Under the pieces are notes generated by a model. That model saw nothing but the letters and a program-made list of their open reading frames with translations. It had not been told where the DNA came from and searched no databases. From assembly GCF_024398015.1 (NCBI RefSeq), contig NZ_CP073747.1:3035001-3099000 (forward strand): a stretch of DNA of 64,000 nucleotides. The letters run 5' to 3'. Below, piece by piece: positions 1 to 64,000 of the stretch (positions within the stretch are counted from its first letter, which is position 1; each line of letters opens with the position of its first letter). This DNA is from Kordiimonas sp. SCSIO 12610. GTDB lineage: Bacteria > Pseudomonadota > Alphaproteobacteria > Sphingomonadales > Kordiimonadaceae. The translations under genes and the position numbers were made by a program.

Positions 1-88
1 GTTTTTCGTTCATGAATGACGTAATGACAGACACATTCTGTGCAAACGATTGCATCGCGCTTTTTAAATTTTCTTCAACTTCATCCAT
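1..88 (-). CDS. Flavin-reductase-like protein, N-terminal fragment
   Basis: The minus strand is open from an ATG at 88 to the window edge, giving 29 codons that start MDEVEENLKSAMQSFA. The stretch LKSAMQSFAQNVSVITS resembles the N-terminal 'FR-x-A-x-x-x-F-A-x-G-V-x-V-V-T' signature of flavin reductase-like (FMN-binding split barrel) domains. That resemblance was judged by eye over a short segment. A second ATG four bases downstream runs into a stop, so the first is the plausible start. The Shine-Dalgarno is weak. The rest of the gene lies outside the window, so the function is provisional. The 204 bases between this gene and the glmS terminator show no gene or clear signal. Confidence 0.45.
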   Translation of the reverse strand, partial: MDEVEENLKSAMQSFAQNVSVITSFMNEK

Positions 89-292
89 GTGTACTACCGT
101 CAACGAGACCAAATTTGCTACATGTCCAATCTATAAGCTATTGGCATAATTTTACTCATACGTACATCATCTATTATTCAGACCAGTCGAATTACCATCA
201 TAAATCTGTTATTTAGAGGAAATATCTCGCAGTATCAGTGCTTGCAGAAAACTGAAACCGCATATTGCGCCGATGTGCTAGCGGCAATAATC

Positions 293-335
293 AAGGAAAA
301 ACCGTTTCAGACAAATCATCAAATTCTGAAACGGT
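293..335 (-). terminator. Rho-independent terminator of glmU-glmS
   Basis: A perfect 10-bp inverted repeat (301-310 with 326-335, 15-nt loop) begins 8 bases past the glmS stop codon. Read on the minus strand it is followed by TTTTCCTT, a classic intrinsic terminator layout. Confidence 0.8.
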
Positions 336-342
336 ACAGAAT

Positions 343-2169
343 TTATTCGACAGTTACAGATTTTGCCAGATTACGCGGCTGGTCTGCATCTGTCCCTTTT
401 TCAACTGCTGCATAATAGGCAAGAAGTTGAACAGGGACAGCGTAAACGATCGGACTCGCGATATCATCGCACTTAGGCATTTTGAATGACATCAAGTCTT
501 CGCCATTTGAGCCCACTGCGCTTGGGTCATGATCAGAGATAACAATCACCTGACCCTGCCGCGCCATAATTTCCTGCAGATTAGAGACTGTTTTATCAAA
601 AAGCTCGTTATGCGGGGCAAGTCCGATAACAGGGACATTCTCGTCAATTAAGGCGATAGGGCCATGCTTCAGCTCACCTGCTGCATACCCCTCGGCATGA
701 ATATAACTAATTTCCTTAAGCTTCAGCGCACCTTCCATCGCAATAGCGGAATGAAGCCCTCGTCCTACAAACAGAATATCACGCGCTTTTGCAATTTTAT
801 GAGCAATCTTCTCGATGCCCTTATGATTGCTAAGAACATCAGCGACAAGCTTGGGAATTTCACCGACACTATTAATAGCCGATACAACACCTGCTTCATC
901 AAGCTTTCCTCTTGCGCGCGCGATCTCGGTCGCGAGTGCTGCCAAAACGATCAATTGGCAAGTGAATGCTTTTGTACTTGCAACCCCAATCTCTGGGCCA
1001 GCATAAATCGGGAACACCATGTCGGACTCGCGGGACATGGACGATTCTTCTGCATTCAGGATCGAAAGGATCGACTGACCTGCCGCTTTCGCATGCTTTA
1101 ATGCTGCAAGCGTATCCGCCGTTTCTCCCGACTGAGATATAAAGATCGCCAACCCACCCTCAGTGTATACCGGATCGCGGTAGCGAAATTCAGAAGCGAT
1201 ATCCACTTCTACCGAAATTCTTGCCATTTTTTCTAGCCAGAATTTGGCGACAAGTGCCGCATAATAACTGGTTCCACATGCGATAATCGTGACCTTGCTA
1301 ACATTCGCAAAATCAAAATCACCGGCTGGTAACTTGACGCCTCCCCCTGTTTGGTCAAAATATTTACCAATGGTTTGAGCGAGGATAAATGGCTGTTCGA
1401 ATATTTCCTTCTGCATGAAATGCCGATAATTGCCTTTATCTGCAAAAGTATTCGACACTTGTGAGTATGTAACAGGGCGCGTAACAACGGCGCCAGTCAT
1501 ATCAAAGACCGTGACAGCCTCACGGGAAATCTCTGCCCAGTCACCTTCCTCAAGGTAGATTAACTTATTGGATAGACTAGCAAGAGCAATCGCATCTGAA
1601 CCAAGATAGTTTTCGCCCTTCCCCATTCCAACCACAAGGGGGCTGCCTCTACGCGCAGCAAAAATTCGCTCGTTTTCATTCTTTATAATGATCGCTAGAG
1701 CAAATGCTCCCTCAATTCGCTTCAAAGTTTCGAAAACAGCATCTTTTGGAGCAAGACCACGCGCCAAATATTCCGATATTAAATGAGCAACAACTTCCGT
1801 ATCGGTTTCACCTTCAAAATTGTGGCCATTTTCAATCAGTTCTTTTTTCAGTGATGCGAAATTTTCGATGATACCATTGTGAACAACTGCAAGACCATCT
1901 GCCATATGAGGATGCGCGTTCACTTCAACGGCTTCACCGTGCGTTGCCCACCGCGTATGTCCAATCCCGATATCACCTTTGATAGGTTGGTCTACAAGTT
2001 TACTATCAAGGGCCGCAATTTTGCCCACAGCACGACAGCGGTGCAATTCCCCACCATGAAGTGTCGCGACACCCGCAGAATCGTACCCACGGTATTCCAA
2101 CCGATGTAAGGCCTCCATCATTCGGGGAACGGTATTTGTTATTCCGACTATTCCAACAATGCCGCACAT
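343..2169 (-). CDS. glmS: Glutamine--fructose-6-phosphate aminotransferase (isomerizing)
   Basis: GlmS makes glucosamine-6-phosphate from fructose-6-phosphate and glutamine, the first step toward UDP-GlcNAc for peptidoglycan and lipopolysaccharide. The 608-residue length is the normal full size. The protein starts MCGIVGIVG, so Cys2 is the Ntn-type glutaminase nucleophile after Met removal. HTRWATHG and HNGIIEN follow in the glutaminase domain. Two SIS sugar-isomerase domains come next (ISQSGETADT and the EGALKLKE region), and the protein ends with the conserved KSVTVE tail. Its ATG overlaps the glmU stop by one base (TAATG), so the pair is translationally coupled in order of the pathway. A terminator sits just downstream. 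Confidence 0.98.
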   Translation of the reverse strand: MCGIVGIVGITNTVPRMMEALHRLEYRGYDSAGVATLHGGELHRCRAVGKIAALDSKLVDQPIKGDIGIGHTRWATHGEAVEVNAHPHMADGLAVVHNGIIENFASLKKELIENGHNFEGETDTEVVAHLISEYLARGLAPKDAVFETLKRIEGAFALAIIIKNENERIFAARRGSPLVVGMGKGENYLGSDAIALASLSNKLIYLEEGDWAEISREAVTVFDMTGAVVTRPVTYSQVSNTFADKGNYRHFMQKEIFEQPFILAQTIGKYFDQTGGGVKLPAGDFDFANVSKVTIIACGTSYYAALVAKFWLEKMARISVEVDIASEFRYRDPVYTEGGLAIFISQSGETADTLAALKHAKAAGQSILSILNAEESSMSRESDMVFPIYAGPEIGVASTKAFTCQLIVLAALATEIARARGKLDEAGVVSAINSVGEIPKLVADVLSNHKGIEKIAHKIAKARDILFVGRGLHSAIAMEGALKLKEISYIHAEGYAAGELKHGPIALIDENVPVIGLAPHNELFDKTVSNLQEIMARQGQVIVISDHDPSAVGSNGEDLMSFKMPKCDDIASPIVYAVPVQLLAYYAAVEKGTDADQPRNLAKSVTVE

Positions 2170-3527
2170 TATTTTTGTTCCTTCTTCGCCAATCGTTCAG
2201 ATCGAAATTTTGCAGCAAACCCGTCAATTTGCCGTTGTTTTGCCCGTGTAACTCCTAAGGCATCCTGATCAATATCACTTGAGATAACACTACCTGCTCC
2301 AACAATCGCGCCGTCACCAACTGTAACAGGGGCAACAAGAGCAGTATTCGACCCAATGAAAGCTTCTTTGCCGATAACCGTCTGGTATTTAAAGAAACCA
2401 TCGTAATTACAAGTAATTGTACCCGCGCCTATATTAGCGGCATCACCTACGATGGCATCGCCTATATAGGAAAGATGACTTACCTTTGCCCCTTCGCCGA
2501 GCTTAGCTTTTTTAACTTCGACAAAGTTACCAATTTTTGCCTTATCCCCAATCTCAGCACCAGGGCGCAGTCGTGCAAACGGGCCAACACTTGCGTTTTC
2601 ACCGATGGTCGTCCCTTCAAGATGGCTAAACGCTTTGATCCTTGCACCGCCTGAAACATGCACATTCGGGCCGAAAAATACATTTGGCTCAATGATGACA
2701 TCAGCCTCTATTTTTGTATCGTTTGCGAAATAAACTGTATCAGGGTCTATTAGCGTAACACCGGATGCCATCATTTCTGCGCGTTTTTTGGATTGAAACG
2801 CTAATTCCGCTGCCGCCAAATCTGCGCGGCTATTTACCCCCATCACATCCTGCTCTGAAGCATTCACAACAACCGCATGAGAACCATCGGCCCTAGCACA
2901 TGCAACCAGATCCGTAAGATAATACTCACCAGCTGCATTATCGTTCGACAATTCTTTCAACCACTTGAAAAGTTTAGCGCCGTCAACGACCATCATACCA
3001 GAATTACAAAGCGATATTGCGCGTTCTGTTTCAGTAGCGTCTTTATATTCAACAATACGCTCTAGGTCACCGTTACTCGATAAAACCAAACGACCGTATT
3101 TTCCGGGGTCGGCGGCCTCGAAGCCCAAAACGACAATACCAGGTTTATTCGCCTTGTTATTCTTGGCTTCAAGCATCTGCTCCATCACAGAATTTGGAAT
3201 AAAAGGCGTATCCCCAAACAGGATAATTACATCACCATCAAATCCTGAAAGGGACTTTTCTGCCATCATAACGGCGTGCCCCGTACCCAATTGCTCTTCT
3301 TGAACTGCAAACTCCGCTGAATAATCAGCACCTGCAATGGCCGTTTCCAATTGTTCCCGCCCTGAACCAACAATAAGAACTTGCTTGGAGCATCCCAAAC
3401 CTTGAACTGTATCCATCAAATGAAAGAGCATTGGTTGTCCCGCAATATCATGCAGGACTTTATGTTTTTCAGATTTCATTCTAGTGCCTTTACCGGCAGC
3501 AAGAATAACAGCAGCTATATTCCCCAT
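2169..3527 (-). CDS. glmU: Bifunctional UDP-GlcNAc pyrophosphorylase / glucosamine-1-phosphate acetyltransferase
   Basis: GlmU acetylates glucosamine-1-phosphate and then couples it to UTP to give UDP-GlcNAc. The N-terminal nucleotidyltransferase half carries LAAGKGTRMKS (about residues 10-20), the Q-x-x-x-L-G-T-G-H-A uridine-binding segment and FGDTPFI. The C-terminal half is a left-handed beta-helix of hexapeptide repeats (GENASVGPFARLRPGAEIGD region) with the acetyltransferase NYDG motif and the terminal R-A-K-Q segment. The length of 452 residues is typical. It lies directly upstream of glmS with a one-base overlap. The 121 bases before it hold only AT-rich sequence, separating it from the PhyH gene. 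Confidence 0.98.
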   Translation of the reverse strand: MGNIAAVILAAGKGTRMKSEKHKVLHDIAGQPMLFHLMDTVQGLGCSKQVLIVGSGREQLETAIAGADYSAEFAVQEEQLGTGHAVMMAEKSLSGFDGDVIILFGDTPFIPNSVMEQMLEAKNNKANKPGIVVLGFEAADPGKYGRLVLSSNGDLERIVEYKDATETERAISLCNSGMMVVDGAKLFKWLKELSNDNAAGEYYLTDLVACARADGSHAVVVNASEQDVMGVNSRADLAAAELAFQSKKRAEMMASGVTLIDPDTVYFANDTKIEADVIIEPNVFFGPNVHVSGGARIKAFSHLEGTTIGENASVGPFARLRPGAEIGDKAKIGNFVEVKKAKLGEGAKVSHLSYIGDAIVGDAANIGAGTITCNYDGFFKYQTVIGKEAFIGSNTALVAPVTVGDGAIVGAGSVISSDIDQDALGVTRAKQRQIDGFAAKFRSERLAKKEQK

Positions 3528-3648
3528 AAATTAGTCTTTCAAACAATCAAATTAGTAAAAAACTTTAAATTTCAGCGATATTGGCACCCATACCTAAAAA
3601 AAAGCCTAATTTTTTAAATTTATCGAAAATACTGTTTTTTATTTTGCT

Positions 3649-4689
3649 TTAACGGCCATCATTATCCAAAAACATCTCGTCAGCATCAATCAGGTGCCAA
3701 CTGGCTCTTGATATGTTCTTCGCAGCTTGACGGTCTTTGTAGAGCCAAAATTGCTGCAAACCCCATTGTTCGATATTAGCCATTAACTTAGAACCGAACC
3801 CCGGCAAAATATTGAATGGATTGTGGCGACTATATGCCCAAATCTCTATTCGACTTTCACCGTCATTGGCCTGCCCGCGCCCATGGAAACCATTAGTATT
3901 TGCAATGACAAGCGTACCAGCCTTAACAGTAATTCCCTTTGGTGCAGCTAATTCCATTTCTTCAAGGTCTTGAGCGTCAGCGCGGAACGAACCCTTCTCA
4001 GAGTACCCGTCTGATATATTACCAGCCTGAATACTGCGCCTGTATTCCCACTTCAAACGTTTTAAGGATAAACGGTGTGACCCTTTGACATAAGTAAAGG
4101 GCCCGTGTTTTTGCTCCACATCCTGAAGAAACAACCATGCCTTCATCGTTGGATGAAATGTATCGGAATGCATGGTTTTCTGGGGGTCTTTCTTGCCGTC
4201 AACAAATCCATTCCGAATACGCTGAATATACATAAGTGGCCTATGCCATTTAGCCCCAGTGTAAAACAAACGATCCTGTAGGCGACTATCATTAACCACT
4301 TCGCTTAAAGGTGACGATTGTTGCAGCACTTTATCATCTAATAATATACGCTGGGTATATGTGTTCCCCTGCACCATTTGGCGCGGGTGAACATCCATAG
4401 CATCAAACTTATCGGTAATAGCCTGAATAGTTTCTTCGTCTATAAAATCAGGAACCAGTACAAATCCATCACGGTGATAGGCCTCGCGTTCATCCTCGTC
4501 CATCATTGGCTTCAGGAAAAACCAGCGAATGTGAGCTGCTATGTGGGCAAGCACAACCCTTAATATATGAAGCCCTAATATATTCAAAAGCCGTGAGCCA
4601 ATGATCGGATTCGCTTTAAATGATTTTGATTGCCCAAACAGGCCAAAAAACCAGATGGGCAACATATATATTTTCGATATGATCTGCAT
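3649..4689 (-). CDS. Phytanoyl-CoA dioxygenase (PhyH) family protein
   Basis: A 346-residue Fe(II)/2-oxoglutarate-dependent oxygenase of the PhyH superfamily. The iron triad is visible as H174-x-D176 (in TMHSDTFHP) and H269 (in GFHGRGQ), with R280 a candidate 2-oxoglutarate anchor. The N-terminal ~60 residues are unusually hydrophobic and basic (PIWFFGLFG and ILRVVLAHIAAHIRWFFL), which suggests a membrane-associated segment ahead of the catalytic domain. The DEREAYHRDGFVLVPDFI stretch is the usual PhyH entry motif. It lies 20 bases downstream of the amidohydrolase gene and is probably co-transcribed with it. The substrate is unknown; PhyH members hydroxylate lipids, small metabolites and natural-product intermediates. 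Confidence 0.85.
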   Translation of the reverse strand: MQIISKIYMLPIWFFGLFGQSKSFKANPIIGSRLLNILGLHILRVVLAHIAAHIRWFFLKPMMDEDEREAYHRDGFVLVPDFIDEETIQAITDKFDAMDVHPRQMVQGNTYTQRILLDDKVLQQSSPLSEVVNDSRLQDRLFYTGAKWHRPLMYIQRIRNGFVDGKKDPQKTMHSDTFHPTMKAWLFLQDVEQKHGPFTYVKGSHRLSLKRLKWEYRRSIQAGNISDGYSEKGSFRADAQDLEEMELAAPKGITVKAGTLVIANTNGFHGRGQANDGESRIEIWAYSRHNPFNILPGFGSKLMANIEQWGLQQFWLYKDRQAAKNISRASWHLIDADEMFLDNDGR

Positions 4690-4709
4690 AATGATCTTCT
4701 ATAGAGACT

Positions 4710-5975
4710 CTATGGCTTTTTATAGATTTTGCCATTTTTCATCACAAATTCGACACGGCGGATCGCTGATAAATCATCAATTGGATTGCCTGAAACCGCT
4801 ATGATATCAGCAAGATATCCTTCTTTTACGAGACCTAATCCATCAATATTCATTAATTTAGCAGATGTGTAGGTCGCTGCCTTTAGCGCATCCAAATTTG
4901 TTAAGCCATGCGTAACTAACAGCTCTAACTCTCGGGCATTGTCGCCGTGGGTAAACACACCAACATCGCTACCATTACAAATTTCAACACCTGCCTTTAG
5001 CGCTAATTCCATTGATGTGCGTTTCTGACCAATTCGAGCGGGCTCGCTTGCTTTCGAACCGTCCCAGCCGCGATACCGTGAAATTGCGTCCCCGGCCGCA
5101 ATGGTGGGACAGAAAATCACCCCTTTTTCCGCCATCAACTTAAATGTTTCAAAACTACCACCGTCACCGTGTTCAATGCTTTGGACCCCAGCCAATATAG
5201 CGCGCCGCATGGCCTCATCAGAGGCAGCATGTGCAACAGCAGGCCTTCCACTGTCATTTGCGATTTGAACAATGGTTTTTAGCTCATCCAGTGTGAATGT
5301 AGGCTTGGCTTCACCATTTGGGCCCCAACGGTAATCAGCATAAACCTTAATAATATCTGCACCTTTGCCAATCTGATCCCTAACAACGTGAATTAAATCA
5401 GCGCCATCAGCAGGTTCTGCGCCGAGGTTAATATGATGCGATAAATCAAATCCTTTTGGTCCATAACTACCTGTTGAGACAATTGCCTTCCCTGCTACAA
5501 TTAATCGAGGCCCCTCAATAACCCCCTTGTTCACCGCATCACGAATGCCAACATCCATATAACCAGCGCCTTCGCTTCCTAAATCACGAAGCGATGTAAA
5601 ACCAGCATCGAGCGTAGCCCCTAAATGATTGCCCGCACGGAGCGTTCGCTCCGCCCAACTTTCCTTTAAAACCTGATCATTCCATGAAACTTCATTGTAG
5701 GGGTGCAAGAGTACGTGGCTATGGGCATCAATCAACCCCGGCATCAACGTTAAGCCGCTCAAATCAATACGCTTAACCGCTCTGTCCACAGTAAGGTTTT
5801 TACCGATTTGAACAATTTTATCGTCCTGAACGTGAACTTGATAGCCATCAAGAATTCGTCCTGTCGAGACATCCAATACATTGGACGGCATAAGCAAATA
5901 TGCATCCGCTTTTACAAAAACACTCAAAAACAATGCGATAAGTAGACCAACAAAAGATTTGCTAAAAAACTGCAT
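4710..5975 (-). CDS. Exported amidohydrolase (imidazolonepropionase/prolidase-like)
   Basis: This 421-residue protein starts with a signal peptide (LLIALFLSVFVKADA) and continues as a metal-dependent amidohydrolase. The metal site is marked by GLIDAHSHV, the strand-4 region IIKVYADYRW, the histidines of AHAASDEA and SIEHGDGG, and the catalytic aspartate of NGSDVGVF. The final IAVSGNPIDDLSAI is the typical urease-like beta-sandwich return. Family members in this group hydrolyse Xaa-Pro or Xaa-Lys/Arg dipeptides or related amides in the periplasm. The specific substrate cannot be read from sequence. It heads a likely two-gene unit with the PhyH protein and is divergent from the old-yellow-enzyme gene, sharing a ~105-bp promoter region. 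Confidence 0.88.
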   Translation of the reverse strand: MQFFSKSFVGLLIALFLSVFVKADAYLLMPSNVLDVSTGRILDGYQVHVQDDKIVQIGKNLTVDRAVKRIDLSGLTLMPGLIDAHSHVLLHPYNEVSWNDQVLKESWAERTLRAGNHLGATLDAGFTSLRDLGSEGAGYMDVGIRDAVNKGVIEGPRLIVAGKAIVSTGSYGPKGFDLSHHINLGAEPADGADLIHVVRDQIGKGADIIKVYADYRWGPNGEAKPTFTLDELKTIVQIANDSGRPAVAHAASDEAMRRAILAGVQSIEHGDGGSFETFKLMAEKGVIFCPTIAAGDAISRYRGWDGSKASEPARIGQKRTSMELALKAGVEICNGSDVGVFTHGDNARELELLVTHGLTNLDALKAATYTSAKLMNIDGLGLVKEGYLADIIAVSGNPIDDLSAIRRVEFVMKNGKIYKKP

Positions 5976-6080
5976 AAGAATTTCCCAACCTGTAGCTCAA
6001 AACCCTATATTTACATTAGCAGGCATTTACAGTAAAAACAGCCAATTATTAATTAATACAAATCATTATTTGGAAGTCAT

Positions 6081-7190
6081 ATGTCTGCACAATATCCCTG
6101 TTTATTTGAGCCGTTCAAATTAGGCGCTTTAGAGTTACCAAATCGCATTGTCATGGCTCCAATGACTAGAACTTCGTCGCCAGGGAATTTCCCTAACCAA
6201 AAGAATATCGACTATTACAAAAGACGCGCTGAAGGCGGTGTTGGCCTCATTATCACGGAAGGGACCTGCATCAATCACCCAGCAGCGAGTGGATACCCAA
6301 ATGTTCCATTCTTTTATGGTGAAAAGGCGCTCGCTGGCTGGAAAGACGTAGTCGATGCGGTTCATAGTGCAGGTGGTAAAATCATGCCACAGCTTTGGCA
6401 TGTGGGCGCCGTTAGACGGCCAGGTATCGAGCCTGACGCTGAGGTTCCAGGCTACGGCCCTTCGGGAATGGTCGCCAAAGGCAAGAAGCGTTGCCATGAA
6501 ATGAGCGAAAACGATATTGCAGATGTCATAGAAGCCTTCGCGCAAGGTGCTGCAGACGCACAGAAATTAGGTTTCGACGGTGTTGAAGTGCACGGCGCTC
6601 ATGGATACTTAATTGACCAGTTTTTCTGGGCTGATTTGAATGAACGTACCGATCAGTGGGGCGGCACCTTACAAAACAGAACACGTTTCGCCGCAGAAAT
6701 CGTCAAAGCTATCAAAGACCGCACTGGCCCAGATTTTCCAGTAATCCTTCGGTGGTCCCAGTGGAAAATGCAGGAATACACTGCAAAATTAACGAATACG
6801 CCAGAAGAAATGGAAACGTTCCTGAAACCGCTTGTGGATGCTGGTGTCGATATTTTCCACTGTTCTACACGCCGCTTCTGGGAACCCGAATTTGAAAGAA
6901 GCAATTTAAACCTTGCGGGATGGGTTAAGAAAATCACTGGCAAGCCAACTATTACCGTTGGCAGTGTTGGCCTTGATAATGACTTTATCAATGAAGGCAG
7001 CCCTGTTTTCAAAGAAGCTGAAACGTCAGATTTATCTGAGCTTGCAAGCCGCATGGAAGCTGGCGAATTTGATCTGGCTGCTGTGGGTCGTGCCTTGATC
7101 GCCAACCCAGAATGGGCCAACCAGGTACGTGACGGCAATATGGAAAGCTTAAAACCATATCAAAAAGAAATGCTCGCAGAACTGATCTAA
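6081..7190 (+). CDS. NADH:flavin oxidoreductase, old yellow enzyme family
   Basis: A 369-residue FMN-dependent (beta/alpha)8 barrel. Diagnostic segments are LFEPFKLGALELPNRIVMAPMTR at the N-terminus (read as separate motifs PFKLG and NRIVMAPMTR), PQLWHVGAVRR and the substrate-binding HGAHGYLIDQFFW. The phosphate-binding end VGRALIANPEW also fits. Members reduce activated C=C bonds of enones, nitro compounds or related electrophiles with NAD(P)H. The ATG follows GGAAGTCAT, giving a good ribosome binding site. The stop codon overlaps by 3 bases with that of the convergent radical SAM gene, leaving no room for a terminator between them. The physiological substrate is unknown. Confidence 0.93.
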   Translation: MSAQYPCLFEPFKLGALELPNRIVMAPMTRTSSPGNFPNQKNIDYYKRRAEGGVGLIITEGTCINHPAASGYPNVPFFYGEKALAGWKDVVDAVHSAGGKIMPQLWHVGAVRRPGIEPDAEVPGYGPSGMVAKGKKRCHEMSENDIADVIEAFAQGAADAQKLGFDGVEVHGAHGYLIDQFFWADLNERTDQWGGTLQNRTRFAAEIVKAIKDRTGPDFPVILRWSQWKMQEYTAKLTNTPEEMETFLKPLVDAGVDIFHCSTRRFWEPEFERSNLNLAGWVKKITGKPTITVGSVGLDNDFINEGSPVFKEAETSDLSELASRMEAGEFDLAAVGRALIANPEWANQVRDGNMESLKPYQKEMLAELI

Positions 7191-8287
7191 AACAGACTAA
7201 ATTGACCATTCTTTGAGAGGGGTTTTTCAAATAGGCCTCTCTCAAGCTTGCTGAAACTCTGATTTAATTTAAAGCGATCTATCGATCTCAGGAAACGCGA
7301 TTTCAACAAATCAGCCTCAACGCCAACCCCTTTCATTCTGTGACCAAAACGCTGATCATTCGCTTTACCGCCACGCATTGCCTTCAATCTGTTCATCACA
7401 CGTTTTCGTCGGTTTGGATAATAGGACGCTAGCCATTCATCAAACAGATCATGTAATTCAAGCGGCAACCGCAATAGGATAAAGGCGGCACGAACGGCCC
7501 CTGCCCCCTTAACCGCTTCAAGTACGCTCTCCATTTCATGATCGTTGAGCGCAGGGATTACCGGGGCAAACATAATCGACACCGGAATGCCTCTATCCGA
7601 AAATTGTCTTATCGCGTCCAATCGCCTTTGCGGAGAACTCGCCCTAGGCTCCATGGTGCGTGATAATTTAGCGTCGAGCGATGTGACCGAAAAAGCAATG
7701 CGAATTAAGTTAAGTTCATGCAAAGCTTCTATGATATCCATATCCCGAAGCATCAATGCAGATTTGGATAGGAGGGTTACAGGATGTTTACATTCCAGTA
7801 AAACCTCTAACACCTGACGCGTTATTTTGTATTCGCGTTCAATAGGTTGGTAAGGGTCCGTATTGGTTCCCATTGCTATTGGCTCAGGCTTATAAGCTTT
7901 CTTGGCTAATTCGTTCCTTAAGAGTTCGGCTGCATTTGGTTTTGCAAACAAACGTGTTTCAAAATCAAGCCCAGGAGACAGTCCCATGAAAGCATGACTG
8001 GGTCGGGCAAAACAATAAATACAGCCATGTTCACAGCCGCGGTATGCATTAATAGAGCGATCAAAAGGGATATCAGGTGACGCATTTTTAGTGATGATAT
8101 GTTTTGGATGTTCGATTGTTACATGGGTAGTAACCTGATTTGGCATCTCAAACCCTTCCCACCCATCATCAAAATATTCTACTGTTTCACCCTCAAACCG
8201 ACCAGAGACATTGGAACATGCACCCCTGCCTTTCGGCTGAAGGCTATCCATATATCGCCCGTGTAAAAATGCTCTCTTCTGTTCCAT
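7187..8287 (-). CDS. PA0069-family radical SAM protein (SPL-like)
   Basis: A 366-residue protein with the radical-SAM cluster motif C-x3-C-x2-C at Cys85, Cys89 and Cys92 (RGCEHGCIYCFARPSH), the spacing of the spore-photoproduct-lyase-like subgroup. The following GLDFETRLFAKPNA, MGTNTDPYQPIE and TLLSKSALMLRD segments are characteristic of the conserved bacterial 'PA0069' radical SAM family. Members are widespread in bacteria that do not sporulate, so a role in DNA photoproduct repair is unproven. It is monocistronic, converges on the OYE gene and diverges from the aminotransferase cassette. Confidence 0.9.
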   Translation of the reverse strand: MEQKRAFLHGRYMDSLQPKGRGACSNVSGRFEGETVEYFDDGWEGFEMPNQVTTHVTIEHPKHIITKNASPDIPFDRSINAYRGCEHGCIYCFARPSHAFMGLSPGLDFETRLFAKPNAAELLRNELAKKAYKPEPIAMGTNTDPYQPIEREYKITRQVLEVLLECKHPVTLLSKSALMLRDMDIIEALHELNLIRIAFSVTSLDAKLSRTMEPRASSPQRRLDAIRQFSDRGIPVSIMFAPVIPALNDHEMESVLEAVKGAGAVRAAFILLRLPLELHDLFDEWLASYYPNRRKRVMNRLKAMRGGKANDQRFGHRMKGVGVEADLLKSRFLRSIDRFKLNQSFSKLERGLFEKPLSKNGQFSLF

Positions 8288-8362
8288 AATTGAAGCATAA
8301 CAAATAAGAACAAAAAGTGAACATAAATAATCATAGACTCTTTTTAATATTTAGAATAAATG

Positions 8363-8374
8363 TCTATATATAGA
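8363..8374. promoter_or_regulatory. 12-bp perfect palindrome ahead of the aminotransferase cassette
   Basis: TCTATATATAGA is a perfect palindrome 23 bases upstream of the aminotransferase ATG, in an AT-rich divergent region. It could be an operator for the regulator encoded in the same cassette, or simply part of a -10 region. Only its symmetry and position support it. Confidence 0.3.
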
Positions 8375-8397
8375 TATTTTATACAAGGAAATGACAG

Positions 8398-9510
8398 ATG
8401 CAAATTGAAGAATTCACGCTCGAGCGTATTCAATCCCTCTATGAAAACACCGTAGAGTTCAATCTGTCTGATAGCGGTGTGCATCCATACACTTTGAATG
8501 AGTTATTAACACCGGAACAGAATGCAAAGCTTTTAGAACTGGAAATTGGGTACGGCTGGACCAATGGCGCAACCGAATTACGTCAGTCCGTTGCAAACTT
8601 GTATAAAAACAGAACATCAGATGAAGTCATCATTACCAATGGCTCGGCAGAAGCAAACTTTTTAATGGTTATGTCGCTCCTGAACGCAGGCGACGAACTG
8701 ATTGTTTTTGTTCCCAACTACCTGCAAATTTGGGGTTGGGCACGTGCGCTTGGTGTAACAGTTAAGGAAGTCGCGCTTAAAGAAGAACTGGGTTGGCAAC
8801 CAGACCTGGATGACCTGAAAACACTGATCACTGATAAAACTAAGATGATTACGATCTGTCACCCAAACAATCCGACAGGTAGCACTCTGCCACTCGAAAG
8901 CATGCAACAGCTAGTCAATTTTGCTCGTGACTATGGCATTTATTTGCATGCTGATGAGGTTTACAAAGGGTCGGAATTAAACGGCGAGGAAAGCCCGAGT
9001 TTTGCTGACCTTTATGAAAAAGCTATCATCACTTCAGGCCTGTCAAAAGCGATGGCACTACCGGGATTGCGGATCGGTTGGTTAGTTGGTCCAGAAAACG
9101 ATATATACAAGGCTTGGCAAAGCAAAGACTATACCTCCATCACTACAAGTGCAGTTAGTGAATATGTAGCTGACATCGTGGTTCAGCCCCTTAAAAGAGC
9201 AGAAATCCTCGAGCGTAGTCGACGTATCTTGCGAGAAAATGTTGCTCTTCTCTCAGGCTGGCTCAATAACAATGCAAACTTGTTTTCAAGTATATTACCG
9301 GACGCTGGCGGCATGGCATTTGTACGCTATAATATGAAAATAAATTCCACAGAGTTAGTTCATAAACTTCGGGAAGAGCGTAGCATTATGCTATTGCCTG
9401 GCGATGTGTACGGAATGGATAACTATATTCGTTTAGGTATTGGTGCGCCCAAACATCACATAGAAGAAGGTCTGAAACATCTTGCAGATTATGCGCGCAC
9501 TAACTTTTAG
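8398..9510 (+). CDS. PLP-dependent class I/II aminotransferase
   Basis: This 370-residue fold-type I aminotransferase shows the substrate/cofactor segments TNGSAEANFL, CHPNNPTGSTLP, LHADEVYKG and the Schiff-base lysine in SGLSKAMALPGLRIGW. The R-x-G-x-G segment near the C-terminus (IRLGIGAP) carries the carboxylate-binding arginine. The ATG is preceded by AAGGA. The product is somewhat short for aspartate aminotransferases and lacks obvious substrate markers. It is followed after 8 bases by a YheO-type regulator and then an ornithine-cyclodeaminase-family gene. This implies a small catabolic cassette for an amino acid, possibly cyclic, hydroxylated or of D-configuration. Confidence 0.9.
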   Translation: MQIEEFTLERIQSLYENTVEFNLSDSGVHPYTLNELLTPEQNAKLLELEIGYGWTNGATELRQSVANLYKNRTSDEVIITNGSAEANFLMVMSLLNAGDELIVFVPNYLQIWGWARALGVTVKEVALKEELGWQPDLDDLKTLITDKTKMITICHPNNPTGSTLPLESMQQLVNFARDYGIYLHADEVYKGSELNGEESPSFADLYEKAIITSGLSKAMALPGLRIGWLVGPENDIYKAWQSKDYTSITTSAVSEYVADIVVQPLKRAEILERSRRILRENVALLSGWLNNNANLFSSILPDAGGMAFVRYNMKINSTELVHKLREERSIMLLPGDVYGMDNYIRLGIGAPKHHIEEGLKHLADYARTNF

Positions 9511-9518
9511 ATAGCAGG

Positions 9519-10121
9519 ATGTTAGAAAAGTATCATAATATTGCAGATGGCATTGCAATGCTGTTTGCCCCCTATGTTGAGGTTGTCATACATGACCTGG
9601 CAACCGAACAGGTCACTTATATCGCCAACAATATTTCAAAGCGTACTATCGGCGAACCGTCCCTGTTACATGAGATTGATTTCAAGCCTTCAGACAGCGT
9701 TATTGGCCCTTATGAAAAAACCAACTGGGATGGGAAACGAATTAAATCCATAAGCAGTGTGTTAAGAAATACAGAAGGAAGGCCAACAGGTATCTTGTGC
9801 ATAAATGCTGATATGTCTCATTTCCATATGGCACAACAAGCCTTATCAGCGTTAATTTCCTCCCCTGATAACAAAGATAAGCCAGTGGCCCTTTTCAAAG
9901 AAGACTGGCATGAGAGAATAAATCAATTCATTACCGATTGGACGCAAGATACCGGAACAAGTATTTCCCAACTTTCTCAAAAACAGAAGAAAACGTTAGT
10001 TTTTGCTCTTGCCCAAAACGGCGCCTTTGAAGGAAAGCAAGCCGCTACATATGTTTGCCGTGTTCTAGGAATCGCGCGGGCAACACTATATAATTACCTC
10101 AAGCAACAACGAGAGAAATAG
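9519..10121 (+). CDS. YheO/DauR-type PAS-HTH transcriptional regulator
   Basis: 200 residues with two recognisable parts. Residues ~1-110 form a YheO-like PAS domain (LFAPYVEVVIHDL, IGPYEKTN and RPTGILCINADMS are the conserved landmarks). Residues ~145-197 form a C-terminal helix-turn-helix with KQAATYVCRVLGIARATLYN, a near-standard DauR/HTH_22 recognition helix. The known relative DauR represses D-arginine catabolic genes in Pseudomonas. Here the regulator is sandwiched between an aminotransferase and an OCD-family enzyme and overlaps the latter (TAGTG). It probably controls its own cassette in response to an amino-acid-derived ligand. Confidence 0.88.
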   Translation: MLEKYHNIADGIAMLFAPYVEVVIHDLATEQVTYIANNISKRTIGEPSLLHEIDFKPSDSVIGPYEKTNWDGKRIKSISSVLRNTEGRPTGILCINADMSHFHMAQQALSALISSPDNKDKPVALFKEDWHERINQFITDWTQDTGTSISQLSQKQKKTLVFALAQNGAFEGKQAATYVCRVLGIARATLYNYLKQQREK

Positions 10122-11077
10122 TGGAAATTATCGGCAAAAATCAAATCGAGACTATACTGGAAAAAGCAGATCTTTTCCCTGCAATCAAGGATGCATTTAT
10201 CAATTTTTCCCTTGGTAATGTTACGACCCCGCCCGTCGGCTATTTACCGTTTCCGGAGGTAAATGGTGATTTACACATAAAATATGGTCATATCAAAGGC
10301 GATGATACATTTGTCATCAAAATTTCAAGCGGGTTTTATGATAATCCGAAACTGGGCCTTCCAAGCAGTAATGGATTAATGATGGTATTGTCTGCCAAAA
10401 CGGGAGAGCCAATTGCGCTTCTTCTGGACGAGGGAATGTTAACAGACACGCGCACCGCTATTGCAGGGGCGATAGCCTCCTACACCCTAAAACCTGCTGC
10501 TTCATCTGTAATCGGCATTATTGGCACTGGCATACAAGCAAGGCTGCAACTTTTTTATCTTTCAAAGCTAATACCAAATGCCAAAATATATGTATGGGGG
10601 CGGAATACCGAAAACACCCAAAAATACTTGAATGATATTGCCCATATGGGCTTAGCTGCAACAGCATGTAGTTCGCTTGAAACCCTATGTAATAAAGCAA
10701 ATATCATCATCACTACCACGCCAAGCACCGAAGCAATTGTTTTGGATAATTGGGTTCAACCCGGCACACATATTACGGCAGTTGGGGCCGACGCACCCGG
10801 TAAACAAGAACTTGATGCCGCCATTTTCAAACGTGCCGCTTTCACTGTTTTCGATTCCAAGGAGCAATGCATCCATCATGGGGAAGCGTCGCATAGTGAA
10901 ATAGAGTTTCACGACAGAAACTCGGCAGAATTAGGTGCAATTCTTAACGATCCAAAACTTTACAGACGACAGGAAAGAGACATAAGCGTTGCTGACCTTA
11001 CGGGGATAGCTGCTCAGGACATTGCGATTGCTAAAGCTGTTTGGCAACAGGCGAGCACGAATAACCGATCTACATAG
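10121..11077 (+). CDS. Ornithine cyclodeaminase / mu-crystallin family protein
   Basis: A 318-residue protein starting at a GTG that shares its G with the TAG of the regulator. Family landmarks are the N-terminal substrate region (KISSGFYDNP, LLLDEGMLTDTRTAI) and a Rossmann NAD(P) site VIGIIGTGIQARLQ. ITAVGADAPGKQEL follows, the conserved G-x-D-x-P-x-K-x-E loop in which the Asp is catalytic in ornithine cyclodeaminase. The family includes ornithine cyclodeaminase, ketimine/pyrroline-2-carboxylate reductases, lysine cyclodeaminase and ectoine-utilisation EutC. Which reaction applies cannot be told. Together with the upstream aminotransferase, a route through a cyclic imino acid is plausible. 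Confidence 0.9.
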   Translation: MEIIGKNQIETILEKADLFPAIKDAFINFSLGNVTTPPVGYLPFPEVNGDLHIKYGHIKGDDTFVIKISSGFYDNPKLGLPSSNGLMMVLSAKTGEPIALLLDEGMLTDTRTAIAGAIASYTLKPAASSVIGIIGTGIQARLQLFYLSKLIPNAKIYVWGRNTENTQKYLNDIAHMGLAATACSSLETLCNKANIIITTTPSTEAIVLDNWVQPGTHITAVGADAPGKQELDAAIFKRAAFTVFDSKEQCIHHGEASHSEIEFHDRNSAELGAILNDPKLYRRQERDISVADLTGIAAQDIAIAKAVWQQASTNNRST

Positions 11078-11132
11078 ATCAGCAATCAGTCGCTGCACAT
11101 TTTAATATCAAGAGAGAATTATCTCGCGGTTT

Positions 11133-12287
11133 TCATAGCGTTTTAAGGAATTTATCTTCTGGCATCGGCTTCCCGATTAAAAAGCCTTGCGCATAATCAG
11201 CCTTTAAATCTTGGACTAATTGTAAATGCTCCGCCGTTTCAACACCTTCCAGACTACAAACCATATCCAGTTTATGGGTCAGTTCTATCGCTGATTCTAA
11301 AATCAATCGTGCTGATTTATCCTTCAATGCACGAGATAAAAACTTACGATCAATGACCACTTCATCAAAAGGAATTGTATCCATTTCCAGAAGGGTAGCA
11401 TAACCGGCACCAAAATCATCAAGGGCAAGCTTAAAACCTCGGTCTTTAAGCAGTTTAAGTGTCTCAAGGGGTTCATGACGGTCAATGTCAAGGTCTGATT
11501 CTGTTACCTCTAATGTGACCTCACCTGCATTAATTTGATATTGATCCGCAAGGCCAGAGACAACATCTGCAAAATCCATATTTCGCAGATTTTCACTTGA
11601 AACATTCACCCATATTTGCGCTCCTTTTAAAGCCCCTTCCCAGTTCCCTTTTAATTTAAAAGCAAGTTCGATCATACGGTAAGCGAGCAAATCCATATGC
11701 CCTTGCTCGCGCGCTAACTTAATAATAGCACCAGCCCCCAAAAGGCCGCCACCTGGTGCCTGCCAACGCGCAAAACATTCGCCGCCAACAATCTTGCCCG
11801 TTTTAATATCTTTCTTGGGCTGAAAAACGGCTGCCAACCCGTCGGTCATCAACCCCCGCATAAATTCAGCTTCTGAAAGTACAGTCTCAGAGCCTACAAC
11901 ACGGTTTGAACGAACGCTGGCAACATCATGAAAAGCACCCAAAAAGGCCTGTGTATCAATCGGCCGTTCCAGAACGGCCAACAAGTTTATACTATGCGCA
12001 AGAGCAAGCGATTGAACCTGAGGGAAATCTTCTTCCAATGCACTCCCTATCAGAATAACCCCCGGATCATAAGGCAACATGGCGACAACACCGATAAGAT
12101 CCAGTGCTTTCAAGCCAGAAGTTTCGCTATCACAGATAATATAGTCGTAGCGTTCAGCCTCAAGCACTTCAAACGCTCGCTCCCGATCAGAAACATAAGC
12201 CGCAATGACATTAGTTGGCCTGAAATGCTGGGAGAGTATGTCCTGTATGGTATGCGAAGCGTCAATTACAAGAATACGGGTGCTCAC
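11133..12287 (-). CDS. REC-like + EAL domain protein, degenerate c-di-GMP phosphodiesterase
   Basis: 384 residues. Residues 1-120 resemble a receiver domain with Asp53 in the phospho-acceptor position (YIICDSETSG), but the acidic pair is reduced to one Asp (VIDASH) and the switch Lys is replaced by Arg (LERPI). Residues ~145-384 form an EAL domain. Against the RocR catalytic set, Glu170 (in GECFARW), Asn228, Glu260, Glu263, Asp290, Asp291, Glu348 and Gln367 are kept. The catalytic Lys, 20 residues after the second Asp of DDFG, is Val311 (FDEVVID instead of the usual LKID). The EAL signature itself reads ECF. It may bind c-di-GMP without hydrolysing it efficiently. It stands alone, convergent with the OCD cassette. 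Confidence 0.85.
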   Translation of the reverse strand: MSTRILVIDASHTIQDILSQHFRPTNVIAAYVSDRERAFEVLEAERYDYIICDSETSGLKALDLIGVVAMLPYDPGVILIGSALEEDFPQVQSLALAHSINLLAVLERPIDTQAFLGAFHDVASVRSNRVVGSETVLSEAEFMRGLMTDGLAAVFQPKKDIKTGKIVGGECFARWQAPGGGLLGAGAIIKLAREQGHMDLLAYRMIELAFKLKGNWEGALKGAQIWVNVSSENLRNMDFADVVSGLADQYQINAGEVTLEVTESDLDIDRHEPLETLKLLKDRGFKLALDDFGAGYATLLEMDTIPFDEVVIDRKFLSRALKDKSARLILESAIELTHKLDMVCSLEGVETAEHLQLVQDLKADYAQGFLIGKPMPEDKFLKTL

Positions 12288-12340
12288 GTCTATAGCCTCT
12301 TTGAAAAATAAAGATCACGCATAATACGCTATGAAACCTT

Positions 12341-12376
12341 AACATAAACAAAAAAAGGGCCATAAAAATGGCCCTT
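12341..12376 (-). terminator. Terminator of the glycine cleavage operon
   Basis: A 9-bp perfect stem (12355-12363 with 12368-12376, 4-nt loop) lies 22 bases past the gcvPB stop. On the minus strand it is followed by TTTTTTGTTTATG. A strong intrinsic terminator. Confidence 0.9.
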
Positions 12377-12398
12377 CCATTACAATATTTATGCACTG

Positions 12399-13952
12399 CT
12401 ATTCCGCAGCGGTCTGATACCGAAGAATTGGGCTTCGAGCCGCCTTGGTCTCATCAAGGCGTTTCATAGGCGCATAATATGGGGCGCCCTCAAAACGCTC
12501 TACTTCCTGATTTTTGGCAGCGTTCGCCAAACCACGCATAGAACGAATAAACTGATCCATATTATATTTGGATTCGGTTTCTGTTGGTTCGATCAACATG
12601 GCGCCATGAACAACAAGCGGGAAATACATCGTCATAGGATGATACCCTTCGTCAATCATGGCTTTCGCAAAATCAAGCGTTGTAACACCCGTATCTTTTA
12701 GGAAACGATCATCGAATAAAGCCTCATGCTTACATGGCCCTTCATAAGACGCCGACATCAAATCTGATAGACTTGCCAGAACATAGTTCGCGTTCAAAAC
12801 CGCGTCCTCTGCCGCTTGGCGAATACCGTCAACACCGTGGCTTAGCATGTAAGACAGCGCCCGGACATACATGCCCATCTGACCGTGAAAGCCAGTAAGA
12901 CGGCCAAGCGATGTTTCACCCTCATCATCACCCCATTCCTTAATGTCGAGGGTATCACCGTCTGCTACAACATAAGGGAGTGGCACAAAGTCCTTTAGCG
13001 CATCAGAAAAAACAACTGGCCCGGAACCTGGTCCGCCACCGCCGTGCGGGGTAGAGAAGGTTTTGTGGAGGTTGATATGCATCGCATCAACACCAAGATC
13101 ACCAGGACGAACTTTACCCATGATCGCATTAAAGTTTGCACCGTCACAGTAAAAGAAGGCACCTGCTGCATGAACCGCATCCGCAATCTCACGTATCTCG
13201 CTTTCAAACAACCCGCACGTATTTGGATTTGTTAGCATCACGCAAGCTACTGTATCATCAAGCGCCGCCTTCAGCGCATCCAGATCAACACGACCATTTT
13301 CTTTGGCAGGGATATCCTTAACCTTATATCCGCAGAAAGCAGCGGTTGCCGGGTTAGTTCCATGTGCAGATTCAGGACATAAAACTACTTCACGCGCATC
13401 GCCGCGTGCTTCCAGTGCTGCCCTGATCGCCATAACGCCGCAAAGTTCACCGTGAGCACCCGCCTTCGGTGACAAAGCAACGGCTGGCAAACCAGTTAAT
13501 GTTTTCAGCCAGTGGCCTAATTCTTCCATCAGTTCAAGCGCACCTTGCACAGTAGACGTTGGCTGCAATGGATGAACATCACCGTACCCCGGCAAACGAG
13601 CCATTTTTTCATTCAAACGCGGGTTATGTTTCATCGTACATGAACCCAGTGGGAAAACCCCCATATCAATCCCGTAATTTTTACGGCTAAGGCGCGTAAA
13701 GTGGCGCATTGCATCCGGTTCTGAAAGGCCCGGGCAATCGATATCACTTGTTCGCTCTAAACCACCAAGGGACATTTCAAAATCATCCACATCAACGATA
13801 TCCACACCCGTTGTGTCACGATTACCAATTTCAAAGATCAATGGCTCTTCAAGGCGAAGGCCTTTATGGCCTGAAAAACTCTCGAACCCTGAAGTTTCAT
13901 TTGCCTCTATTGTTTCCACACCTGTTGGGCGGCCAGCAGCATTCATACTCAT
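12399..13952 (-). CDS. gcvPB: Glycine dehydrogenase (decarboxylating) subunit 2
   Basis: P-protein beta subunit of the glycine cleavage system, which decarboxylates glycine and passes the aminomethyl group to lipoyl-GcvH. The 517 residues include [21 protein letters not shown] near the N-terminus (landmark GSCTMKHNP) and [13 protein letters not shown]. The PLP lysine lies in [19 protein letters not shown]. The protein forms an alpha2beta2 enzyme with GcvPA. Its ATG overlaps the gcvPA stop by 4 bases, supporting one-to-one translation. The N-terminal ~25 residues before the conserved region are variable. It is the last gene of gcvTHPAPB, followed by a strong terminator. Confidence 0.98.
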
Positions 13953-15304
13953 GACAATTCCTCCTCAAGCGCAGTTTTAAGGGTATTAATATCTTCTGGT
14001 AGAACTGTTTCGGTTGCCGCAAGCAGCAGAAGGTCATCAAACCCGGCATCAGGATAAAGCCTGCTTACAGGAACACCCGCTAGAATATCCTTAGCGGCCA
14101 GTGCTTCCACCACATCATTCGCGTTCTTTGGTAATCTGACAGTAATTTCATTGAAGAAACTATCGTTCAAGACCTCGACGCCCTGGATTCCGTTTAGAGC
14201 TGCTTTCAAGTCACTGGCTGTTTTGTGGTTTACAAGCGCCAGTTTCTTTAGGCCTTTCTCGCCCAGCAAGCTCATATGCACCGTGAACGCAAGTGAACAT
14301 AGCCCAGAGTTTGTACAAATATTTGATGTCGCTTTCTCTCGGCGGATATGCTGTTCGCGCGTAGAAAGCGTAAGAACAAAACCGCGCTTTCCATCCGCAT
14401 CAACCGTTTCGCCGCATAACCGACCTGGCATCTGACGTACATATTTTTGATTTGTTGCAAACAAGCCAAGGTAAGGGCCTCCAAAATTAAGACCATTGCC
14501 AATGGATTGACCTTCGCCAACAACAATGTCCGCACCCATTTCACCTGGCGACATCACGGCGCCCAGCGACACAACCTCGGTTACGACAACAACGAGCAAT
14601 GCTTTCTTGGCGTGTGCTGCTTCTGCGACGGGGCGAAGATCAAGTACATGGCCAAATACATTTGGGTTTTGAACGATGACACAGCTTGTTTGATCATCAA
14701 TCGCCTCAATCACAGCATCCAATTCGGCTTGTGGATCTGTTGGGTTTGGTGCCAATAGCTCGAGTACATCGTCAGTGAACTGAGTTGTTGTTTCAGAAAC
14801 CGCGCGGTAGTGCGCGTGAAGGCTACCCGCTAAAATCGCTTTTTTCTTACGTGTTACGCGGCGCGCCATCATAATCGCTTCACCACACCCGGTAGAGCCA
14901 TCATACATACTGGCATTCGCGACATCCATACCTGTGAGTTCGGCAACTTGTGTCTGGAACTCGAAAAGATACTGGAGTGTGCCCTGTGCTATCTCAGGCT
15001 GGTAAGGAGTGTATGCTGTCAAAAACTCACCGCGTTGGATAATATAATCCACAGTCGCAGGCACATGATGCTTATAAGCACCGGCGCCAACAAAAAACGG
15101 AACACTGCCTGCCGATATATTTTTGGCAGACATTTTTGAAAGATGACGTTCAACCGCCATTTCACTTTGATGATTTGGTAGATCAATCGAAGGATTTAAA
15201 ACTTCGGTTGGCACATCACTAAACAGATCATCAATGTTACCAACACCAATTTTGGTAAGCATTGCATCTCTGTCTTCGTTTGTCAGCGGCAAATAGCGCA
15301 TCAA
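13949..15304 (-). CDS. gcvPA: Glycine dehydrogenase (decarboxylating) subunit 1
   Basis: P-protein alpha subunit, 451 residues, typical for the split form. It opens [15 protein letters not shown], and [16 protein letters not shown]-type sequence (here [19 protein letters not shown]) marks the PLP-fold core. [13 protein letters not shown] and [16 protein letters not shown] are further family signatures. It works with GcvPB, whose start it overlaps by 4 bases. A terminator-like hairpin separates it from gcvH upstream, so the two halves of the operon may be expressed at different levels. The gene encodes two M codons at the start; the second ATG is equally possible. Confidence 0.97.
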
Positions 15305-15321
15305 AACACTCCTGATTTTCT

Positions 15322-15354
15322 TGAAACAAAAAAGGCGCTGACCAAATCAGCGCC
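15322..15354 (-). terminator. Terminator-like hairpin between gcvH and gcvPA
   Basis: An 8-bp GC-rich perfect stem (15334-15341 with 15347-15354, 5-nt loop) lies 10 bases past the gcvH stop. On the minus strand it is followed by TTTTTTGTTTC. It has every hallmark of an intrinsic terminator although gcvPA follows only 18 bases beyond. Partial termination is the likely role. Confidence 0.75.
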
Positions 15355-15364
15355 CCAAAACATT

Positions 15365-15736
15365 TTATTCTAGACCAGCAACGAAATCGTTATAGGCTGC
15401 TTCGTCCATCATTCCGTCCAGCTCACCAGTGTCAGCAACCGTCATCTTAAAGAACCAACCACCATCAGTAGGTGCACTATTCACAAGCGCGGGTTCGCCT
15501 TCAAGGTCAGAATTGACTTCCGTAATCTCACCTGTGAGCGGTGCATAAACTTCACTTGCAGCTTTCACTGACTCAACAACCGCAACTTCATCACCTGACG
15601 CAAACGACGCACCAACTTCAGGAAGCTCAACAAAAACGACATCACCAAGTGCCTTTTGCGCGTAATCAGTGATGCCAACTGTTGCAATATTGCCGTCGAC
15701 CACAATCCACTCATGCTCATCAGTATATTTAATCAT
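15365..15736 (-). CDS. gcvH: Glycine cleavage system H protein
   Basis: 123-residue lipoyl carrier of the glycine cleavage complex. It begins [11 protein letters not shown], a standard GcvH opening. [20 protein letters not shown] is the conserved strand region, and the lipoylated lysine sits in [14 protein letters not shown]. It accepts the aminomethyl group from GcvPA/PB and hands it to GcvT. It follows gcvT by 33 bases and shares its riboswitch-controlled transcript. A hairpin terminator lies immediately downstream. Confidence 0.98.
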
Positions 15737-15769
15737 GATACTTTCCTCATCCTTCCCAATGAAAATCGA

Positions 15770-16903
15770 TTAAACTGTTTTACGTTTATAGCGTTGCGGC
15801 ACAAACGGAGTGCCGGCCACTTTCGCCGCAAGTGATTTGCCGCGAACCAATAAATATATTTCTGTACCGTTTTCGGCGAAAGCCGTCGGCACATATCCCA
15901 TCGCAACAGGTGCACCAAGAGTTGGTCCAAAACCACCAGAGGTCACCTTGCCTATTTCATTACCATCTACATCAGCAATCACTGTACCCTCACGCGCAGG
16001 GGCCCGCCCCTCAGGTAAAATGCCAACGCGCACATTATCTGCACCATTGGATAGTTCACTTAAAATGCGCTCACTTCCTACAAAATCACCAGCTTCACGG
16101 CGTTTTTTACCAAGTGCAAAAGTCACAGAAGCCCCAACTGGAGTGATCGAGCCATCGAAATCATGTCCTGACAGACACAAACCAGCCTCAAGGCGCAGAC
16201 TATCGCGAGCACCGAGGCCAATAAGCTCTACATCTTCGTCTTTCAAAAGACGCTTTGCAAACGCATCAGCTTCATCAGAGGGGACCGAAATTTCATATCC
16301 ATCCTCACCTGTGTATCCAGAGCGTGAGACCCAGCATACAACACCTTCAAGTGTCACCATTGTAGCTTCCATAAAGGAAAGGTCTGCAACTTCAGGGGCC
16401 AATTTAGCCAAAACTGATTCTGCCTTAGGTCCTTGCAGCGCGATCAAAGCACGATCTTCCAGCGGTTCAAGAACAATCTGGTCACCCAGTTTTTCTTCCA
16501 ATATGGTGTAGTCTTTTTCTTTAAAAGCCGCGTTTACAACAACATAAAGCGTGCCTTCAGGCTCGAAGGTTCTTGTGACCATTAAATCGTCTTCGATGCC
16601 ACCTTCATCATTTAAAAGAAGCGTGTAGCGCATTTTACCAGGCTTAAGAACCTGAAGGGCACCGGGCATAATCTTTTCTATCGCCGCTGCGGGGTCACTG
16701 CCATCAGTAGAACGGATATAAGCTTGACCCATGTGAGAAACATCGAACAATCCGGCTGCATCACGTGTGTGCAGATGTTCTTTCATAATACCCAATGGAT
16801 ATTGAACCGGCATCGAGTATCCCGCGAAGGGTACCATTTTCCCACCATGTTCCACATGGAGATCATACAAAGGCGTTTTAAGTAAAGTTTGGTCTGCTGA
16901 CAT
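15770..16903 (-). CDS. gcvT: Aminomethyltransferase (glycine cleavage T protein)
   Basis: GcvT transfers the methylene group from aminomethyl-lipoyl-GcvH to tetrahydrofolate and releases ammonia. From the chosen start it has 377 residues. Landmarks are PLYDLHVEHGGKMVPFAGY, FDVSHMGQ, the folate-binding RSGYTGEDGYEI and GLGARDSLRLEAGLCLSGHD segments, and the terminal PFVPQRYKR. An upstream in-frame GTG at 16915 would add four residues, but these bases (GTGGAGACTTC) contain the GGAG Shine-Dalgarno for the ATG at 16903, so the ATG is preferred. It is the first gene behind the glycine riboswitch. Confidence 0.97.
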   Translation of the reverse strand: MSADQTLLKTPLYDLHVEHGGKMVPFAGYSMPVQYPLGIMKEHLHTRDAAGLFDVSHMGQAYIRSTDGSDPAAAIEKIMPGALQVLKPGKMRYTLLLNDEGGIEDDLMVTRTFEPEGTLYVVVNAAFKEKDYTILEEKLGDQIVLEPLEDRALIALQGPKAESVLAKLAPEVADLSFMEATMVTLEGVVCWVSRSGYTGEDGYEISVPSDEADAFAKRLLKDEDVELIGLGARDSLRLEAGLCLSGHDFDGSITPVGASVTFALGKKRREAGDFVGSERILSELSNGADNVRVGILPEGRAPAREGTVIADVDGNEIGKVTSGGFGPTLGAPVAMGYVPTAFAENGTEIYLLVRGKSLAAKVAGTPFVPQRYKRKTV

Positions 16904-16955
16904 TGAAGTCTCCACGCACAGTTACAGTCAGCAATTGCCAACTTAATAAATTAAT

Positions 16956-17134
16956 GCGCCTCCTCTGTCGTGGAACCTGAGAGATTTGACCGTGCACGCA
17001 CGATTTACCCCGTCGGTGAGGAACAATTGCTCCTGCTTTCCAGAGCGTCACACGCAGCTTAGCGGTCCTTTTGCCTGAGAGTTTCCGAGGCGGTTGCTCC
17101 TTCGGCGTTGAAAAATCAATCTCTCCCGCAGCGC
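16956..17134 (-). promoter_or_regulatory. Tandem glycine riboswitch
   Basis: The minus-strand leader of gcvT carries two successive glycine aptamers. Aptamer 1 runs from GCGGGAGAG through GCCGAAGGAGCAA and CTCTCAGGCAAAAGGACCGC. Aptamer 2 has GCTCTGGAAAGCAG, CACCGACGGGGTAA and AATCTCTCAGG, closing with CAGAGGAGGCGC. These are the conserved cores of the gcvT-type riboswitch, joined by a short linker (TAAGCTGCGTGTGA). The family is known to switch on glycine cleavage genes when glycine is abundant. The aptamers end ~50 bases before the gcvT start. I see no clear terminator/antiterminator in the remaining leader, so control of translation initiation is possible. Confidence 0.95.
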
Positions 17135-17177
17135 GTCTATACATATATGTATGTGTAACGGACTTTATTTGCTCGCG

Positions 17178-17205
17178 ATAATAGGGATATGTTTCCGAGA
17201 GTCAA
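17178..17205 (-). promoter_or_regulatory. Probable sigma-70 promoter of the gcv operon
   Basis: On the minus strand, TTGACT (complement of 17200-17205) and TATTAT (complement of 17178-17183) are separated by 16 bases, about 45 bases before the first riboswitch aptamer. A 14-bp perfect palindrome, ATACATATATGTAT (17139-17152), lies between this promoter and the aptamer. Confidence 0.6.
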
Positions 17206-17250
17206 TCAAGGAATCTTCGCCGAGAATAGATAAATAATTATTCTGGATAA

Positions 17251-17757
17251 TTATCGTTGTAAGTTAAAAACAACGTCTTGTGGATCAATTTGAAAACCCA
17301 ACAGAACTTCGTAATTATAACGGCGGGTTTGGTCAATCGTTGGGATAAATTGGCCCACAACCTCGCGACTCACTGCATAGCCATTTTCATCAAACACAAG
17401 CGTTGTTTCAAATATTTTCTTGGAAACAATCTGGCTATTATCCTTAAGAACAGCGACAAAATAAGGTAATGTCAGACTTCTGTTCTTAAGTGCAGGACCA
17501 GACTGAGCAGATATTTCAAATGAAGTTTGTCCAACAACGCTTGATCCTTCATCACAGTCGCTTTGAATTTGGTGGATCGAAGCCGTGAAAGCAACATCAT
17601 CGGTTGTTTGCCCGCTACCTTCAAACTTTGTGAATGTTCCAAGGTCACCAACAACAGCAACTGCCGGGCACCTTGACACAATAACCTCCAGTGGGTTTCG
17701 ATTGCACGCTGCAACAACCAGCAAAAGAACTGACAAAACAAACAAACGAATAGTCAT
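17251..17757 (-). CDS. Conserved hypothetical lipoprotein
   Basis: 168 residues with a lipoprotein signal: a hydrophobic run (LFVLSVLLLVVAAC) ending in a VAAC lipobox, so Cys18 would be lipidated and the protein anchored in a membrane. The mature part is beta-rich without recognisable catalytic motifs; TLPYFVAVLKDNSQIV and YEVLLGFQI are its most conserved-looking strands. I recognise it only as the kind of small lipoprotein found as 'hypothetical' in alphaproteobacteria. It is divergent from ispH and lies upstream of, and separate from, the gcv promoter. Confidence 0.75.
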   Translation of the reverse strand: MTIRLFVLSVLLLVVAACNRNPLEVIVSRCPAVAVVGDLGTFTKFEGSGQTTDDVAFTASIHQIQSDCDEGSSVVGQTSFEISAQSGPALKNRSLTLPYFVAVLKDNSQIVSKKIFETTLVFDENGYAVSREVVGQFIPTIDQTRRYNYEVLLGFQIDPQDVVFNLQR

Positions 17758-18010
17758 TTAGAACCTTTCAATACCCACATTCAGGTTAACAGCTTTCAGC
17801 CATCCCGTAATCGCCGCGATCATACGAGCCGATGTACCAAAGAGCAAGCATTGAAACTAGTCAAATCATAATGGCAATTTCATGTCACCTAAACTGATCA
17901 CTTTGATATTTAGTTACCAAATAGCTGAACATTTCTCATTCATATGCTTGACCGTCAGAAATTGCCCCGTTAGCAAAGGGAACTGGTAAATAAATTACAC
18001 AGAGGCAAGC

Positions 18011-18961
18011 ATGGCCAACGAACAGCCAATCAAAATACTACTCGCTAACCCACGAGGGTTTTGTGCAGGGGTAGACCGAGCGATCAAAATTGTTGAGTTA
18101 TCCATCGAAAAGTTTGGTGCGCCCGTTTATGTACGTCATGAAATTGTGCACAATCGATACGTTGTTGAAGGTTTGGAAGCGAAAGGTGCTGTATTTGTGG
18201 ACGAGCTTCATGAAGTACCGGAGGGGGCACCCGTTGTATTTTCGGCGCACGGAGTTCCAAAATCTGTACCTGCCGCTGCCGAGAAACGAAAAATGGTATA
18301 CGTAGATGCCACTTGCCCGCTTGTTTCCAAAGTCCACCGCCAAGTTGAACGCCATCATGCATCCGGTAAACATATTCTTATGATCGGCCATGAAGGCCAC
18401 CCAGAAGTCATTGGCACCATGGGTCAAGTTGATGACGGGGCCATGACCCTCGTTGAAACAGTAGCTGATGCCGAGAAATTAGAATTATCAGATACAACAA
18501 ATTTATCTTTCGTCACGCAAACTACCTTATCTGTAGACGATACAAGCGAGATCGTTGAAACACTGGAGCGTCGCTTCCCTGACATCACGTCACCAAAGAA
18601 AGAAGATATTTGCTACGCGACAACAAATAGGCAAACAGCGGTCAAAGCGATTGCAGAAAAGGCCGACAGGGTCATCGTAATAGGTGCACCCAACTCATCC
18701 AACAGCATGCGTCTCGTTGAAGTTTCTGAAAAAATGGGCTGTAGTGCCCGCCTTGTGCAGCGGGCGAAAGATCTGGATTGGAATTGGTTATCGGGCGGAA
18801 CCACAATTGGGATAAGCGCTGGTGCCAGCGCACCAGAAATACTGGTAAGCGAAGTTATAGACGCCATAAAATCCAAAGCCCCTGCATCTGTAGAGCTTGT
18901 GACCACCGCTGAAGAAGATGTTGTCTTTAAGGTACCTCCCATATTAAAGGATGTTTCCTAG
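18011..18961 (+). CDS. ispH: 4-hydroxy-3-methylbut-2-enyl diphosphate reductase
   Basis: IspH is the last enzyme of the non-mevalonate isoprenoid pathway and makes IPP and DMAPP from HMBPP. At 316 residues it is full length. The three cysteines that hold the Fe-S cluster are in [13 protein letters not shown] (Cys18), [12 protein letters not shown] and [21 protein letters not shown] and the catalytic-site EEDVVF tail also match. Its TAG overlaps the GTG of thrB (TAGTG), coupling the two. The 253 bases upstream, shared with the divergent lipoprotein gene, contain a TTGACC candidate -35 but no convincing -10. Confidence 0.98.
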
Positions 18962-19935
18962 TGGCAGTTTACACCCATATTGACGAACAACTTCTTTCGT
19001 CCTTTTTAGAACAATATTCAATCGGCACCCCCGTAAGCTTTAAAGGTATCGCTGAGGGAGTTGAAAACTCAAATTACTTTCTGGAAACTCAGAATAAAAA
19101 CAATGAATTCAATCGGTATATTCTGACAATATACGAGAAGCGAGCAAACCCAGAAGATTTACCATACTTCCTAAACCTCATGGAGCATTTGGCAGAGCGG
19201 TCCATTCCATCGCCGCTTCCAATTTCTGATGTGAATGGCGAGGCTTTACAAACTTTGTCGGGAAAACCCGCCTGTATCATCAGTTTTCTTTCCGGTGTTA
19301 GTGTTGATTTTCCGAACACGGAGCAATGTGCGGCCTTGGGTGCAAACCTTGCCCAAATGCACGAGGCCTTATCAGATTTTGCAGAAGTCCGCCCAAATGA
19401 CCTTTCGCTATATGGCTGGCATGAATTAGCAGAAAAAACGCTTGAGAACGCAGATAGTGTTTATACTGGTTTGTCAGAGCTGATTGAGGATGAACTTAAG
19501 TTTCTGACTGACCATTGGCCCAAAAATTTACCATCTGGCACAATTCACGCTGACCTGTTTCCCGATAATATACTTTTCACCGGAAACAAAATCACCGGTA
19601 TTATCGACTTCTATTTTTCGTGCCATGATATGTTTGCCTATGACATCGCGGTCTGCATGAATTCGTGGTGTTTTGATGCGGATCATAAGTTTCTCCATAC
19701 ACATGCGAAGCGCCTTGTAGAAATGTATGATACTACGCGTAGTTTATCTGCCCAGGAAATGGATGCGCTGCCCATTTTATGCCGCGGTGCAGCACTAAGA
19801 TTTCTGCTGACACGACTCTATGACTGGCTAAACCCGGTAGAGGGCGCTGTTGTAAGACCAAAAGATCCGAAAGATTATATTGAGCGACTTTTGTTCCACA
19901 GAAGTATCAGAGACACCGCCGACTATCTTGTTTAA
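18961..19935 (+). CDS. thrB: Homoserine kinase (APH-like type)
   Basis: 324 residues of the aminoglycoside-phosphotransferase-like homoserine kinase found in alphaproteobacteria and pseudomonads, unrelated to the GHMP-type ThrB. It opens with MAVYTHIDEQLLSSFLEQY and has GIAEGVENSNYFLET near the nucleotide loop. The catalytic Brenner-type motif is THADLFPDN-like (here IHADLFPDNILF), followed by IIDFYFSCHDMFAYD. It phosphorylates homoserine for threonine synthesis; thrC lies 9 kb away on the other strand. The start is GTG, overlapping ispH by one base. The stop codon falls inside the first unit of a 16-bp tandem repeat. Confidence 0.96.
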   Translation: MAVYTHIDEQLLSSFLEQYSIGTPVSFKGIAEGVENSNYFLETQNKNNEFNRYILTIYEKRANPEDLPYFLNLMEHLAERSIPSPLPISDVNGEALQTLSGKPACIISFLSGVSVDFPNTEQCAALGANLAQMHEALSDFAEVRPNDLSLYGWHELAEKTLENADSVYTGLSELIEDELKFLTDHWPKNLPSGTIHADLFPDNILFTGNKITGIIDFYFSCHDMFAYDIAVCMNSWCFDADHKFLHTHAKRLVEMYDTTRSLSAQEMDALPILCRGAALRFLLTRLYDWLNPVEGAVVRPKDPKDYIERLLFHRSIRDTADYLV

Positions 19936-19978
19936 TTTTATACTGATTTAATTTTATACCGATTTAATTTTATACTGG
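19931..19978. repeat. Three tandem 16-bp repeats
   Basis: TTTAATTTTATACTGA (19931-19946), TTTAATTTTATACCGA (19947-19962) and TTTAATTTTATACTGG (19963-19978) follow each other without spacing. The first contains the thrB stop codon and the last ends 10 bases before the rnhA start. This looks like local slippage duplication in a short intergenic gap. Confidence 0.95.
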
Positions 19979-19988
19979 GCAAATATCC

Positions 19989-20420
19989 ATGATTGTAGAA
20001 ATCTATACAGACGGCGCATGTTCAGGCAACCCGGGCCCTGGCGGCTGGGGCGCGTTACTAACATACGGTCAGCACACTAAGGAAATCCACGGCGGTGAAG
20101 CCGAAACCACAAATAACCGGATGGAATTAACGGCAGCGATCGAGGCACTTAACACCCTTAACAAGCCCTGTACCGTACATCTGCATACAGACAGCGTTTA
20201 TGTAAAAGACGGTATTACAAAATGGATCGATGGTTGGAAACAACGTGGCTGGAAAACTGCAGCAAAGAAGCCAGTTAAAAATGTTGAGTTATGGCAGGCA
20301 CTCGATGAAGCAACAAAGGGCCACACCATTGTTTGGAAATGGGTTAAAGGCCACGCGGGTATTCCAGGCAATGAAAAAGCTGATGAACTCGCGAACATTG
20401 GAATGGCTAAATATAAATAA
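19989..20420 (+). CDS. rnhA: Ribonuclease HI
   Basis: 143-residue RNase H type I, which removes RNA from RNA-DNA hybrids. The catalytic acidic residues are in [39 protein letters not shown] and ELANIG near the C-terminus, with the His-containing loop [16 protein letters not shown]. The length and motif order are those of the E. coli enzyme. It closes the ispH-thrB-rnhA cluster common in alphaproteobacteria. It is followed by a hairpin terminator shared with the convergent peptidase gene. Confidence 0.98.
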
Positions 20421-20428
20421 TAAGTTCT

Positions 20429-20456
20429 AAAAAAAGGGTGCAACATGGCACCCTTT
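20429..20456. terminator. Bidirectional terminator between rnhA and the M28 peptidase gene
   Basis: A 9-bp perfect stem (20433-20441 with 20448-20456, 6-nt loop) stands between two convergent genes. On the minus strand it ends in seven T's; on the plus strand the tail is weaker (TTTCTTATT). Confidence 0.85.
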
Positions 20457-20477
20457 CTTATTCATATTTTTCTTTGG

Positions 20478-22160
20478 TTATTTACCAAAGGTTTCGCCGA
20501 AAAAGTCACCTTCATTCCATGTTGGTGCCTTATCAGCATCGGCAATATCCTTCAAGATCAAATAGTTGATCAATCCAAATTTTGCACCTGCTTTATAGTT
20601 AATCGGTAGATCTGTTTGGTCACGAGGTGAGTGGTAACCACCGCCGCCAAGCCAGTTACGGAAAATATCACCGCCATTGTCACCGTCCGGCGTTACACCA
20701 AAACCAGTTGCAAGAAAGACTGCAGGGATACCTTGTTGCACGAATCGGTAATGATCGCTTCTTGTGAAAATACCTTGCTCTGGAATCGGATCATCAATCA
20801 ATTTGATACCGATTTGCGCAGCTGCACGGTCAACAACTGCACCAAGCGAACTCCGGTGTGAACCAAATGCAATTACATCTACAAAATCATAGAGAAGAAC
20901 AGGCATATCAACGTTCACGTTACCAATGATTTTATTTTGCGGAACTGTTGGATAGGTTGCGAAATATTCTGCACCCAATAGGCCTTTTTCTTCAGCCGTA
21001 ACAGCAGCAAATATGATCGAGCGCTTAGGGCGAACACCGCTGTTCACATAGGCACGCGCAACTTCCATCATAATTGATGTACCCGAGGCATTATCAAGTG
21101 CACCGTTATTAATTTTGTCGTCACCCGGTGCATTAGGATTAATTCCAATATGATCCAAGTGAGCTGACATCACTACATATTCTGACTTCAATCTCGGGTC
21201 AGAACCTTCTAGTATCCCGACGACGTTAGGGCTTGTAAATTCTTCACTAAGCGTACTTTCGCGGCTCATGGAAACGCTTGATTTGAGCGCTAAGCTTTTA
21301 GCTTTACCATCTTTAAAGGCCTGAAGTGTATCTTCAAAAGTTGTTCCTGAACCAACAAACAGCTTCTCTGCTGAAGCCTGGCTGATTGTCGCTGTCATAC
21401 CGATTTGAGGACCATTATCCGCGCCTTCAGGTAACACCCAATCATAGCGCTCACGACCTAAGAATCGTTTAAAACGTGAAAAGTCTGGACGATTTTCACC
21501 GCTTGCAGAACTTACAGTCAGAACCCCTTTGGCACCGAGTTTAGCAAGCGCCCGTGCTTTCGTAGCAGAAGAACCATAATGCGCTCTGATTTCTGTATGG
21601 AAACTTGTTGGTGCGCCATTGAAGATCAAGACGACTTTGCCGCTAACGTCAAGGCCCGCAAGATCATCATGTCCTAATTCTGGGGCCTGAATACCATAGC
21701 CTGCGAAAATAACCTCACCAGCTGCTTCACCAGATGGGCTTTTCACACTTCCACCAACGAAGAAATCATCGCCAGCCGTTAGAACCGTTTCTCCGTCAGC
21801 ATTACGGATCGAGATTTTTGCACTCTCAATATCCAATTTTGCCTTTTGAAAGGGGACTTCCTGGAAATATGTACCATCTTCACCACCCGGCTTAAGGCCC
21901 AATTGCTTGAATGTAGCAGCAACATAATTAGCAGCGATACGATACCCACGACTACCCGTATCACGACCTTCCAAAGCATCATCAGCTAAAAATTCCAAGT
22001 CGGCTTTAATACGTTCCTGACTAAATACCGGCAAGCTATTGCCCTCAGAAGTTGACGGTGCTTCAGCACTATATGTGTTTGCGCATGCTCCCAACATGAA
22101 CAAACTTGTGAGTACAGCCCCTGCTTGAGCACTACCCAATAAAGATTTTTTCATTTTCAT
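20478..22160 (-). CDS. M28-family metallopeptidase lipoprotein
   Basis: 560 residues. The N-terminus is a lipoprotein signal with lipobox LGAC (Cys26), so the enzyme is probably anchored in the cell envelope. A protease-associated (PA) insert occupies roughly residues 130-290. The di-zinc aminopeptidase core follows: SAHLDHIG, NGALDNASGTS, AAVTAEEKGLLGAEYF with the catalytic Glu pair, VNVDMPVLL and a late His in RSDHYRFVQQGIP. Relatives are exported aminopeptidases and glutaminyl cyclases; the intact EE motif favours peptidase activity. It is transcribed alone, with a terminator downstream. Confidence 0.92.
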   Translation of the reverse strand: MKMKKSLLGSAQAGAVLTSLFMLGACANTYSAEAPSTSEGNSLPVFSQERIKADLEFLADDALEGRDTGSRGYRIAANYVAATFKQLGLKPGGEDGTYFQEVPFQKAKLDIESAKISIRNADGETVLTAGDDFFVGGSVKSPSGEAAGEVIFAGYGIQAPELGHDDLAGLDVSGKVVLIFNGAPTSFHTEIRAHYGSSATKARALAKLGAKGVLTVSSASGENRPDFSRFKRFLGRERYDWVLPEGADNGPQIGMTATISQASAEKLFVGSGTTFEDTLQAFKDGKAKSLALKSSVSMSRESTLSEEFTSPNVVGILEGSDPRLKSEYVVMSAHLDHIGINPNAPGDDKINNGALDNASGTSIMMEVARAYVNSGVRPKRSIIFAAVTAEEKGLLGAEYFATYPTVPQNKIIGNVNVDMPVLLYDFVDVIAFGSHRSSLGAVVDRAAAQIGIKLIDDPIPEQGIFTRSDHYRFVQQGIPAVFLATGFGVTPDGDNGGDIFRNWLGGGGYHSPRDQTDLPINYKAGAKFGLINYLILKDIADADKAPTWNEGDFFGETFGK

Positions 22161-22307
22161 TCTCTTTCGATATAAAACAGATTCAAAAGACCCAAGATTA
22201 AATCTCTGTCCAAATCACCAACAACCTAAACGAATGTCAGTATTTCGCAACAGCTGTGCGGTGTACCGTCTGTCCAGTCCGATAAACTGTTCGTTACGCA
22301 TCATAAT

Positions 22308-23591
22308 TTACTGCTGTTTAAGGGCTTCCAGCACCGCCCACATCCTGTCCTGCCCCCATAGAACAGTGTTACCAACTCTAAAGGTTGGAACCCCCCAACT
22401 CCCACTCATTAGCATGTCCCGTTGGTTTGTTTCCGCTATCCGCATCCAATCTTCTTCAGGGAGAGCATGGCTGAGCCAATCACTTGACAAACTGGCATTT
22501 TTAAGAATTTCCTTTAGGCCATCGTCGCTTGTACCATCAATACCTTGCGACCAAACCCCCCGCGTAAAGGCCGTAAAAAACTCTAATCCATACCCTTCTT
22601 TTATAGTAGCAAACCCAAGTGCCATCGCGCGCTTTGTCGCCAAACCCAAAGGGTCATTGATCTTACCAAAGCGGATACCTTCGACGCGGGCTTCACGCGC
22701 TACATCATTTAAAATATATCGGCCTTTTGCGCTGGGCACTTTCATGCCGCGCATTAACATCGGAAGAACGGGTTTCAATCGAATAGAGACGCCAGCTTCA
22801 GCCGCTAGTTCTTGTGCATATTCAAGACCAAGATAACTATATGGACTGCGAACAGAAAAAAATAACTCAATAGAACGCCCAGCGATTGACTTATGAAGAT
22901 TACGAATTTCGTGACGCCATAATCGCTGAAGTTCAAAATGAACCTCGCCGTCACCACATCCTTCATCATTCAAGCGACGCTCTAAATGATCCAGTCGGTC
23001 TAATCCAAAATAAAATTCTCCACCATAATATAATGTTGCGCTTGCGTAATGACCCAGCTTTCTGAGAAGTTGCTCGTTCTTGGTTAGCTTGTCATTTGTT
23101 AAATCAGCAGATTTGGTCAGTTCCTGTACATCAACCAGATTTCGTTGCCACAGAGCTTCACCAATTTCTTCAGCAATACCAAAAAAATTATCGTTATCTT
23201 CGACTGAAGCTAAAAATCGATGCGCCATACCAACAGCCAAGCGATCAGGAACCGTTGCATTATAGGGAAAACCAGCACCATACAGCCGCGCAAGCCTACT
23301 GGCATCAAGAATGCTATAGGCTTCAAAACGGGCCGGATCGGGATACATATCGGCAGGTAATCTCTCAACGACCTTCGGTATAACTTTTACACCAAATCGC
23401 TTAGAGAACTCAGGCAGAACCTGAACCATTAGCTGGCAATAAGGATCATCTACTCTGTGAAAATATATTACTTCACGCGGACGCCTGGTTAAACGCCGCC
23501 CAGTCTCAAATAACAATCTTTCGAGCTTTATCTTTCTTTCACTCGTTAGCCACTGAGCGGCTTTCATTTTTATCAGGCTTTCAAAGCCCAT
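22308..23591 (-). CDS. Tandem DsbA/HCCA-isomerase-fold protein
   Basis: 427 residues that appear to hold two thioredoxin-fold (DsbA/kappa-GST/2-hydroxychromene-2-carboxylate isomerase) domains. The first starts near residue 37 (EVIYFHRVDDPYCQL), where a CxxC site is reduced to a single Cys. The second starts near residue 218 (IELFFSVRSPYSYLG), with the Ser of HCCA isomerases. It ends in the family hallmark GSWGVPTFRVGNTVLWGQDR. Neither half has a disulfide CxxC, so a glutathione-dependent or isomerase-type role is more likely than oxidoreductase activity. It lies 28 bases after the NfeD gene and is likely co-transcribed with SPFH-NfeD. Confidence 0.82.
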   Translation of the reverse strand: MGFESLIKMKAAQWLTSERKIKLERLLFETGRRLTRRPREVIYFHRVDDPYCQLMVQVLPEFSKRFGVKVIPKVVERLPADMYPDPARFEAYSILDASRLARLYGAGFPYNATVPDRLAVGMAHRFLASVEDNDNFFGIAEEIGEALWQRNLVDVQELTKSADLTNDKLTKNEQLLRKLGHYASATLYYGGEFYFGLDRLDHLERRLNDEGCGDGEVHFELQRLWRHEIRNLHKSIAGRSIELFFSVRSPYSYLGLEYAQELAAEAGVSIRLKPVLPMLMRGMKVPSAKGRYILNDVAREARVEGIRFGKINDPLGLATKRAMALGFATIKEGYGLEFFTAFTRGVWSQGIDGTSDDGLKEILKNASLSSDWLSHALPEEDWMRIAETNQRDMLMSGSWGVPTFRVGNTVLWGQDRMWAVLEALKQQ

Positions 23592-23619
23592 GTGCCCCTG
23601 CTCCCAAATTATGAAGGAG

Positions 23620-24078
23620 CTACTCTATGGGTACCACCTTCATCACTGTTCCTTCGATATCATGCACTTTAACTTTAGCACCCACCGGGGCATCAGCGCC
23701 TTCTGCAAGCCATCTTGAATCCCCTACATTAATGTGCCCACGTCCATTTTCAATGGCATTTACCACGATGTAGGTTTTTCCTATATGATTTTGACCATGG
23801 CGGTTAACACCATTGTCCTCTTGCATTTCCTTATTGGCATAAAAATATCTATGCGCCAGAAAGACCAATAGAACAGAAATCGAGGTAAATGCTATCCCTT
23901 GCAGTTCAAATTCAAAACCGGGAATTAACCAAACTAGGGCACCGGTTGCCAGCGAAGCTAAGCCAATCCATAGCATATAAATCCCAGGAACGAGCATTTC
24001 ACCAATTAGAAGCGCTACCCCTACAGAAAGCCAAAGCCAATCTGCATTTGCATTCATCCATATAATAATTTCATCCAT
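23620..24078 (-). CDS. NfeD-family membrane protein
   Basis: 152 residues from the ATG at 24078. There are two or three membrane segments (WLWLSVGVALLIGEML, IYMLWIGLASLATGALVWL, GIAFTSISVLLVFLAHRYFY) and a C-terminal soluble OB-like domain (IGKTYIVVNAIENG to GTVMKVVPIE). This is the short NfeD form that partners SPFH/stomatin proteins. A longer reading frame reaches 24180, but it overlaps the SPFH gene by about 100 bases. The GGAG of the SPFH stop region provides the ribosome binding site for the ATG at 24078, so the short start is used. The pair is thought to organise membrane microdomains. Confidence 0.9.
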   Translation of the reverse strand: MDEIIIWMNANADWLWLSVGVALLIGEMLVPGIYMLWIGLASLATGALVWLIPGFEFELQGIAFTSISVLLVFLAHRYFYANKEMQEDNGVNRHGQNHIGKTYIVVNAIENGRGHINVGDSRWLAEGADAPVGAKVKVHDIEGTVMKVVPIE

Positions 24079-24082
24079 ATCA

Positions 24083-25042
24083 TTACTCCGCGTTAGGAAT
24101 ACCGCTTCCGCTTCTACGTCCAGGGACTGAATTTCCGTTTGTTTCCTTGAACATTTCAGCAATACCGCCAATAGAACCAATTAGGCCAGATGCTTCCATC
24201 GGCATAAAGATAACCTTCTCATTAGGGGAACGGGCAAAATCAGACATCGCTTCCACATATTTTTGTGCGACAAAGTAATTGATTGCTTGCTGGTCACCGC
24301 TAGCGATCGCATCGGATACCATTTGTGTTGCCTTCGCCTCAGCCTCAGCCTCTCGCTCACGGGCCTCCGCATCTTTAAAGGCGGCTTCACGACGTCCTTC
24401 AGCTTCAAGCACTGTCGCGCGCTTTTCACCCTCTGCACGCAAAATTTCTGATTCGCGCTCACCCTCAGCTTCGAGGATAGAAGCACGCTTATCACGTTCT
24501 GCCTTCATTTGGCGCGCCATCGCATCAACAATATCGCGCGGCGGTGTGATATCCTTAATCTCAATACGGGTAATTTTTACGCCCCAAGGCTGCGTTGCGA
24601 CGTCAACGACATTCATCAAACGCCCGTTAATATCGTCCCGCTTCGACAAAAGCTCGTCCAAATCCATCGACCCCATAACTGTTCTGAGGTTAGTCATTGT
24701 GAGGTTAAGAATAGCAAGTGTCAGATTGCTAACTTCGTAGGCCGCGTGGGTTGTATCCATAACCTGAAAAAATACAACGCCGTCCGCAGCAACCATCGCG
24801 TTATCTTTGGTGATTACTTCTTGTGTCGGAATATCGAGCACTTGCTCCATGATATTCATTTTGTGGCCAATACGGTCAAAAAATGGAATAATTATATGAA
24901 GCCCAGGTAACAAAAGCTTTCTGAATTTACCAAATCGTTCAACCGTATACTCGTAGCCCTGCGGCACGGTCACGACACCGAAAAAAACAATTATTGCCCC
25001 AAAAACAATCACTAACCCTACAAGAACGGTCGTAATATCCAT
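24083..25042 (-). CDS. SPFH/Band 7 (stomatin/QmcA-like) membrane protein
   Basis: 319 residues: an N-terminal membrane anchor ([21 protein letters not shown]), then the Band 7 domain beginning [16 protein letters not shown] long charged coiled coil follows, rich in Glu, Arg and Ala (about residues 165-240, [15 protein letters not shown]-type repeats). The C-terminal [13 protein letters not shown] motif is typical of QmcA/stomatin homologues. It probably oligomerises in the inner membrane with the NfeD protein encoded just downstream. No regulatory signal is evident. Confidence 0.94.
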
Positions 25043-25106
25043 TATGCATTCCCCTTTATTGATCGATAAATGAAATCAGTATTACTTATATGGGGATAAA
25101 ATCGAT

Positions 25107-25136
25107 AAAAAAAAGGGGCAACAAAGCTGCCCCTTT
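25107..25136 (-). terminator. Terminator of the peroxiredoxin gene
   Basis: A 9-bp perfect stem (25112-25120 with 25128-25136, 7-nt loop) lies 27 bases past the peroxiredoxin stop. Read on the minus strand it is followed by a run of T's reaching 25107. Confidence 0.88.
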
Positions 25137-25163
25137 CGTAAAATACTGAAATATATATGCTTT

Positions 25164-25646
25164 TTATAGCTGTCCAAGCATATATTCTGCACTTGAAACA
25201 TTAAAGGCGCCTGGTTCTTCAACGTTCAAGTGGCTAACAACACCGTTATCAACAATCATAGAAAAACGCTGGCTTCTGATGCCCATTCCAAAACCAGAAA
25301 AATCAGCATCTAACCCAAGTGCTTTTGCAAAAGCCGCATTACCATCCGCAAGCATCGTAACTTTGCCAGAAGCGCTCGCGCTCTCGCCCCACGCATGCAT
25401 CACAAATACATCATTCACAGAAAAACACGCGATTTCATCGATACCTTTTGCTTTAAGGTCATTAGCTTGTTCAACAAACCCAGGCAGGTGCTTAGCTGAA
25501 CATGTCGGCGTAAAAGCGCCTGGCACAGAAAAGATTGCAACTTTCCGGCCTGCAAAATAGTCTGCCGTAGCTAATGGGGCCGGTCCGTCGGCCGTCATTG
25601 TTGTTAAGTCCATTGCTGGAATTTGATCACCAACTTTAATCGCCAT
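25164..25646 (-). CDS. Peroxiredoxin, Prx5 type
   Basis: 160-residue thiol peroxidase that reduces hydrogen peroxide and organic hydroperoxides. The peroxidatic Cys49 sits in VPGAFTPTCS, with the conserved KHLPGFVE following. VNDVFVMHAWGE and RFSMIVDNGVV are Prx5-type landmarks, and GMGIRSQRF carries the catalytic Arg. No second resolving Cys in the usual position is obvious apart from Cys74 (IACFSV). It is a single-gene unit. Upstream, a perfect 8-bp inverted repeat may be a control site, and a good ribosome binding site (TAGGAGGACT) precedes the ATG. Confidence 0.95.
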   Translation of the reverse strand: MAIKVGDQIPAMDLTTMTADGPAPLATADYFAGRKVAIFSVPGAFTPTCSAKHLPGFVEQANDLKAKGIDEIACFSVNDVFVMHAWGESASASGKVTMLADGNAAFAKALGLDADFSGFGMGIRSQRFSMIVDNGVVSHLNVEEPGAFNVSSAEYMLGQL

Positions 25647-25666
25647 ATAGTCCTCCTATGAGCTTT

Positions 25667-25694
25667 GTATAAGGATATCAATTTACCCTTATAC
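25667..25694. promoter_or_regulatory. Inverted repeat upstream of the peroxiredoxin gene
   Basis: GTATAAGG (25667-25674) and CCTTATAC (25687-25694) form a perfect 8-bp inverted repeat with a 12-bp spacer, 21-48 bases ahead of the peroxiredoxin start. It could be an operator or overlap the promoter; symmetry and position are the only evidence. Confidence 0.35.
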
Positions 25695-25749
25695 TGACAC
25701 AGGGGAATTTAGATCATTATCTTTGAGATACAAGTATCAAAGCACCTGA

Positions 25750-26565
25750 TCACGAAGATGTATCGACCGTGCGGTCAATCGCATTACCTTTTCCGTCAGA
25801 GAGAGTAAAACGTAGGGTCTCGCCTTTGATATCTAGGCTTTTATTCATTGTCATGATTGGCAATACAAACCTGGCCTTGGTCCCATCTGAAACCAGTTTC
25901 ACACTTGGGACGCCAAACTCATATGGGCCGGTCCCTTCTGCTAACAAATCCGCTTTCGAAAGAGCCTGATCTGCTTCAACATCAACCACCAATCGCTGAT
26001 GACCGATTTTGCCAGTTATCCTTACATTATTGATCTTGAGGCCTGCTTTGTCATTTTTGGAAGGGACTTTATCCATCCAGCTTTTGATGCGGCCATCATG
26101 AATGCTCAAACTCGATAATTCATCGTTGATTTCATAATGACTATCAAAAGGAACACAAATATCCTTACAGACCATAAAGCTTGCATCAACGACCAGGCCT
26201 TCATTCAATTCAGACCGTGAAACAAAAAATGGCAAAAGAATACGATCTTTATATCCATACGTAGTGAGGCCAAATAATTCAAACCGTTCCGGAAGTGGAT
26301 ATTGAATTTCTTTTTCGCTGTCGCCAACACGGACCCGAACTGGCAACCCAGCCTCGCCAGGGGAACGCCAATAAGTTTTCCATCCAGGTGCCAAATCAGC
26401 TTCCCATGCAACGAGAACCTGATCACTTTCGGTGTTATCCGATGCCGTAATAATTCGTGTGCGAAGCATATCATTATGTTGTTGCCATTCGCTATCGCTG
26501 GCAAACCCACTAGCGGATATGATCGCTCCAATTACAACCGAAACTATGACTAACAACAATCGCAT
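25750..26565 (-). CDS. Stand-alone DsbD/ScsB N-terminal-domain protein
   Basis: 271 residues from the chosen ATG. It starts with a signal peptide (RLLLVIVSVVIGAIISASGFA), followed by a thiol:disulfide interchange DsbD-alpha/ScsB-like immunoglobulin-fold domain. Markers are VAWEADLAPGWKTYWRSPGEAGLP and the cysteine pair of VCKDICVPFD. The membrane electron-conducting domain and thioredoxin domain of full DsbD are absent. The longer frame begins seven codons earlier, but the bases between contain ACGGAG at ideal spacing from the ATG at 26565, so the shorter start is chosen. It probably handles periplasmic disulfides or copper-stress thiols together with a DsbD encoded elsewhere. Confidence 0.85.
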   Translation of the reverse strand: MRLLLVIVSVVIGAIISASGFASDSEWQQHNDMLRTRIITASDNTESDQVLVAWEADLAPGWKTYWRSPGEAGLPVRVRVGDSEKEIQYPLPERFELFGLTTYGYKDRILLPFFVSRSELNEGLVVDASFMVCKDICVPFDSHYEINDELSSLSIHDGRIKSWMDKVPSKNDKAGLKINNVRITGKIGHQRLVVDVEADQALSKADLLAEGTGPYEFGVPSVKLVSDGTKARFVLPIMTMNKSLDIKGETLRFTLSDGKGNAIDRTVDTSS

Positions 26566-26736
26566 GAAAAACTCCGTTAATTTCATTCCTAGCTATCAGA
26601 TGCGCAGCTTGAAATCTATCCACCTTTTCTCACAAAGGCGTAAAACAAGTGTTACTGTTGCGAAAGAGTGCATGACGCAGATCATTGCACATGGAAGTGA
26701 TACGCGATAAGGTTCTTGAGTTAGTAAGGAAGCAGT

Positions 26737-27303
26737 ATGACAAGTTCACTTTATTTAGACGGCAAAATCCTCCTTGCCATGCCAAATATGGCCGATACAC
26801 GCTTTGACAGAAGTGTAATTTATATTTGTTCGCATGACGAATCAGGGGCAATGGGCATCGTTATTAATAATGGCTTTGACAATCTGACCTTTAGTGACTT
26901 ACTTGATCAGCTTGATATCGATGTAGACGACGCTGATATTCCCGATTTGGTGATGCACAGTGGCGGCCCAGTAGAGCCTGGCCGTGGATTTGTTTTGCAT
27001 TCTGCTGACTATGTACAAGAGTCAACTCTTGTCGTCAGCGAGCATTTAGCATTAACGGCAACGGTAGACATCCTTAGGGCCATTGCACACGGCGTCGGTC
27101 CGCATAACCATCTACTAGCACTTGGGTACGCCGGTTGGGGGCCAGGGCAATTGGAAAAAGAGATTCAAGACAATGCATGGCTAACAGCTGAAGCCGATGA
27201 CAAGATTATTTTCAATACAGAATTAGATCAAAAATGGCCGCGGACTATGGCCATGCTCGGTATCAATATTTCCATGTTATCCAGTGACGCAGGACACGCT
27301 TAG
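26737..27303 (+). CDS. YqgE/AlgH family protein
   Basis: 188 residues of the UPF0301 family. Recognisable blocks are YLDGKILLAMPNMADTRFDRSVIYIC (motifs GKILLAMP and FDRSVIYIC), GAMGIVINNG, HSGGPVEPGRGFVLHS and GYAGWGPGQLEKE. The molecular function is not established; a role in alginate regulation was proposed for the Pseudomonas homologue. It is convergent with the M16 peptidase gene, 34 bases away, and divergent from the DsbD-like gene. Confidence 0.95.
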   Translation: MTSSLYLDGKILLAMPNMADTRFDRSVIYICSHDESGAMGIVINNGFDNLTFSDLLDQLDIDVDDADIPDLVMHSGGPVEPGRGFVLHSADYVQESTLVVSEHLALTATVDILRAIAHGVGPHNHLLALGYAGWGPGQLEKEIQDNAWLTAEADDKIIFNTELDQKWPRTMAMLGINISMLSSDAGHA

Positions 27304-27337
27304 CAACGCGGAAATTAAACGCCGCTTACAATCTGTT

Positions 27338-28579
27338 TTATGCCGCTTTTAAGGATTGGACCTGTTCATCGCCAACTGCAGCAAGTGATATATTATCAGA
27401 ATTCGCAAGTGATGTCGCAATTGCCTTAACACTTTTGAGGGATACAGCCTCAACATTGCTGATCATCTCTTCAGTTGAAATAATACGATCAAATAACAAA
27501 ACCTGTCGCCCTAATTGCTCCATACGGCTTGTGGTCGATTCAAGGGCCATCATCAATCCAGCCTTAAGCTGGGCAGCCGCAATTTTAATTTCATCTTCGG
27601 AAAAATTATCCGCGATCATCGCCATTTCATTTTTGATAACCGGGATCACCTGTGACGCAAGTTCCGGGCTTGTCCCCGCATAAATACCGAAAATCCCCGT
27701 TTCTTTGTGACTTCCTGTAAAGCTATAGACAGAATAGGCTAAACCACGTTTTTCGCGTATTTCCTGAAACAATCTAGAAGACATGCCTCCACCAAGAACC
27801 GTTGAGTAGATTTGCATCGGATAATAATCATCATGCTCAAACGCACACCCTTTCCACCCAAGGGTTAGATGTATCTGCTCTAGTGTGCGGGCTTCTGTGA
27901 TACGACCACCAGTGTATTTTGCAGAGACAGCCTGTTTTGACACACCAGTTGGCGCATTCTCAAACTTACGCGCCACAAGTTCAATAAGCGCATCATGATC
28001 AAAATTGCCAACAACCGAGACAACCATATTACTGGTTATATAATTTTCACGCATATATTGACGCAAAATATCGGACCGAAATGACCTGATTGTATCAGTA
28101 GTGCCCAATATACTGCGACCAAGCGCTTGCTCGGAAAATGCAGCAGCCTGCAAATGATCGAAAACGATATCGTCGGGTGTATCGATAGCTTGCCCTAGCT
28201 CCTGAAGAATAACATCCTTCTCACGCTCTAATTCCTGCTCGTCAAACGTGCTATTAAGCAGAATATCTGAGAGCAAGTCTACTGCCAAAGGGACATCGTC
28301 CTTTAAAACACGCGCATAATATGTGGTGTTATCCCGTGTTGTATAAGCATTTAAATGGCCGCCTACGGCTTCGATCTCAAAGGCGATATCCCTCGCCGAT
28401 CGATTTTCAGTCCCTTTAAAGAACATATGCTCCAGGCAGTGCGTAATACCATTAACCGTCTTATCTTCATTACGTGCACCAACGTTCACCCAAACACCGA
28501 TAGATGCGGTTTCCAAATTCAAACGTTGTTCTGCGACAATGCGCAAACCATTATCAAGGGTCGTAATTTTAACGGTCAA
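27338..28579 (-). CDS. M16-family zinc metallopeptidase
   Basis: 413 residues, like the processing-peptidase-beta relatives found in alphaproteobacteria. The inverted zinc motif H-x-x-E-H is present in THCLEHMFFKGT, with the downstream Glu about 76 residues later in the REKDVILQE region. The C-terminal half carries GGGMSSRLFQEIREKRGLAYSVYS, the conserved R/Y loop (GGGMSSRLFQ). No signal peptide is seen, so it is probably cytoplasmic. It lies 36 bases behind thrC, a gene pair conserved in many alphaproteobacteria, at the tail of the cytochrome oxidase string. Confidence 0.94.
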   Translation of the reverse strand: MTVKITTLDNGLRIVAEQRLNLETASIGVWVNVGARNEDKTVNGITHCLEHMFFKGTENRSARDIAFEIEAVGGHLNAYTTRDNTTYYARVLKDDVPLAVDLLSDILLNSTFDEQELEREKDVILQELGQAIDTPDDIVFDHLQAAAFSEQALGRSILGTTDTIRSFRSDILRQYMRENYITSNMVVSVVGNFDHDALIELVARKFENAPTGVSKQAVSAKYTGGRITEARTLEQIHLTLGWKGCAFEHDDYYPMQIYSTVLGGGMSSRLFQEIREKRGLAYSVYSFTGSHKETGIFGIYAGTSPELASQVIPVIKNEMAMIADNFSEDEIKIAAAQLKAGLMMALESTTSRMEQLGRQVLLFDRIISTEEMISNVEAVSLKSVKAIATSLANSDNISLAAVGDEQVQSLKAA

Positions 28580-28615
28580 TCGTTTAACCTTTGCTTATAC
28601 TTTCAAGAACTTGAG

Positions 28616-30004
28616 CTATGCTACATTGATCAATCTTTGTAGCATGTCCTTATCATTATCGAGCGAAATATAATGCTCTTTCCGCTCGAACAAGTCTGCC
28701 ATATGGCCAGGCAACTCAGGTGTAACACCAATTGCCTGTTCGCATGCACTACTGAATTTTGCGGGATGCGCCGTAGCAAGCGTAATACATGGCTTGGCAT
28801 TTAACGATGCACATTCCCGCGCGGCCTTTAAGCCAATTGCCGAATGCGGATCAAGAATATACCCAGATCGTTCATACACTGTGCGTATTGTCTCCAGCGT
28901 GGCGGCATCATCTACTTTGAATGCATCAAAACTACTGTGCAGACGCGCCAATTCGTCGCCGGATAAAGTAAAACCGTTTTCAGACTGTAGTTCTGACATA
29001 TAAGATGCAACCTGATGAGGATTACGGTCTGCAAGATCGAAAATAAGGCGTTCAAAGTTACTGGATATCTGGATGTCCATACTTGGTGACAATGTCGCGT
29101 TAACACCATTTTGATGGTAAGCGCCTGTTTTTAGTGCACGCACTAAAATATCATTACTATTGGTCGCAATAATCAAACGGTTGATAGGAAGCCCCATTTT
29201 CTTTGCGATATAGCCCGCGAAAATATCACCAAAATTGCCAGTAGGAACACTGAAAGACACCATTCTGTCCGGCGCGCCAACACTAAGAGCAGACGTAAAA
29301 TAATAAACAATCTGAGCCATAACACGCGCCCAGTTAATCGAATTTACGGCTGTTAGGTTAACGGCATCTCTAAATTCCAAATCATTAAAACATGCTTTAA
29401 CGAGGGCCTGACAATCATCAAAGGTGCCATCAAGAGCAATATTGGTGACATTGTCCTCATTGATTGTTGTCATTTGGCGTCGCTGCACATCTGACACGCG
29501 ACCTTTGGGATGCAACATGAAAATACGAACATTGTCCCGGCCTCGGCACGCTTCAATTGCTGCCGATCCAGTATCACCCGAGGTCGCCCCTAAAATCGTG
29601 ATTTTTTTATCGGAACCATTGGTAAAATAGTCAAAGAAACGGCCTAACAACTGGAGAGCAAAGTCTTTGAAAGCTAAGGTTGGTCCTTGAAATAATTCGA
29701 GTAGCCATTCATTTGGCCCCATCTGTATCATTGGAGCCGTTGCATCATGGCGAAAACTACTGCCGTATGTATCATGCAACATCGCCTTTAGATCATCATC
29801 CGCAACACAGCCGCCTACAAACGGCTTTATCACTTCAAACGCTACTTCAGGATAAGATTTCCCCTGTAGTGACCGAATTTTGTCTTCTGAAAATTCAGGA
29901 ATAGTTTCGGGGATATACAAACCGCCATCACGCGCAAGGCCCGTTAACGTAACGCCCTTAAAATCAAGAATTTCGGCTTTGCCGCGGGTAGATATATATT
30001 TCAC
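28616..30004 (-). CDS. thrC: Threonine synthase
   Basis: ThrC converts O-phosphohomoserine to threonine with PLP. The protein has 462 residues, the long (group 2) form. It opens MKYISTRGKAEILDFKGV and has LARDGGLYIPE. The PLP lysine is in PTLAFKDFALQ, and ILGATSGDTGSAAIEA is the phosphate loop region. FSVPTGNFGDIFAGY is another signature. Its substrate is supplied by the kinase encoded by thrB at 18961. It is only 5 bases downstream of surf1, so it is probably on the oxidase transcript. Confidence 0.97.
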   Translation of the reverse strand: MKYISTRGKAEILDFKGVTLTGLARDGGLYIPETIPEFSEDKIRSLQGKSYPEVAFEVIKPFVGGCVADDDLKAMLHDTYGSSFRHDATAPMIQMGPNEWLLELFQGPTLAFKDFALQLLGRFFDYFTNGSDKKITILGATSGDTGSAAIEACRGRDNVRIFMLHPKGRVSDVQRRQMTTINEDNVTNIALDGTFDDCQALVKACFNDLEFRDAVNLTAVNSINWARVMAQIVYYFTSALSVGAPDRMVSFSVPTGNFGDIFAGYIAKKMGLPINRLIIATNSNDILVRALKTGAYHQNGVNATLSPSMDIQISSNFERLIFDLADRNPHQVASYMSELQSENGFTLSGDELARLHSSFDAFKVDDAATLETIRTVYERSGYILDPHSAIGLKAARECASLNAKPCITLATAHPAKFSSACEQAIGVTPELPGHMADLFERKEHYISLDNDKDMLQRLINVA

Positions 30005-30009
30005 TTCGC

Positions 30010-30738
30010 TTACTCGGTTTTCTGTTTATCTTCATTATATGTTTGACTACGGCGAATACCGAAAGCCACATACACACCTATCAGCCCAAGTGCGAGACCA
30101 TACCATGTGAGCATATATTCAAAATGGTCATTTGGAATATCTACCCTTACTTGTCCACCAAGCGGAAATTCGCCCAAATGTGCTTGGTGGTCTGCGACAA
30201 TACGGAAATGATAAAATTCATCCAGCTTAAAATGATCAAACAACTGAAAAATATCTGCCAGGTACCAAGTATTTTTGCCTGGCTGATTTTCAGGTGTGAA
30301 ACTACCAGCCTTAGGGTTAGTTAACAAAACACCGGAAATGTTTACTTCCTGCCCTAATGGTAGTTCAGGTAATCCCTTGTAATCAAAAGGTATCCATCCC
30401 CAGTTGACCATTACCCACCGACCAAATTGATGTTTCACAGGAAGATACAAATGATATCCAGATTTTCCCTTCGTATTGGGAGCAAACACTTTGGCAGCTA
30501 TTCCATTATGGACAGTGCCTTTAAAATAAAATCGCTTATATTCCTCAGAAACCGGAGTGTCGAGATGAACAGGGAGCGCTAGTGATTCGCCAGTTAACCC
30601 CGTTTCAATCTTATCGATTAATTTCGTTTTGGGACCAATTTTACTGGCCTGCCATGATCCAAGCCCGATCAGTACAGCAAGAGCAATCATTGTTAACGTT
30701 GTTACAACCCAACCAGGCTGGAATTTATTCGAAATCAT
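30010..30738 (-). CDS. SURF1 family cytochrome oxidase biogenesis protein
   Basis: 242 residues with the SURF1 topology: one membrane helix at each end (VVTTLTMIALAVLIGLGSWQ and YMLTWYGLALGLIGVYVAFG) and a soluble domain between. GSWQASK, LPVKHQFGRWVMVNWGWIP and TWYGLALGL match the family. SURF1 assists insertion of heme a into subunit I of aa3 oxidase. It is tightly packed between DUF983 (8-base gap) and thrC (5-base gap). Confidence 0.93.
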   Translation of the reverse strand: MISNKFQPGWVVTTLTMIALAVLIGLGSWQASKIGPKTKLIDKIETGLTGESLALPVHLDTPVSEEYKRFYFKGTVHNGIAAKVFAPNTKGKSGYHLYLPVKHQFGRWVMVNWGWIPFDYKGLPELPLGQEVNISGVLLTNPKAGSFTPENQPGKNTWYLADIFQLFDHFKLDEFYHFRIVADHQAHLGEFPLGGQVRVDIPNDHFEYMLTWYGLALGLIGVYVAFGIRRSQTYNEDKQKTE

Positions 30739-30746
30739 AACTCAAT

Positions 30747-31172
30747 TCACTCGCAATCAGACATATGATCCAAATTACCTTCATGGGCGTCATGATGAAA
30801 CTGTAGGGCAATAAGCGTGGCTTTAAAAACACGTAGCATCCACAATCCCATGCCGGAAATAAACAAAGTCCAAAAAACAACATGAAACCAAGCAGGGGGT
30901 GTAAAAGCGGCTTCAATCATAAACGCTAAAACCGCCGTTAAAGCCCCCAAAATCAGTATCACGAATATCTGCGGTCCGTCACCAGGATCTGCTTCCGAAA
31001 GATCAAACCCACACACCATACATTGGGTTCGCAATTCTAATAACCCATCAAAGATATTTCCTTCGCCGCAGCTTGGACATTTGCATAAGGCACCTGCCCT
31101 AAAAGGCGAAACCGACCGTGATACAGGATCACGATCGGCATCAGTATTCTTCTGACTGTTGTCAGCCCGCAT
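30747..31172 (-). CDS. DUF983 zinc-ribbon membrane protein
   Basis: 141 residues with an N-terminal zinc ribbon made of two Cys pairs (KCPSCGEGNIF and QCMVCGFDLSEAD) followed by two membrane helices (FVILILGALTAVLAFMIEA and VVFWTLFISGMGLWMLRV). GDGPQIFVI is the family signature. DUF983 proteins are found in alphaproteobacterial cytochrome oxidase operons between cox3 and surf1, exactly as here, but their biochemical role is not defined. Assembly or metal handling is the usual guess. Confidence 0.92.
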   Translation of the reverse strand: MRADNSQKNTDADRDPVSRSVSPFRAGALCKCPSCGEGNIFDGLLELRTQCMVCGFDLSEADPGDGPQIFVILILGALTAVLAFMIEAAFTPPAWFHVVFWTLFISGMGLWMLRVFKATLIALQFHHDAHEGNLDHMSDCE

Positions 31173-31175
31173 TCT

Positions 31176-32024
31176 TTATGCGCCGCCCCAGATGTAAACG
31201 GCAAAGAAAAGGAACAACCAGACAACATCGACAAAATGCCAGTACCATGCCGCAGCCTCGAAACCAAAGTGATGATCAGGTTTAAAGTGCCCGCGGTATA
31301 CACGGCCCAAACATACTGCAAGGAAGATTGTTCCAACCAGTACATGGAAACCATGGAAGCCTGTCGCCATATAGAAAGTTGCACTGTAGATATTTCCAGA
31401 GAAACCAAATGCAGCGTGGCTGTACTCATAGCCCTGAACGAAACTAAAGATCACACCAAGAATAACTGTCAACCAAAGACCTTTCTTAAGGCCCTCGCGG
31501 TCACCGTGAAGCACCGCATGGTGTGCCCACGTTACAGTGGTACCAGAAAGCAAAAGGATCAACGTATTGATGAATGGAAGGTGCCAAGGGTCAAACGTTT
31601 CGATGCCTTTGGGTGGCCAAACTGCTTCGTTCTGGAAAACTTCCCAAAACGCACCTTGTTCAATCGGAAGCGCTGGATAAAGGGAAGCATTAAAAAATGC
31701 CCAAAACCATGCGACGAAGAACATAACCTCTGAGGCAATGAAAAGTATCATTCCGTAACGAAGGCCAATACCAACTACAGGAGTGTGATCGCCAGTTTCT
31801 GCTTCTTTTACAACATCTTTCCACCATGCAAACATAGTGTAAAGCAGCAGCAGAAAGCCAGGAATAAGAAGATAGTTACCAAATCCAGCTGCACCAAATA
31901 ATTTGGCATCTGGCTTCATAGTAAATACCCCACCAACAGTTACCAAAAGCACTGCAATTGATGCTACCGCAGGCCATGGGCTTGGGTTCACCAAGTGATA
32001 ATCATGCTTAACATCACCTGCCAT
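31176..32024 (-). CDS. ctaE: Cytochrome c oxidase subunit III
   Basis: 282 residues with seven membrane helices, the full bacterial aa3 subunit III. Landmarks: [15 protein letters not shown] at the N-terminus, [29 protein letters not shown] and [39 protein letters not shown] closes the protein. It stabilises the proton-pumping core and may feed protons to the D channel. It is separated by 59 bases from ctaG, a gap with no evident terminator, and 3 bases from DUF983. Confidence 0.98.
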
Positions 32025-32083
32025 TTTAAAGTCTCCTAATCCTCATTGGCCCCTAGCGCCAATTTTTCTAACTTCTATTACGA

Positions 32084-32653
32084 CTAGCGTCCCGATGCAA
32101 CAATAGCTTCTTCAGCTTCTTCGCCTTCCAAAGCGAAAAAGGTGTAAGAAAGTGTTACTTCAGTCACTTCATTTAAATTCGGATCCTCATCAATTGAGGG
32201 ATCAATATAATAAACCACAGGCATGTCGATCCGTTCACCGGGTTTCAAAACCTGTTCAGTAAAGCAAAAACAATCAATTTTCGCGAAGTAGCTCCCCGCT
32301 TTATGCGGTGTTACATTATAGGTCGCGCGTCCGACAATTGTTTTGTTTGTTGGATTGTATGCTTCATAATAAGCGATTGATTGTTCACCAATTTTCAATT
32401 GCTGGTTATTCTGGCTCGGTTTAAATTCCCACGCCATATCGCGGTGCGTACTCGCATCAAAGCGCACTTTTATACCGCGCTCGATGACAGTGCTATCAAC
32501 TTCCGCAACTTCCTGCGTTGTACCACCGTAACCCGTAACCTGACAAAATAGTTCGTAGAGCGGAACAGCCGCATATGCCATCCCAACCATCAGGACTGCA
32601 GTGCCTGCGACCAGAATTCCTACACGGCTATTTTTTTTGTCCAGGTTTGTCAC
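32084..32653 (-). CDS. ctaG: Cytochrome c oxidase assembly protein CtaG/Cox11
   Basis: 189-residue copper chaperone that delivers CuB to subunit I. A single membrane anchor (VGILVAGTAVLMVGMAYAAVPLYELFCQ) is followed by a periplasmic Ig-like domain holding the copper-binding KIDCFCFTEQ motif and a DMPVVYYIDP segment. The start is a GTG that overlaps by 4 bases (GTGA) with the stop of the preceding 42-residue ORF. The C-terminal extension is Glu- and Ala-rich. Confidence 0.96.
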   Translation of the reverse strand: MTNLDKKNSRVGILVAGTAVLMVGMAYAAVPLYELFCQVTGYGGTTQEVAEVDSTVIERGIKVRFDASTHRDMAWEFKPSQNNQQLKIGEQSIAYYEAYNPTNKTIVGRATYNVTPHKAGSYFAKIDCFCFTEQVLKPGERIDMPVVYYIDPSIDEDPNLNEVTEVTLSYTFFALEGEEAEEAIVASGR

Positions 32654-32778
32654 GGAGCCAACCCTTTGATACGGAAATAGCTAACCACAATAAGAACAAC
32701 CACAAAAACCGCCAATGAACCACCAAGCAAGCGATTGCGTTTTTTCATTTTGGCATGCATTTCAGAATATTCAGGCAT
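32650..32778 (-). CDS. 42-residue single-span membrane protein of the oxidase operon
   Basis: A small ORF fills the gap between ctaB and ctaG exactly. Its ATG shares one base with the ctaB stop (TGATG), and its TGA overlaps the GTG of ctaG by 4 bases. The product starts MPEYSEMHAKMKKRNRLLGG, with a basic cytoplasmic segment, and continues with one hydrophobic helix (SLAVFVVVLIVVSYF) and a short RIKGLAP tail. Very short membrane ORFs at this position (often called CoxF) are known in alphaproteobacterial cox operons. Tight coupling at both ends and the sensible topology argue that it is a real gene; the function is unknown. Confidence 0.85.
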   Translation of the reverse strand: MPEYSEMHAKMKKRNRLLGGSLAVFVVVLIVVSYFRIKGLAP

Positions 32779-33695
32779 CAGAAAAAGGCTCCGACAATAT
32801 TTTCCAGCGCTAAAGTTCCAAACACACTGAAAAGATAAAGAATAGAGAAAAAGAACAGTTTTTTCTCTTTATTTTTTACGCCGCGATACACCTGAACAGC
32901 ATACATCATAAATATGGCACTAAGAATACCAACAACAATGCCGTATACAATACCAGCGAAACCCATCAAAAATGGTGCCATCGCACAAGGTACCATCAGC
33001 AACGTATAAAACAGAATTTGATTGCGTGTTGTCCGTTCGCCCGCAACTACAGGCAACATTGGAACACTCACTTTTTCATAATCCTTGGAAATAAAAAGTG
33101 ACAAGGCCCAAAAATGTGGCGGGGTCCACAGGAAGATAATACCAAACAATACCAGCGATTCTAAGGTAACACTATCAGTAACCGCAGCCCACCCAATCAT
33201 CGGGGGAAATGCACCAGCTGCACCACCAATAACAATGTTTTGTGGTGTTCGGCGCTTAAGCCACATAGTGTAAACCACCGCATAGAAGAAAATCGTTATT
33301 GCGAGCAAAATCGCAGAGGTGATGTTCACCACCAACCCCAACAGAAAAACTGATCCAACAGAGAGAACCATGCCAAAAGCCAGCGCGTCCTCTTTGGCAA
33401 CCAGCCCCATAGGAATTGGTCTTGATTTCGTTCGTTCCATTTCAGCGTCAATATCAGCATCATACCACATATTAAGCGCACCAGATGCACCCGCCCCAAT
33501 CGCGATCAATAAGATCGCAACAAAAGACATCACAGGGTTCATCGAACCAGGTGCGGCGACAAGCCCAACAAGCGCAGTGAAGATCACAAGTGACATTACA
33601 CGTGGTTTCAACAACGCGATGAAGGCATGCGCATCAGCCTCCTGCATCATAGCAGAAGGCTGATCGTCTAATTTATGTATTGCTGAATCGCTCAA
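32778..33695 (-). CDS. ctaB: Protoheme IX farnesyltransferase (heme o synthase)
   Basis: 305-residue UbiA-superfamily prenyltransferase that makes heme o, the precursor of heme a for the oxidase. The first aspartate-rich motif is NMWYDADIDAEMERTKSRP (D-x-x-x-D with R-T-x-x-R-P) and the second region is LFISKDYEKVSVPMLP. Eight or nine membrane helices are apparent. It ends with its TGA overlapping the ATG of the small membrane ORF. It lies 29 bases behind cox1. Confidence 0.97.
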   Translation of the reverse strand: MSDSAIHKLDDQPSAMMQEADAHAFIALLKPRVMSLVIFTALVGLVAAPGSMNPVMSFVAILLIAIGAGASGALNMWYDADIDAEMERTKSRPIPMGLVAKEDALAFGMVLSVGSVFLLGLVVNITSAILLAITIFFYAVVYTMWLKRRTPQNIVIGGAAGAFPPMIGWAAVTDSVTLESLVLFGIIFLWTPPHFWALSLFISKDYEKVSVPMLPVVAGERTTRNQILFYTLLMVPCAMAPFLMGFAGIVYGIVVGILSAIFMMYAVQVYRGVKNKEKKLFFFSILYLFSVFGTLALENIVGAFF

Positions 33696-33724
33696 TCCAA
33701 TTTCCTTCCTCGAAATAGGAGACC

Positions 33725-36243
<2,519 letters not shown>

Positions 36244-36382
36244 ATTGCTGCTTTCCTTCTTTTCTACCCCATACGGGCACTGAAACAGAGATTAACCCTA
36301 GCCCCCCGACCATGGGAAAGCCCTACTGTTCAGTGGATTAAGCCAAGCCCATCTGTCTCGACTCAATCTTGAATGCGCGCAC

Positions 36383-36410
36383 GTTATACCAAAGCTTACA
36401 CTAGGCTCAA
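36383..36410 (-). promoter_or_regulatory. Candidate sigma-70 promoter of the cox operon
   Basis: On the minus strand TTGAGC (complement of 36405-36410) and TATAAC (complement of 36383-36388) are 16 bases apart, placing the start of transcription about 130 bases ahead of cox2. The rest of the 362-base gap between cox2 and tldD shows no ORF, repeat or hairpin that I would defend. Confidence 0.5.
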
Positions 36411-36605
36411 GCGGTTAAAATATTTTTTTGCGCTTGAAATCACATATTTTCGTTTCTAGCCTTGTAAACAGAAGAATAAATTACCATGCTGGTATGTAAA
36501 TAGAAAATATATTGCGTCAATAGGACGCGGTGTTAGTTTGCCTGCATAAAGCGCTAATAAATACCGCCGAGAAACGTGTTCGCATACATAAATTGGAAGT
36601 CAATT

Positions 36606-38042
36606 ATGCCATCAGATGATAGTCCCTCATTAGATTTTTTCTTTTCCAATACCGACCTAGACGCAAATCGTACTCAGAGTATTTTAGATGAAACCCTGCA
36701 CGGTATGGATGACGGCGAATTATACCTGGAAACAACACAGTCAGAGTCGTTTACATTCGATGATGGACGATTGAAAGCAGCTACCTTTGATACAACACAG
36801 GGTTTTGGCCTCCGTGCCGTTGCTGAAGAATCCTCAGGATACGCTCATTCAAACGAACTGACGGAAGATGCCATTAAGCGAGCGAGCTCCACCGTTGGTA
36901 TTGTCAAAGCAGGTAAGGAAGGCACAATGAGTGCTGCGCCTGCGCGCTCAAACAAGCAACTATATTCAGATCAAAACCCTCTCGGAGGAATTGAGTTTGC
37001 TGAAAAAGTAGCCTTACTAGAGAAAATTGACGCCTACACCCGCGCTAAAGACGCAAGAGTAAAACAAGTTAGCGCATCACTACTTGGTAGCTGGCAAGCC
37101 GTTGAGATCATGCGCGCTGGCGGGCACCGTGTCCGTGATATTAGACCATTGGTCCGTTTAAACGTTTCCGTTGTTATGGAAAACGGCGACAGGCAGGAAA
37201 GTGGCTTTGACGGCGCCGGTGGACGGAGGTCCTATGACAACCTCTTCGATCCACAAAATTGGCAAGCGCAAGCAGACGAAGCTATCCGCCAAGCCGAAGT
37301 CAACCTTGAAAGTGTGGATACACCAGCGGGTGAAATGACCGTAGTTCTAGGCCCTGGCTGGCCAGGCGTTTTGTTACACGAAGCCGTCGGACATGGCCTG
37401 GAGGGCGATTTCAACCGCAAGAAAACATCTGCTTTTGCTGGTTTACTCGGTGAACGTGTCGCAGCACCCGGTGTTACAGTATTAGATGACGGCACAATCG
37501 AAGCTCGTCGCGGATCATTAAGCGTTGATGACGAAGGCACCCCGACCGAGCGCACCGTATTGATCGAAGATGGCATTTTGAAAGGCTATATGCAGGACCG
37601 CCTCAATGCCCGTCTCATGGGAATGCAGCCAACAGGGAACGGCAGGCGCCAATCCTTTGCGCATTCGCCGATGCCGCGCATGACCAATACCTTCATGTTG
37701 GCCGGTGACAAAGACCCCGCTGAAATTATTGCGAGTGTCGATGATGGACTTTACGCGGTTAATTTTGGTGGGGGTCAAGTTGATATTACCTCAGGTAAGT
37801 TTGTCTTTAGCTGCACCGAAGCGTATCGCATTAGAGGCGGTAAAATAGCGGAGCCCGTCAAAGGCGCGACCTTGATAGGTAATGGCCCTGATGTTCTGAC
37901 ACGCGTTTCAATGATCGGAAATGACCTGAAATTAGACAACGGTGTCGGAATTTGCGGCAAAGCCGGTCAAACAGTTCCTGCCGGTGTTGGTCAGCCGACC
38001 CTACGGATTGATGGCTTAACTGTTGGTGGCACTTCATTTTAA
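36606..38042 (+). CDS. tldD: TldD-family metalloprotease
   Basis: TldD and its partner TldE/PmbA form a protease that trims modified peptides such as microcin B17 and degrades unfolded peptides. From the ATG at 36606 the product has 478 residues. The zinc motif H-E-x-x-x-H is intact (LLHEAVGHGLEGDF, His258 and His263 in this numbering), and the MPRMTNTF, GGGQVDITSGKFVF and GICGKAGQTVPAGVGQP blocks are standard TldD. The longer frame starts ten codons upstream, but GGAAG lies eight bases before the ATG at 36606. TldE is not in the window. The stop overlaps the next gene's ATG by one base. Confidence 0.95.
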   Translation: MPSDDSPSLDFFFSNTDLDANRTQSILDETLHGMDDGELYLETTQSESFTFDDGRLKAATFDTTQGFGLRAVAEESSGYAHSNELTEDAIKRASSTVGIVKAGKEGTMSAAPARSNKQLYSDQNPLGGIEFAEKVALLEKIDAYTRAKDARVKQVSASLLGSWQAVEIMRAGGHRVRDIRPLVRLNVSVVMENGDRQESGFDGAGGRRSYDNLFDPQNWQAQADEAIRQAEVNLESVDTPAGEMTVVLGPGWPGVLLHEAVGHGLEGDFNRKKTSAFAGLLGERVAAPGVTVLDDGTIEARRGSLSVDDEGTPTERTVLIEDGILKGYMQDRLNARLMGMQPTGNGRRQSFAHSPMPRMTNTFMLAGDKDPAEIIASVDDGLYAVNFGGGQVDITSGKFVFSCTEAYRIRGGKIAEPVKGATLIGNGPDVLTRVSMIGNDLKLDNGVGICGKAGQTVPAGVGQPTLRIDGLTVGGTSF

Positions 38043-39466
38043 TGAGCAATGCTCCCGTTAAAATCATACGTGAGCGGATAAAGCTTCACCTTGCAGATCA
38101 GGGAGAAGCACAGTCGACATTGCAACAATGTGAGCAGGCTATAGCAGCGTATGAGAGTGTTCAGACACGCAACTATATCCCAGTTACTCCAATAAATGCT
38201 TTAAAACCTTTTTTAGATAAGAGTGCAGGCTCTTACCCAAGTTCAGATAAACCCAGGGGACAAGATCCGATTTCGCTACTTAGCGAGATTATTAGTAATC
38301 CTGAACTGGAAATTACCGATGAAGGCATCTCAAAAATCATCGCATCGGATGTTTTCCTCGATTACCCATTAACAACTGTTGCCACCTTATTCGCATATCG
38401 GAAGAATTTCGATCTATCGATTTTCTTAGATACTGCTCTCGCCAAAACGCAAAAAATAGAATCAGAAAAATTATCCCCCATATTCTGGGATTATCTTGTC
38501 GCATTCGCATTTTTTAAGTACCAACAAGAGCCATTATTGCCGTCGGATAAATCTGCAAAACTTGGGCACATAATTTCCGAGGTAAAAAAACAGCACCTTG
38601 AGCGAGGAATTCGCTTCACCCGAGAGGCATTATATTCCGCCATCAAGAACAATATCGCGCATAATTTTGAAAATATTGTCAAAGACTGTGTCACCGCAAA
38701 ACTACACGCAGACCAATTTGCTATCCCGTTCTACCCTGTAAATTTTCTCTTTTCGCGTGAATATATTGATAACCTTTTAAAACAGACCTCCCCTTTAAAA
38801 GGCATGCCTGTTTCTGAGGGGAAAAATAACGATCAATGTATCATTACTGCTTGTGATCAAGCCTATTTCGACAGGTATTTTCTAAAGTTCCTTCAGAAAT
38901 CTAACCTGAAAGGATGGGATCTTCATATCCACTGCGTTAATTTTCGACCAAATACAAAGCTGCTACATCAAGCAAGCGAAGAATACGGCATTTGCATTCA
39001 TGCATCCTTTGAAACATATCGGTTATCCACACATGGAGACGCTTTCGGCACATGGTGCGCAACGTCGCGCTTTTGGGTATTACCATCGCTACTCAAACGT
39101 TATCATCGCTGTGTTGTCTCTGACATTGATGGCTACCTTAAAACACACCTAATCCCAATAGATACTGACCCAGGTATCTATTCCCACACTCCGACAAAGT
39201 CCGATACACGGTTGCCGTGGAATAATATATACGCTGGCAATATGCTATTTGTAAGTAATGAGGCTATACAAAAACTGTGCAGCAAAATGGCTCAGTTTTC
39301 ACATTATCAGCTAATTAAAAATATCGAAGCCTTCCCCAAGGTGCATTATTTTGATCAGGCAGTCTTGCTGTCTTTCTGCACTGCCTACAACATACCCTTG
39401 CAGTATGTAGAGATGTTTTTTGAGCAAAATGACGTCAAAAATTTAGCCATTTCCAAAACAAGGTAA
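38042..39466 (+). CDS. Unrecognised protein with GT-A glycosyltransferase-like C-terminal half
   Basis: 474 residues; I do not recognise the full-length family. Residues ~1-260 are mostly helical and look TPR-like or scaffold-like (YLVAFAFFKYQQEPLL, REALYSAIKNNIAHNFENI). Residues ~264-474 resemble a GT-A nucleotide-sugar transferase of the GT8 kind. They hold a start strand CIITACDQAYFDRYF, a WDLHIHCVNF strand, a D-x-D candidate at 361-363 (CVVSDIDGYL), WNNIYAGNMLFVSN and a late HYFDQAVLL. The ATG overlaps the tldD stop (TAATG), so the two are translationally coupled. A halogenase-like gene follows 142 bases on. No signal peptide or membrane segment is seen. The glycosyltransferase reading is inference from pattern, not a match to a named enzyme. 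Confidence 0.6.
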   Translation: MSNAPVKIIRERIKLHLADQGEAQSTLQQCEQAIAAYESVQTRNYIPVTPINALKPFLDKSAGSYPSSDKPRGQDPISLLSEIISNPELEITDEGISKIIASDVFLDYPLTTVATLFAYRKNFDLSIFLDTALAKTQKIESEKLSPIFWDYLVAFAFFKYQQEPLLPSDKSAKLGHIISEVKKQHLERGIRFTREALYSAIKNNIAHNFENIVKDCVTAKLHADQFAIPFYPVNFLFSREYIDNLLKQTSPLKGMPVSEGKNNDQCIITACDQAYFDRYFLKFLQKSNLKGWDLHIHCVNFRPNTKLLHQASEEYGICIHASFETYRLSTHGDAFGTWCATSRFWVLPSLLKRYHRCVVSDIDGYLKTHLIPIDTDPGIYSHTPTKSDTRLPWNNIYAGNMLFVSNEAIQKLCSKMAQFSHYQLIKNIEAFPKVHYFDQAVLLSFCTAYNIPLQYVEMFFEQNDVKNLAISKTR

Positions 39467-39608
39467 CGACTGTTCTGTTGATGTTAACTTTCACATCACA
39501 GGCAGCTCTATATGGTCGGAACCATCTGAGAATATTGATGTAACACATACTTGAAGCAGGTTGATTTCTAATCAAACAAGTAAAATTATAGCTTGGTGTC
39601 GGGTTGAG

Positions 39609-41390
39609 ATGAAAAGAATAACTATGACCAAGCCAACGTCAACTAATGAGTTCAAAGACACCAATAACGCCGTCGATACAACCAGCGTTATTGACCCCAA
39701 TACCAATGCTCGTACCCACACCGTTGACGTTGTCATTATTGGGGCAGGCATCAGCGGTAGTATTCTTGGCTGTATCCTAGCGAGACATGGTCAAAAAGTA
39801 GCTATTTGTGAAGCCGGGGTTCACCCGAAATTTTCAATCGGCGAGTCGATGATTTTGGAGACCTCCGAAATTTTCAGATCGCTTGCAAAAGTGTATGATG
39901 TACCTGAGCTTGAATATTATAGCTCAGAGAACTTCTTTCCCAAAATAAGCACCAGTCATGGTGTTAAGCGTCACTTTAGCTATATTCACCACACAAGAAA
40001 CCAAACTCAAAACCCCGATCATGTTATTCAGGCTGTTATCCCTCAAGCACCCTACGGCCATGAAATTCATATTCACCGACAAGATAGCGATTATTTCCTG
40101 GCGTCCACAGCCGTTAAATATGGTGCAAAACTGTTCCAGAACACGAAAGTTGAAACAATTGATATCAATGATAGCGGTGTAATTGTTAAAACTGCGAATG
40201 ATGTTCTCAACGCAAAATATATTGTCGATGCGGGTGGTTTTCGCTCTATTTTGGCTGACCAAAACAAGCTTCGCACCAAAGATTTAAAAACACACGCCCG
40301 TGGTATTTTCACGCATATGATTAATGTACCTTCGGTGCATGAAACCAGTAATCCCCAGAGCAAATATGGTATTCCCTATGCACTCGAGGAAGGAACACTT
40401 CATCATATTTTTGACGGCGGTTGGATGTGGATCATCCCTTTTGACAATCATGCAGAATCGACAAATCCGCTTTGCAGTGTTGGCCTGATGCTGGACCCCA
40501 GAAAATACCCTGAGGATACATCCTTATCACCAGAGGAAGAATTCTGGGATTTTACCAAGAAATTCCCGAGCATGTATGCGCAATTACAGAATGCGAAATC
40601 CGTTCGTCCCTGGGTCCGTGGTGGCCGAATTCAATATAGTTCGAAAGAAGCACATGGCAGCAGATATAGCCTGTTGGGGCACGCGGCTGGTTTTATTGAT
40701 CCTTTATTCTCAAAAGGATTATACACCAGCATGGCGTCCATAATGGGGCTTGCTAAAGCCCTAATTAATGCCAAGAAAACTGGTAACTACACCCAAGAAC
40801 AGTTCAAAGACTGCGCGGATACAACGCTTCGCTATGTTCAAAACAATGACCGTCTTATTTCAAACGCTTACAAAAGTTTCCAAGACCCAAGGCTTTGGCA
40901 TCAATATTCAGTGCTATGGATTTTGGGGGCCTATTTGGAACTTGTGAAGCTCACGACCTATCGCTATCAACTGGAGCGCAAAACAAACAGTTTCGAAGAA
41001 AGCTTAAACTTCCCATTCCCAGAACTGAGTTTAGTTGGCGGGGGCTACGAACCTTATTTTGACCTCGCTGATAAAATGGATCAAAGTCTGAATAGCCTGG
41101 GTGCTGGAGCAGAAGCGGATATCAAACGGGTTACACTCGAAATGCAAAACCATCTGAATGAGGCCGATTGGATACCCTATTCGTTCCGAGAAATTGCAAA
41201 CGGTAAGAAACACCTTCCAAATCGAAAGTTTACCCACCGCCTGTTATTAAACAAGGGCGGGATTATGGGCGAACCTGAATTTAGAAAGCATTTTTATGAA
41301 GACCTTACTCTTTTCGACCTTGCGAGAAAAATGTTCTCTGAAAAACTTAAATATTCCCGAAATGCTATCCGAAAACACGGAAGCAATTAA
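39609..41390 (+). CDS. Flavin-dependent halogenase-like FAD protein
   Basis: 593 residues from this ATG. A Rossmann FAD site (VVIIGAGISGSILG, GxGxxG at 45-50) is followed by FSIGES. The halogenase signature W-x-W-x-I-P is present (GWMWIIPF, 272-277), as is the F-x2-P-x2-S-x-G motif (FIDPLFSKG, 362-370) that marks flavin-dependent halogenases. RQDSDYFLASTA is the usual FAD-monooxygenase loop. Known relatives use FADH2, O2 and chloride or bromide to halogenate aromatic or carrier-bound substrates; no carrier protein or flavin reductase is adjacent. The start is uncertain: in-frame TTG at 39561, ATG at 39609 and ATG at 39624 all lack a strong Shine-Dalgarno. The residues before the FAD motif are Thr/Asn-rich and probably disordered. 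It converges on the M1 peptidase, overlapping by 4 bases. Confidence 0.82.
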   Translation: MKRITMTKPTSTNEFKDTNNAVDTTSVIDPNTNARTHTVDVVIIGAGISGSILGCILARHGQKVAICEAGVHPKFSIGESMILETSEIFRSLAKVYDVPELEYYSSENFFPKISTSHGVKRHFSYIHHTRNQTQNPDHVIQAVIPQAPYGHEIHIHRQDSDYFLASTAVKYGAKLFQNTKVETIDINDSGVIVKTANDVLNAKYIVDAGGFRSILADQNKLRTKDLKTHARGIFTHMINVPSVHETSNPQSKYGIPYALEEGTLHHIFDGGWMWIIPFDNHAESTNPLCSVGLMLDPRKYPEDTSLSPEEEFWDFTKKFPSMYAQLQNAKSVRPWVRGGRIQYSSKEAHGSRYSLLGHAAGFIDPLFSKGLYTSMASIMGLAKALINAKKTGNYTQEQFKDCADTTLRYVQNNDRLISNAYKSFQDPRLWHQYSVLWILGAYLELVKLTTYRYQLERKTNSFEESLNFPFPELSLVGGGYEPYFDLADKMDQSLNSLGAGAEADIKRVTLEMQNHLNEADWIPYSFREIANGKKHLPNRKFTHRLLLNKGGIMGEPEFRKHFYEDLTLFDLARKMFSEKLKYSRNAIRKHGSN

Positions 41391-43072
41391 CGGCTACATT
41401 TGGCGCTTGTACCAAAATCCCTGAGCACAGACATATGTGGATCAATCTGATGGTTGGAATTCTCAGAAATCTCGATTGAGCCCTTCCCGCCAGGCATATT
41501 GACCAGTGTCATTGTACCATCAATCATAACAGGAACTGGCATTGGGAAATCGCCAGACTGTGTATTCGCCCAACTAAGCTCCAACAAATCTTCGCTCTGA
41601 TTAACCTTCAGTACGGGTAATGTGGCTTGCTTAAGGTAGGTGTCAAAAAGCCAGGCCATATCGCGCCCTGCTTCTTCGCTCGCGATCTTAACAAAATCCT
41701 CGGTATTTCGTTGCTGTGGCGTAATCGGATAGGAAAGCGCCCAAGGATCAACCGTGTCATAAAGTGCACGCCTTACAACGCGCCAGAATATCTCATCCCC
41801 AACCAATCGCCTGAATGTATGAATAACCCATGCGCCTTTAAAATAGGGGTCGTTATCTGACCAATAATCACCAAAAGCTTCGCCGTCCGGTACTACAGGC
41901 GTGCAATTCGCGATTTGATTGTAGCGCGACCACATATAGCTCGCATATCCCATATCACCGAGCACATGCTGGGCATAAACAGGTTGCATATAAAATCCAA
42001 ACCCTTCATGAAGCCAAAAGTCACGCGTTCCTTCCTGCGTCAACAAGTTGCCAAACCATTCATGGGAAAATTCATGCTGAATAAGCCAATCAAAACCATG
42101 CGGGTCCCGTTTAAAACCGTTGCCGTATCCATTCATAGTTTGATGTTCCATGCCAAGGTACGGAATTTCAACAATCCCGATTTTCTCATTACCCCATGGG
42201 TACGGCCCCAGCGTATCTTCAAAAAACGCCAATTGTTTCAGAAAATCGTCACGGATTAAGCCCTCGATTTTATCCTGATCGTCTGTCACATGATAAAAAA
42301 CGAGCGGGATGCCATCCGCACCACTAATTTTATTATGATGGGTTAATTCGTATTTTTTAAACGGACCAACATTTAAGGCCAAATGATAAGCGGCAATCGG
42401 ATTGACCGTCCGCCAATGGAAGGATTTGGTATCATCATCATTTTGGCGTTCTTCGATCAGCTTACCATTCATCACGGCAGATAAATGTTTCGGAACAGTA
42501 ATAACCATATCTGCGCCACTATCAGCCTTGTCATAAACGTGATCCTTGCACGGCCAATAAAGGTCACAACCATTGCCTTGCACCGCAGTACCAACCCAGT
42601 CCTGACCATCCGGTGTTTTCGTCCAGACAAATCCACCATCCCACGGCGCACGTTCAGCCACATGTGGGTGGCCTTGATATTGAACTGTTGTTGTAAATTC
42701 CATGCCCGCAGACATCTGTCGACCTGACAGTAACAGTTTCCCCCCTTCTTTTTTAAAGGGAACAGAGTTTCCATTGATTTTTGTTGCAAGGGTTTCAAAT
42801 CGCGGATCAAGATCAAGTTCAACAGTGGTCATCACACCCAACGATTTAGCCGTCATCGTAACTTCGCCGCGAATAAACTGGTTATCTGGCTGAACATCGA
42901 TTTGCAGAGCATAGTGCTTTACGTCGTAAAGACTTTGAAGCGGAGTAATGGGGCCATTTGTTTTTGCTGTTTGCGGATGGAGTTCCAATGTTTCAGCGCC
43001 TCGTACATCAAATACAAACACTGAGCCCGTCAACGCTATCGAAGCACAAAGCAATTTTAATTTTTGCATCAT
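41387..43072 (-). CDS. Exported M1-family aminopeptidase
   Basis: 561 residues beginning with a probable signal peptide (KLLCASIALTGSVFVFDVRGA). It is an M1 zinc metallopeptidase: HEFSHEWFGN holds His333, Glu334 and His337, and the third zinc ligand Glu356 is in WLHEGFGFYMQ, 19 residues after His337. The exopeptidase motif reads GMEH (308-311) in place of GAMEN/GGMEN. It lacks the long C-terminal helical domain of PepN, so it belongs to the shorter leukotriene-A4-hydrolase-like group. It overlaps the following membrane-protein gene by 4 bases on its upstream side. Confidence 0.92.
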   Translation of the reverse strand: MMQKLKLLCASIALTGSVFVFDVRGAETLELHPQTAKTNGPITPLQSLYDVKHYALQIDVQPDNQFIRGEVTMTAKSLGVMTTVELDLDPRFETLATKINGNSVPFKKEGGKLLLSGRQMSAGMEFTTTVQYQGHPHVAERAPWDGGFVWTKTPDGQDWVGTAVQGNGCDLYWPCKDHVYDKADSGADMVITVPKHLSAVMNGKLIEERQNDDDTKSFHWRTVNPIAAYHLALNVGPFKKYELTHHNKISGADGIPLVFYHVTDDQDKIEGLIRDDFLKQLAFFEDTLGPYPWGNEKIGIVEIPYLGMEHQTMNGYGNGFKRDPHGFDWLIQHEFSHEWFGNLLTQEGTRDFWLHEGFGFYMQPVYAQHVLGDMGYASYMWSRYNQIANCTPVVPDGEAFGDYWSDNDPYFKGAWVIHTFRRLVGDEIFWRVVRRALYDTVDPWALSYPITPQQRNTEDFVKIASEEAGRDMAWLFDTYLKQATLPVLKVNQSEDLLELSWANTQSGDFPMPVPVMIDGTMTLVNMPGGKGSIEISENSNHQIDPHMSVLRDFGTSAKCSR

Positions 43073-43584
43073 TCTCTCACCACTTTAAATCTATGCGCAT
43101 GGAAATAGGGAAAGCCAACGAACATGATACCCTGAATCATTATATCGATTAAAGTAGCCCCCCATGCAATCGGGTCACTATGCCAGCTATCTATGATCGC
43201 CAAGATGATAAAATAATTCGCAATGAAAAAAGCAATCACCAAAGCCCATAATGTTACTCTGTATTTAAATTCTAACATCCAAGCGATAACGAATTTTGAG
43301 GCAAAGTAAAGGCTACACAATCCAATGCCATACATAACACCTACAAAGGTCAAAGCTTCTATTGTTTCTGGCTCAGGCGTCGGTAATAAATTCAACGGCA
43401 ATAAAACAAATGCATTTATGACGCTCAGCAAATTGTAAAATGACATATATACGCACAGACCCAAAAAAGCAGTTTTTAAATATCGTCCAATACTCAATAA
43501 ACTTGCTTCATGTTTTGAACAAATCGTGTTCTTGATAAACACACTAAAGGCCCGGTTTTTATCTCTAGCCAATTGTATATCCAT
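43069..43584 (-). CDS. Hypothetical four-helix membrane protein
   Basis: 171 residues with about four hydrophobic helices (TAFLGLCVYMSFYNLLSVI, LTFVGVMYGIGLCSLYFAS, VTLWALVIAFFIANYFIIL, IMIQGIMFVGFPYF). There are no recognised motifs. Its start region overlaps the preceding gene by 91 bases in another frame. AAAGGTCGAAT before the ATG is a fair ribosome binding site, and a TTG 29 codons in is an alternative start. The loop between helices 3 and 4 and the 'WAL' helix resemble the upstream neighbour, suggesting tandem paralogues. It is also coupled to the M1 peptidase gene by a 4-base overlap. Confidence 0.6.
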   Translation of the reverse strand: MDIQLARDKNRAFSVFIKNTICSKHEASLLSIGRYLKTAFLGLCVYMSFYNLLSVINAFVLLPLNLLPTPEPETIEALTFVGVMYGIGLCSLYFASKFVIAWMLEFKYRVTLWALVIAFFIANYFIILAIIDSWHSDPIAWGATLIDIMIQGIMFVGFPYFHAHRFKVVRE

Positions 43585-44039
43585 ATTCGACCTTTAGCAC
43601 TGGGCCCCGTTTCCAAGCGACAAAAATCAACAAAGAATGCACCTAATATATAACCGAGCATACTATATAATATGCCCACATATTCAGAGAAATTAATTGC
43701 GCTCCAATCGCTATTCCGATTTGAGACTAATTCAAACGCCGTAATAAAAAAGCTGAAATCACTAATCAATTTAAATATCAGTGCCCAGGTGGCGAATTTG
43801 AACGCTATTCCTTTCATTGAACTTCTATAAAAACAACTGACCAGCAAAACACAAATGAAACTGCGTAAGATATTGTATAGTATATCAGACAAGTTGATGG
43901 CAGACTGAGTTAACTCGCCTGTCACATCACTGACAGCCCAGACTATCAACTCATATAACCAAATACTAAATATTCCAGTAGCAAGCGATGCCCCTGACCA
44001 TAGTCCAAAAGACAATATCCATTTATCGCTTGTTTTCAT
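43494..44039 (-). CDS. Hypothetical four-helix membrane protein (paralogue of its neighbour)
   Basis: 181 residues from the ATG at 44039, chosen because GGGGGAAATC immediately precedes it. A longer frame would start at a GTG containing that Shine-Dalgarno. About four membrane helices are visible (LWSGASLATGIFSIWLYEL, ILRSFICVLLVSCFY, WALIFKLISDFSFFITAF, GILYSMLGYILGAFFVDF). The last ~30 residues run through the start of the downstream gene in another frame and look unlike a conserved tail, which could mean a frameshift or read-on past an ancestral stop. No function is recognised. Confidence 0.55.
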   Translation of the reverse strand: MKTSDKWILSFGLWSGASLATGIFSIWLYELIVWAVSDVTGELTQSAINLSDILYNILRSFICVLLVSCFYRSSMKGIAFKFATWALIFKLISDFSFFITAFELVSNRNSDWSAINFSEYVGILYSMLGYILGAFFVDFCRLETGPSAKGRIWIYNWLEIKTGPLVCLSRTRFVQNMKQVY

Positions 44040-44092
44040 GATTTCCCCCACTATCTAGTTTCATGAAACGCTGTTTTACGCACTCAATCAAG

Positions 44093-44121
44093 AAAAAAGG
44101 CCCTGAATACATTCAGAGCCT
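44093..44121 (-). terminator. Terminator of the CoA-transferase operon
   Basis: An 11-bp stem with one C-A mismatch (44098-44108 with 44111-44121, very tight loop) lies 30 bases past the scoB stop. On the minus strand it ends in TTTTTT. Confidence 0.75.
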
Positions 44122-44151
44122 ACAATTCGTTATCAGTTAATAATACAGAAG

Positions 44152-44805
44152 CTATTCGATGATCGCAGCCTCGGTTTTGGCCTTTACATCGTCCATGGTA
44201 ATGTTTGGCGCAAGCTCAACCACCTTAAGGCCGCCTTCAGCCACATCAAAGACACCGAGGCCCGTGATAATCCGGTCCACAACTTTCGTGCCCGTTAACG
44301 GAAGTGTACACGCCTTTAGAAGTTTGGATACACCCGCCTTATTCGTATGGTCCATCAACACGACAACACGCTTAACGCCAGCAACAAGATCCATCGCGCC
44401 GCCCATGCCCTTCACCATCTTGCCAGGGATCATCCAGTTGGCGAGGTCACCATTTTCAGCGACTTCCATAGCCCCCAAAATCGATAGATCGATATGACCG
44501 CCACGGATCATGCCAAAACTATCCGCGCTTGAGAAATAGCTTGAGGTTGGAAGCTCAGTAATCGTTTGCTTGCCCGCATTAATCAGGTCAGCATCAATAT
44601 CTTCCTCAAACGGAAATGGCCCCATGCCAAGCATTCCATTCTCGCTTTGTAGGGTTACGTTGATACCTTCAGGGATATAGTTGGCAACAAGCGTCGGGAT
44701 ACCAATTCCAAGGTTGACATAGAAACCGTCTTCCAATTCCTGTGCAGCGCGTGCCGCCATTTGGTTGCGGTCCCAGCCCGTCTGCATAGTGTTTTGCTCA
44801 GTCAT
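44152..44805 (-). CDS. scoB: 3-oxoacid CoA-transferase subunit B
   Basis: 217 residues of the beta subunit of succinyl-CoA:3-ketoacid CoA-transferase, which activates acetoacetate to acetoacetyl-CoA. The catalytic glutamate lies in [31 protein letters not shown] and [14 protein letters not shown] are subunit signatures. Its ATG overlaps the stop of scoA by one base (TAATG), so the two subunits are translationally coupled. SCOT and atoA/D-type enzymes are hard to separate by eye. The SENGMLG motif and length favour the SCOT-type assignment. Confidence 0.93.
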
Positions 44806-45521
44806 TATACTGCCTCCCCGTTATCTGATCGCGTGGTAACCGTGCGCTGTTCGATACGTTTCTCATGCTCTCCTTTAATCAGGCGCTGCACGAAAATACC
44901 CGGCGTATGGATATGATCAGGATCAAGTGTTCCCGCTTCCACGATTTCCTCAACCTCGACAATGGTTACCTTACCAGCGGTTGCCATCATCGGGTTAAAG
45001 TTACGGGCTGTTTTCCTGTAAATCAGATTGCCTTCCGTATCCGCCTTCCAAGCCTTAACGATAGACACATCGGCAACAAGCCCAGTTTCCATAATGTAGG
45101 TTTCGCCGTTAAAATCTTTATGCTCTTTACCATCGGCAATCACTGTACCCACGCCCGTTTTCGTATAAAAGCCCGGGATACCAGCGCCGCCCGCACGAAT
45201 ACGTTCGGCAAGCGTACCTTGTGGATTGAACTCAAGCTCCAGTTCGCCGTCCAGGTACTGGCGTTCAAATTCCTTGTTTTCACCGACATAGGAACTGATC
45301 ATTTTCTTAATCTGTTTAGCGTCAAGAAGGATACCAAGGCCAAAACCATCAACACCACAGTTGTTTGAAATAACAGTGAGGTCCTTAACACCTGCCTGGT
45401 GGGTCGCGGCGATCAAGTTTTCGGGAATGCCACACAAACCAAACCCGCCGGCCATCATCGTCATGCCGTCAAACAACAAACCATCCAACGCGGCAGTCGC
45501 ATTTTCATAGATCTTTCGCAT
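44805..45521 (-). CDS. scoA: 3-oxoacid CoA-transferase subunit A
   Basis: 238 residues from the ATG at 45521. [15 protein letters not shown] is the alpha-subunit CoA-binding opening. [15 protein letters not shown] and [16 protein letters not shown] also match. A longer frame begins with TTG four codons upstream, but those bases contain the GGAG ribosome binding site, so ATG is preferred. With scoB it forms the heterodimeric enzyme of ketone-body or acetoacetate use. Confidence 0.94.
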
Positions 45522-45584
45522 ATGTATCTCCAAACAGATATTATCGACTGAGCATCAAATATAGCCAAATAGTTTCATTTGCAA

Positions 45585-46793
45585 CTAACTATCTTGTGTC
45601 TCAGAAACAAACCCATCCATCATATATAAAACCATAACAACAATACTTAGCGCCAACATCGCCATTGCCATAGAGCCTGTATCCCCATCATACATGAGGC
45701 CAACAACAACCGCAGTCAATGCACCAAGCCCCATCTGGATTAACCCTAAAAGCGCGGCTGCTGCGCCCGCAGCCTCTGGGAAAGGCGCAAGTGCCGCCGC
45801 AGTTGCAACAGGTATCATTATCCCCACCCCCGCAATATACAGCGCACAAGACGCCCAAAACACATAAAATGGCAATGTAAAATAAGCACTGGCAAAAACA
45901 GAAACACCTGCAAGCAAAAGTAAAAAACTTGCCATTCGTTTAAGTTTGCCTATGCCAAGCCTTCCCGTGTATTTGCGCGAGAATGTGGCCCCGAGAAACC
46001 AGAAAACAGCTACGATCGCGAACAAAGGCCCAAACAGGGTCTCATTGTAGCCAAATACGTCATTCAATACAGCAGGGGACCCAGTCAGAATTGCATAATA
46101 ACCACCAAAGGGAACAGCAACCAACATACAAGAAATTATGTTATGCTTATTCCCAACAATATCACAGGCAGTTTTATATAATTTACCAACGAACCCCCAG
46201 GAGAAACCGCTGAGCCCTCTCTCGGGGCGGTTGGTTTCTGGTACAAAGAACAAAACAGAGAGGAATAATATAACCGCGAACGCAGATACGGCATGGAACG
46301 TGTAATCCCACGTTGAGATGGCAATAATACCACTGCCCATTAATGGCGCGAATAATGGTGCCAACCCTAAAATGGAAGTAACGAGCGCCATCAAACGAAC
46401 AGTCTCGTTACCATCCGATATGTCACGAACAATGGCGCGGCCAATAACAGGGCCGACACCTGCTGAAACACCATGTAGGAACCGTAGCGCGATCAATTGT
46501 TCAAAATTTTGAGCAAGTGCACTCAAAGTGCCGATTATGACAAAAAGCGCTAGTCCGACAATCAGGACTTTCCTCCGCCCCAACATATCTGAAAACGCCC
46601 CCCAAAATAATTGCCCAATCGCATAACCAAGTACAAAAATACTGATTACATATTGGCCGTATCCTTGGGGCACAGAAAAATGTTTTGTAATCAGTGGAAT
46701 GGCAGGTAGTGACAAATCAACAGCCAGTGCGGTTAAACATATCAAGCCACACACTGCAGGCATGAGAAGAGTATTATTTTTTGTATCATTCAT
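45585..46793 (-). CDS. Bcr/CflA-type MFS drug efflux transporter
   Basis: About 402 residues from the ATG at 46793, with twelve membrane helices. ALAVDLSLPAIPLITKHF and YVISIFVLGYAIGQLFWGAFSDMLGRRKVL (motif A G-x-x-S-D-x-x-G-R-R) place it in the DHA1 Bcr/CflA group. The motif-C-like helix appears as GLAPLFAPLMGSGII. The longest frame reaches 46859 but adds 22 charged residues absent from the family and overlaps the divergent promoter region, so the internal ATG is favoured. It probably exports drugs or small peptides. Confidence 0.88.
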   Translation of the reverse strand: MNDTKNNTLLMPAVCGLICLTALAVDLSLPAIPLITKHFSVPQGYGQYVISIFVLGYAIGQLFWGAFSDMLGRRKVLIVGLALFVIIGTLSALAQNFEQLIALRFLHGVSAGVGPVIGRAIVRDISDGNETVRLMALVTSILGLAPLFAPLMGSGIIAISTWDYTFHAVSAFAVILFLSVLFFVPETNRPERGLSGFSWGFVGKLYKTACDIVGNKHNIISCMLVAVPFGGYYAILTGSPAVLNDVFGYNETLFGPLFAIVAVFWFLGATFSRKYTGRLGIGKLKRMASFLLLLAGVSVFASAYFTLPFYVFWASCALYIAGVGIMIPVATAAALAPFPEAAGAAAALLGLIQMGLGALTAVVVGLMYDGDTGSMAMAMLALSIVVMVLYMMDGFVSETQDS

Positions 46794-46939
46794 GCAGACG
46801 TTATCCCTTGTAGGCCTCAGTAGGTTCATATCAGTTTTGTCAAATATATGTGATGGCAAGCACTATCCCTTGTAGCGTGCTTACACAATCCCTATATCTA
46901 ATTGATATAAATAATAAGACAGCAGCTGGAGAAAAACCA

Positions 46940-47197
46940 ATGGGCCGCATCCTTGCACGGATTACAGGCAGTATATTATGCTTTATTGGCGTAATCGGAA
47001 TGCTAACCCCTATACCATTTGGGATTATCTTTTTTGTTATCGGGTTAATGTTTTTAATACCATCAACCCCAAGAGCCGCTAATGGTGTTCGTTGGGCACG
47101 GTCTCGGATTAGTATTTTTGATCGCTCAATGGATTTGATTACGCGCCGCTTACCCGTTCCCTATCGCCGTATCCTCCGTGAGACAGAAATCAAATAA
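46940..47197 (+). CDS. Small PGPGW-like transmembrane protein
   Basis: 85 residues from the ATG at 46940, which is preceded by GGAGAAAAACC. The longer frame adds 30 residues with no ribosome binding site. A long hydrophobic hairpin (ITGSILCFIGVIGML-TPIPFG-IIFFVIGLMFLI) contains a P-x-P-x-G turn, followed by a basic tail (RRLPVPYRRILRE). It resembles the putative transmembrane 'PGPGW' family, and is similar along its length to the protein encoded at 54451. The function is unknown. Confidence 0.75.
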   Translation: MGRILARITGSILCFIGVIGMLTPIPFGIIFFVIGLMFLIPSTPRAANGVRWARSRISIFDRSMDLITRRLPVPYRRILRETEIK

Positions 47198-47224
47198 AAA
47201 GCCTCACTGATTACTCAATGAGGC
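47196..47224 (-). terminator. Terminator of ppa
   Basis: A 6-bp GC-rich stem (GCCTCA 47201-47206 with TGAGGC 47219-47224, 12-nt loop) stands 27 bases past the ppa stop. On the minus strand it is followed by TTTTT. It also abuts the stop of the convergent small membrane gene. Confidence 0.65.
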
Positions 47225-47250
47225 CATAATTCACTAACTGCGGACAAACC

Positions 47251-47778
47251 TTAGTCCTTGTAGGCAGCAATTGCTTTTTCAATCAGTTCAGCCGCTTTTT
47301 CTGCGCCTTCCCAGCCCTTAATTTTCACCCATTTACCAGACTCTAGATCTTTGTAATGCTCAAAGAAATGGGCAATCTGATTTAAGAAAATTTCCGGTAA
47401 TTCTTCATAGCTTTTCACATCACTATGGAACGGGTGCAGTTTATCAACTGGCACCATAAGCAGTTTTTCATCCATGCCTGCTTCATCTTCCATAATCAAA
47501 ACGCCGATCGGGCGACAACGCACAACAGAACCCGGCATAAACGGCGTATGGTTTGCAAGAATTGTATCAACCGGATCACCGTCATCAGCCAGTGTGTGCG
47601 GGATAAAACCATAATTACAAGGGTAGCGCATACTTGTATGCATAATACGATCGACAAAAAGCGCGCCCGAGTCTTTATCGAGTTCATATTTTACAGGTTC
47701 AGTACCTGCTGGTACTTCAATGATTACATTAACGTCCCAAGGAGCATCTTCACCAATAGCAATCTTGCTAATATCCAC
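47251..47778 (-). CDS. ppa: Inorganic pyrophosphatase
   Basis: 175-residue family I (PPase) enzyme that hydrolyses pyrophosphate and drives biosynthetic reactions. The metal-binding signature is D-G-D-P-V-D in LADDGDPVDTILA, with EVPAGTEPVKYELDKDSGAL (motif KYELDKDSG) and MRYPCNYGFIPHT as the other active-site blocks. The hexameric prokaryotic length is typical. It lies 45 bases downstream of ubiA on the same strand and ends at a terminator. Confidence 0.98.
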   Translation of the reverse strand: MDISKIAIGEDAPWDVNVIIEVPAGTEPVKYELDKDSGALFVDRIMHTSMRYPCNYGFIPHTLADDGDPVDTILANHTPFMPGSVVRCRPIGVLIMEDEAGMDEKLLMVPVDKLHPFHSDVKSYEELPEIFLNQIAHFFEHYKDLESGKWVKIKGWEGAEKAAELIEKAIAAYKD

Positions 47779-47823
47779 GCTTAATTCCTCTTATAAATCC
47801 AACTATATCAATATTGCTATTGC

Positions 47824-48768
47824 TCAGAAGATGACCTGATCAGCAATAATGCCAATAAAAATTATCCAACCAAAACCAATATTAGATCTAAATATTTTCA
47901 AACAATCATCAGGGCTATTAATATCCACGCGCGACGCTTGCCATACCAGATGAAGCCCTGCTATCAGGGCGCTGATGTAATAGATCAGCCCCATATTTGC
48001 AAGCGATCCTGATAAAAAGATCGAAATTGTAAAAATGCTGTAAAATACCAATAGCCAAGGCTTGGTATTCGAACCTAATGCAAGGGCCGTAGATTTCACA
48101 CCAACCAAGGCGTCATCTTCTTTATCCTGATGGGCGTATATCGTATCATAACCAAGTGTCCAGAACACACATCCTACATATAATACAAGCGGACTTGCGC
48201 TCAATGAGCCTTCAATTGTTGCCCAACCAACAAGAGCCCCCCAGTTAAAGGTTAAACCTAACCATGCCTGCGGCCAGTATGTGATTCGCTTCATGAATGG
48301 ATAAGCCGCCACGAGCAACAGCGACCCCAATCCGACAAAAATGGCAAAAACACCCAGTTGCAACAAAACCGCCAAACCAATGAGGCACTGAAATCCCAAA
48401 AAAACCCATGCCTGTTTGATACTCACTTCACCAGCGGGTATCGGCCGCGACTTTGTACGCTCTACCTGAGCATCAAAATCTTTATCGATAATGTCGTTGT
48501 AGGTGCACCCCGCGCCGCGCATCGCGAGCGCGCCAAGCGCAAAAATACTCAAATAATAAAGAAAAGTGATCGGGTCATTTTTGATCACGCCGTTTCCTGA
48601 CAAAGCAAGAGACCACCAGCAAGGCCACAGCAAAAGCCATGTGCCAACGGGCCGATCCATCCGCGCAAGTTTAAGATAAGGCCGAAGGAAAGTAGGGGCA
48701 TTTCGGTAAACCCAACTGCCTTCAACAGCATCCGCCGTTTCAATGATATCCATTTGCTCTTTTTTCAT
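47824..48768 (-). CDS. ubiA: 4-hydroxybenzoate polyprenyltransferase
   Basis: 314-residue integral membrane prenyltransferase of ubiquinone synthesis, which joins the polyprenyl tail to 4-hydroxybenzoate. The first Asp-rich motif is NDIIDKDFDAQVERTKSRPIP, read as N-D-x-x-D-x-x-x-D with R-T-x-S-R-P. The second is YDTIYAHQDKEDD. RMDRPVGTWLLLWPCWWSL at the N-terminus is specific to UbiA rather than to heme o synthase. It supplies the quinone for the oxidase chain encoded earlier in the window. Confidence 0.97.
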   Translation of the reverse strand: MKKEQMDIIETADAVEGSWVYRNAPTFLRPYLKLARMDRPVGTWLLLWPCWWSLALSGNGVIKNDPITFLYYLSIFALGALAMRGAGCTYNDIIDKDFDAQVERTKSRPIPAGEVSIKQAWVFLGFQCLIGLAVLLQLGVFAIFVGLGSLLLVAAYPFMKRITYWPQAWLGLTFNWGALVGWATIEGSLSASPLVLYVGCVFWTLGYDTIYAHQDKEDDALVGVKSTALALGSNTKPWLLVFYSIFTISIFLSGSLANMGLIYYISALIAGLHLVWQASRVDINSPDDCLKIFRSNIGFGWIIFIGIIADQVIF

Positions 48769-48805
48769 GCATTTTCGCTACGCTTAGTCTTTATCCAAGT
48801 CAAGC

Positions 48806-48836
48806 AAAAGCCAGACAGAATATTCTGTCTGGCTTT
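48806..48836 (-). terminator. Palindromic terminator between the XRE gene and ubiA
   Basis: AAAGCCAGACAGAA (48807-48820) is perfectly mirrored by 48823-48836, giving a 14-bp stem around a TA centre, 36 bases past the XRE gene stop. On the minus strand the tail reads TTTTG. The stem is symmetrical enough to work as a cruciform or bidirectional terminator. Confidence 0.75.
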
Positions 48837-48872
48837 ATACCATCATGCTCGCTGTCCATGACCGGGTTTTAT

Positions 48873-49112
48873 TTATTCATTCTGATCATTTTTATGAACT
48901 GTTGGATATTGGAATACTTTTTCTAGGGGAACGTTAAAAACCTCCGCGATTTGAAAGGCAACTTCTAGCGATGGCGAGTAGCGCCCCTGTTCAATCGCAA
49001 TAACTGTCTGGCGCGTTACTCCTACACGCCGAGCCAGTTCGGCTTGGGTCATTTCGCCTGCCATAAATCGCAAAGTCCTGATATCGTTGGTAATATGGGT
49101 TTTTTTTGCCAT
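48873..49112 (-). CDS. XRE-family HTH regulator (YozG-like)
   Basis: 79 residues, almost entirely one Cro/C1-type helix-turn-helix: [20 protein letters not shown] is the HTH core, followed by [19 protein letters not shown] and the short VPLEKVFQ cap. This compact type usually pairs with a small multi-span membrane protein. Here such a gene lies 11 bases upstream in the same direction. It probably represses its own operon through the repeated sites at 49591-49660. Confidence 0.92.
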
Positions 49113-49123
49113 TTTTAATCCCC

Positions 49124-49570
49124 TTATATACCTCGGCGATAATCAATTAACTTGGAAATGCCTTTGACTATCTCGGCCAAAACCAGAACCCCAAGTAAAA
49201 CATTCACAACTACAAAATTGGATTGTTCAATTAACATCAGACCGACCGTCAGTACCACACCAATCCCAAGGATAAATCCGCCTTTCTGATCACCCCGCAT
49301 TTCGATAGTTTTATCTCTCTCGTCAGCCATATCACCAACTTCACCTTCTTTTTTAAGCCCGTAAAGAGCAATAGCAACATGAGCTATAATGCCTACCAAA
49401 ACCATTAGCCCAACTGTGATAGCAAGGTGCACAGAAATAACAGCAACCGCAATAGGGTGTTCATCTACAGGCACGTTATCTGCAATACCCAGTACCAAAA
49501 AAAAATACCAACCATACACACCGATTATAGTTATCAGCATTGCAACATTACTTTTCTCATAAAATGACAT
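49124..49570 (-). CDS. Small four-helix membrane protein paired with XRE regulator (DUF2178-like)
   Basis: 148 residues with four hydrophobic helices ([75 protein letters not shown]). Between helices 2 and 3 is [17 protein letters not shown]; the D-E-R-x-x-x-I-x-x-R pattern is the hallmark of DUF2178/YozG-neighbour membrane proteins. The function is unknown. It is the first gene of a two-gene operon with the XRE regulator. Confidence 0.8.
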
Positions 49571-49590
49571 GTTAATTATCCTATTCTCAT

Positions 49591-49660
49591 TGTCTAATAT
49601 TTTTTACATTTTCTATGTATGAATTTATATTCATTGTGTCAATTATTTTTTACACATCTA
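49591..49660. promoter_or_regulatory. Two direct repeats with TGT-N12-ACA symmetry, candidate operators
   Basis: TGTCTAATATTTTTTACA (from 49591) and TGTCAATTATTTTTTACA (from 49637) are nearly identical 18-mers whose starts are 46 bases apart, just upstream of the XRE/membrane-protein operon. Each has TGT and ACA half-sites as an inverted repeat. They sit in the divergent region shared with rsmE and are good candidates for binding by the XRE protein. Confidence 0.5.
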
Positions 49661-49723
49661 TTTTCTAATGCTTGACACAAACGATACCTCACGCCACACC
49701 GTTAACAGAATTTGGGAGTAACT

Positions 49724-50479
49724 ATGCGTCACAATACAAATATCAGGCTCTATGTGAGTGAGGACTTAACTGAAAACCAAGTCCTTAGCCTTGATAAGGA
49801 GCAATCACATTATCTCGGGAATGTTATGCGGAAAAACCCGGGCGATCAGTTGCTAACTTTTAATGGGCGTCACGGCGAATGGCTCTCGGAAATTATTGAT
49901 GCAAACAAGCGCTCAGTTACGCTCAAAGCGCTAGAACAAACACAGCCTCAGAAAACTGAACCTGACCTGTGGCTTGCTTTTGCACCCATCAAAAAAGCAC
50001 GTCTTGATTTCATTGCGCAAAAAGCCACTGAACTTGGCGTAGGACATATTATTCCGGTTCTGACCCGCCGGACAATCGTGGATAGGGTAAAAACCGAACG
50101 TATGCACGCAAACGCTATTGAAGCCGCGGAACAATGTGAGCGCTTGACTGTACCCACCATTGGCGAAACCCTTAAGTTAGAAAAACTAATTGACCAATGG
50201 CCTACAGACAGGGCTTTAATGTTCTGTGACGAAGATTTATCAGGCGATGACGCCTATTCAGCGCTAAAAAAATACCAATCCGCCCATTGGATTGACAAAT
50301 GCGGGATATTGATCGGGCCAGAAGGTGGCTTCGATGATTATGAGCGTGAATTAATCAAAAGCCAACCGAACACTCTGGTAGTGTCGTTGGGGCCACGTGT
50401 ACTGCGGGCAGACACAGCCGCTATATCAGCGATCACACTCTGGCAGGCAGCAGTGGGTGACTGGTCCGTTTCACAATAG
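49724..50479 (+). CDS. rsmE: 16S rRNA (uracil-1498-N3)-methyltransferase
   Basis: RsmE methylates U1498 of 16S rRNA in the 30S subunit. From the ATG at 49724 it has 251 residues. EQSHYLGNVMRKNPGDQL is the N-terminal PUA-like region. The SPOUT knot is seen as KATELGVGHIIPVLTRRT, EAAEQCERLTVPTI, LIGPEGGFDDYERE and LGPRVLRADTAAI. A TTG four codons earlier extends the frame, but the intervening TGGGAGTAACT is the ribosome binding site. GshA follows 139 bases later on the same strand. Confidence 0.96.
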   Translation: MRHNTNIRLYVSEDLTENQVLSLDKEQSHYLGNVMRKNPGDQLLTFNGRHGEWLSEIIDANKRSVTLKALEQTQPQKTEPDLWLAFAPIKKARLDFIAQKATELGVGHIIPVLTRRTIVDRVKTERMHANAIEAAEQCERLTVPTIGETLKLEKLIDQWPTDRALMFCDEDLSGDDAYSALKKYQSAHWIDKCGILIGPEGGFDDYERELIKSQPNTLVVSLGPRVLRADTAAISAITLWQAAVGDWSVSQ

Positions 50480-50618
50480 AATAGATAAACTTAACTCTTA
50501 GGATAACTTATCCAAAGGTCACGTCAGTGTGATATGATGATTTGTTTGCTTGATGAACGCAGTACAACAATCTAAGAGAACTAGCATATACCAATAAATA
50601 GCTTGGGGATAAATCCGT

Positions 50619-51983
50619 ATGCCACATGCGCAAATGCCGATAGAATCAAAATCGCAGCTTGTTGAACATCTTGAAAGTGGTAACTCTCCAGACCGATCGA
50701 CATGGCGTATTGGCTCGGAACATGAGAAATTTATTTTCCACCGCACTGATAATAGCCCGCTCACCTATGAAGGGGGCAACGGTAAAGCAGGCGTAAAGGA
50801 TGTTCTTAATGCGTTCGTAGAACGTGGCTGGGCACCTGTGGAAGAAGATGGCAATATAATCGCCGCTGTCAAAGACGGTGCTTCCATTACTCTGGAACCA
50901 GGTGGACAATTTGAACTGTCTGGTGCACCGCTTGAAACAATTCATCAAACCTGCAATGAAACCAGTGAGCACCTGAATGCTTCCAAGGAAATCGGTGAAG
51001 AACTGGACATCGGCTTTTTAGGTCTAGGGTTTCATCCAACCCTGAAACGCTCCGACGTGCCCGTTATGCCAAAAGGGCGGTATGATATTATGCGCCGCTA
51101 CATGCCACTTAAGGGCAACCTTGGCCTCGACATGATGCTGCGGACATGTACAGTTCAGGTAAATATAGATTTCGCAAGCGAAGTCGACATGGTGGAAAAG
51201 TTCCGTATTTCACTGGCTCTCCAACCACTTGCAACAGCACTATTTGCAAACTCTCCGTTTAAAGAAGGGCGTCCTGGCGGTTTTAAAAGCTTACGCAGTA
51301 ATGTATGGACCGATACGGACCCTGACCGCTGCGGGATGTTACCCTTCGTGTTTGAAGACGGTATGGGGTTCGAGCGCTATGTCGATCATGTTCTCGATGT
51401 TCCAATGTATTTCATAAAACGCGACGGTAAATTCGTTGATGTTGCAGGCCAATCGTTCAGAGAATTCATGAACGGCAAACTTCCCCAACTACCAGGCGAA
51501 TTACCAACCTTTACGGATTGGCAAGACCATCTGACAACACTCTTCCCAGAGGTGCGCCTGAAAACATATATGGAAATGCGCGGCGCGGATGGCGGCCCAT
51601 GGTCACGCCTGTGTGCTCTACCAGCCTTCTGGGTAGGCCTCTTGTATGATGATACTGCGCAAAAAGCTGCCTGGGGCCTTGTGAAAGATTGGTCAATTGA
51701 AGAAATGGAACAGATGCGCGATGATGCGCCAGCCCATGGTATGCTGACAACCATTCGCGGCAAGACATTTCAAGAACTTGCAAAAGAAGTCCTATCTATT
51801 TCTGACCTCGGCCTGAAAAACAGAGCAAAATTAAGCACAAGCGGCGATAGTGAACAGGGTTTCTTAAAATCACTGTGGGAAACAGCAGAATCTGGCATGA
51901 CACCCGCGGATGACCTGTTGGCCCGCTTCAATAACGATTGGGGTGGTGACGTAACCAAGGTCTTTGAAAACTACAGCTATTAA
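50619..51983 (+). CDS. gshA: Glutamate--cysteine ligase
   Basis: 454 residues of the plant/alphaproteobacterial GCS2-type ligase, which makes gamma-glutamylcysteine, the first step of glutathione synthesis. IGSEHEKFIF, ASITLEPGGQFELSGAP and GLGFHPTLKRSDVPVMPKGRYDIM are the nucleotide and substrate blocks (key runs LEPGGQFELSG and MPKGRY). MLRTCTVQVNIDF and YMEMRGADGGPW also match. GGGGATAAATCC gives the ribosome binding site. It converges on the DUF2007 gene with a 6-base gap. Confidence 0.97.
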   Translation: MPHAQMPIESKSQLVEHLESGNSPDRSTWRIGSEHEKFIFHRTDNSPLTYEGGNGKAGVKDVLNAFVERGWAPVEEDGNIIAAVKDGASITLEPGGQFELSGAPLETIHQTCNETSEHLNASKEIGEELDIGFLGLGFHPTLKRSDVPVMPKGRYDIMRRYMPLKGNLGLDMMLRTCTVQVNIDFASEVDMVEKFRISLALQPLATALFANSPFKEGRPGGFKSLRSNVWTDTDPDRCGMLPFVFEDGMGFERYVDHVLDVPMYFIKRDGKFVDVAGQSFREFMNGKLPQLPGELPTFTDWQDHLTTLFPEVRLKTYMEMRGADGGPWSRLCALPAFWVGLLYDDTAQKAAWGLVKDWSIEEMEQMRDDAPAHGMLTTIRGKTFQELAKEVLSISDLGLKNRAKLSTSGDSEQGFLKSLWETAESGMTPADDLLARFNNDWGGDVTKVFENYSY

Positions 51984-51989
51984 AACATT

Positions 51990-52511
51990 TTATAGCCACC
52001 TGATCCATGTAATCAGCCAGTATATAGACAGGGCAGCAGCACCTAATGTTACTGCCCACATAAAAGCAACTGAAACAGACGAAAACCTTCGTTTACCTTC
52101 GCGGTAATAACTATCACACTGGTGACAATGAACCCAAACATCTTCAGCGTGTGTGGCAATTCTTATGCCCGGAATGAACGTTGGAACTTCACCTTCAAAG
52201 GCATGAATATCCATAGCACCGCACTGACGGCATGATGGTGGTTCATCATCCAATGCCTCACCATCTTGAAGCTTATGGCGTTGATGACACGAGAGGACTT
52301 CGATATCTTTTAGCGCAGCCTCTGCCCGTACCTTATCAATTTCCCTAATCAGGATATCAGTTTTCAGCCCTTCATTCATCGCCGAAACATGTTCAGCATT
52401 AAGAAAAACCATTATTCCCTGGGCATCGAGATAGGTCTTCAACATTTGCGCTTGTGGCGTGTCGAGATACGTCCTCAAGGGAACCAGGCGATTATAGTCT
52501 TGTTCGTTCAT
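51990..52511 (-). CDS. DUF2007-family protein with zinc-ribbon-like and membrane segments
   Basis: 173 residues. The N-terminal ~70 residues (LVPLRTYLDTPQAQMLKTYL, QGIMVFLNAEH, DILIREIDKVRAEAAL) match the DUF2007 'putative signal transducing' fold. A middle part has paired cysteines (SCRQCGAMD and HCHQCDSYY) that could form a zinc ribbon. The C-terminus is one membrane helix (VSVAFMWAVTLGAAALSIYWLI). The combination puts a possible metal-binding sensor on the cytoplasmic face. The function is unknown. Confidence 0.75.
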   Translation of the reverse strand: MNEQDYNRLVPLRTYLDTPQAQMLKTYLDAQGIMVFLNAEHVSAMNEGLKTDILIREIDKVRAEAALKDIEVLSCHQRHKLQDGEALDDEPPSCRQCGAMDIHAFEGEVPTFIPGIRIATHAEDVWVHCHQCDSYYREGKRRFSSVSVAFMWAVTLGAAALSIYWLITWIRWL

Positions 52512-52548
52512 GTATGGGGAAACCTAGTCAAAACCACCAAAGAAACCA

Positions 52549-53094
52549 TCAATCATTTAGCCCTGTATCAAAACCATCGATTGATTTTAAATTTTTCTGT
52601 TGCTGGTATTCAGAAATACCTTCCTCGCCTTTTGAGCCTGTCCATTTTGTCAGTGTCTCTTTTTGCTCAATGACTTCCATTGTTGGAACACCATATCCGC
52701 AACTGGTTTGAACAGATTCGACATCAATCAAAATGACCTGACGGGTTCCATTATATTGGGGGAACTCGCTGATATACTCAGCATAATCAGGGTTTTGCGG
52801 GCGCAGAACCCTGCCCTTACCGTAAATCCGCAGGATCAAAGCATTTCGTGTGTAACTATTGAACATTATCGTCACACGCCCATCATTTTTGATATGGGCA
52901 GCAGTTTCATTGCCACTTCCGGTTATATCTACATACCCGCATAATTTGCCGGAAAATACCTTAAAGCTCCCGTCCATTCCTTTGGGGCTGAGGTTAATAC
53001 GCCCCGTTGAACAAGCACTTGCGGTAAAAAACATAGGCTGAGCATTAATAAACTCGATATGCTTTTCATTCAGAGCATCAAAAAAATCTGCCAT
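52549..53094 (-). CDS. Pyridoxamine 5'-phosphate oxidase family protein
   Basis: 181-residue FMN-binding split-barrel protein. FFTASACSTGRINLSPKGMDG, FSGKLCGYVDITGSGNETAAHI and GRVTIMFNSYTRNALILRIYGKG are the family's strand motifs, as in the 'pyridoxamine 5'-phosphate oxidase-related' proteins. It is not PdxH itself, which has different substrate residues and a C-terminal extension. The C-terminal Gln/Lys-rich tail (QQQKNL) may be flexible. It is likely a flavin- or F420-type oxidoreductase of unknown substrate. Confidence 0.85.
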   Translation of the reverse strand: MADFFDALNEKHIEFINAQPMFFTASACSTGRINLSPKGMDGSFKVFSGKLCGYVDITGSGNETAAHIKNDGRVTIMFNSYTRNALILRIYGKGRVLRPQNPDYAEYISEFPQYNGTRQVILIDVESVQTSCGYGVPTMEVIEQKETLTKWTGSKGEEGISEYQQQKNLKSIDGFDTGLND

Positions 53095-53136
53095 TATCTA
53101 TCCTTCACATAATCTCGCGAATTTACAGAGCTTCTC

Positions 53137-54384
53137 TTAGCGCTCGCTCTCTGCCTGTAAAATTGCCCCTAAATCCATATCCTCAATTTTCGCTTCAAAT
53201 TGTGTAGCGGGTTTAGAGTTTTTAATAATCACAATAGCGTCAAATGACGCTAACTCATCTCTTTCACTATCAGACGTCAGCTTCATTAATTCGCCACCAT
53301 GCACCCTCAGCGCAACTGTATCAATTAAAAGATTACCGGAAGATTCGGCTGCGAGCTTTGCAATCAATGGCCTGCTTTTCTCTATGTCGTTATTAGAGCA
53401 TGTCTCTACAGATCCATCAAATTGTCTGGCTGCACTACCTTCACCGCAAACAATGGAAACCGCCAGGGTCGGCTCCCCGCGCGCTGTAGCAAGAGCGTCT
53501 ACAAAACCACCAAGTCCCACAACCCCTGTTGGCGTAATTCCGCGGTACATATGGAACTTACCGAATTTTAACATTGGCTTTTGTAAGCCCGCATATTTTC
53601 TAGCATTCGAGAAATAGGTAAAGAATATTTCTTTCATCATGCGCTCGCGCCGCTGATTAGCGATCAGCCCTGATCCTGCCCCCCTTGTAAACGGAGCATA
53701 GATTTCATTCGAAGCTTTTAATGCTTCCGCGATTTCCTGAACTTCGATGTCGTCTTCTTTTAAAAGCGCTTGATAAAGCGGCTCTATTGCTTCTTGCCGA
53801 CCGTATCCAATTATAACAGGCCTGGTTACCAAACTATTCTCAAAGGCATCGAGTGCAGCCTTTGTTTCCGACTTTCTAATTTTGCCGCGCAATCGTTCCG
53901 TTATGATTTTACCGCCAAAAGCAAATATCTGATCCAGGCCCCAAATACTTGGGCGAACACCACCTGCGATTTCTGTAACCGAGTTTAAGAACTCAGCTTC
54001 CTCTTTCCATGAATAAAAAGGAATTGCATATTGATTGCTACGCCTCTCGAAATACCGATCAAAGCTATCATCTTTGTCGTATGACAAATCTTCGAGCTTT
54101 TTTGCTGCCCAAACATCCGTCTCAATGGCAACGGCTGTACGGTCTGTCAATTTATATAATGACTTGGAAAATACTGGTACGTCCGCAAGCCCGTGAATTT
54201 CCCCAATCATCACAAATCGTGCAGGCTTACCGCGTTCAGCAAGCCATTTACGAGCAGGGCCCTGAATTTCCCCGTCATCACCAAGTTGAAAATCATACGA
54301 TAGTGGCGGTTTCGTATCTTGAACGGCATAGGCGGAGTGCATAGCCAATACAGCTATCAATAATACAGAAATCAGTATGCGCAT
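53137..54384 (-). CDS. Exported EreA/ChaN/TraB-superfamily-like protein
   Basis: 415 residues from the ATG at 54384, which has TGGTGA as ribosome binding site. The frame extends nine codons further upstream without one. A signal peptide (ILISVLLIAVLAMHSAYA) is followed by a domain starting FVMIGEIHGLADVP. That G-E-x-H-G motif is shared by erythromycin-esterase-like, ChaN and TIKI/TraB hydrolases. A later MLKFGKFHMYRG offers the second His. Which branch it belongs to cannot be settled by eye. It is probably a periplasmic hydrolase or heme-binding protein. Confidence 0.6.
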   Translation of the reverse strand: MRILISVLLIAVLAMHSAYAVQDTKPPLSYDFQLGDDGEIQGPARKWLAERGKPARFVMIGEIHGLADVPVFSKSLYKLTDRTAVAIETDVWAAKKLEDLSYDKDDSFDRYFERRSNQYAIPFYSWKEEAEFLNSVTEIAGGVRPSIWGLDQIFAFGGKIITERLRGKIRKSETKAALDAFENSLVTRPVIIGYGRQEAIEPLYQALLKEDDIEVQEIAEALKASNEIYAPFTRGAGSGLIANQRRERMMKEIFFTYFSNARKYAGLQKPMLKFGKFHMYRGITPTGVVGLGGFVDALATARGEPTLAVSIVCGEGSAARQFDGSVETCSNNDIEKSRPLIAKLAAESSGNLLIDTVALRVHGGELMKLTSDSERDELASFDAIVIIKNSKPATQFEAKIEDMDLGAILQAESER

Positions 54385-54450
54385 ATTTTTCACCAGTTCT
54401 CGCGAGTACATTCATGAATTCGAAGCATTCACCTCTTATAAACAGTTCCC

Positions 54451-54756
54451 ATGTCGAAAACAGCGAATAAATTTGACAGGTATTATATTTTGAAGCGTTT
54501 CACCAGATTGGCTGCAATCCCGATTGGCTGCATATTTATTATCGTTGGTGCGGCAACCTTTCCGTTACCAATCCCGATTGGATTACCTTTGATGATAATC
54601 GGCTTTACGATTGCTGCCATCAATCCATTGATCCTGAGGCGGATGAAAGGATGGCGAAAAAAGTTTCCAAACCTTAACAAAAAAATCAGGCACATAACAC
54701 CGCACATGCCTGGTTTTCTCAAAAGAATTTTAAAGCAAACAGACAATCCAGATTAG
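54451..54756 (+). CDS. Small PGPGW-like transmembrane protein
   Basis: 101 residues. A hydrophobic hairpin (IPIGCIFIIVGAATF-PLPIPIG-LPLMIIGFTIAAI) with a P-L-P-I-P-x-G turn is followed by a basic tail ending PGFLKRILKQ. It is clearly related to the 85-residue protein at 46940 in the hairpin, the spacing and the R-R-I-L/K-R-I-L end. The ribosome binding site is weak. The stop codon lies inside a hairpin shared with the convergent phoD gene. The function is unknown. Confidence 0.75.
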   Translation: MSKTANKFDRYYILKRFTRLAAIPIGCIFIIVGAATFPLPIPIGLPLMIIGFTIAAINPLILRRMKGWRKKFPNLNKKIRHITPHMPGFLKRILKQTDNPD

Positions 54757-54765
54757 GATTGTCTG
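54740..54765. terminator. Hairpin between convergent genes
   Basis: CAGACAATCC (54740-54749) and GGATTGTCTG (54756-54765) form a perfect 10-bp stem with a 6-nt loop that contains most of the stop codon of the small membrane gene. The T-tract is poor in both directions (TTTGCTTT on the minus strand), so termination efficiency is uncertain. Confidence 0.6.
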
Positions 54766-54773
54766 GTTAGAAG

Positions 54774-56336
54774 TTAGGCTTCTACGGCGCCCGCTTTACC
54801 TGCTTCAATTACAAAGCTTTTAAGTGTCGTCGCCGATGCAGCCGGGTCAGTGACATCACTCATCGTCCGCAAATCAGTGCGCCATTCCTTTTTAGTAAGA
54901 TTAACAAGCGAATATCCGCGGTATCTGCCATCAAAAAACTTAATATGCGGATTTTCAGGCAAGGTCGCAACCGTCTGGTTATGATAATAGTTTGGTGATG
55001 TAATCGACGTGCAAACAAATTCAGAAGCAATTGTTTCTGAATCAGGGTTTTTGAAATCTGTTTTCACATCAGCCGTGTAATAGGCATGAACATCGCCGCC
55101 AATGATAACAGGATTATTAGGCTTCCTGCGCCCGATCATATCAATCACGCGCTGCCGCGCCGCGGGATACCCATTCCAATCATCGCTCCCGACAGCCCAG
55201 CCGGGACCAACTTCGCGGTCATGGTCAGAGAAGATTGTTTGCTGCGCCAATACATTCCATGTGGTGCCGCGCCGAGCAAATCCATTATTCAACCAACGTT
55301 CCTGATCAGCACCTAAAATAGTTCGCGCCGGATCAAACAATTCACGGCAGCGTCTACCGATTGTTTGCCATCCCCCCTCTTCAGCAGTTTGGCATGCATG
55401 ATCATCACGGTATTGACGATTATCGATCATGTTAAATTCAACCAGATCACCAAACCATAAGCGATGATAAAGTTTCATATCGGGTCCAACAGGACGGGCT
55501 GACCTTCTGAGCGGTAAATGTTCATAATATGCTTTATAAGCGGCAGCGCGGCGCTTTATGAACTCTTTTGGATCTTCATAATGCTCGCCCTTATCATCGG
55601 CGTAGTCATTATCAACCTCATGATCATCCCAGGTAAATAACCAGCTCGTGTGGCGGTGTGCTGCCTGCAAATCTTGATCTAATTTATAAGCAGCATGGAT
55701 CGCCCGGTATTCAGTAAGGTCTGTTGCTTCATTAACAGGGACATGACGCACAAGCGAGCTATCCCATGTGCTTTCGTATATATAATCGCCAAGGTGAATA
55801 ATCAGTTCAGGGTTTTGCGCAACCATATCGCGGTATGCACTGAAGTATCCCATTTCATATTGCTGGCAACTGGCAAAAGCAAACCGCATTTGATCCAGTG
55901 ATGCCCCAATCATAGGGGTCGTAATCGCACGCCCTACAGGGCTAATTTCATCGCCAGCCTTAAAGCGGTACCAATATTCACGACCTGCATCAAGGCCAAC
56001 CAAATCCACATGAACTGTATGTGCATTTTCAGGATGTGCCAAAACCCTTCCTTGTTGCACAACTCGCTTAAAATTGGGATCAAGCGCAACCTCGTAGCCA
56101 ACAGCAATTGCCTTATAACCAGTTGCCGTGGGATCAAAGGGGTTGGGTGCCAACCGCGTCCATATCACGAAACCTGATGGTAGTGGATCCCCGGACGCTA
56201 CGCCCAGTTTAAAGGGATAGTCCAAAAACCGTGGTTTAACATCCTGCCATTCACCTGCAACTGTCGGCTTCGCTAACGCAAGTGCAGCCATACCGCTTGC
56301 ATACTGCATCATTGCGCGTCTTGAAATTTTCACCAT
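54774..56336 (-). CDS. phoD: PhoD-family alkaline phosphatase
   Basis: 520 residues with a twin-arginine-type signal (SRRAMMQYASGMAALALA), then a Ca/Fe-dependent phosphatase of the PhoD group. Metal and active-site blocks are FAFASCQQYEMGYF, HLGDYIYE, TWDDHEVDNDYADD, QQTIFSDHD and GGDVHAYY. The enzyme is secreted folded by Tat and releases phosphate from phosphodiesters or monoesters. Regulation by phosphate is typical of the family, but I did not find a confident Pho box. Confidence 0.95.
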   Translation of the reverse strand: MVKISRRAMMQYASGMAALALAKPTVAGEWQDVKPRFLDYPFKLGVASGDPLPSGFVIWTRLAPNPFDPTATGYKAIAVGYEVALDPNFKRVVQQGRVLAHPENAHTVHVDLVGLDAGREYWYRFKAGDEISPVGRAITTPMIGASLDQMRFAFASCQQYEMGYFSAYRDMVAQNPELIIHLGDYIYESTWDSSLVRHVPVNEATDLTEYRAIHAAYKLDQDLQAAHRHTSWLFTWDDHEVDNDYADDKGEHYEDPKEFIKRRAAAYKAYYEHLPLRRSARPVGPDMKLYHRLWFGDLVEFNMIDNRQYRDDHACQTAEEGGWQTIGRRCRELFDPARTILGADQERWLNNGFARRGTTWNVLAQQTIFSDHDREVGPGWAVGSDDWNGYPAARQRVIDMIGRRKPNNPVIIGGDVHAYYTADVKTDFKNPDSETIASEFVCTSITSPNYYHNQTVATLPENPHIKFFDGRYRGYSLVNLTKKEWRTDLRTMSDVTDPAASATTLKSFVIEAGKAGAVEA

Positions 56337-56475
56337 GACCCCACTCCAATGTTAATACCAATTACTGTAACTATAAAACCAAACTCAGTCTTTACGCCAT
56401 AGCTTGCCCTTTTGCCACATTTATGCGATCCCTTTTACATTGATGTGACATTCACAGACCTTATGGGAGGGGTTC

Positions 56476-56970
56476 TTGGTAAATATCAAACCATATGTGC
56501 ACGAAGACTGGCCTGTTGTAGAACAAATCTATAAAGAGGGTATCGAAACTGGTAACGCCACCTTCGAGACCGAACCCAAAAGCGAGTCACAGTGGTTGGT
56601 GTCCAGCATGCCTGACAGTCGCCTTGTTGCGTGGGACTGGGACAACACAATCGCAGGATGGGCAGTAATGTGGCCAGTTTCTGACCGTTGTTGTTACGCC
56701 GGTGTTGCCGAGGTGAGCATTTATGTTGGTGCACACGCACGTGGCCAGGGGGTTGGCAAAGTCTTGTTAAACGCTCTTGTTGAGACATCAGAGCGAATGG
56801 GATACTGGACACTGCAAGCGAGTATCTTGAAAGAAAATAAAGGTTCAATCGGCCTTCATAAGTCATGTGGTTTCAGACAGATCGGCATTCGTGAAAAGCT
56901 TGGTGAACTGAACGGCGTATGGCGTGATGTCGTCTTAATGGAAAGACGCAGCAAAAACATTGGTCGATAA
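56476..56970 (+). CDS. GNAT N-acetyltransferase, phosphinothricin-acetyltransferase-like
   Basis: 164 residues. YKEGIETGNATFETE is the substrate-loop region of the PAT/YncA group, and VSIYVGAHARGQGVGKVLL carries the acetyl-CoA loop (R-G-Q-G-V-G). HKSCGFRQIGIREK is the usual late motif. No ATG fits; the TTG start five bases after GGGAGG is the natural choice. Homologues acetylate phosphinothricin, methionine sulfoximine or related amino-acid analogues, and the native substrate here is unknown. Confidence 0.9.
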   Translation: MVNIKPYVHEDWPVVEQIYKEGIETGNATFETEPKSESQWLVSSMPDSRLVAWDWDNTIAGWAVMWPVSDRCCYAGVAEVSIYVGAHARGQGVGKVLLNALVETSERMGYWTLQASILKENKGSIGLHKSCGFRQIGIREKLGELNGVWRDVVLMERRSKNIGR

Positions 56971-57103
56971 GTTCGATTGAGCAGAATTTTCTGCGCAGAC
57001 AAAAAAATATAAAATAAATGTCCGCTTTCCGCGCGCTCAATCGACGTTATTATGAATGCAGCAATTTTGCAGCGTTCATAATATTTTCGAAAAGGAAACC
57101 GAT

Positions 57104-57457
57104 ATGAGCAATTTTGCCCTTCTTCTTAATCACAAGCCTGACCGTTACGATAATCTATCTGATGCAAAAATGATGGATATCGTAAAAGACTATATTGCCT
57201 GGATCGAAAAACTTACCGCTGAGGGTATTTATCAAGCCGGGGAAAAACTTATTCCGGCTGCGGGCAAAACCCTTACCAAATCTTCTGGCAATATTGAAGT
57301 TCACGATAGCCCCTTTACCGAACTTAAGGAAGTTTTAGGTGGGTTTATGATCATCAAGGCTGACGATTATAATCATGCTATTGAGACCGCCAAATCATGC
57401 CCACACCTTGTTCATAATGAAAGCCTTGAGATACGACAAATTCACGATGTCGATTGA
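57104..57457 (+). CDS. YCII-related (DGPF) domain protein
   Basis: 117 residues from the ATG at 57104, preceded by AAAGGAAACC. The frame opens 16 codons earlier without a ribosome binding site. It has the YCII/DGPF fold: FALLLNHK near the start, AGEKLIPAAGKTL, DSPFTELKEVLGGFMIIKADDYNHAIETAKSCP in separate conserved blocks (PFTELKE, GGFMIIKAD, A-x-x-x-CP) and IEVRQI-like end (LEIRQIHDV). Proteins of this type are the standard partners of ECF42 sigma factors, and here the sigma gene overlaps by 11 bases. The molecular role is unknown. Confidence 0.9.
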   Translation: MSNFALLLNHKPDRYDNLSDAKMMDIVKDYIAWIEKLTAEGIYQAGEKLIPAAGKTLTKSSGNIEVHDSPFTELKEVLGGFMIIKADDYNHAIETAKSCPHLVHNESLEIRQIHDVD

Positions 57458-58703
57458 AATCAAAAAGCTGATTGATACTACCGTCCGGCGAGAACGAGGT
57501 CGCCTGATTGCAGATCTGGTTTCTCGTATCGGACAAAACAACATAGAACTCGCTGAAGATATGGTGCAAGAAGCAATAAGTGCGGCCTTACATCAATGGA
57601 GCTTCTCTGGCCTTCCTGACAACCCCGGAGCTTGGCTTAACCGGGTGGCACGCAACAAAGCCTATGATCAAATCAGGAAAACAAACAGGGAAATACTGAC
57701 GAACCAAATAGAGGACAAAGATACTGTTAGTGATATTCCGTCAAACGTTCTGACAGGTGATCAAATTCAGGATACTGAATTACAACTATTCTTCCTATGT
57801 TGCCGACAGGATTTAAATGAGAAAGAGAGATTATGCTTAACGCTCAATCTTGCGTGCGGTTTCACAGCGGGTGATATCGCCGCTGCTCTTCTAATGAGTG
57901 AACATGCAATCGCAAAGCTATTATCCAGAACCAAAAGGAAATTACGGTCCAACAGAAAAGCAACACTTAAAAGCCCGACAATATTTGAAATGAAACAGGG
58001 AATAACGCTGGTTCACAAAGCAATATATTTGTTATTTTCTATCGGGTATTCATCAACAAATTCACACACGACTATCCAGCGAGAATTAGCTTTTGAGGCA
58101 TTACGTTTGATCAAACTACTATTGGCCAACGAACAAACGCAAACCCCCTCTGGCCATGCAATCGCTGCAATCATTTGTTTTCAAAGTGCCCGATTTGAAG
58201 CACGGTTCGATAAAGACGGCAATATTATCCTGTTCAAAGATCAAGACCAATCGCTTTGGGATAGATCATTGATTAATGAAGGGTTTGCACATTTAAGTGC
58301 TTCAAAAAACACATCAGCGCTATCACGGTACCATATTGAAGCCGCGATTGCCTCCGTCCATATATTACCAACTGATGGTAGTGGATTGAATTGGCAATTG
58401 CTTAGCAATCTATATAAACAATTAAACGACATGACCCCGTCCCCAATTGTGCGACTGAACAGAGCAATTGTAGAGATGATGCAAGGAAACTTATCTGAAG
58501 CACAACAACTGTTAGAAACCTTATCCAATGACAAGCAGATCAAGAACTACGCACCATATTATCTGGTACTCGGGGAATTTTGCCATAGATGCGGCAATAA
58601 TGATGACGCTAAAGCCAATTTCGATCGCGCATTGCAAAGCGGTATAAATCTGTCGCTTGAGCAATTTTTGAAAAACCGAATCTCCGATATTACTATCAAC
58701 TGA
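57447..58703 (+). CDS. ECF42-type RNA polymerase sigma factor with C-terminal TPR-like extension
   Basis: 418 residues from the ATG at 57447. Sigma region 2 covers residues ~10-80 (AEDMVQEAISAALHQW, PGAWLNRVARNKAYDQIRK), region 4 residues ~110-165 (KERLCLTLNLACGFTAGDIAAALL). A ~230-residue helical C-terminus follows (LLFSIGYSS, ALRLIKLLL, YHIEAAIASVH, VRLNRAIVEM), the TPR-like extension that defines ECF42. The group has no anti-sigma factor; the extension is thought to control activity. The start overlaps the YCII gene. Two upstream in-frame ATGs (57375, 57417) lie deeper in that gene and are less likely. Confidence 0.92.
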   Translation: MSIEIKKLIDTTVRRERGRLIADLVSRIGQNNIELAEDMVQEAISAALHQWSFSGLPDNPGAWLNRVARNKAYDQIRKTNREILTNQIEDKDTVSDIPSNVLTGDQIQDTELQLFFLCCRQDLNEKERLCLTLNLACGFTAGDIAAALLMSEHAIAKLLSRTKRKLRSNRKATLKSPTIFEMKQGITLVHKAIYLLFSIGYSSTNSHTTIQRELAFEALRLIKLLLANEQTQTPSGHAIAAIICFQSARFEARFDKDGNIILFKDQDQSLWDRSLINEGFAHLSASKNTSALSRYHIEAAIASVHILPTDGSGLNWQLLSNLYKQLNDMTPSPIVRLNRAIVEMMQGNLSEAQQLLETLSNDKQIKNYAPYYLVLGEFCHRCGNNDDAKANFDRALQSGINLSLEQFLKNRISDITIN

Positions 58704-58801
58704 TATTCAAATATGTTCTTTTTTTGTTCCATGTCGACATAAAACATCATAAGTTGTCATTACACACCTAAAATATGCATGATTAACATTGGGGAATCAG
58801 T

Positions 58802-59725
58802 ATGAAAGTCATATCTCATTATGCACTCATTTACCTGTTCATGCTTATTTTCAATACTATCAAGCCCGTATCAGCGGATTTCATAGCCAGTACACTTGAA
58901 CCAATCCATATTATGCAGAAAGACGGCTCTGTTCATGATTTGCAGGCCGAACATGCCTTTTCAAAAATGTCACTTGAAGAACTGAAAGCAATTGATAGAT
59001 CATCACTAACAAAATCACAGAGAAAGCTTCACCGAAAAGCTTTAAAAATTGCCAGAAGGAATGCAAAGGCGCTCAGAAAACAACAAGAGCAATACGATAA
59101 AAAACTGAAGAAACGCCAAAGAAAAATTAGAGGGTTTATTCGATCTGCCTCAGTTATTGCTGGTGACAAATTTGACCAGGAAGCCCAAATATATGGGAAA
59201 AACATCTCCAAACTAAACTTTTTCACTGATTATTCGGAAGATGTTTTACTGCGTGCATTCGTCAAAGACATACACAATATTAAAATTCAAATTTATATTG
59301 GGGTCGGATATAAATCAAAGCCTGAACCAATAAATTTGAGCCAAAACGGCGCCCCAAAATGGCGCAACTATTATGGCATTACCTTGCCGGGCGGTACTAA
59401 CCTCGTCACCTATCAAATCGATAGGTCTGTTAAAAACTGCGATGAAAACATTTGCAATATGAGCGAAATCATCGCTGGCAACATTGATTTCCATGACCTC
59501 GTTAAACTTGCGTCAAATTTCCAACCGCTCGAATATAAAGTCAAAACACAACTCGCAAATGACTATGTCTCATACCTATCCAATGAATATGTGATCGCTT
59601 TCCTAACCGCAATCATGGCCGAACTTCATAGGGCAGATCCCAAATTCGAAGGTTCTTTGACCTTTCTACAAGGCTTAACAGACTCCCTTGGTCCAGGAAT
59701 AGCAAGGCCCACATCGCTAGACTAA
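58802..59725 (+). CDS. Hypothetical secreted protein with a strongly basic helical segment
   Basis: 307 residues, not recognised. A signal peptide (YLFMLIFNTIKPVSA) ends near residue 28. Residues ~58-118 are very Lys/Arg/Gln-rich and helical (SQRKLHRKALKIARRNAKAL, QEQYDKKLKKRQRK), likely a coiled coil with high positive charge. The C-terminal ~180 residues are a mixed domain with two cysteines (KNCDENICN) that could form a disulfide. The monocistronic gene lies 98 bases after the sigma factor and converges on the DUF3179 gene. A nucleic-acid- or polyanion-binding role in the periplasm is only a guess. Confidence 0.65.
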   Translation: MKVISHYALIYLFMLIFNTIKPVSADFIASTLEPIHIMQKDGSVHDLQAEHAFSKMSLEELKAIDRSSLTKSQRKLHRKALKIARRNAKALRKQQEQYDKKLKKRQRKIRGFIRSASVIAGDKFDQEAQIYGKNISKLNFFTDYSEDVLLRAFVKDIHNIKIQIYIGVGYKSKPEPINLSQNGAPKWRNYYGITLPGGTNLVTYQIDRSVKNCDENICNMSEIIAGNIDFHDLVKLASNFQPLEYKVKTQLANDYVSYLSNEYVIAFLTAIMAELHRADPKFEGSLTFLQGLTDSLGPGIARPTSLD

Positions 59726-59745
59726 CAGCTAAAATAATGCGCCAG

Positions 59746-61119
59746 TTATTTAACCAGTCGTGTTTTGGGATATGTTGCATGCCAACCAAACCAAAACGCA
59801 CGGTGATACGGAAGGCGATTTAGTTTGCGACCATCGCCCGCAATCAAGGCCTCTTCCGTCAATCGCCACGTGCCGCCCTTTTTGTCTTTTAGTGTTGAGG
59901 CACGGTCATAAGATGCAAATTCAACCCCCTCAGGGTCATAAACACGGTTGGCACCACTATCATCTGTCAATACAACCAGTTTCTGGAACCCAACCTGATC
60001 GGAATAAATTGGATGCCTGTTCAAAAATTCAGTATCAATCGCTAACTGGTCCTCAGGCGCCGACTGAAACCTAAGCGCCAGAACTTCTTGTTTGTTTTTC
60101 AGGCGTTTATCCTGAAAGGGTGTATTGAACATCAAGCGATCGGTCGAAAAATATTCCTGATATGCGATGCCTTCCCCGTAATCGCGGTAATGCCCGGTAT
60201 CAAGCGATAATACTGTTGTCTCAGGATGGCGTTTTTTCCAATTCCCCCATGTGGTTGTAACCACGCTTAAATGCTTAAGCGCAATACCTTTGCCTGCAAG
60301 GGGACCAAGAACAGGTTCACCCTTTATGGTATTCCATAAGGATTGTGTCGCTTCGTCATACATCAGCTTGTTCGAACGATACAAGAAACCACTTGTCCCA
60401 AGCTTATGTTGAACACCATCAAATTCGGTTACATAGGGAATAACTGTTCCGCAGAGAGTACAATAAACACCCGCAATATTAACGCCTCCAATATCGTCAA
60501 CAAACATCTCGTGCCAAGCGAGAATTCGCTTGGGATAAGCGCGTGCATCACCATTGATTTCAATCCCGAAAACAATATTATCGTCATCCAGATAATCAGC
60601 GTCAGAGGCAGAAAGCATTTCGGGATAGCGAAGCGGTGGAATACCGTCCTGTACGACACCACCCCAACGAATTTCATCCAAACGAATACGGGCACTATCC
60701 TGTCGGTCTGCAAAATATTTCTCAAACTTGGGGTCAATTTGGCGATATAAATCAGCTTTAAAGTCCGCATAGGCAGGCGTTATTTGTTCATTTTGGTTCC
60801 ATAACCACTGATACCAACCGTTAAGGTCATCCCCAATATCTTCTCCGGTTTTTCTCTGTAACAATTCCAAGATATCGATTGAAACACGCCGCGAAGCAGC
60901 AAACCGTGCTGATTCCAGAAGCTGAGGTATATATGCAGGCGACCAATCCTTTTCTATTTCGTCAAGTGCACTCCGCGTTACCGCTGGATCGGTCGTGTAA
61001 AACAACACCTTAAAAACAGTATCATCAACGTATGTTTCTGACTTATCTGTTCCTGCTAACACGGTTTGTGACACCGCTACGAACAAGGTAAACACTACAA
61101 TATGAATAGAGAAATTACG
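59746..61119 (-). CDS. DUF3179-domain exported protein
   Basis: 457 residues from the ATG at 61119, which follows GAGG at good spacing; longer starts lack one. A signal peptide (FSIHIVVFTLFVAVSQTVLAG) and a ~130-residue helical lead are followed by the DUF3179 domain. Its hallmarks are FGIEINGDARAYPKRILAWHEM, GVYCTLCGTVIPY (conserved C-x-x-C), SGFLYRSNKLMYDEATQSLWN and LDTGHYRDYGEG. DUF3179 proteins are common in marine bacteria and archaea. Their activity is not established, although the CxxC and His residues suggest metal or redox chemistry. Confidence 0.88.
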   Translation of the reverse strand, partial: RNFSIHIVVFTLFVAVSQTVLAGTDKSETYVDDTVFKVLFYTTDPAVTRSALDEIEKDWSPAYIPQLLESARFAASRRVSIDILELLQRKTGEDIGDDLNGWYQWLWNQNEQITPAYADFKADLYRQIDPKFEKYFADRQDSARIRLDEIRWGGVVQDGIPPLRYPEMLSASDADYLDDDNIVFGIEINGDARAYPKRILAWHEMFVDDIGGVNIAGVYCTLCGTVIPYVTEFDGVQHKLGTSGFLYRSNKLMYDEATQSLWNTIKGEPVLGPLAGKGIALKHLSVVTTTWGNWKKRHPETTVLSLDTGHYRDYGEGIAYQEYFSTDRLMFNTPFQDKRLKNKQEVLALRFQSAPEDQLAIDTEFLNRHPIYSDQVGFQKLVVLTDDSGANRVYDPEGVEFASYDRASTLKDKKGGTWRLTEEALIAGDGRKLNRLPYHRAFWFGWHATYPKTRLVK

Positions 61120-61253
61120 CATAACAAACCTCATGACTATTATGCGTAAATATATAAACATAGGGCCGAGCGCGCCAATGAAGCCAAAGTCACACTTTCG
61201 CTAGGTATGGTGTGATATAAAAGCTCGGATAACCCTGGCGAACCCGTTACCCG

Positions 61254-63398
61254 TTATGTCATCTTGCGGTGGCTCTTCGCTTTTTTCGTGCGTGTGCCGG
61301 GCTTACCACCCATTGAGCGCCCTTTGGGCTTCAACCGCTTATCCTCAATACCAAGTTCGCCGGCTTCTAATCGCCTGATTTCATCACGCAAGCGCGCAGC
61401 TTCCTCAAATTCCAGGTTTTCAGCGGCATCCTGCATTTTCTTCGTAAGTTCGGCCAAATGAACCTTCAAATTCGAACCGACACGGTGAACTGCATCTTCG
61501 CCAATATCAACAGTTACATAATCACCGCTTGCTGTATGTTCGATGATATCACCAACATTCTTCTTAACGGTTTTGGGTGTAATACCATGCTCTTGATTAT
61601 AGGCGAGTTGCTTTTCGCGGCGACGATTTGTTTCACCAATCGCACGCTCCATTGATCCTGTAATTTTATCTGCATACAAGATAACCCGACCTTCGGCGTT
61701 TCGCGCCGCTCGGCCAATGGTTTGTACAAGCGATCGCTCGGACCGGAGGAAACCCTCCTTATCAGCATCCAGAATTGCCACCAATCCACATTCGGGGATA
61801 TCTAATCCCTCACGCAGCAAGTTAATCCCAACCAAAACATCAAATGACCCCAACCTTAGGTCACGGATGATTTCAATCCGCTCCAAGGTATCAATATCCG
61901 AATGCATATATCGGACACGAACCCCATTTTCATGCAAATATTCTGTCAAATCTTCTGCCATGCGCTTCGTAAGGGTTGTTACCAAAACGCGCAGCCCCTT
62001 AGCAGCCATAATTTTGGCTTCATGCATCAGATCATCAACTTGCGTATCGACAGGGCGAATATCAATTTCCGGATCAACAAGTCCAGTTGGCCGGATAATT
62101 TGCTCAGCAAAGGTACCGCCTGTACGCTCTAACTCCCAGTCTCCAGGCGTTGCAGACACATAAATGGATTGTGGCCGCATGGCATCCCATTCATCAAATT
62201 TAAGCGGCCTGTTGTCAACACAGCTCGGCAGGCGGAAACCATAATCAGCAAGCGTTCCCTTGCGTTTCGCATCCCCCCTGCTCATGCCGCCAATCTGACT
62301 AACACTCACATGGCTTTCGTCAACAAATAAAAGTGCGTTTTCAGGGATATATTCAAATAGTGTCGGTGGTGGATCGCCGGGGTTACGGCCAGTGAGGTAA
62401 CGGGAATAGTTTTCAATGCCCGCGCAGCTTCCTGTCGCTTCCATCATTTCAAGATCAAATGTTGTACGCTGTTCAATCCGCTGCGCTTCTAGCAAGCGCC
62501 CTTGTTGTTCATATTCCTTAAGACGCTGTTGTAATTCGTGCTTAATGCCTTTGCGCGCCTGATCAAGCGTCGGGCGCGGTGTAACATAGTGGCTGTTCGC
62601 ATAAATTTTCACTGCTTCAAGTGACCGGGTTTTTTCACCTGTGAGTGGATCAAACTCAACAATATCCTCAACTTCATCACCAAACATCATTAACCGCCAT
62701 GCGCGGTCTTCATAATGGCTAGGGAAGATATCAATAATGTCACCGCGAATTCTAAAGGTTCCGCGCTGAAAGGCCTGATCGTTGCGGGTATACTGCATAG
62801 CAACAAGACGGCGTGCCAAATCACGGGTATCGATATCATCACCTGTTTTGATACCAAAGGTCATAGCAGTATAGGTTTCAACGGACCCAATACCGTATAT
62901 ACAGGAAACAGAGGCAACGATAATTACATCATCGCGCTCAAGGATAGCCCGTGTTGCCGAATGCCGCATTCGGTCAATCTGTTCGTTGATTGACGCCTCT
63001 TTCTCAACATAGGTATCAGTACGTGGCACATAAGCTTCTGGTTGATAATAATCATAGTAAGATACAAAATATTCGACGGCATTATTCGGAAAAAAGCTTT
63101 TAAATTCACCGTACAATTGCGCAGCAAGGGTTTTATTAGGCGCCAGAATAAGCGCAGGGCGCTGTGTCGCTTCAATAACCTTCGCCATTGTATAGGTTTT
63201 ACCTGATCCAGTAACCCCAAGTAATACCTGATCTCTGTCACCTGATCTGGTACCATCAACCAACTCTGCAATCGCTGTTGGCTGATCACCTGATGGCTCA
63301 AAATCAGAAACCACTTCTAATTTGACACCGCCCTCAGATTTTTCAGGACGCTCTGGCCGATGGGGAACAAAAGGAATATTTGCTTCGTCAGGAATCAT
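61254..63398 (-). CDS. uvrB: Excinuclease ABC subunit B
   Basis: UvrB is the damage-verifying helicase-like subunit of nucleotide excision repair. From the ATG at 63398 it has 714 residues. Walker A is GVTGSGKT (61-68). [12 protein letters not shown] is the beta-hairpin that clamps [17 protein letters not shown] the helicase motif II region, and [13 protein letters not shown] with QTIGRAARN motifs V-VI. The C-terminal UVR domain ([17 protein letters not shown]) binds UvrC. A GTG at 63446 would add 16 residues not typical of the family. The basic C-terminal tail ([10 protein letters not shown]) is species-specific. It diverges from the aspartate aminotransferase gene. Confidence 0.98.
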
Positions 63399-63566
63399 TA
63401 CAAAACCATCTTTCACAGATTTACAGTATATTTTTATCAAAAGCACCTCAGATTAGAACAAAGCAAAAACAAATAATATAGAAAAGTCATGATCATACTG
63501 AAAATATGATTTTCTCGGCTTGCGGAAATATATACAGAGGCTTATGGTGCGCCGGCGCAATATTAG

Positions 63567-64000
<434 letters not shown>

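What the first reader, a model, noticed from the sequence alone, without database searches (positions are those of the whole stretch)
39609..41390. Flavin-dependent halogenase-like enzyme without an adjacent carrier or reductase
Both motifs used to separate halogenases from ordinary flavin monooxygenases are intact, which favours real halogenation chemistry. There is no adjacent PCP/ACP, non-ribosomal synthetase or flavin reductase, so a free small-molecule substrate is likely. The only flavin-reductase-like sequence in view is the fragment at the far left edge, about 39 kb away.
Basis: partly seen in the sequence, partly recalled or inferred. Interest (0 to 1): 0.5.

Follow-up and report, generated by a model that had tools for sequence, protein, structure and literature searches.

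The report
Stand-alone PltM/PrnC-type flavin halogenase
A bacterium of the Kordiimonas family carries a well-preserved enzyme of the kind that puts chlorine or bromine onto small aromatic molecules, but without the usual antibiotic-making genes around it, so what it halogenates is unknown; the enzyme type itself is already known.

Summary
Window 39609-41390 (+) encodes an intact 593-aa flavin-dependent halogenase (likelier start 39624). By sequence and predicted fold it belongs with PltM and CtcP and, by alignment, PrnC: the group acting on free-standing aromatics. All three halogenase motifs are present; the catalytic lysine is K120 (PltM K87, CtcP K98, PrnC K97) and both glutamates important in PrnC are kept (E84, E152). 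No carrier or flavin reductase lies beside it; the genome showed no NRPS condensation domain, no type III PKS and one strong ketosynthase. Of two PF01613 reductases, one crosses the window's left edge. The gene is at the same place in the sister species (78% identity, strong constraint) but in 0 of 27 other family genomes searched; it is cargo in a variable spot between tldD and a CoA-transferase gene. In trees it is a deep, unresolved branch, so relatives do not reveal the substrate. New member of a known kind; activity, substrate and partner reductase unproven.

The parts
39609..41390 (+). flavin-dependent halogenase gene, PltM/PrnC/CtcP type (likely true start 39624)
39741..39758 (+). GxGxxG FAD-binding motif (GAGISG, residues 45-50)
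39858..39860 (+). codon of E84 (= PltM E49, PrnC E60)
39966..39968 (+). codon of catalytic lysine K120 (= PltM K87, CtcP K98, PrnC K97)
   Evidence: PMC6424973, PMC12400496 and PMC10770391 passages
40062..40064 (+). codon of E152 (= PltM E115, PrnC E129)
40422..40439 (+). WxWxIP motif (WMWIIP, residues 272-277)
40692..40718 (+). FxxPxxSxG motif (FIDPLFSKG, residues 362-370)
41175..41354 (+). C-terminal tail (residues 523-582), 88% identical in the sister species; modelled with low confidence from residue 538
1..112 (-). 5' part of a PF01613 flavin reductase gene running off the left edge (167 aa from TTG in the genome); possible but unproven electron donor

Best explanation
The gene makes a two-component FADH2-dependent halogenase. 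FADH2 supplied by a separate flavin reductase reacts with O2 to a C4a-hydroperoxide; the W-x-W-x-I-P face keeps organic substrate off the flavin, so a halide is oxidised to HOX; [quoted passage not shown] The substrate is most likely a free, small phenol- or pyrrole-like compound from general metabolism or the environment, because the genome showed none of the assembly lines that often present substrates. Shown: family, motifs, catalytic residues, predicted fold, conservation in the genus. Inferred: catalytic activity, halide, substrate and reductase partner. The mechanism itself is taken from the literature on the family (PMC12400496, PMC6424973 and PMC8407142 passages).
For: Sequence: CtcP 9.7e-105 and PltM 3.2e-94 in the PDB, next 4.1e-28. 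Fold: VIA-align Z 40.9 (PltM, 2.4 A over 487 residues) and 40.5 (CtcP), then 26.6 (ChlB4, PltA). K at position 120 in 25 of 25 rows; WxWxIP in 25 of 25. Alanine at PrnC K97, E60 or E129 abolished or significantly reduced activity (PMC10770391 passages), and all three positions are kept here, whereas CtcP has Q and A at the two Glu positions. All 16 motif, catalytic and pocket positions listed are identical in the sister species; pN 0.149 against pS 0.739. No type III PKS match (control rings in 3 of 14 genomes), one strong ketosynthase hit (control 14 of 14), no NRPS condensation match in G000 (control 4 of 14, and 5 matches in the sister genome).
Against: No activity shown. Substrate-contact residues differ from PltM (P48 to L83, L111 to A147, L401 to I438, S404 to A441, N405 to Y442). 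The model's pLDDT is low near the active site (blocks 111-120, 141-150 and 361-370 average 58; 146-150 and 359-362 under 50) and past residue 538. The CtcP authors saw no tetracycline chlorination in vitro (PMC12400496 passages), so family membership does not guarantee easy activity. The PKS/NRPS absences rest on one profile each.
Confidence: 0.85

Rival explanations
1. A non-halogenating FAD monooxygenase or reductase that merely resembles halogenases.
For: It passes the Pfam cut-offs of the generic DAO (44.5 bits, cut-off 27.9) and FAD_binding_3 (35.0, cut-off 22) models, scores 87.3 bits with TIGR02032 (below its cut-off of 158.8), and its fold is shared with hydroxylases (one search lists KMO, TropB and PnpA entries at Z 20.9-22.2).
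Against: All three halogenase motifs, the catalytic Lys and both Glu are kept; PltM/CtcP stand far above every hydroxylase listed by fold, and by sequence the top four PDB matches are PltM and CtcP.
Confidence: 0.05
2. A halogenase acting on a carrier-protein-bound substrate, like PltA or Mpy16 (carrier dependence of these two recalled).
For: ChlB4, PltA and Mpy16 are the next-nearest solved relatives.
Against: They score 91-101 bits against 320-354 for PltM/CtcP; the protein has the C-terminal helical region shared by PltM and CtcP; no carrier protein among the neighbours scanned and no NRPS condensation match in the genome.
Confidence: 0.04
3. A horizontally acquired relic that is folded but no longer has a metabolic role.
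For: Sits in a variable cargo spot and is absent from 27 other family genomes searched; no pathway genes recognised beside it.
Against: Kept intact at the same place in two species whose synonymous sites are near saturation, with pN 0.149 and all 16 listed active-site positions identical.
Confidence: 0.06

Closest known systems
PltM, phloroglucinol (phenolic) halogenase of Pseudomonas protegens Pf-5 (PDB 6bza)
   Same: Full-length similarity (36% over 504 by BLASTP against the typed chain), same predicted fold (Z 39.6-40.9 over its entries), K87/E49/E115 all kept
   Different: Five of ten pocket or catalytic positions compared differ; no type III PKS match in this genome to make phloroglucinol; longer N- and C-terminus
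PrnC, monodechloroaminopyrrolnitrin halogenase
   Same: 35% identity over 548 aligned positions to the PrnB-linked genes in L064 and L070; K97/E60/E129 all kept; acts on a free pyrrole (PMC10770391 passages)
   Different: No prn genes recognised beside it; W413 is kept (W437) but A414, T417 and I418 are I438, A441 and Y442 here
CtcP, chlortetracycline halogenase (PDB 7xgb, 7v0b)
   Same: Best sequence score (354 bits); same predicted fold (Z 40.1-40.5); K98 kept; both run beyond PltM's end (CtcP ends in a helical hairpin, PMC12400496 passages)
   Different: CtcP has Gln and Ala where this protein has E84 and E152; CtcP has an adjacent FAD reductase gene, ctcQ (PMC12400496 passages)

Membership tests
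Flavin-dependent halogenase acting on free substrates (PltM/PrnC/CtcP group) | GxGxxG FAD motif | tested here: met
   GAGISG 45-50
Flavin-dependent halogenase acting on free substrates (PltM/PrnC/CtcP group) | WxWxIP motif | tested here: met
   WMWIIP 272-277; 25 of 25 rows
Flavin-dependent halogenase acting on free substrates (PltM/PrnC/CtcP group) | Fx.Px.Sx.G tunnel motif (PMC8407142 passage) | tested here: met
   FIDPLFSKG 362-370; complete in 21 of 25 rows, one residue changed in L008, L009, L012 and L013
Flavin-dependent halogenase acting on free substrates (PltM/PrnC/CtcP group) | catalytic lysine at the PltM K87 position | tested here: met
   K120; 25 of 25 rows
Flavin-dependent halogenase acting on free substrates (PltM/PrnC/CtcP group) | C-terminal helical region after the FAD domain, shared by PltM and CtcP (PMC12400496 passage) | tested here: met
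   Model residues 37-542 align to PltM 2-502 (6bzt_A)
Flavin-dependent halogenase acting on free substrates (PltM/PrnC/CtcP group) | tree placement with characterised members | tested here: met
   Inside the group, apart from three outgroup rows, at 100/99 support; position within the group unresolved. In one search the outgroup rows joined the haloarchaeal subgroup at 94/93, so the rooting differs
Flavin-dependent halogenase acting on free substrates (PltM/PrnC/CtcP group) | works with a separate flavin reductase | tested here: inconclusive
   Two PF01613 genes in the genome, neither adjacent; pairing not shown
Flavin-dependent halogenase acting on free substrates (PltM/PrnC/CtcP group) | halogenation of a free aromatic | not testable with these tools
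   needs an enzyme assay
Tryptophan halogenase (PrnA type) | full-length strong match to PF04820 and grouping with PrnA | tested here: not met
   59.8 bits against 632-639 for three genes of the sister genome; the two PrnA rows branch apart at 100/100
Carrier-dependent halogenase (PltA, Mpy16 type) | closest relatives are PltA/Mpy16, with a carrier protein in the gene neighbourhood | tested here: not met
   91-101 bits against 320-354; no carrier among the 26 window proteins scanned

The most novel reading that the evidence does not exclude
The Kordiimonas pair is the founding member of a new substrate class within the PltM/PrnC/CtcP group: a halogenase that serves no biosynthetic cluster and halogenates a free aromatic from primary metabolism or the surroundings, for signalling or defence, drawing FADH2 from a reductase encoded 39 kb away that, among the 31 genomes searched, occurs above 38% identity only in the same genus.
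Probability: 0.3. Interest if true: 0.5.

Novelty: new member of a known kind. Interest (0 to 1): 0.28.

Why it matters
Halogenases of this group are sought as catalysts because they act on free molecules, and PltM takes many phenols and three halides (PMC6424973 passages; PMC12400496 passages). A deep, natural branch with an altered pocket, in a genome without obvious assembly lines, is a clean test of whether such enzymes have roles outside antibiotic clusters. The gain is one more candidate enzyme, not a new principle.

Tried and rejected
Close relatives that would reveal the substrate: the genome-contig scan (pattern-based) gave one at 78% (same genus) and 11 at 30-42%; 385 genomes of the class gave the own gene and 9 partial matches of 28-32%; a profile over 398 genomes of the phylum found only the own gene at E up to 1e-60; plasmid records gave 14 records, all under 60% identity.

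A functional pair with the upstream gene P0002 (38042-39466): rejected, because the sister species keeps the halogenase without that gene beside it and has only a 27%-identical relative elsewhere. P0002 matches no Pfam family at E up to 1 and no PDB chain at E up to 1.

A phage origin: no match in the phage records at E up to 1e-10. Viral-contig relatives exist, but no grouping with the Kordiimonas pair was seen: L140 sits with PltM at 90/84 and L138 is unresolved.

The left-edge reductase as dedicated partner: its ortholog is 66% identical in the sister species and at most 38% identical in the 20 other genomes with a match at E up to 1e-10, of 31 searched. This co-occurrence rests on one genus, so it proves nothing. 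Fre- and SsuE-type reductases were not searched.

Rows dropped: of nine outgroup loci L015-L023 my script recovered full-length proteins for three only (L015, L016, L023), so six were left out of both trees; I left out six further rows (two PrnA, L004, L009, L012, L013). The dN/dS values rest on near-saturated synonymous sites and are rough. The neighbourhoods of L003-L013 were not examined. Promoter and terminator scans gave counts near those of shuffles and were not used. Families lower on, or missing from, the list are not thereby excluded.

Full report
What is there. The sister gene in L002 begins at the codon that matches ATG 39624, with no start codon further upstream in its frame, and the first 36 residues are only 19% identical between the two species against 92% for residues 37-120, so 39624 is the likelier start. 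Numbers below count from 39609.

Where it lies. The window is 3035001-3099000 of a one-contig 3.5 Mb genome, G000. Its only same-genus genome among those searched, G001, is the uncultured Kordiimonas sp. isolate of L002: the contig length, 1,250,774, and the gene position agree. So the organism belongs with Kordiimonas and its kin; no tool gave its name.

Family. Pfam Trp_halogenase scores 59.8 bits (cut-off 21) over two stretches; the generic DAO and FAD_binding_3 models also pass their cut-offs. Among solved structures the best are CtcP (E 9.7e-105) and PltM (3.2e-94 for 6bza), each aligned over about 490-500 residues; then ChlB4 4.1e-28, PltA 3.8e-26 and 5buk (Mpy16) 6.3e-25. A profile of 13 family members also puts CtcP and PltM far first, then PltA, ChlB4 and Mpy16. 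PrnC belongs too: two plasmid genes lying between prnB and a Rieske-protein gene align at 35% over 548 positions. Calling these two genes PrnC is my reading of that context.

Catalytic residues. K120 aligns with PltM K87, whose alanine mutant is inactive (PMC6424973, passages read), with CtcP K98 (PMC12400496, passages) and with PrnC K97. PrnC E60 and E129, where alanine abolished or significantly reduced activity (PMC10770391, passages), align with E84 and E152. K is found in 25 of 25 rows. E at position 84 is found in 6 of 25 rows (P0001, L002, PltM, both PrnC and Streptomyces L065); E at 152 in 17 of 25. WxWxIP is in 25 of 25 rows, FxxPxxSxG complete in 21 of 25. The use of these motifs to recognise halogenases was read in passages of PMC8407142 and PMC12645471. 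Pocket positions differ from PltM: L83 for P48, A147 for L111, I438 for L401, A441 for S404, Y442 for N405, with W437 and F123 kept for W400 and F90.

Fold. AlphaFold2 with 13 sequences: mean pLDDT 76.9, pTM 0.79; three active-site blocks average 58, and residues 1-31, 146-150, 359-362 and 538-593 are below 50. Foldseek ranks 20 PltM/CtcP chains first, E 1.3e-39 or better, then PltA 1.2e-24. VIA-align: PltM Z 40.9, 2.4 A over 487 residues; CtcP 40.5; ChlB4 and PltA 26.6. The tail 523-582 is 88% identical in the sister species; CtcP has a lid-like helical hairpin beyond PltM's end (PMC12400496, passages). Whether the tail here does the same is not known.

Trees. In both trees the two Kordiimonas proteins form one pair at 100/100 on a long stem of 1.28-1.40 changes per column, in an unresolved fork with PltM, PrnC, CtcP-like and other rows. 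The place of the outgroup rows differs between the two trees. No substrate can be read from the position.

Distribution and constraint. 2 of 98 genomes (own included) carry it at E up to 1e-20: the two of the genus; 0 of 27 other genomes of the family, G002-G028. In 385 genomes of the class the others found were 9 matches of 28-32% over the FAD domain only. Between the two species pN is 0.149 and pS 0.739, near saturation, so dN/dS (about 0.05) is rough but the constraint is plain; the neighbouring M1 peptidase gives pN 0.185 and TldD 0.071. GC is 43% in both species, within the 41-48% of the window.

The site. In the relatives coxB and tldD come before a CoA-transferase gene, with 1.0-8.1 kb of differing genes between tldD and the transferase: seen in 13 of 16 stretches fetched (in the other three no transferase was found; one of them ends 2.5 kb along at a contig end), and none of the 16 showed the halogenase or the M1 peptidase at E up to 1e-4 (genes of 11 intervals listed). 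In G000 and L002 the spot holds the halogenase and an M1 peptidase, plus P0002 in G000 and a different gene in L002. This reads as cargo gained before the two species split; that step is inference.

Partners. PF01613 flavin reductases: two in G000, three in G001. One straddles the window's left edge between ggt- and glmS-like genes (names mine); its ortholog in G001 is 66% identical and no match in the other genomes exceeds 38% (31 searched, 22 with a match, own and sister included). Whole-genome searches gave no type III PKS match in either genome (control rings in 3 of 14), one strong ketosynthase in each plus short weak hits (control 14 of 14), and NRPS condensation matches in G001 (5) but not in G000 (control 4 of 14). 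So phloroglucinol from a PhlD-type enzyme (name recalled) is not an obvious native substrate.

Other members' neighbourhoods. Of eight annotated plasmid contexts opened, three list a flavin reductase within 6-8 kb (L064, L065, L069). The two haloarchaeal ones (L067, L068) list no assembly-line gene either, so an orphan setting is not unique; that annotation is incomplete by the tool's own statement.

Literature. A search for Kordiimonas with halogenase found one paper, a sponge cultivation study seen in the listing only, so I found no report of this enzyme. That covers only the held open-access library and those two words; other searches made were made, of which I read passages of five papers (PMC6424973, PMC12400496, PMC10770391, PMC8407142, PMC12645471) and of PMC8269204.

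Verdict.

Noticed in passing
L140:4989-6629 and L138:5007-6449 (also L139, L141): Viral contigs encode PltM/CtcP-type halogenases (546 and 480 aa). The one in L140 lies, with a small cupin-like gene, between primase and exonuclease genes near DnaB, UvsX-like and DNA polymerase genes. It has no match in 50,697 phage records at E up to 1e-5, and VirX1 (PDB 6qgm per PMC8407142 passages) is not among its 26 PDB matches at E up to 0.1 (I did not check that 6qgm is in the copy).
   Followed up: partly
window 38042-39466 (+): P0002, 474 aa, no Pfam or PDB match at E up to 1. Relatives in Kordiimonadaceae share D-I/V-D-G and D-Q patterns that suggest a GT-A-like glycosyltransferase (motif reading is mine); 17 of 98 genomes have a match, own included, some with three.
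   Followed up: partly
window 38040-44151: The interval between tldD and the CoA-transferase gene is a variable cargo spot in the Kordiimonas family (13 of 16 relatives' stretches).
   Followed up: partly
G001:C1:258812-264434 (L049, L051, L053-L055): The sister genome has three full-length tryptophan halogenase genes in a row plus a fourth frame matched in two pieces; it also has NRPS condensation matches. G000 showed neither.
   Followed up: no
L066:7926-17161: In Chroococcidiopsis plasmid pB a halogenase of this group sits with genes annotated salicylate synthase, benzoate-CoA ligase, a KAS III-type enzyme and an NRPS, perhaps a halogenated-salicylate pathway.
   Followed up: no
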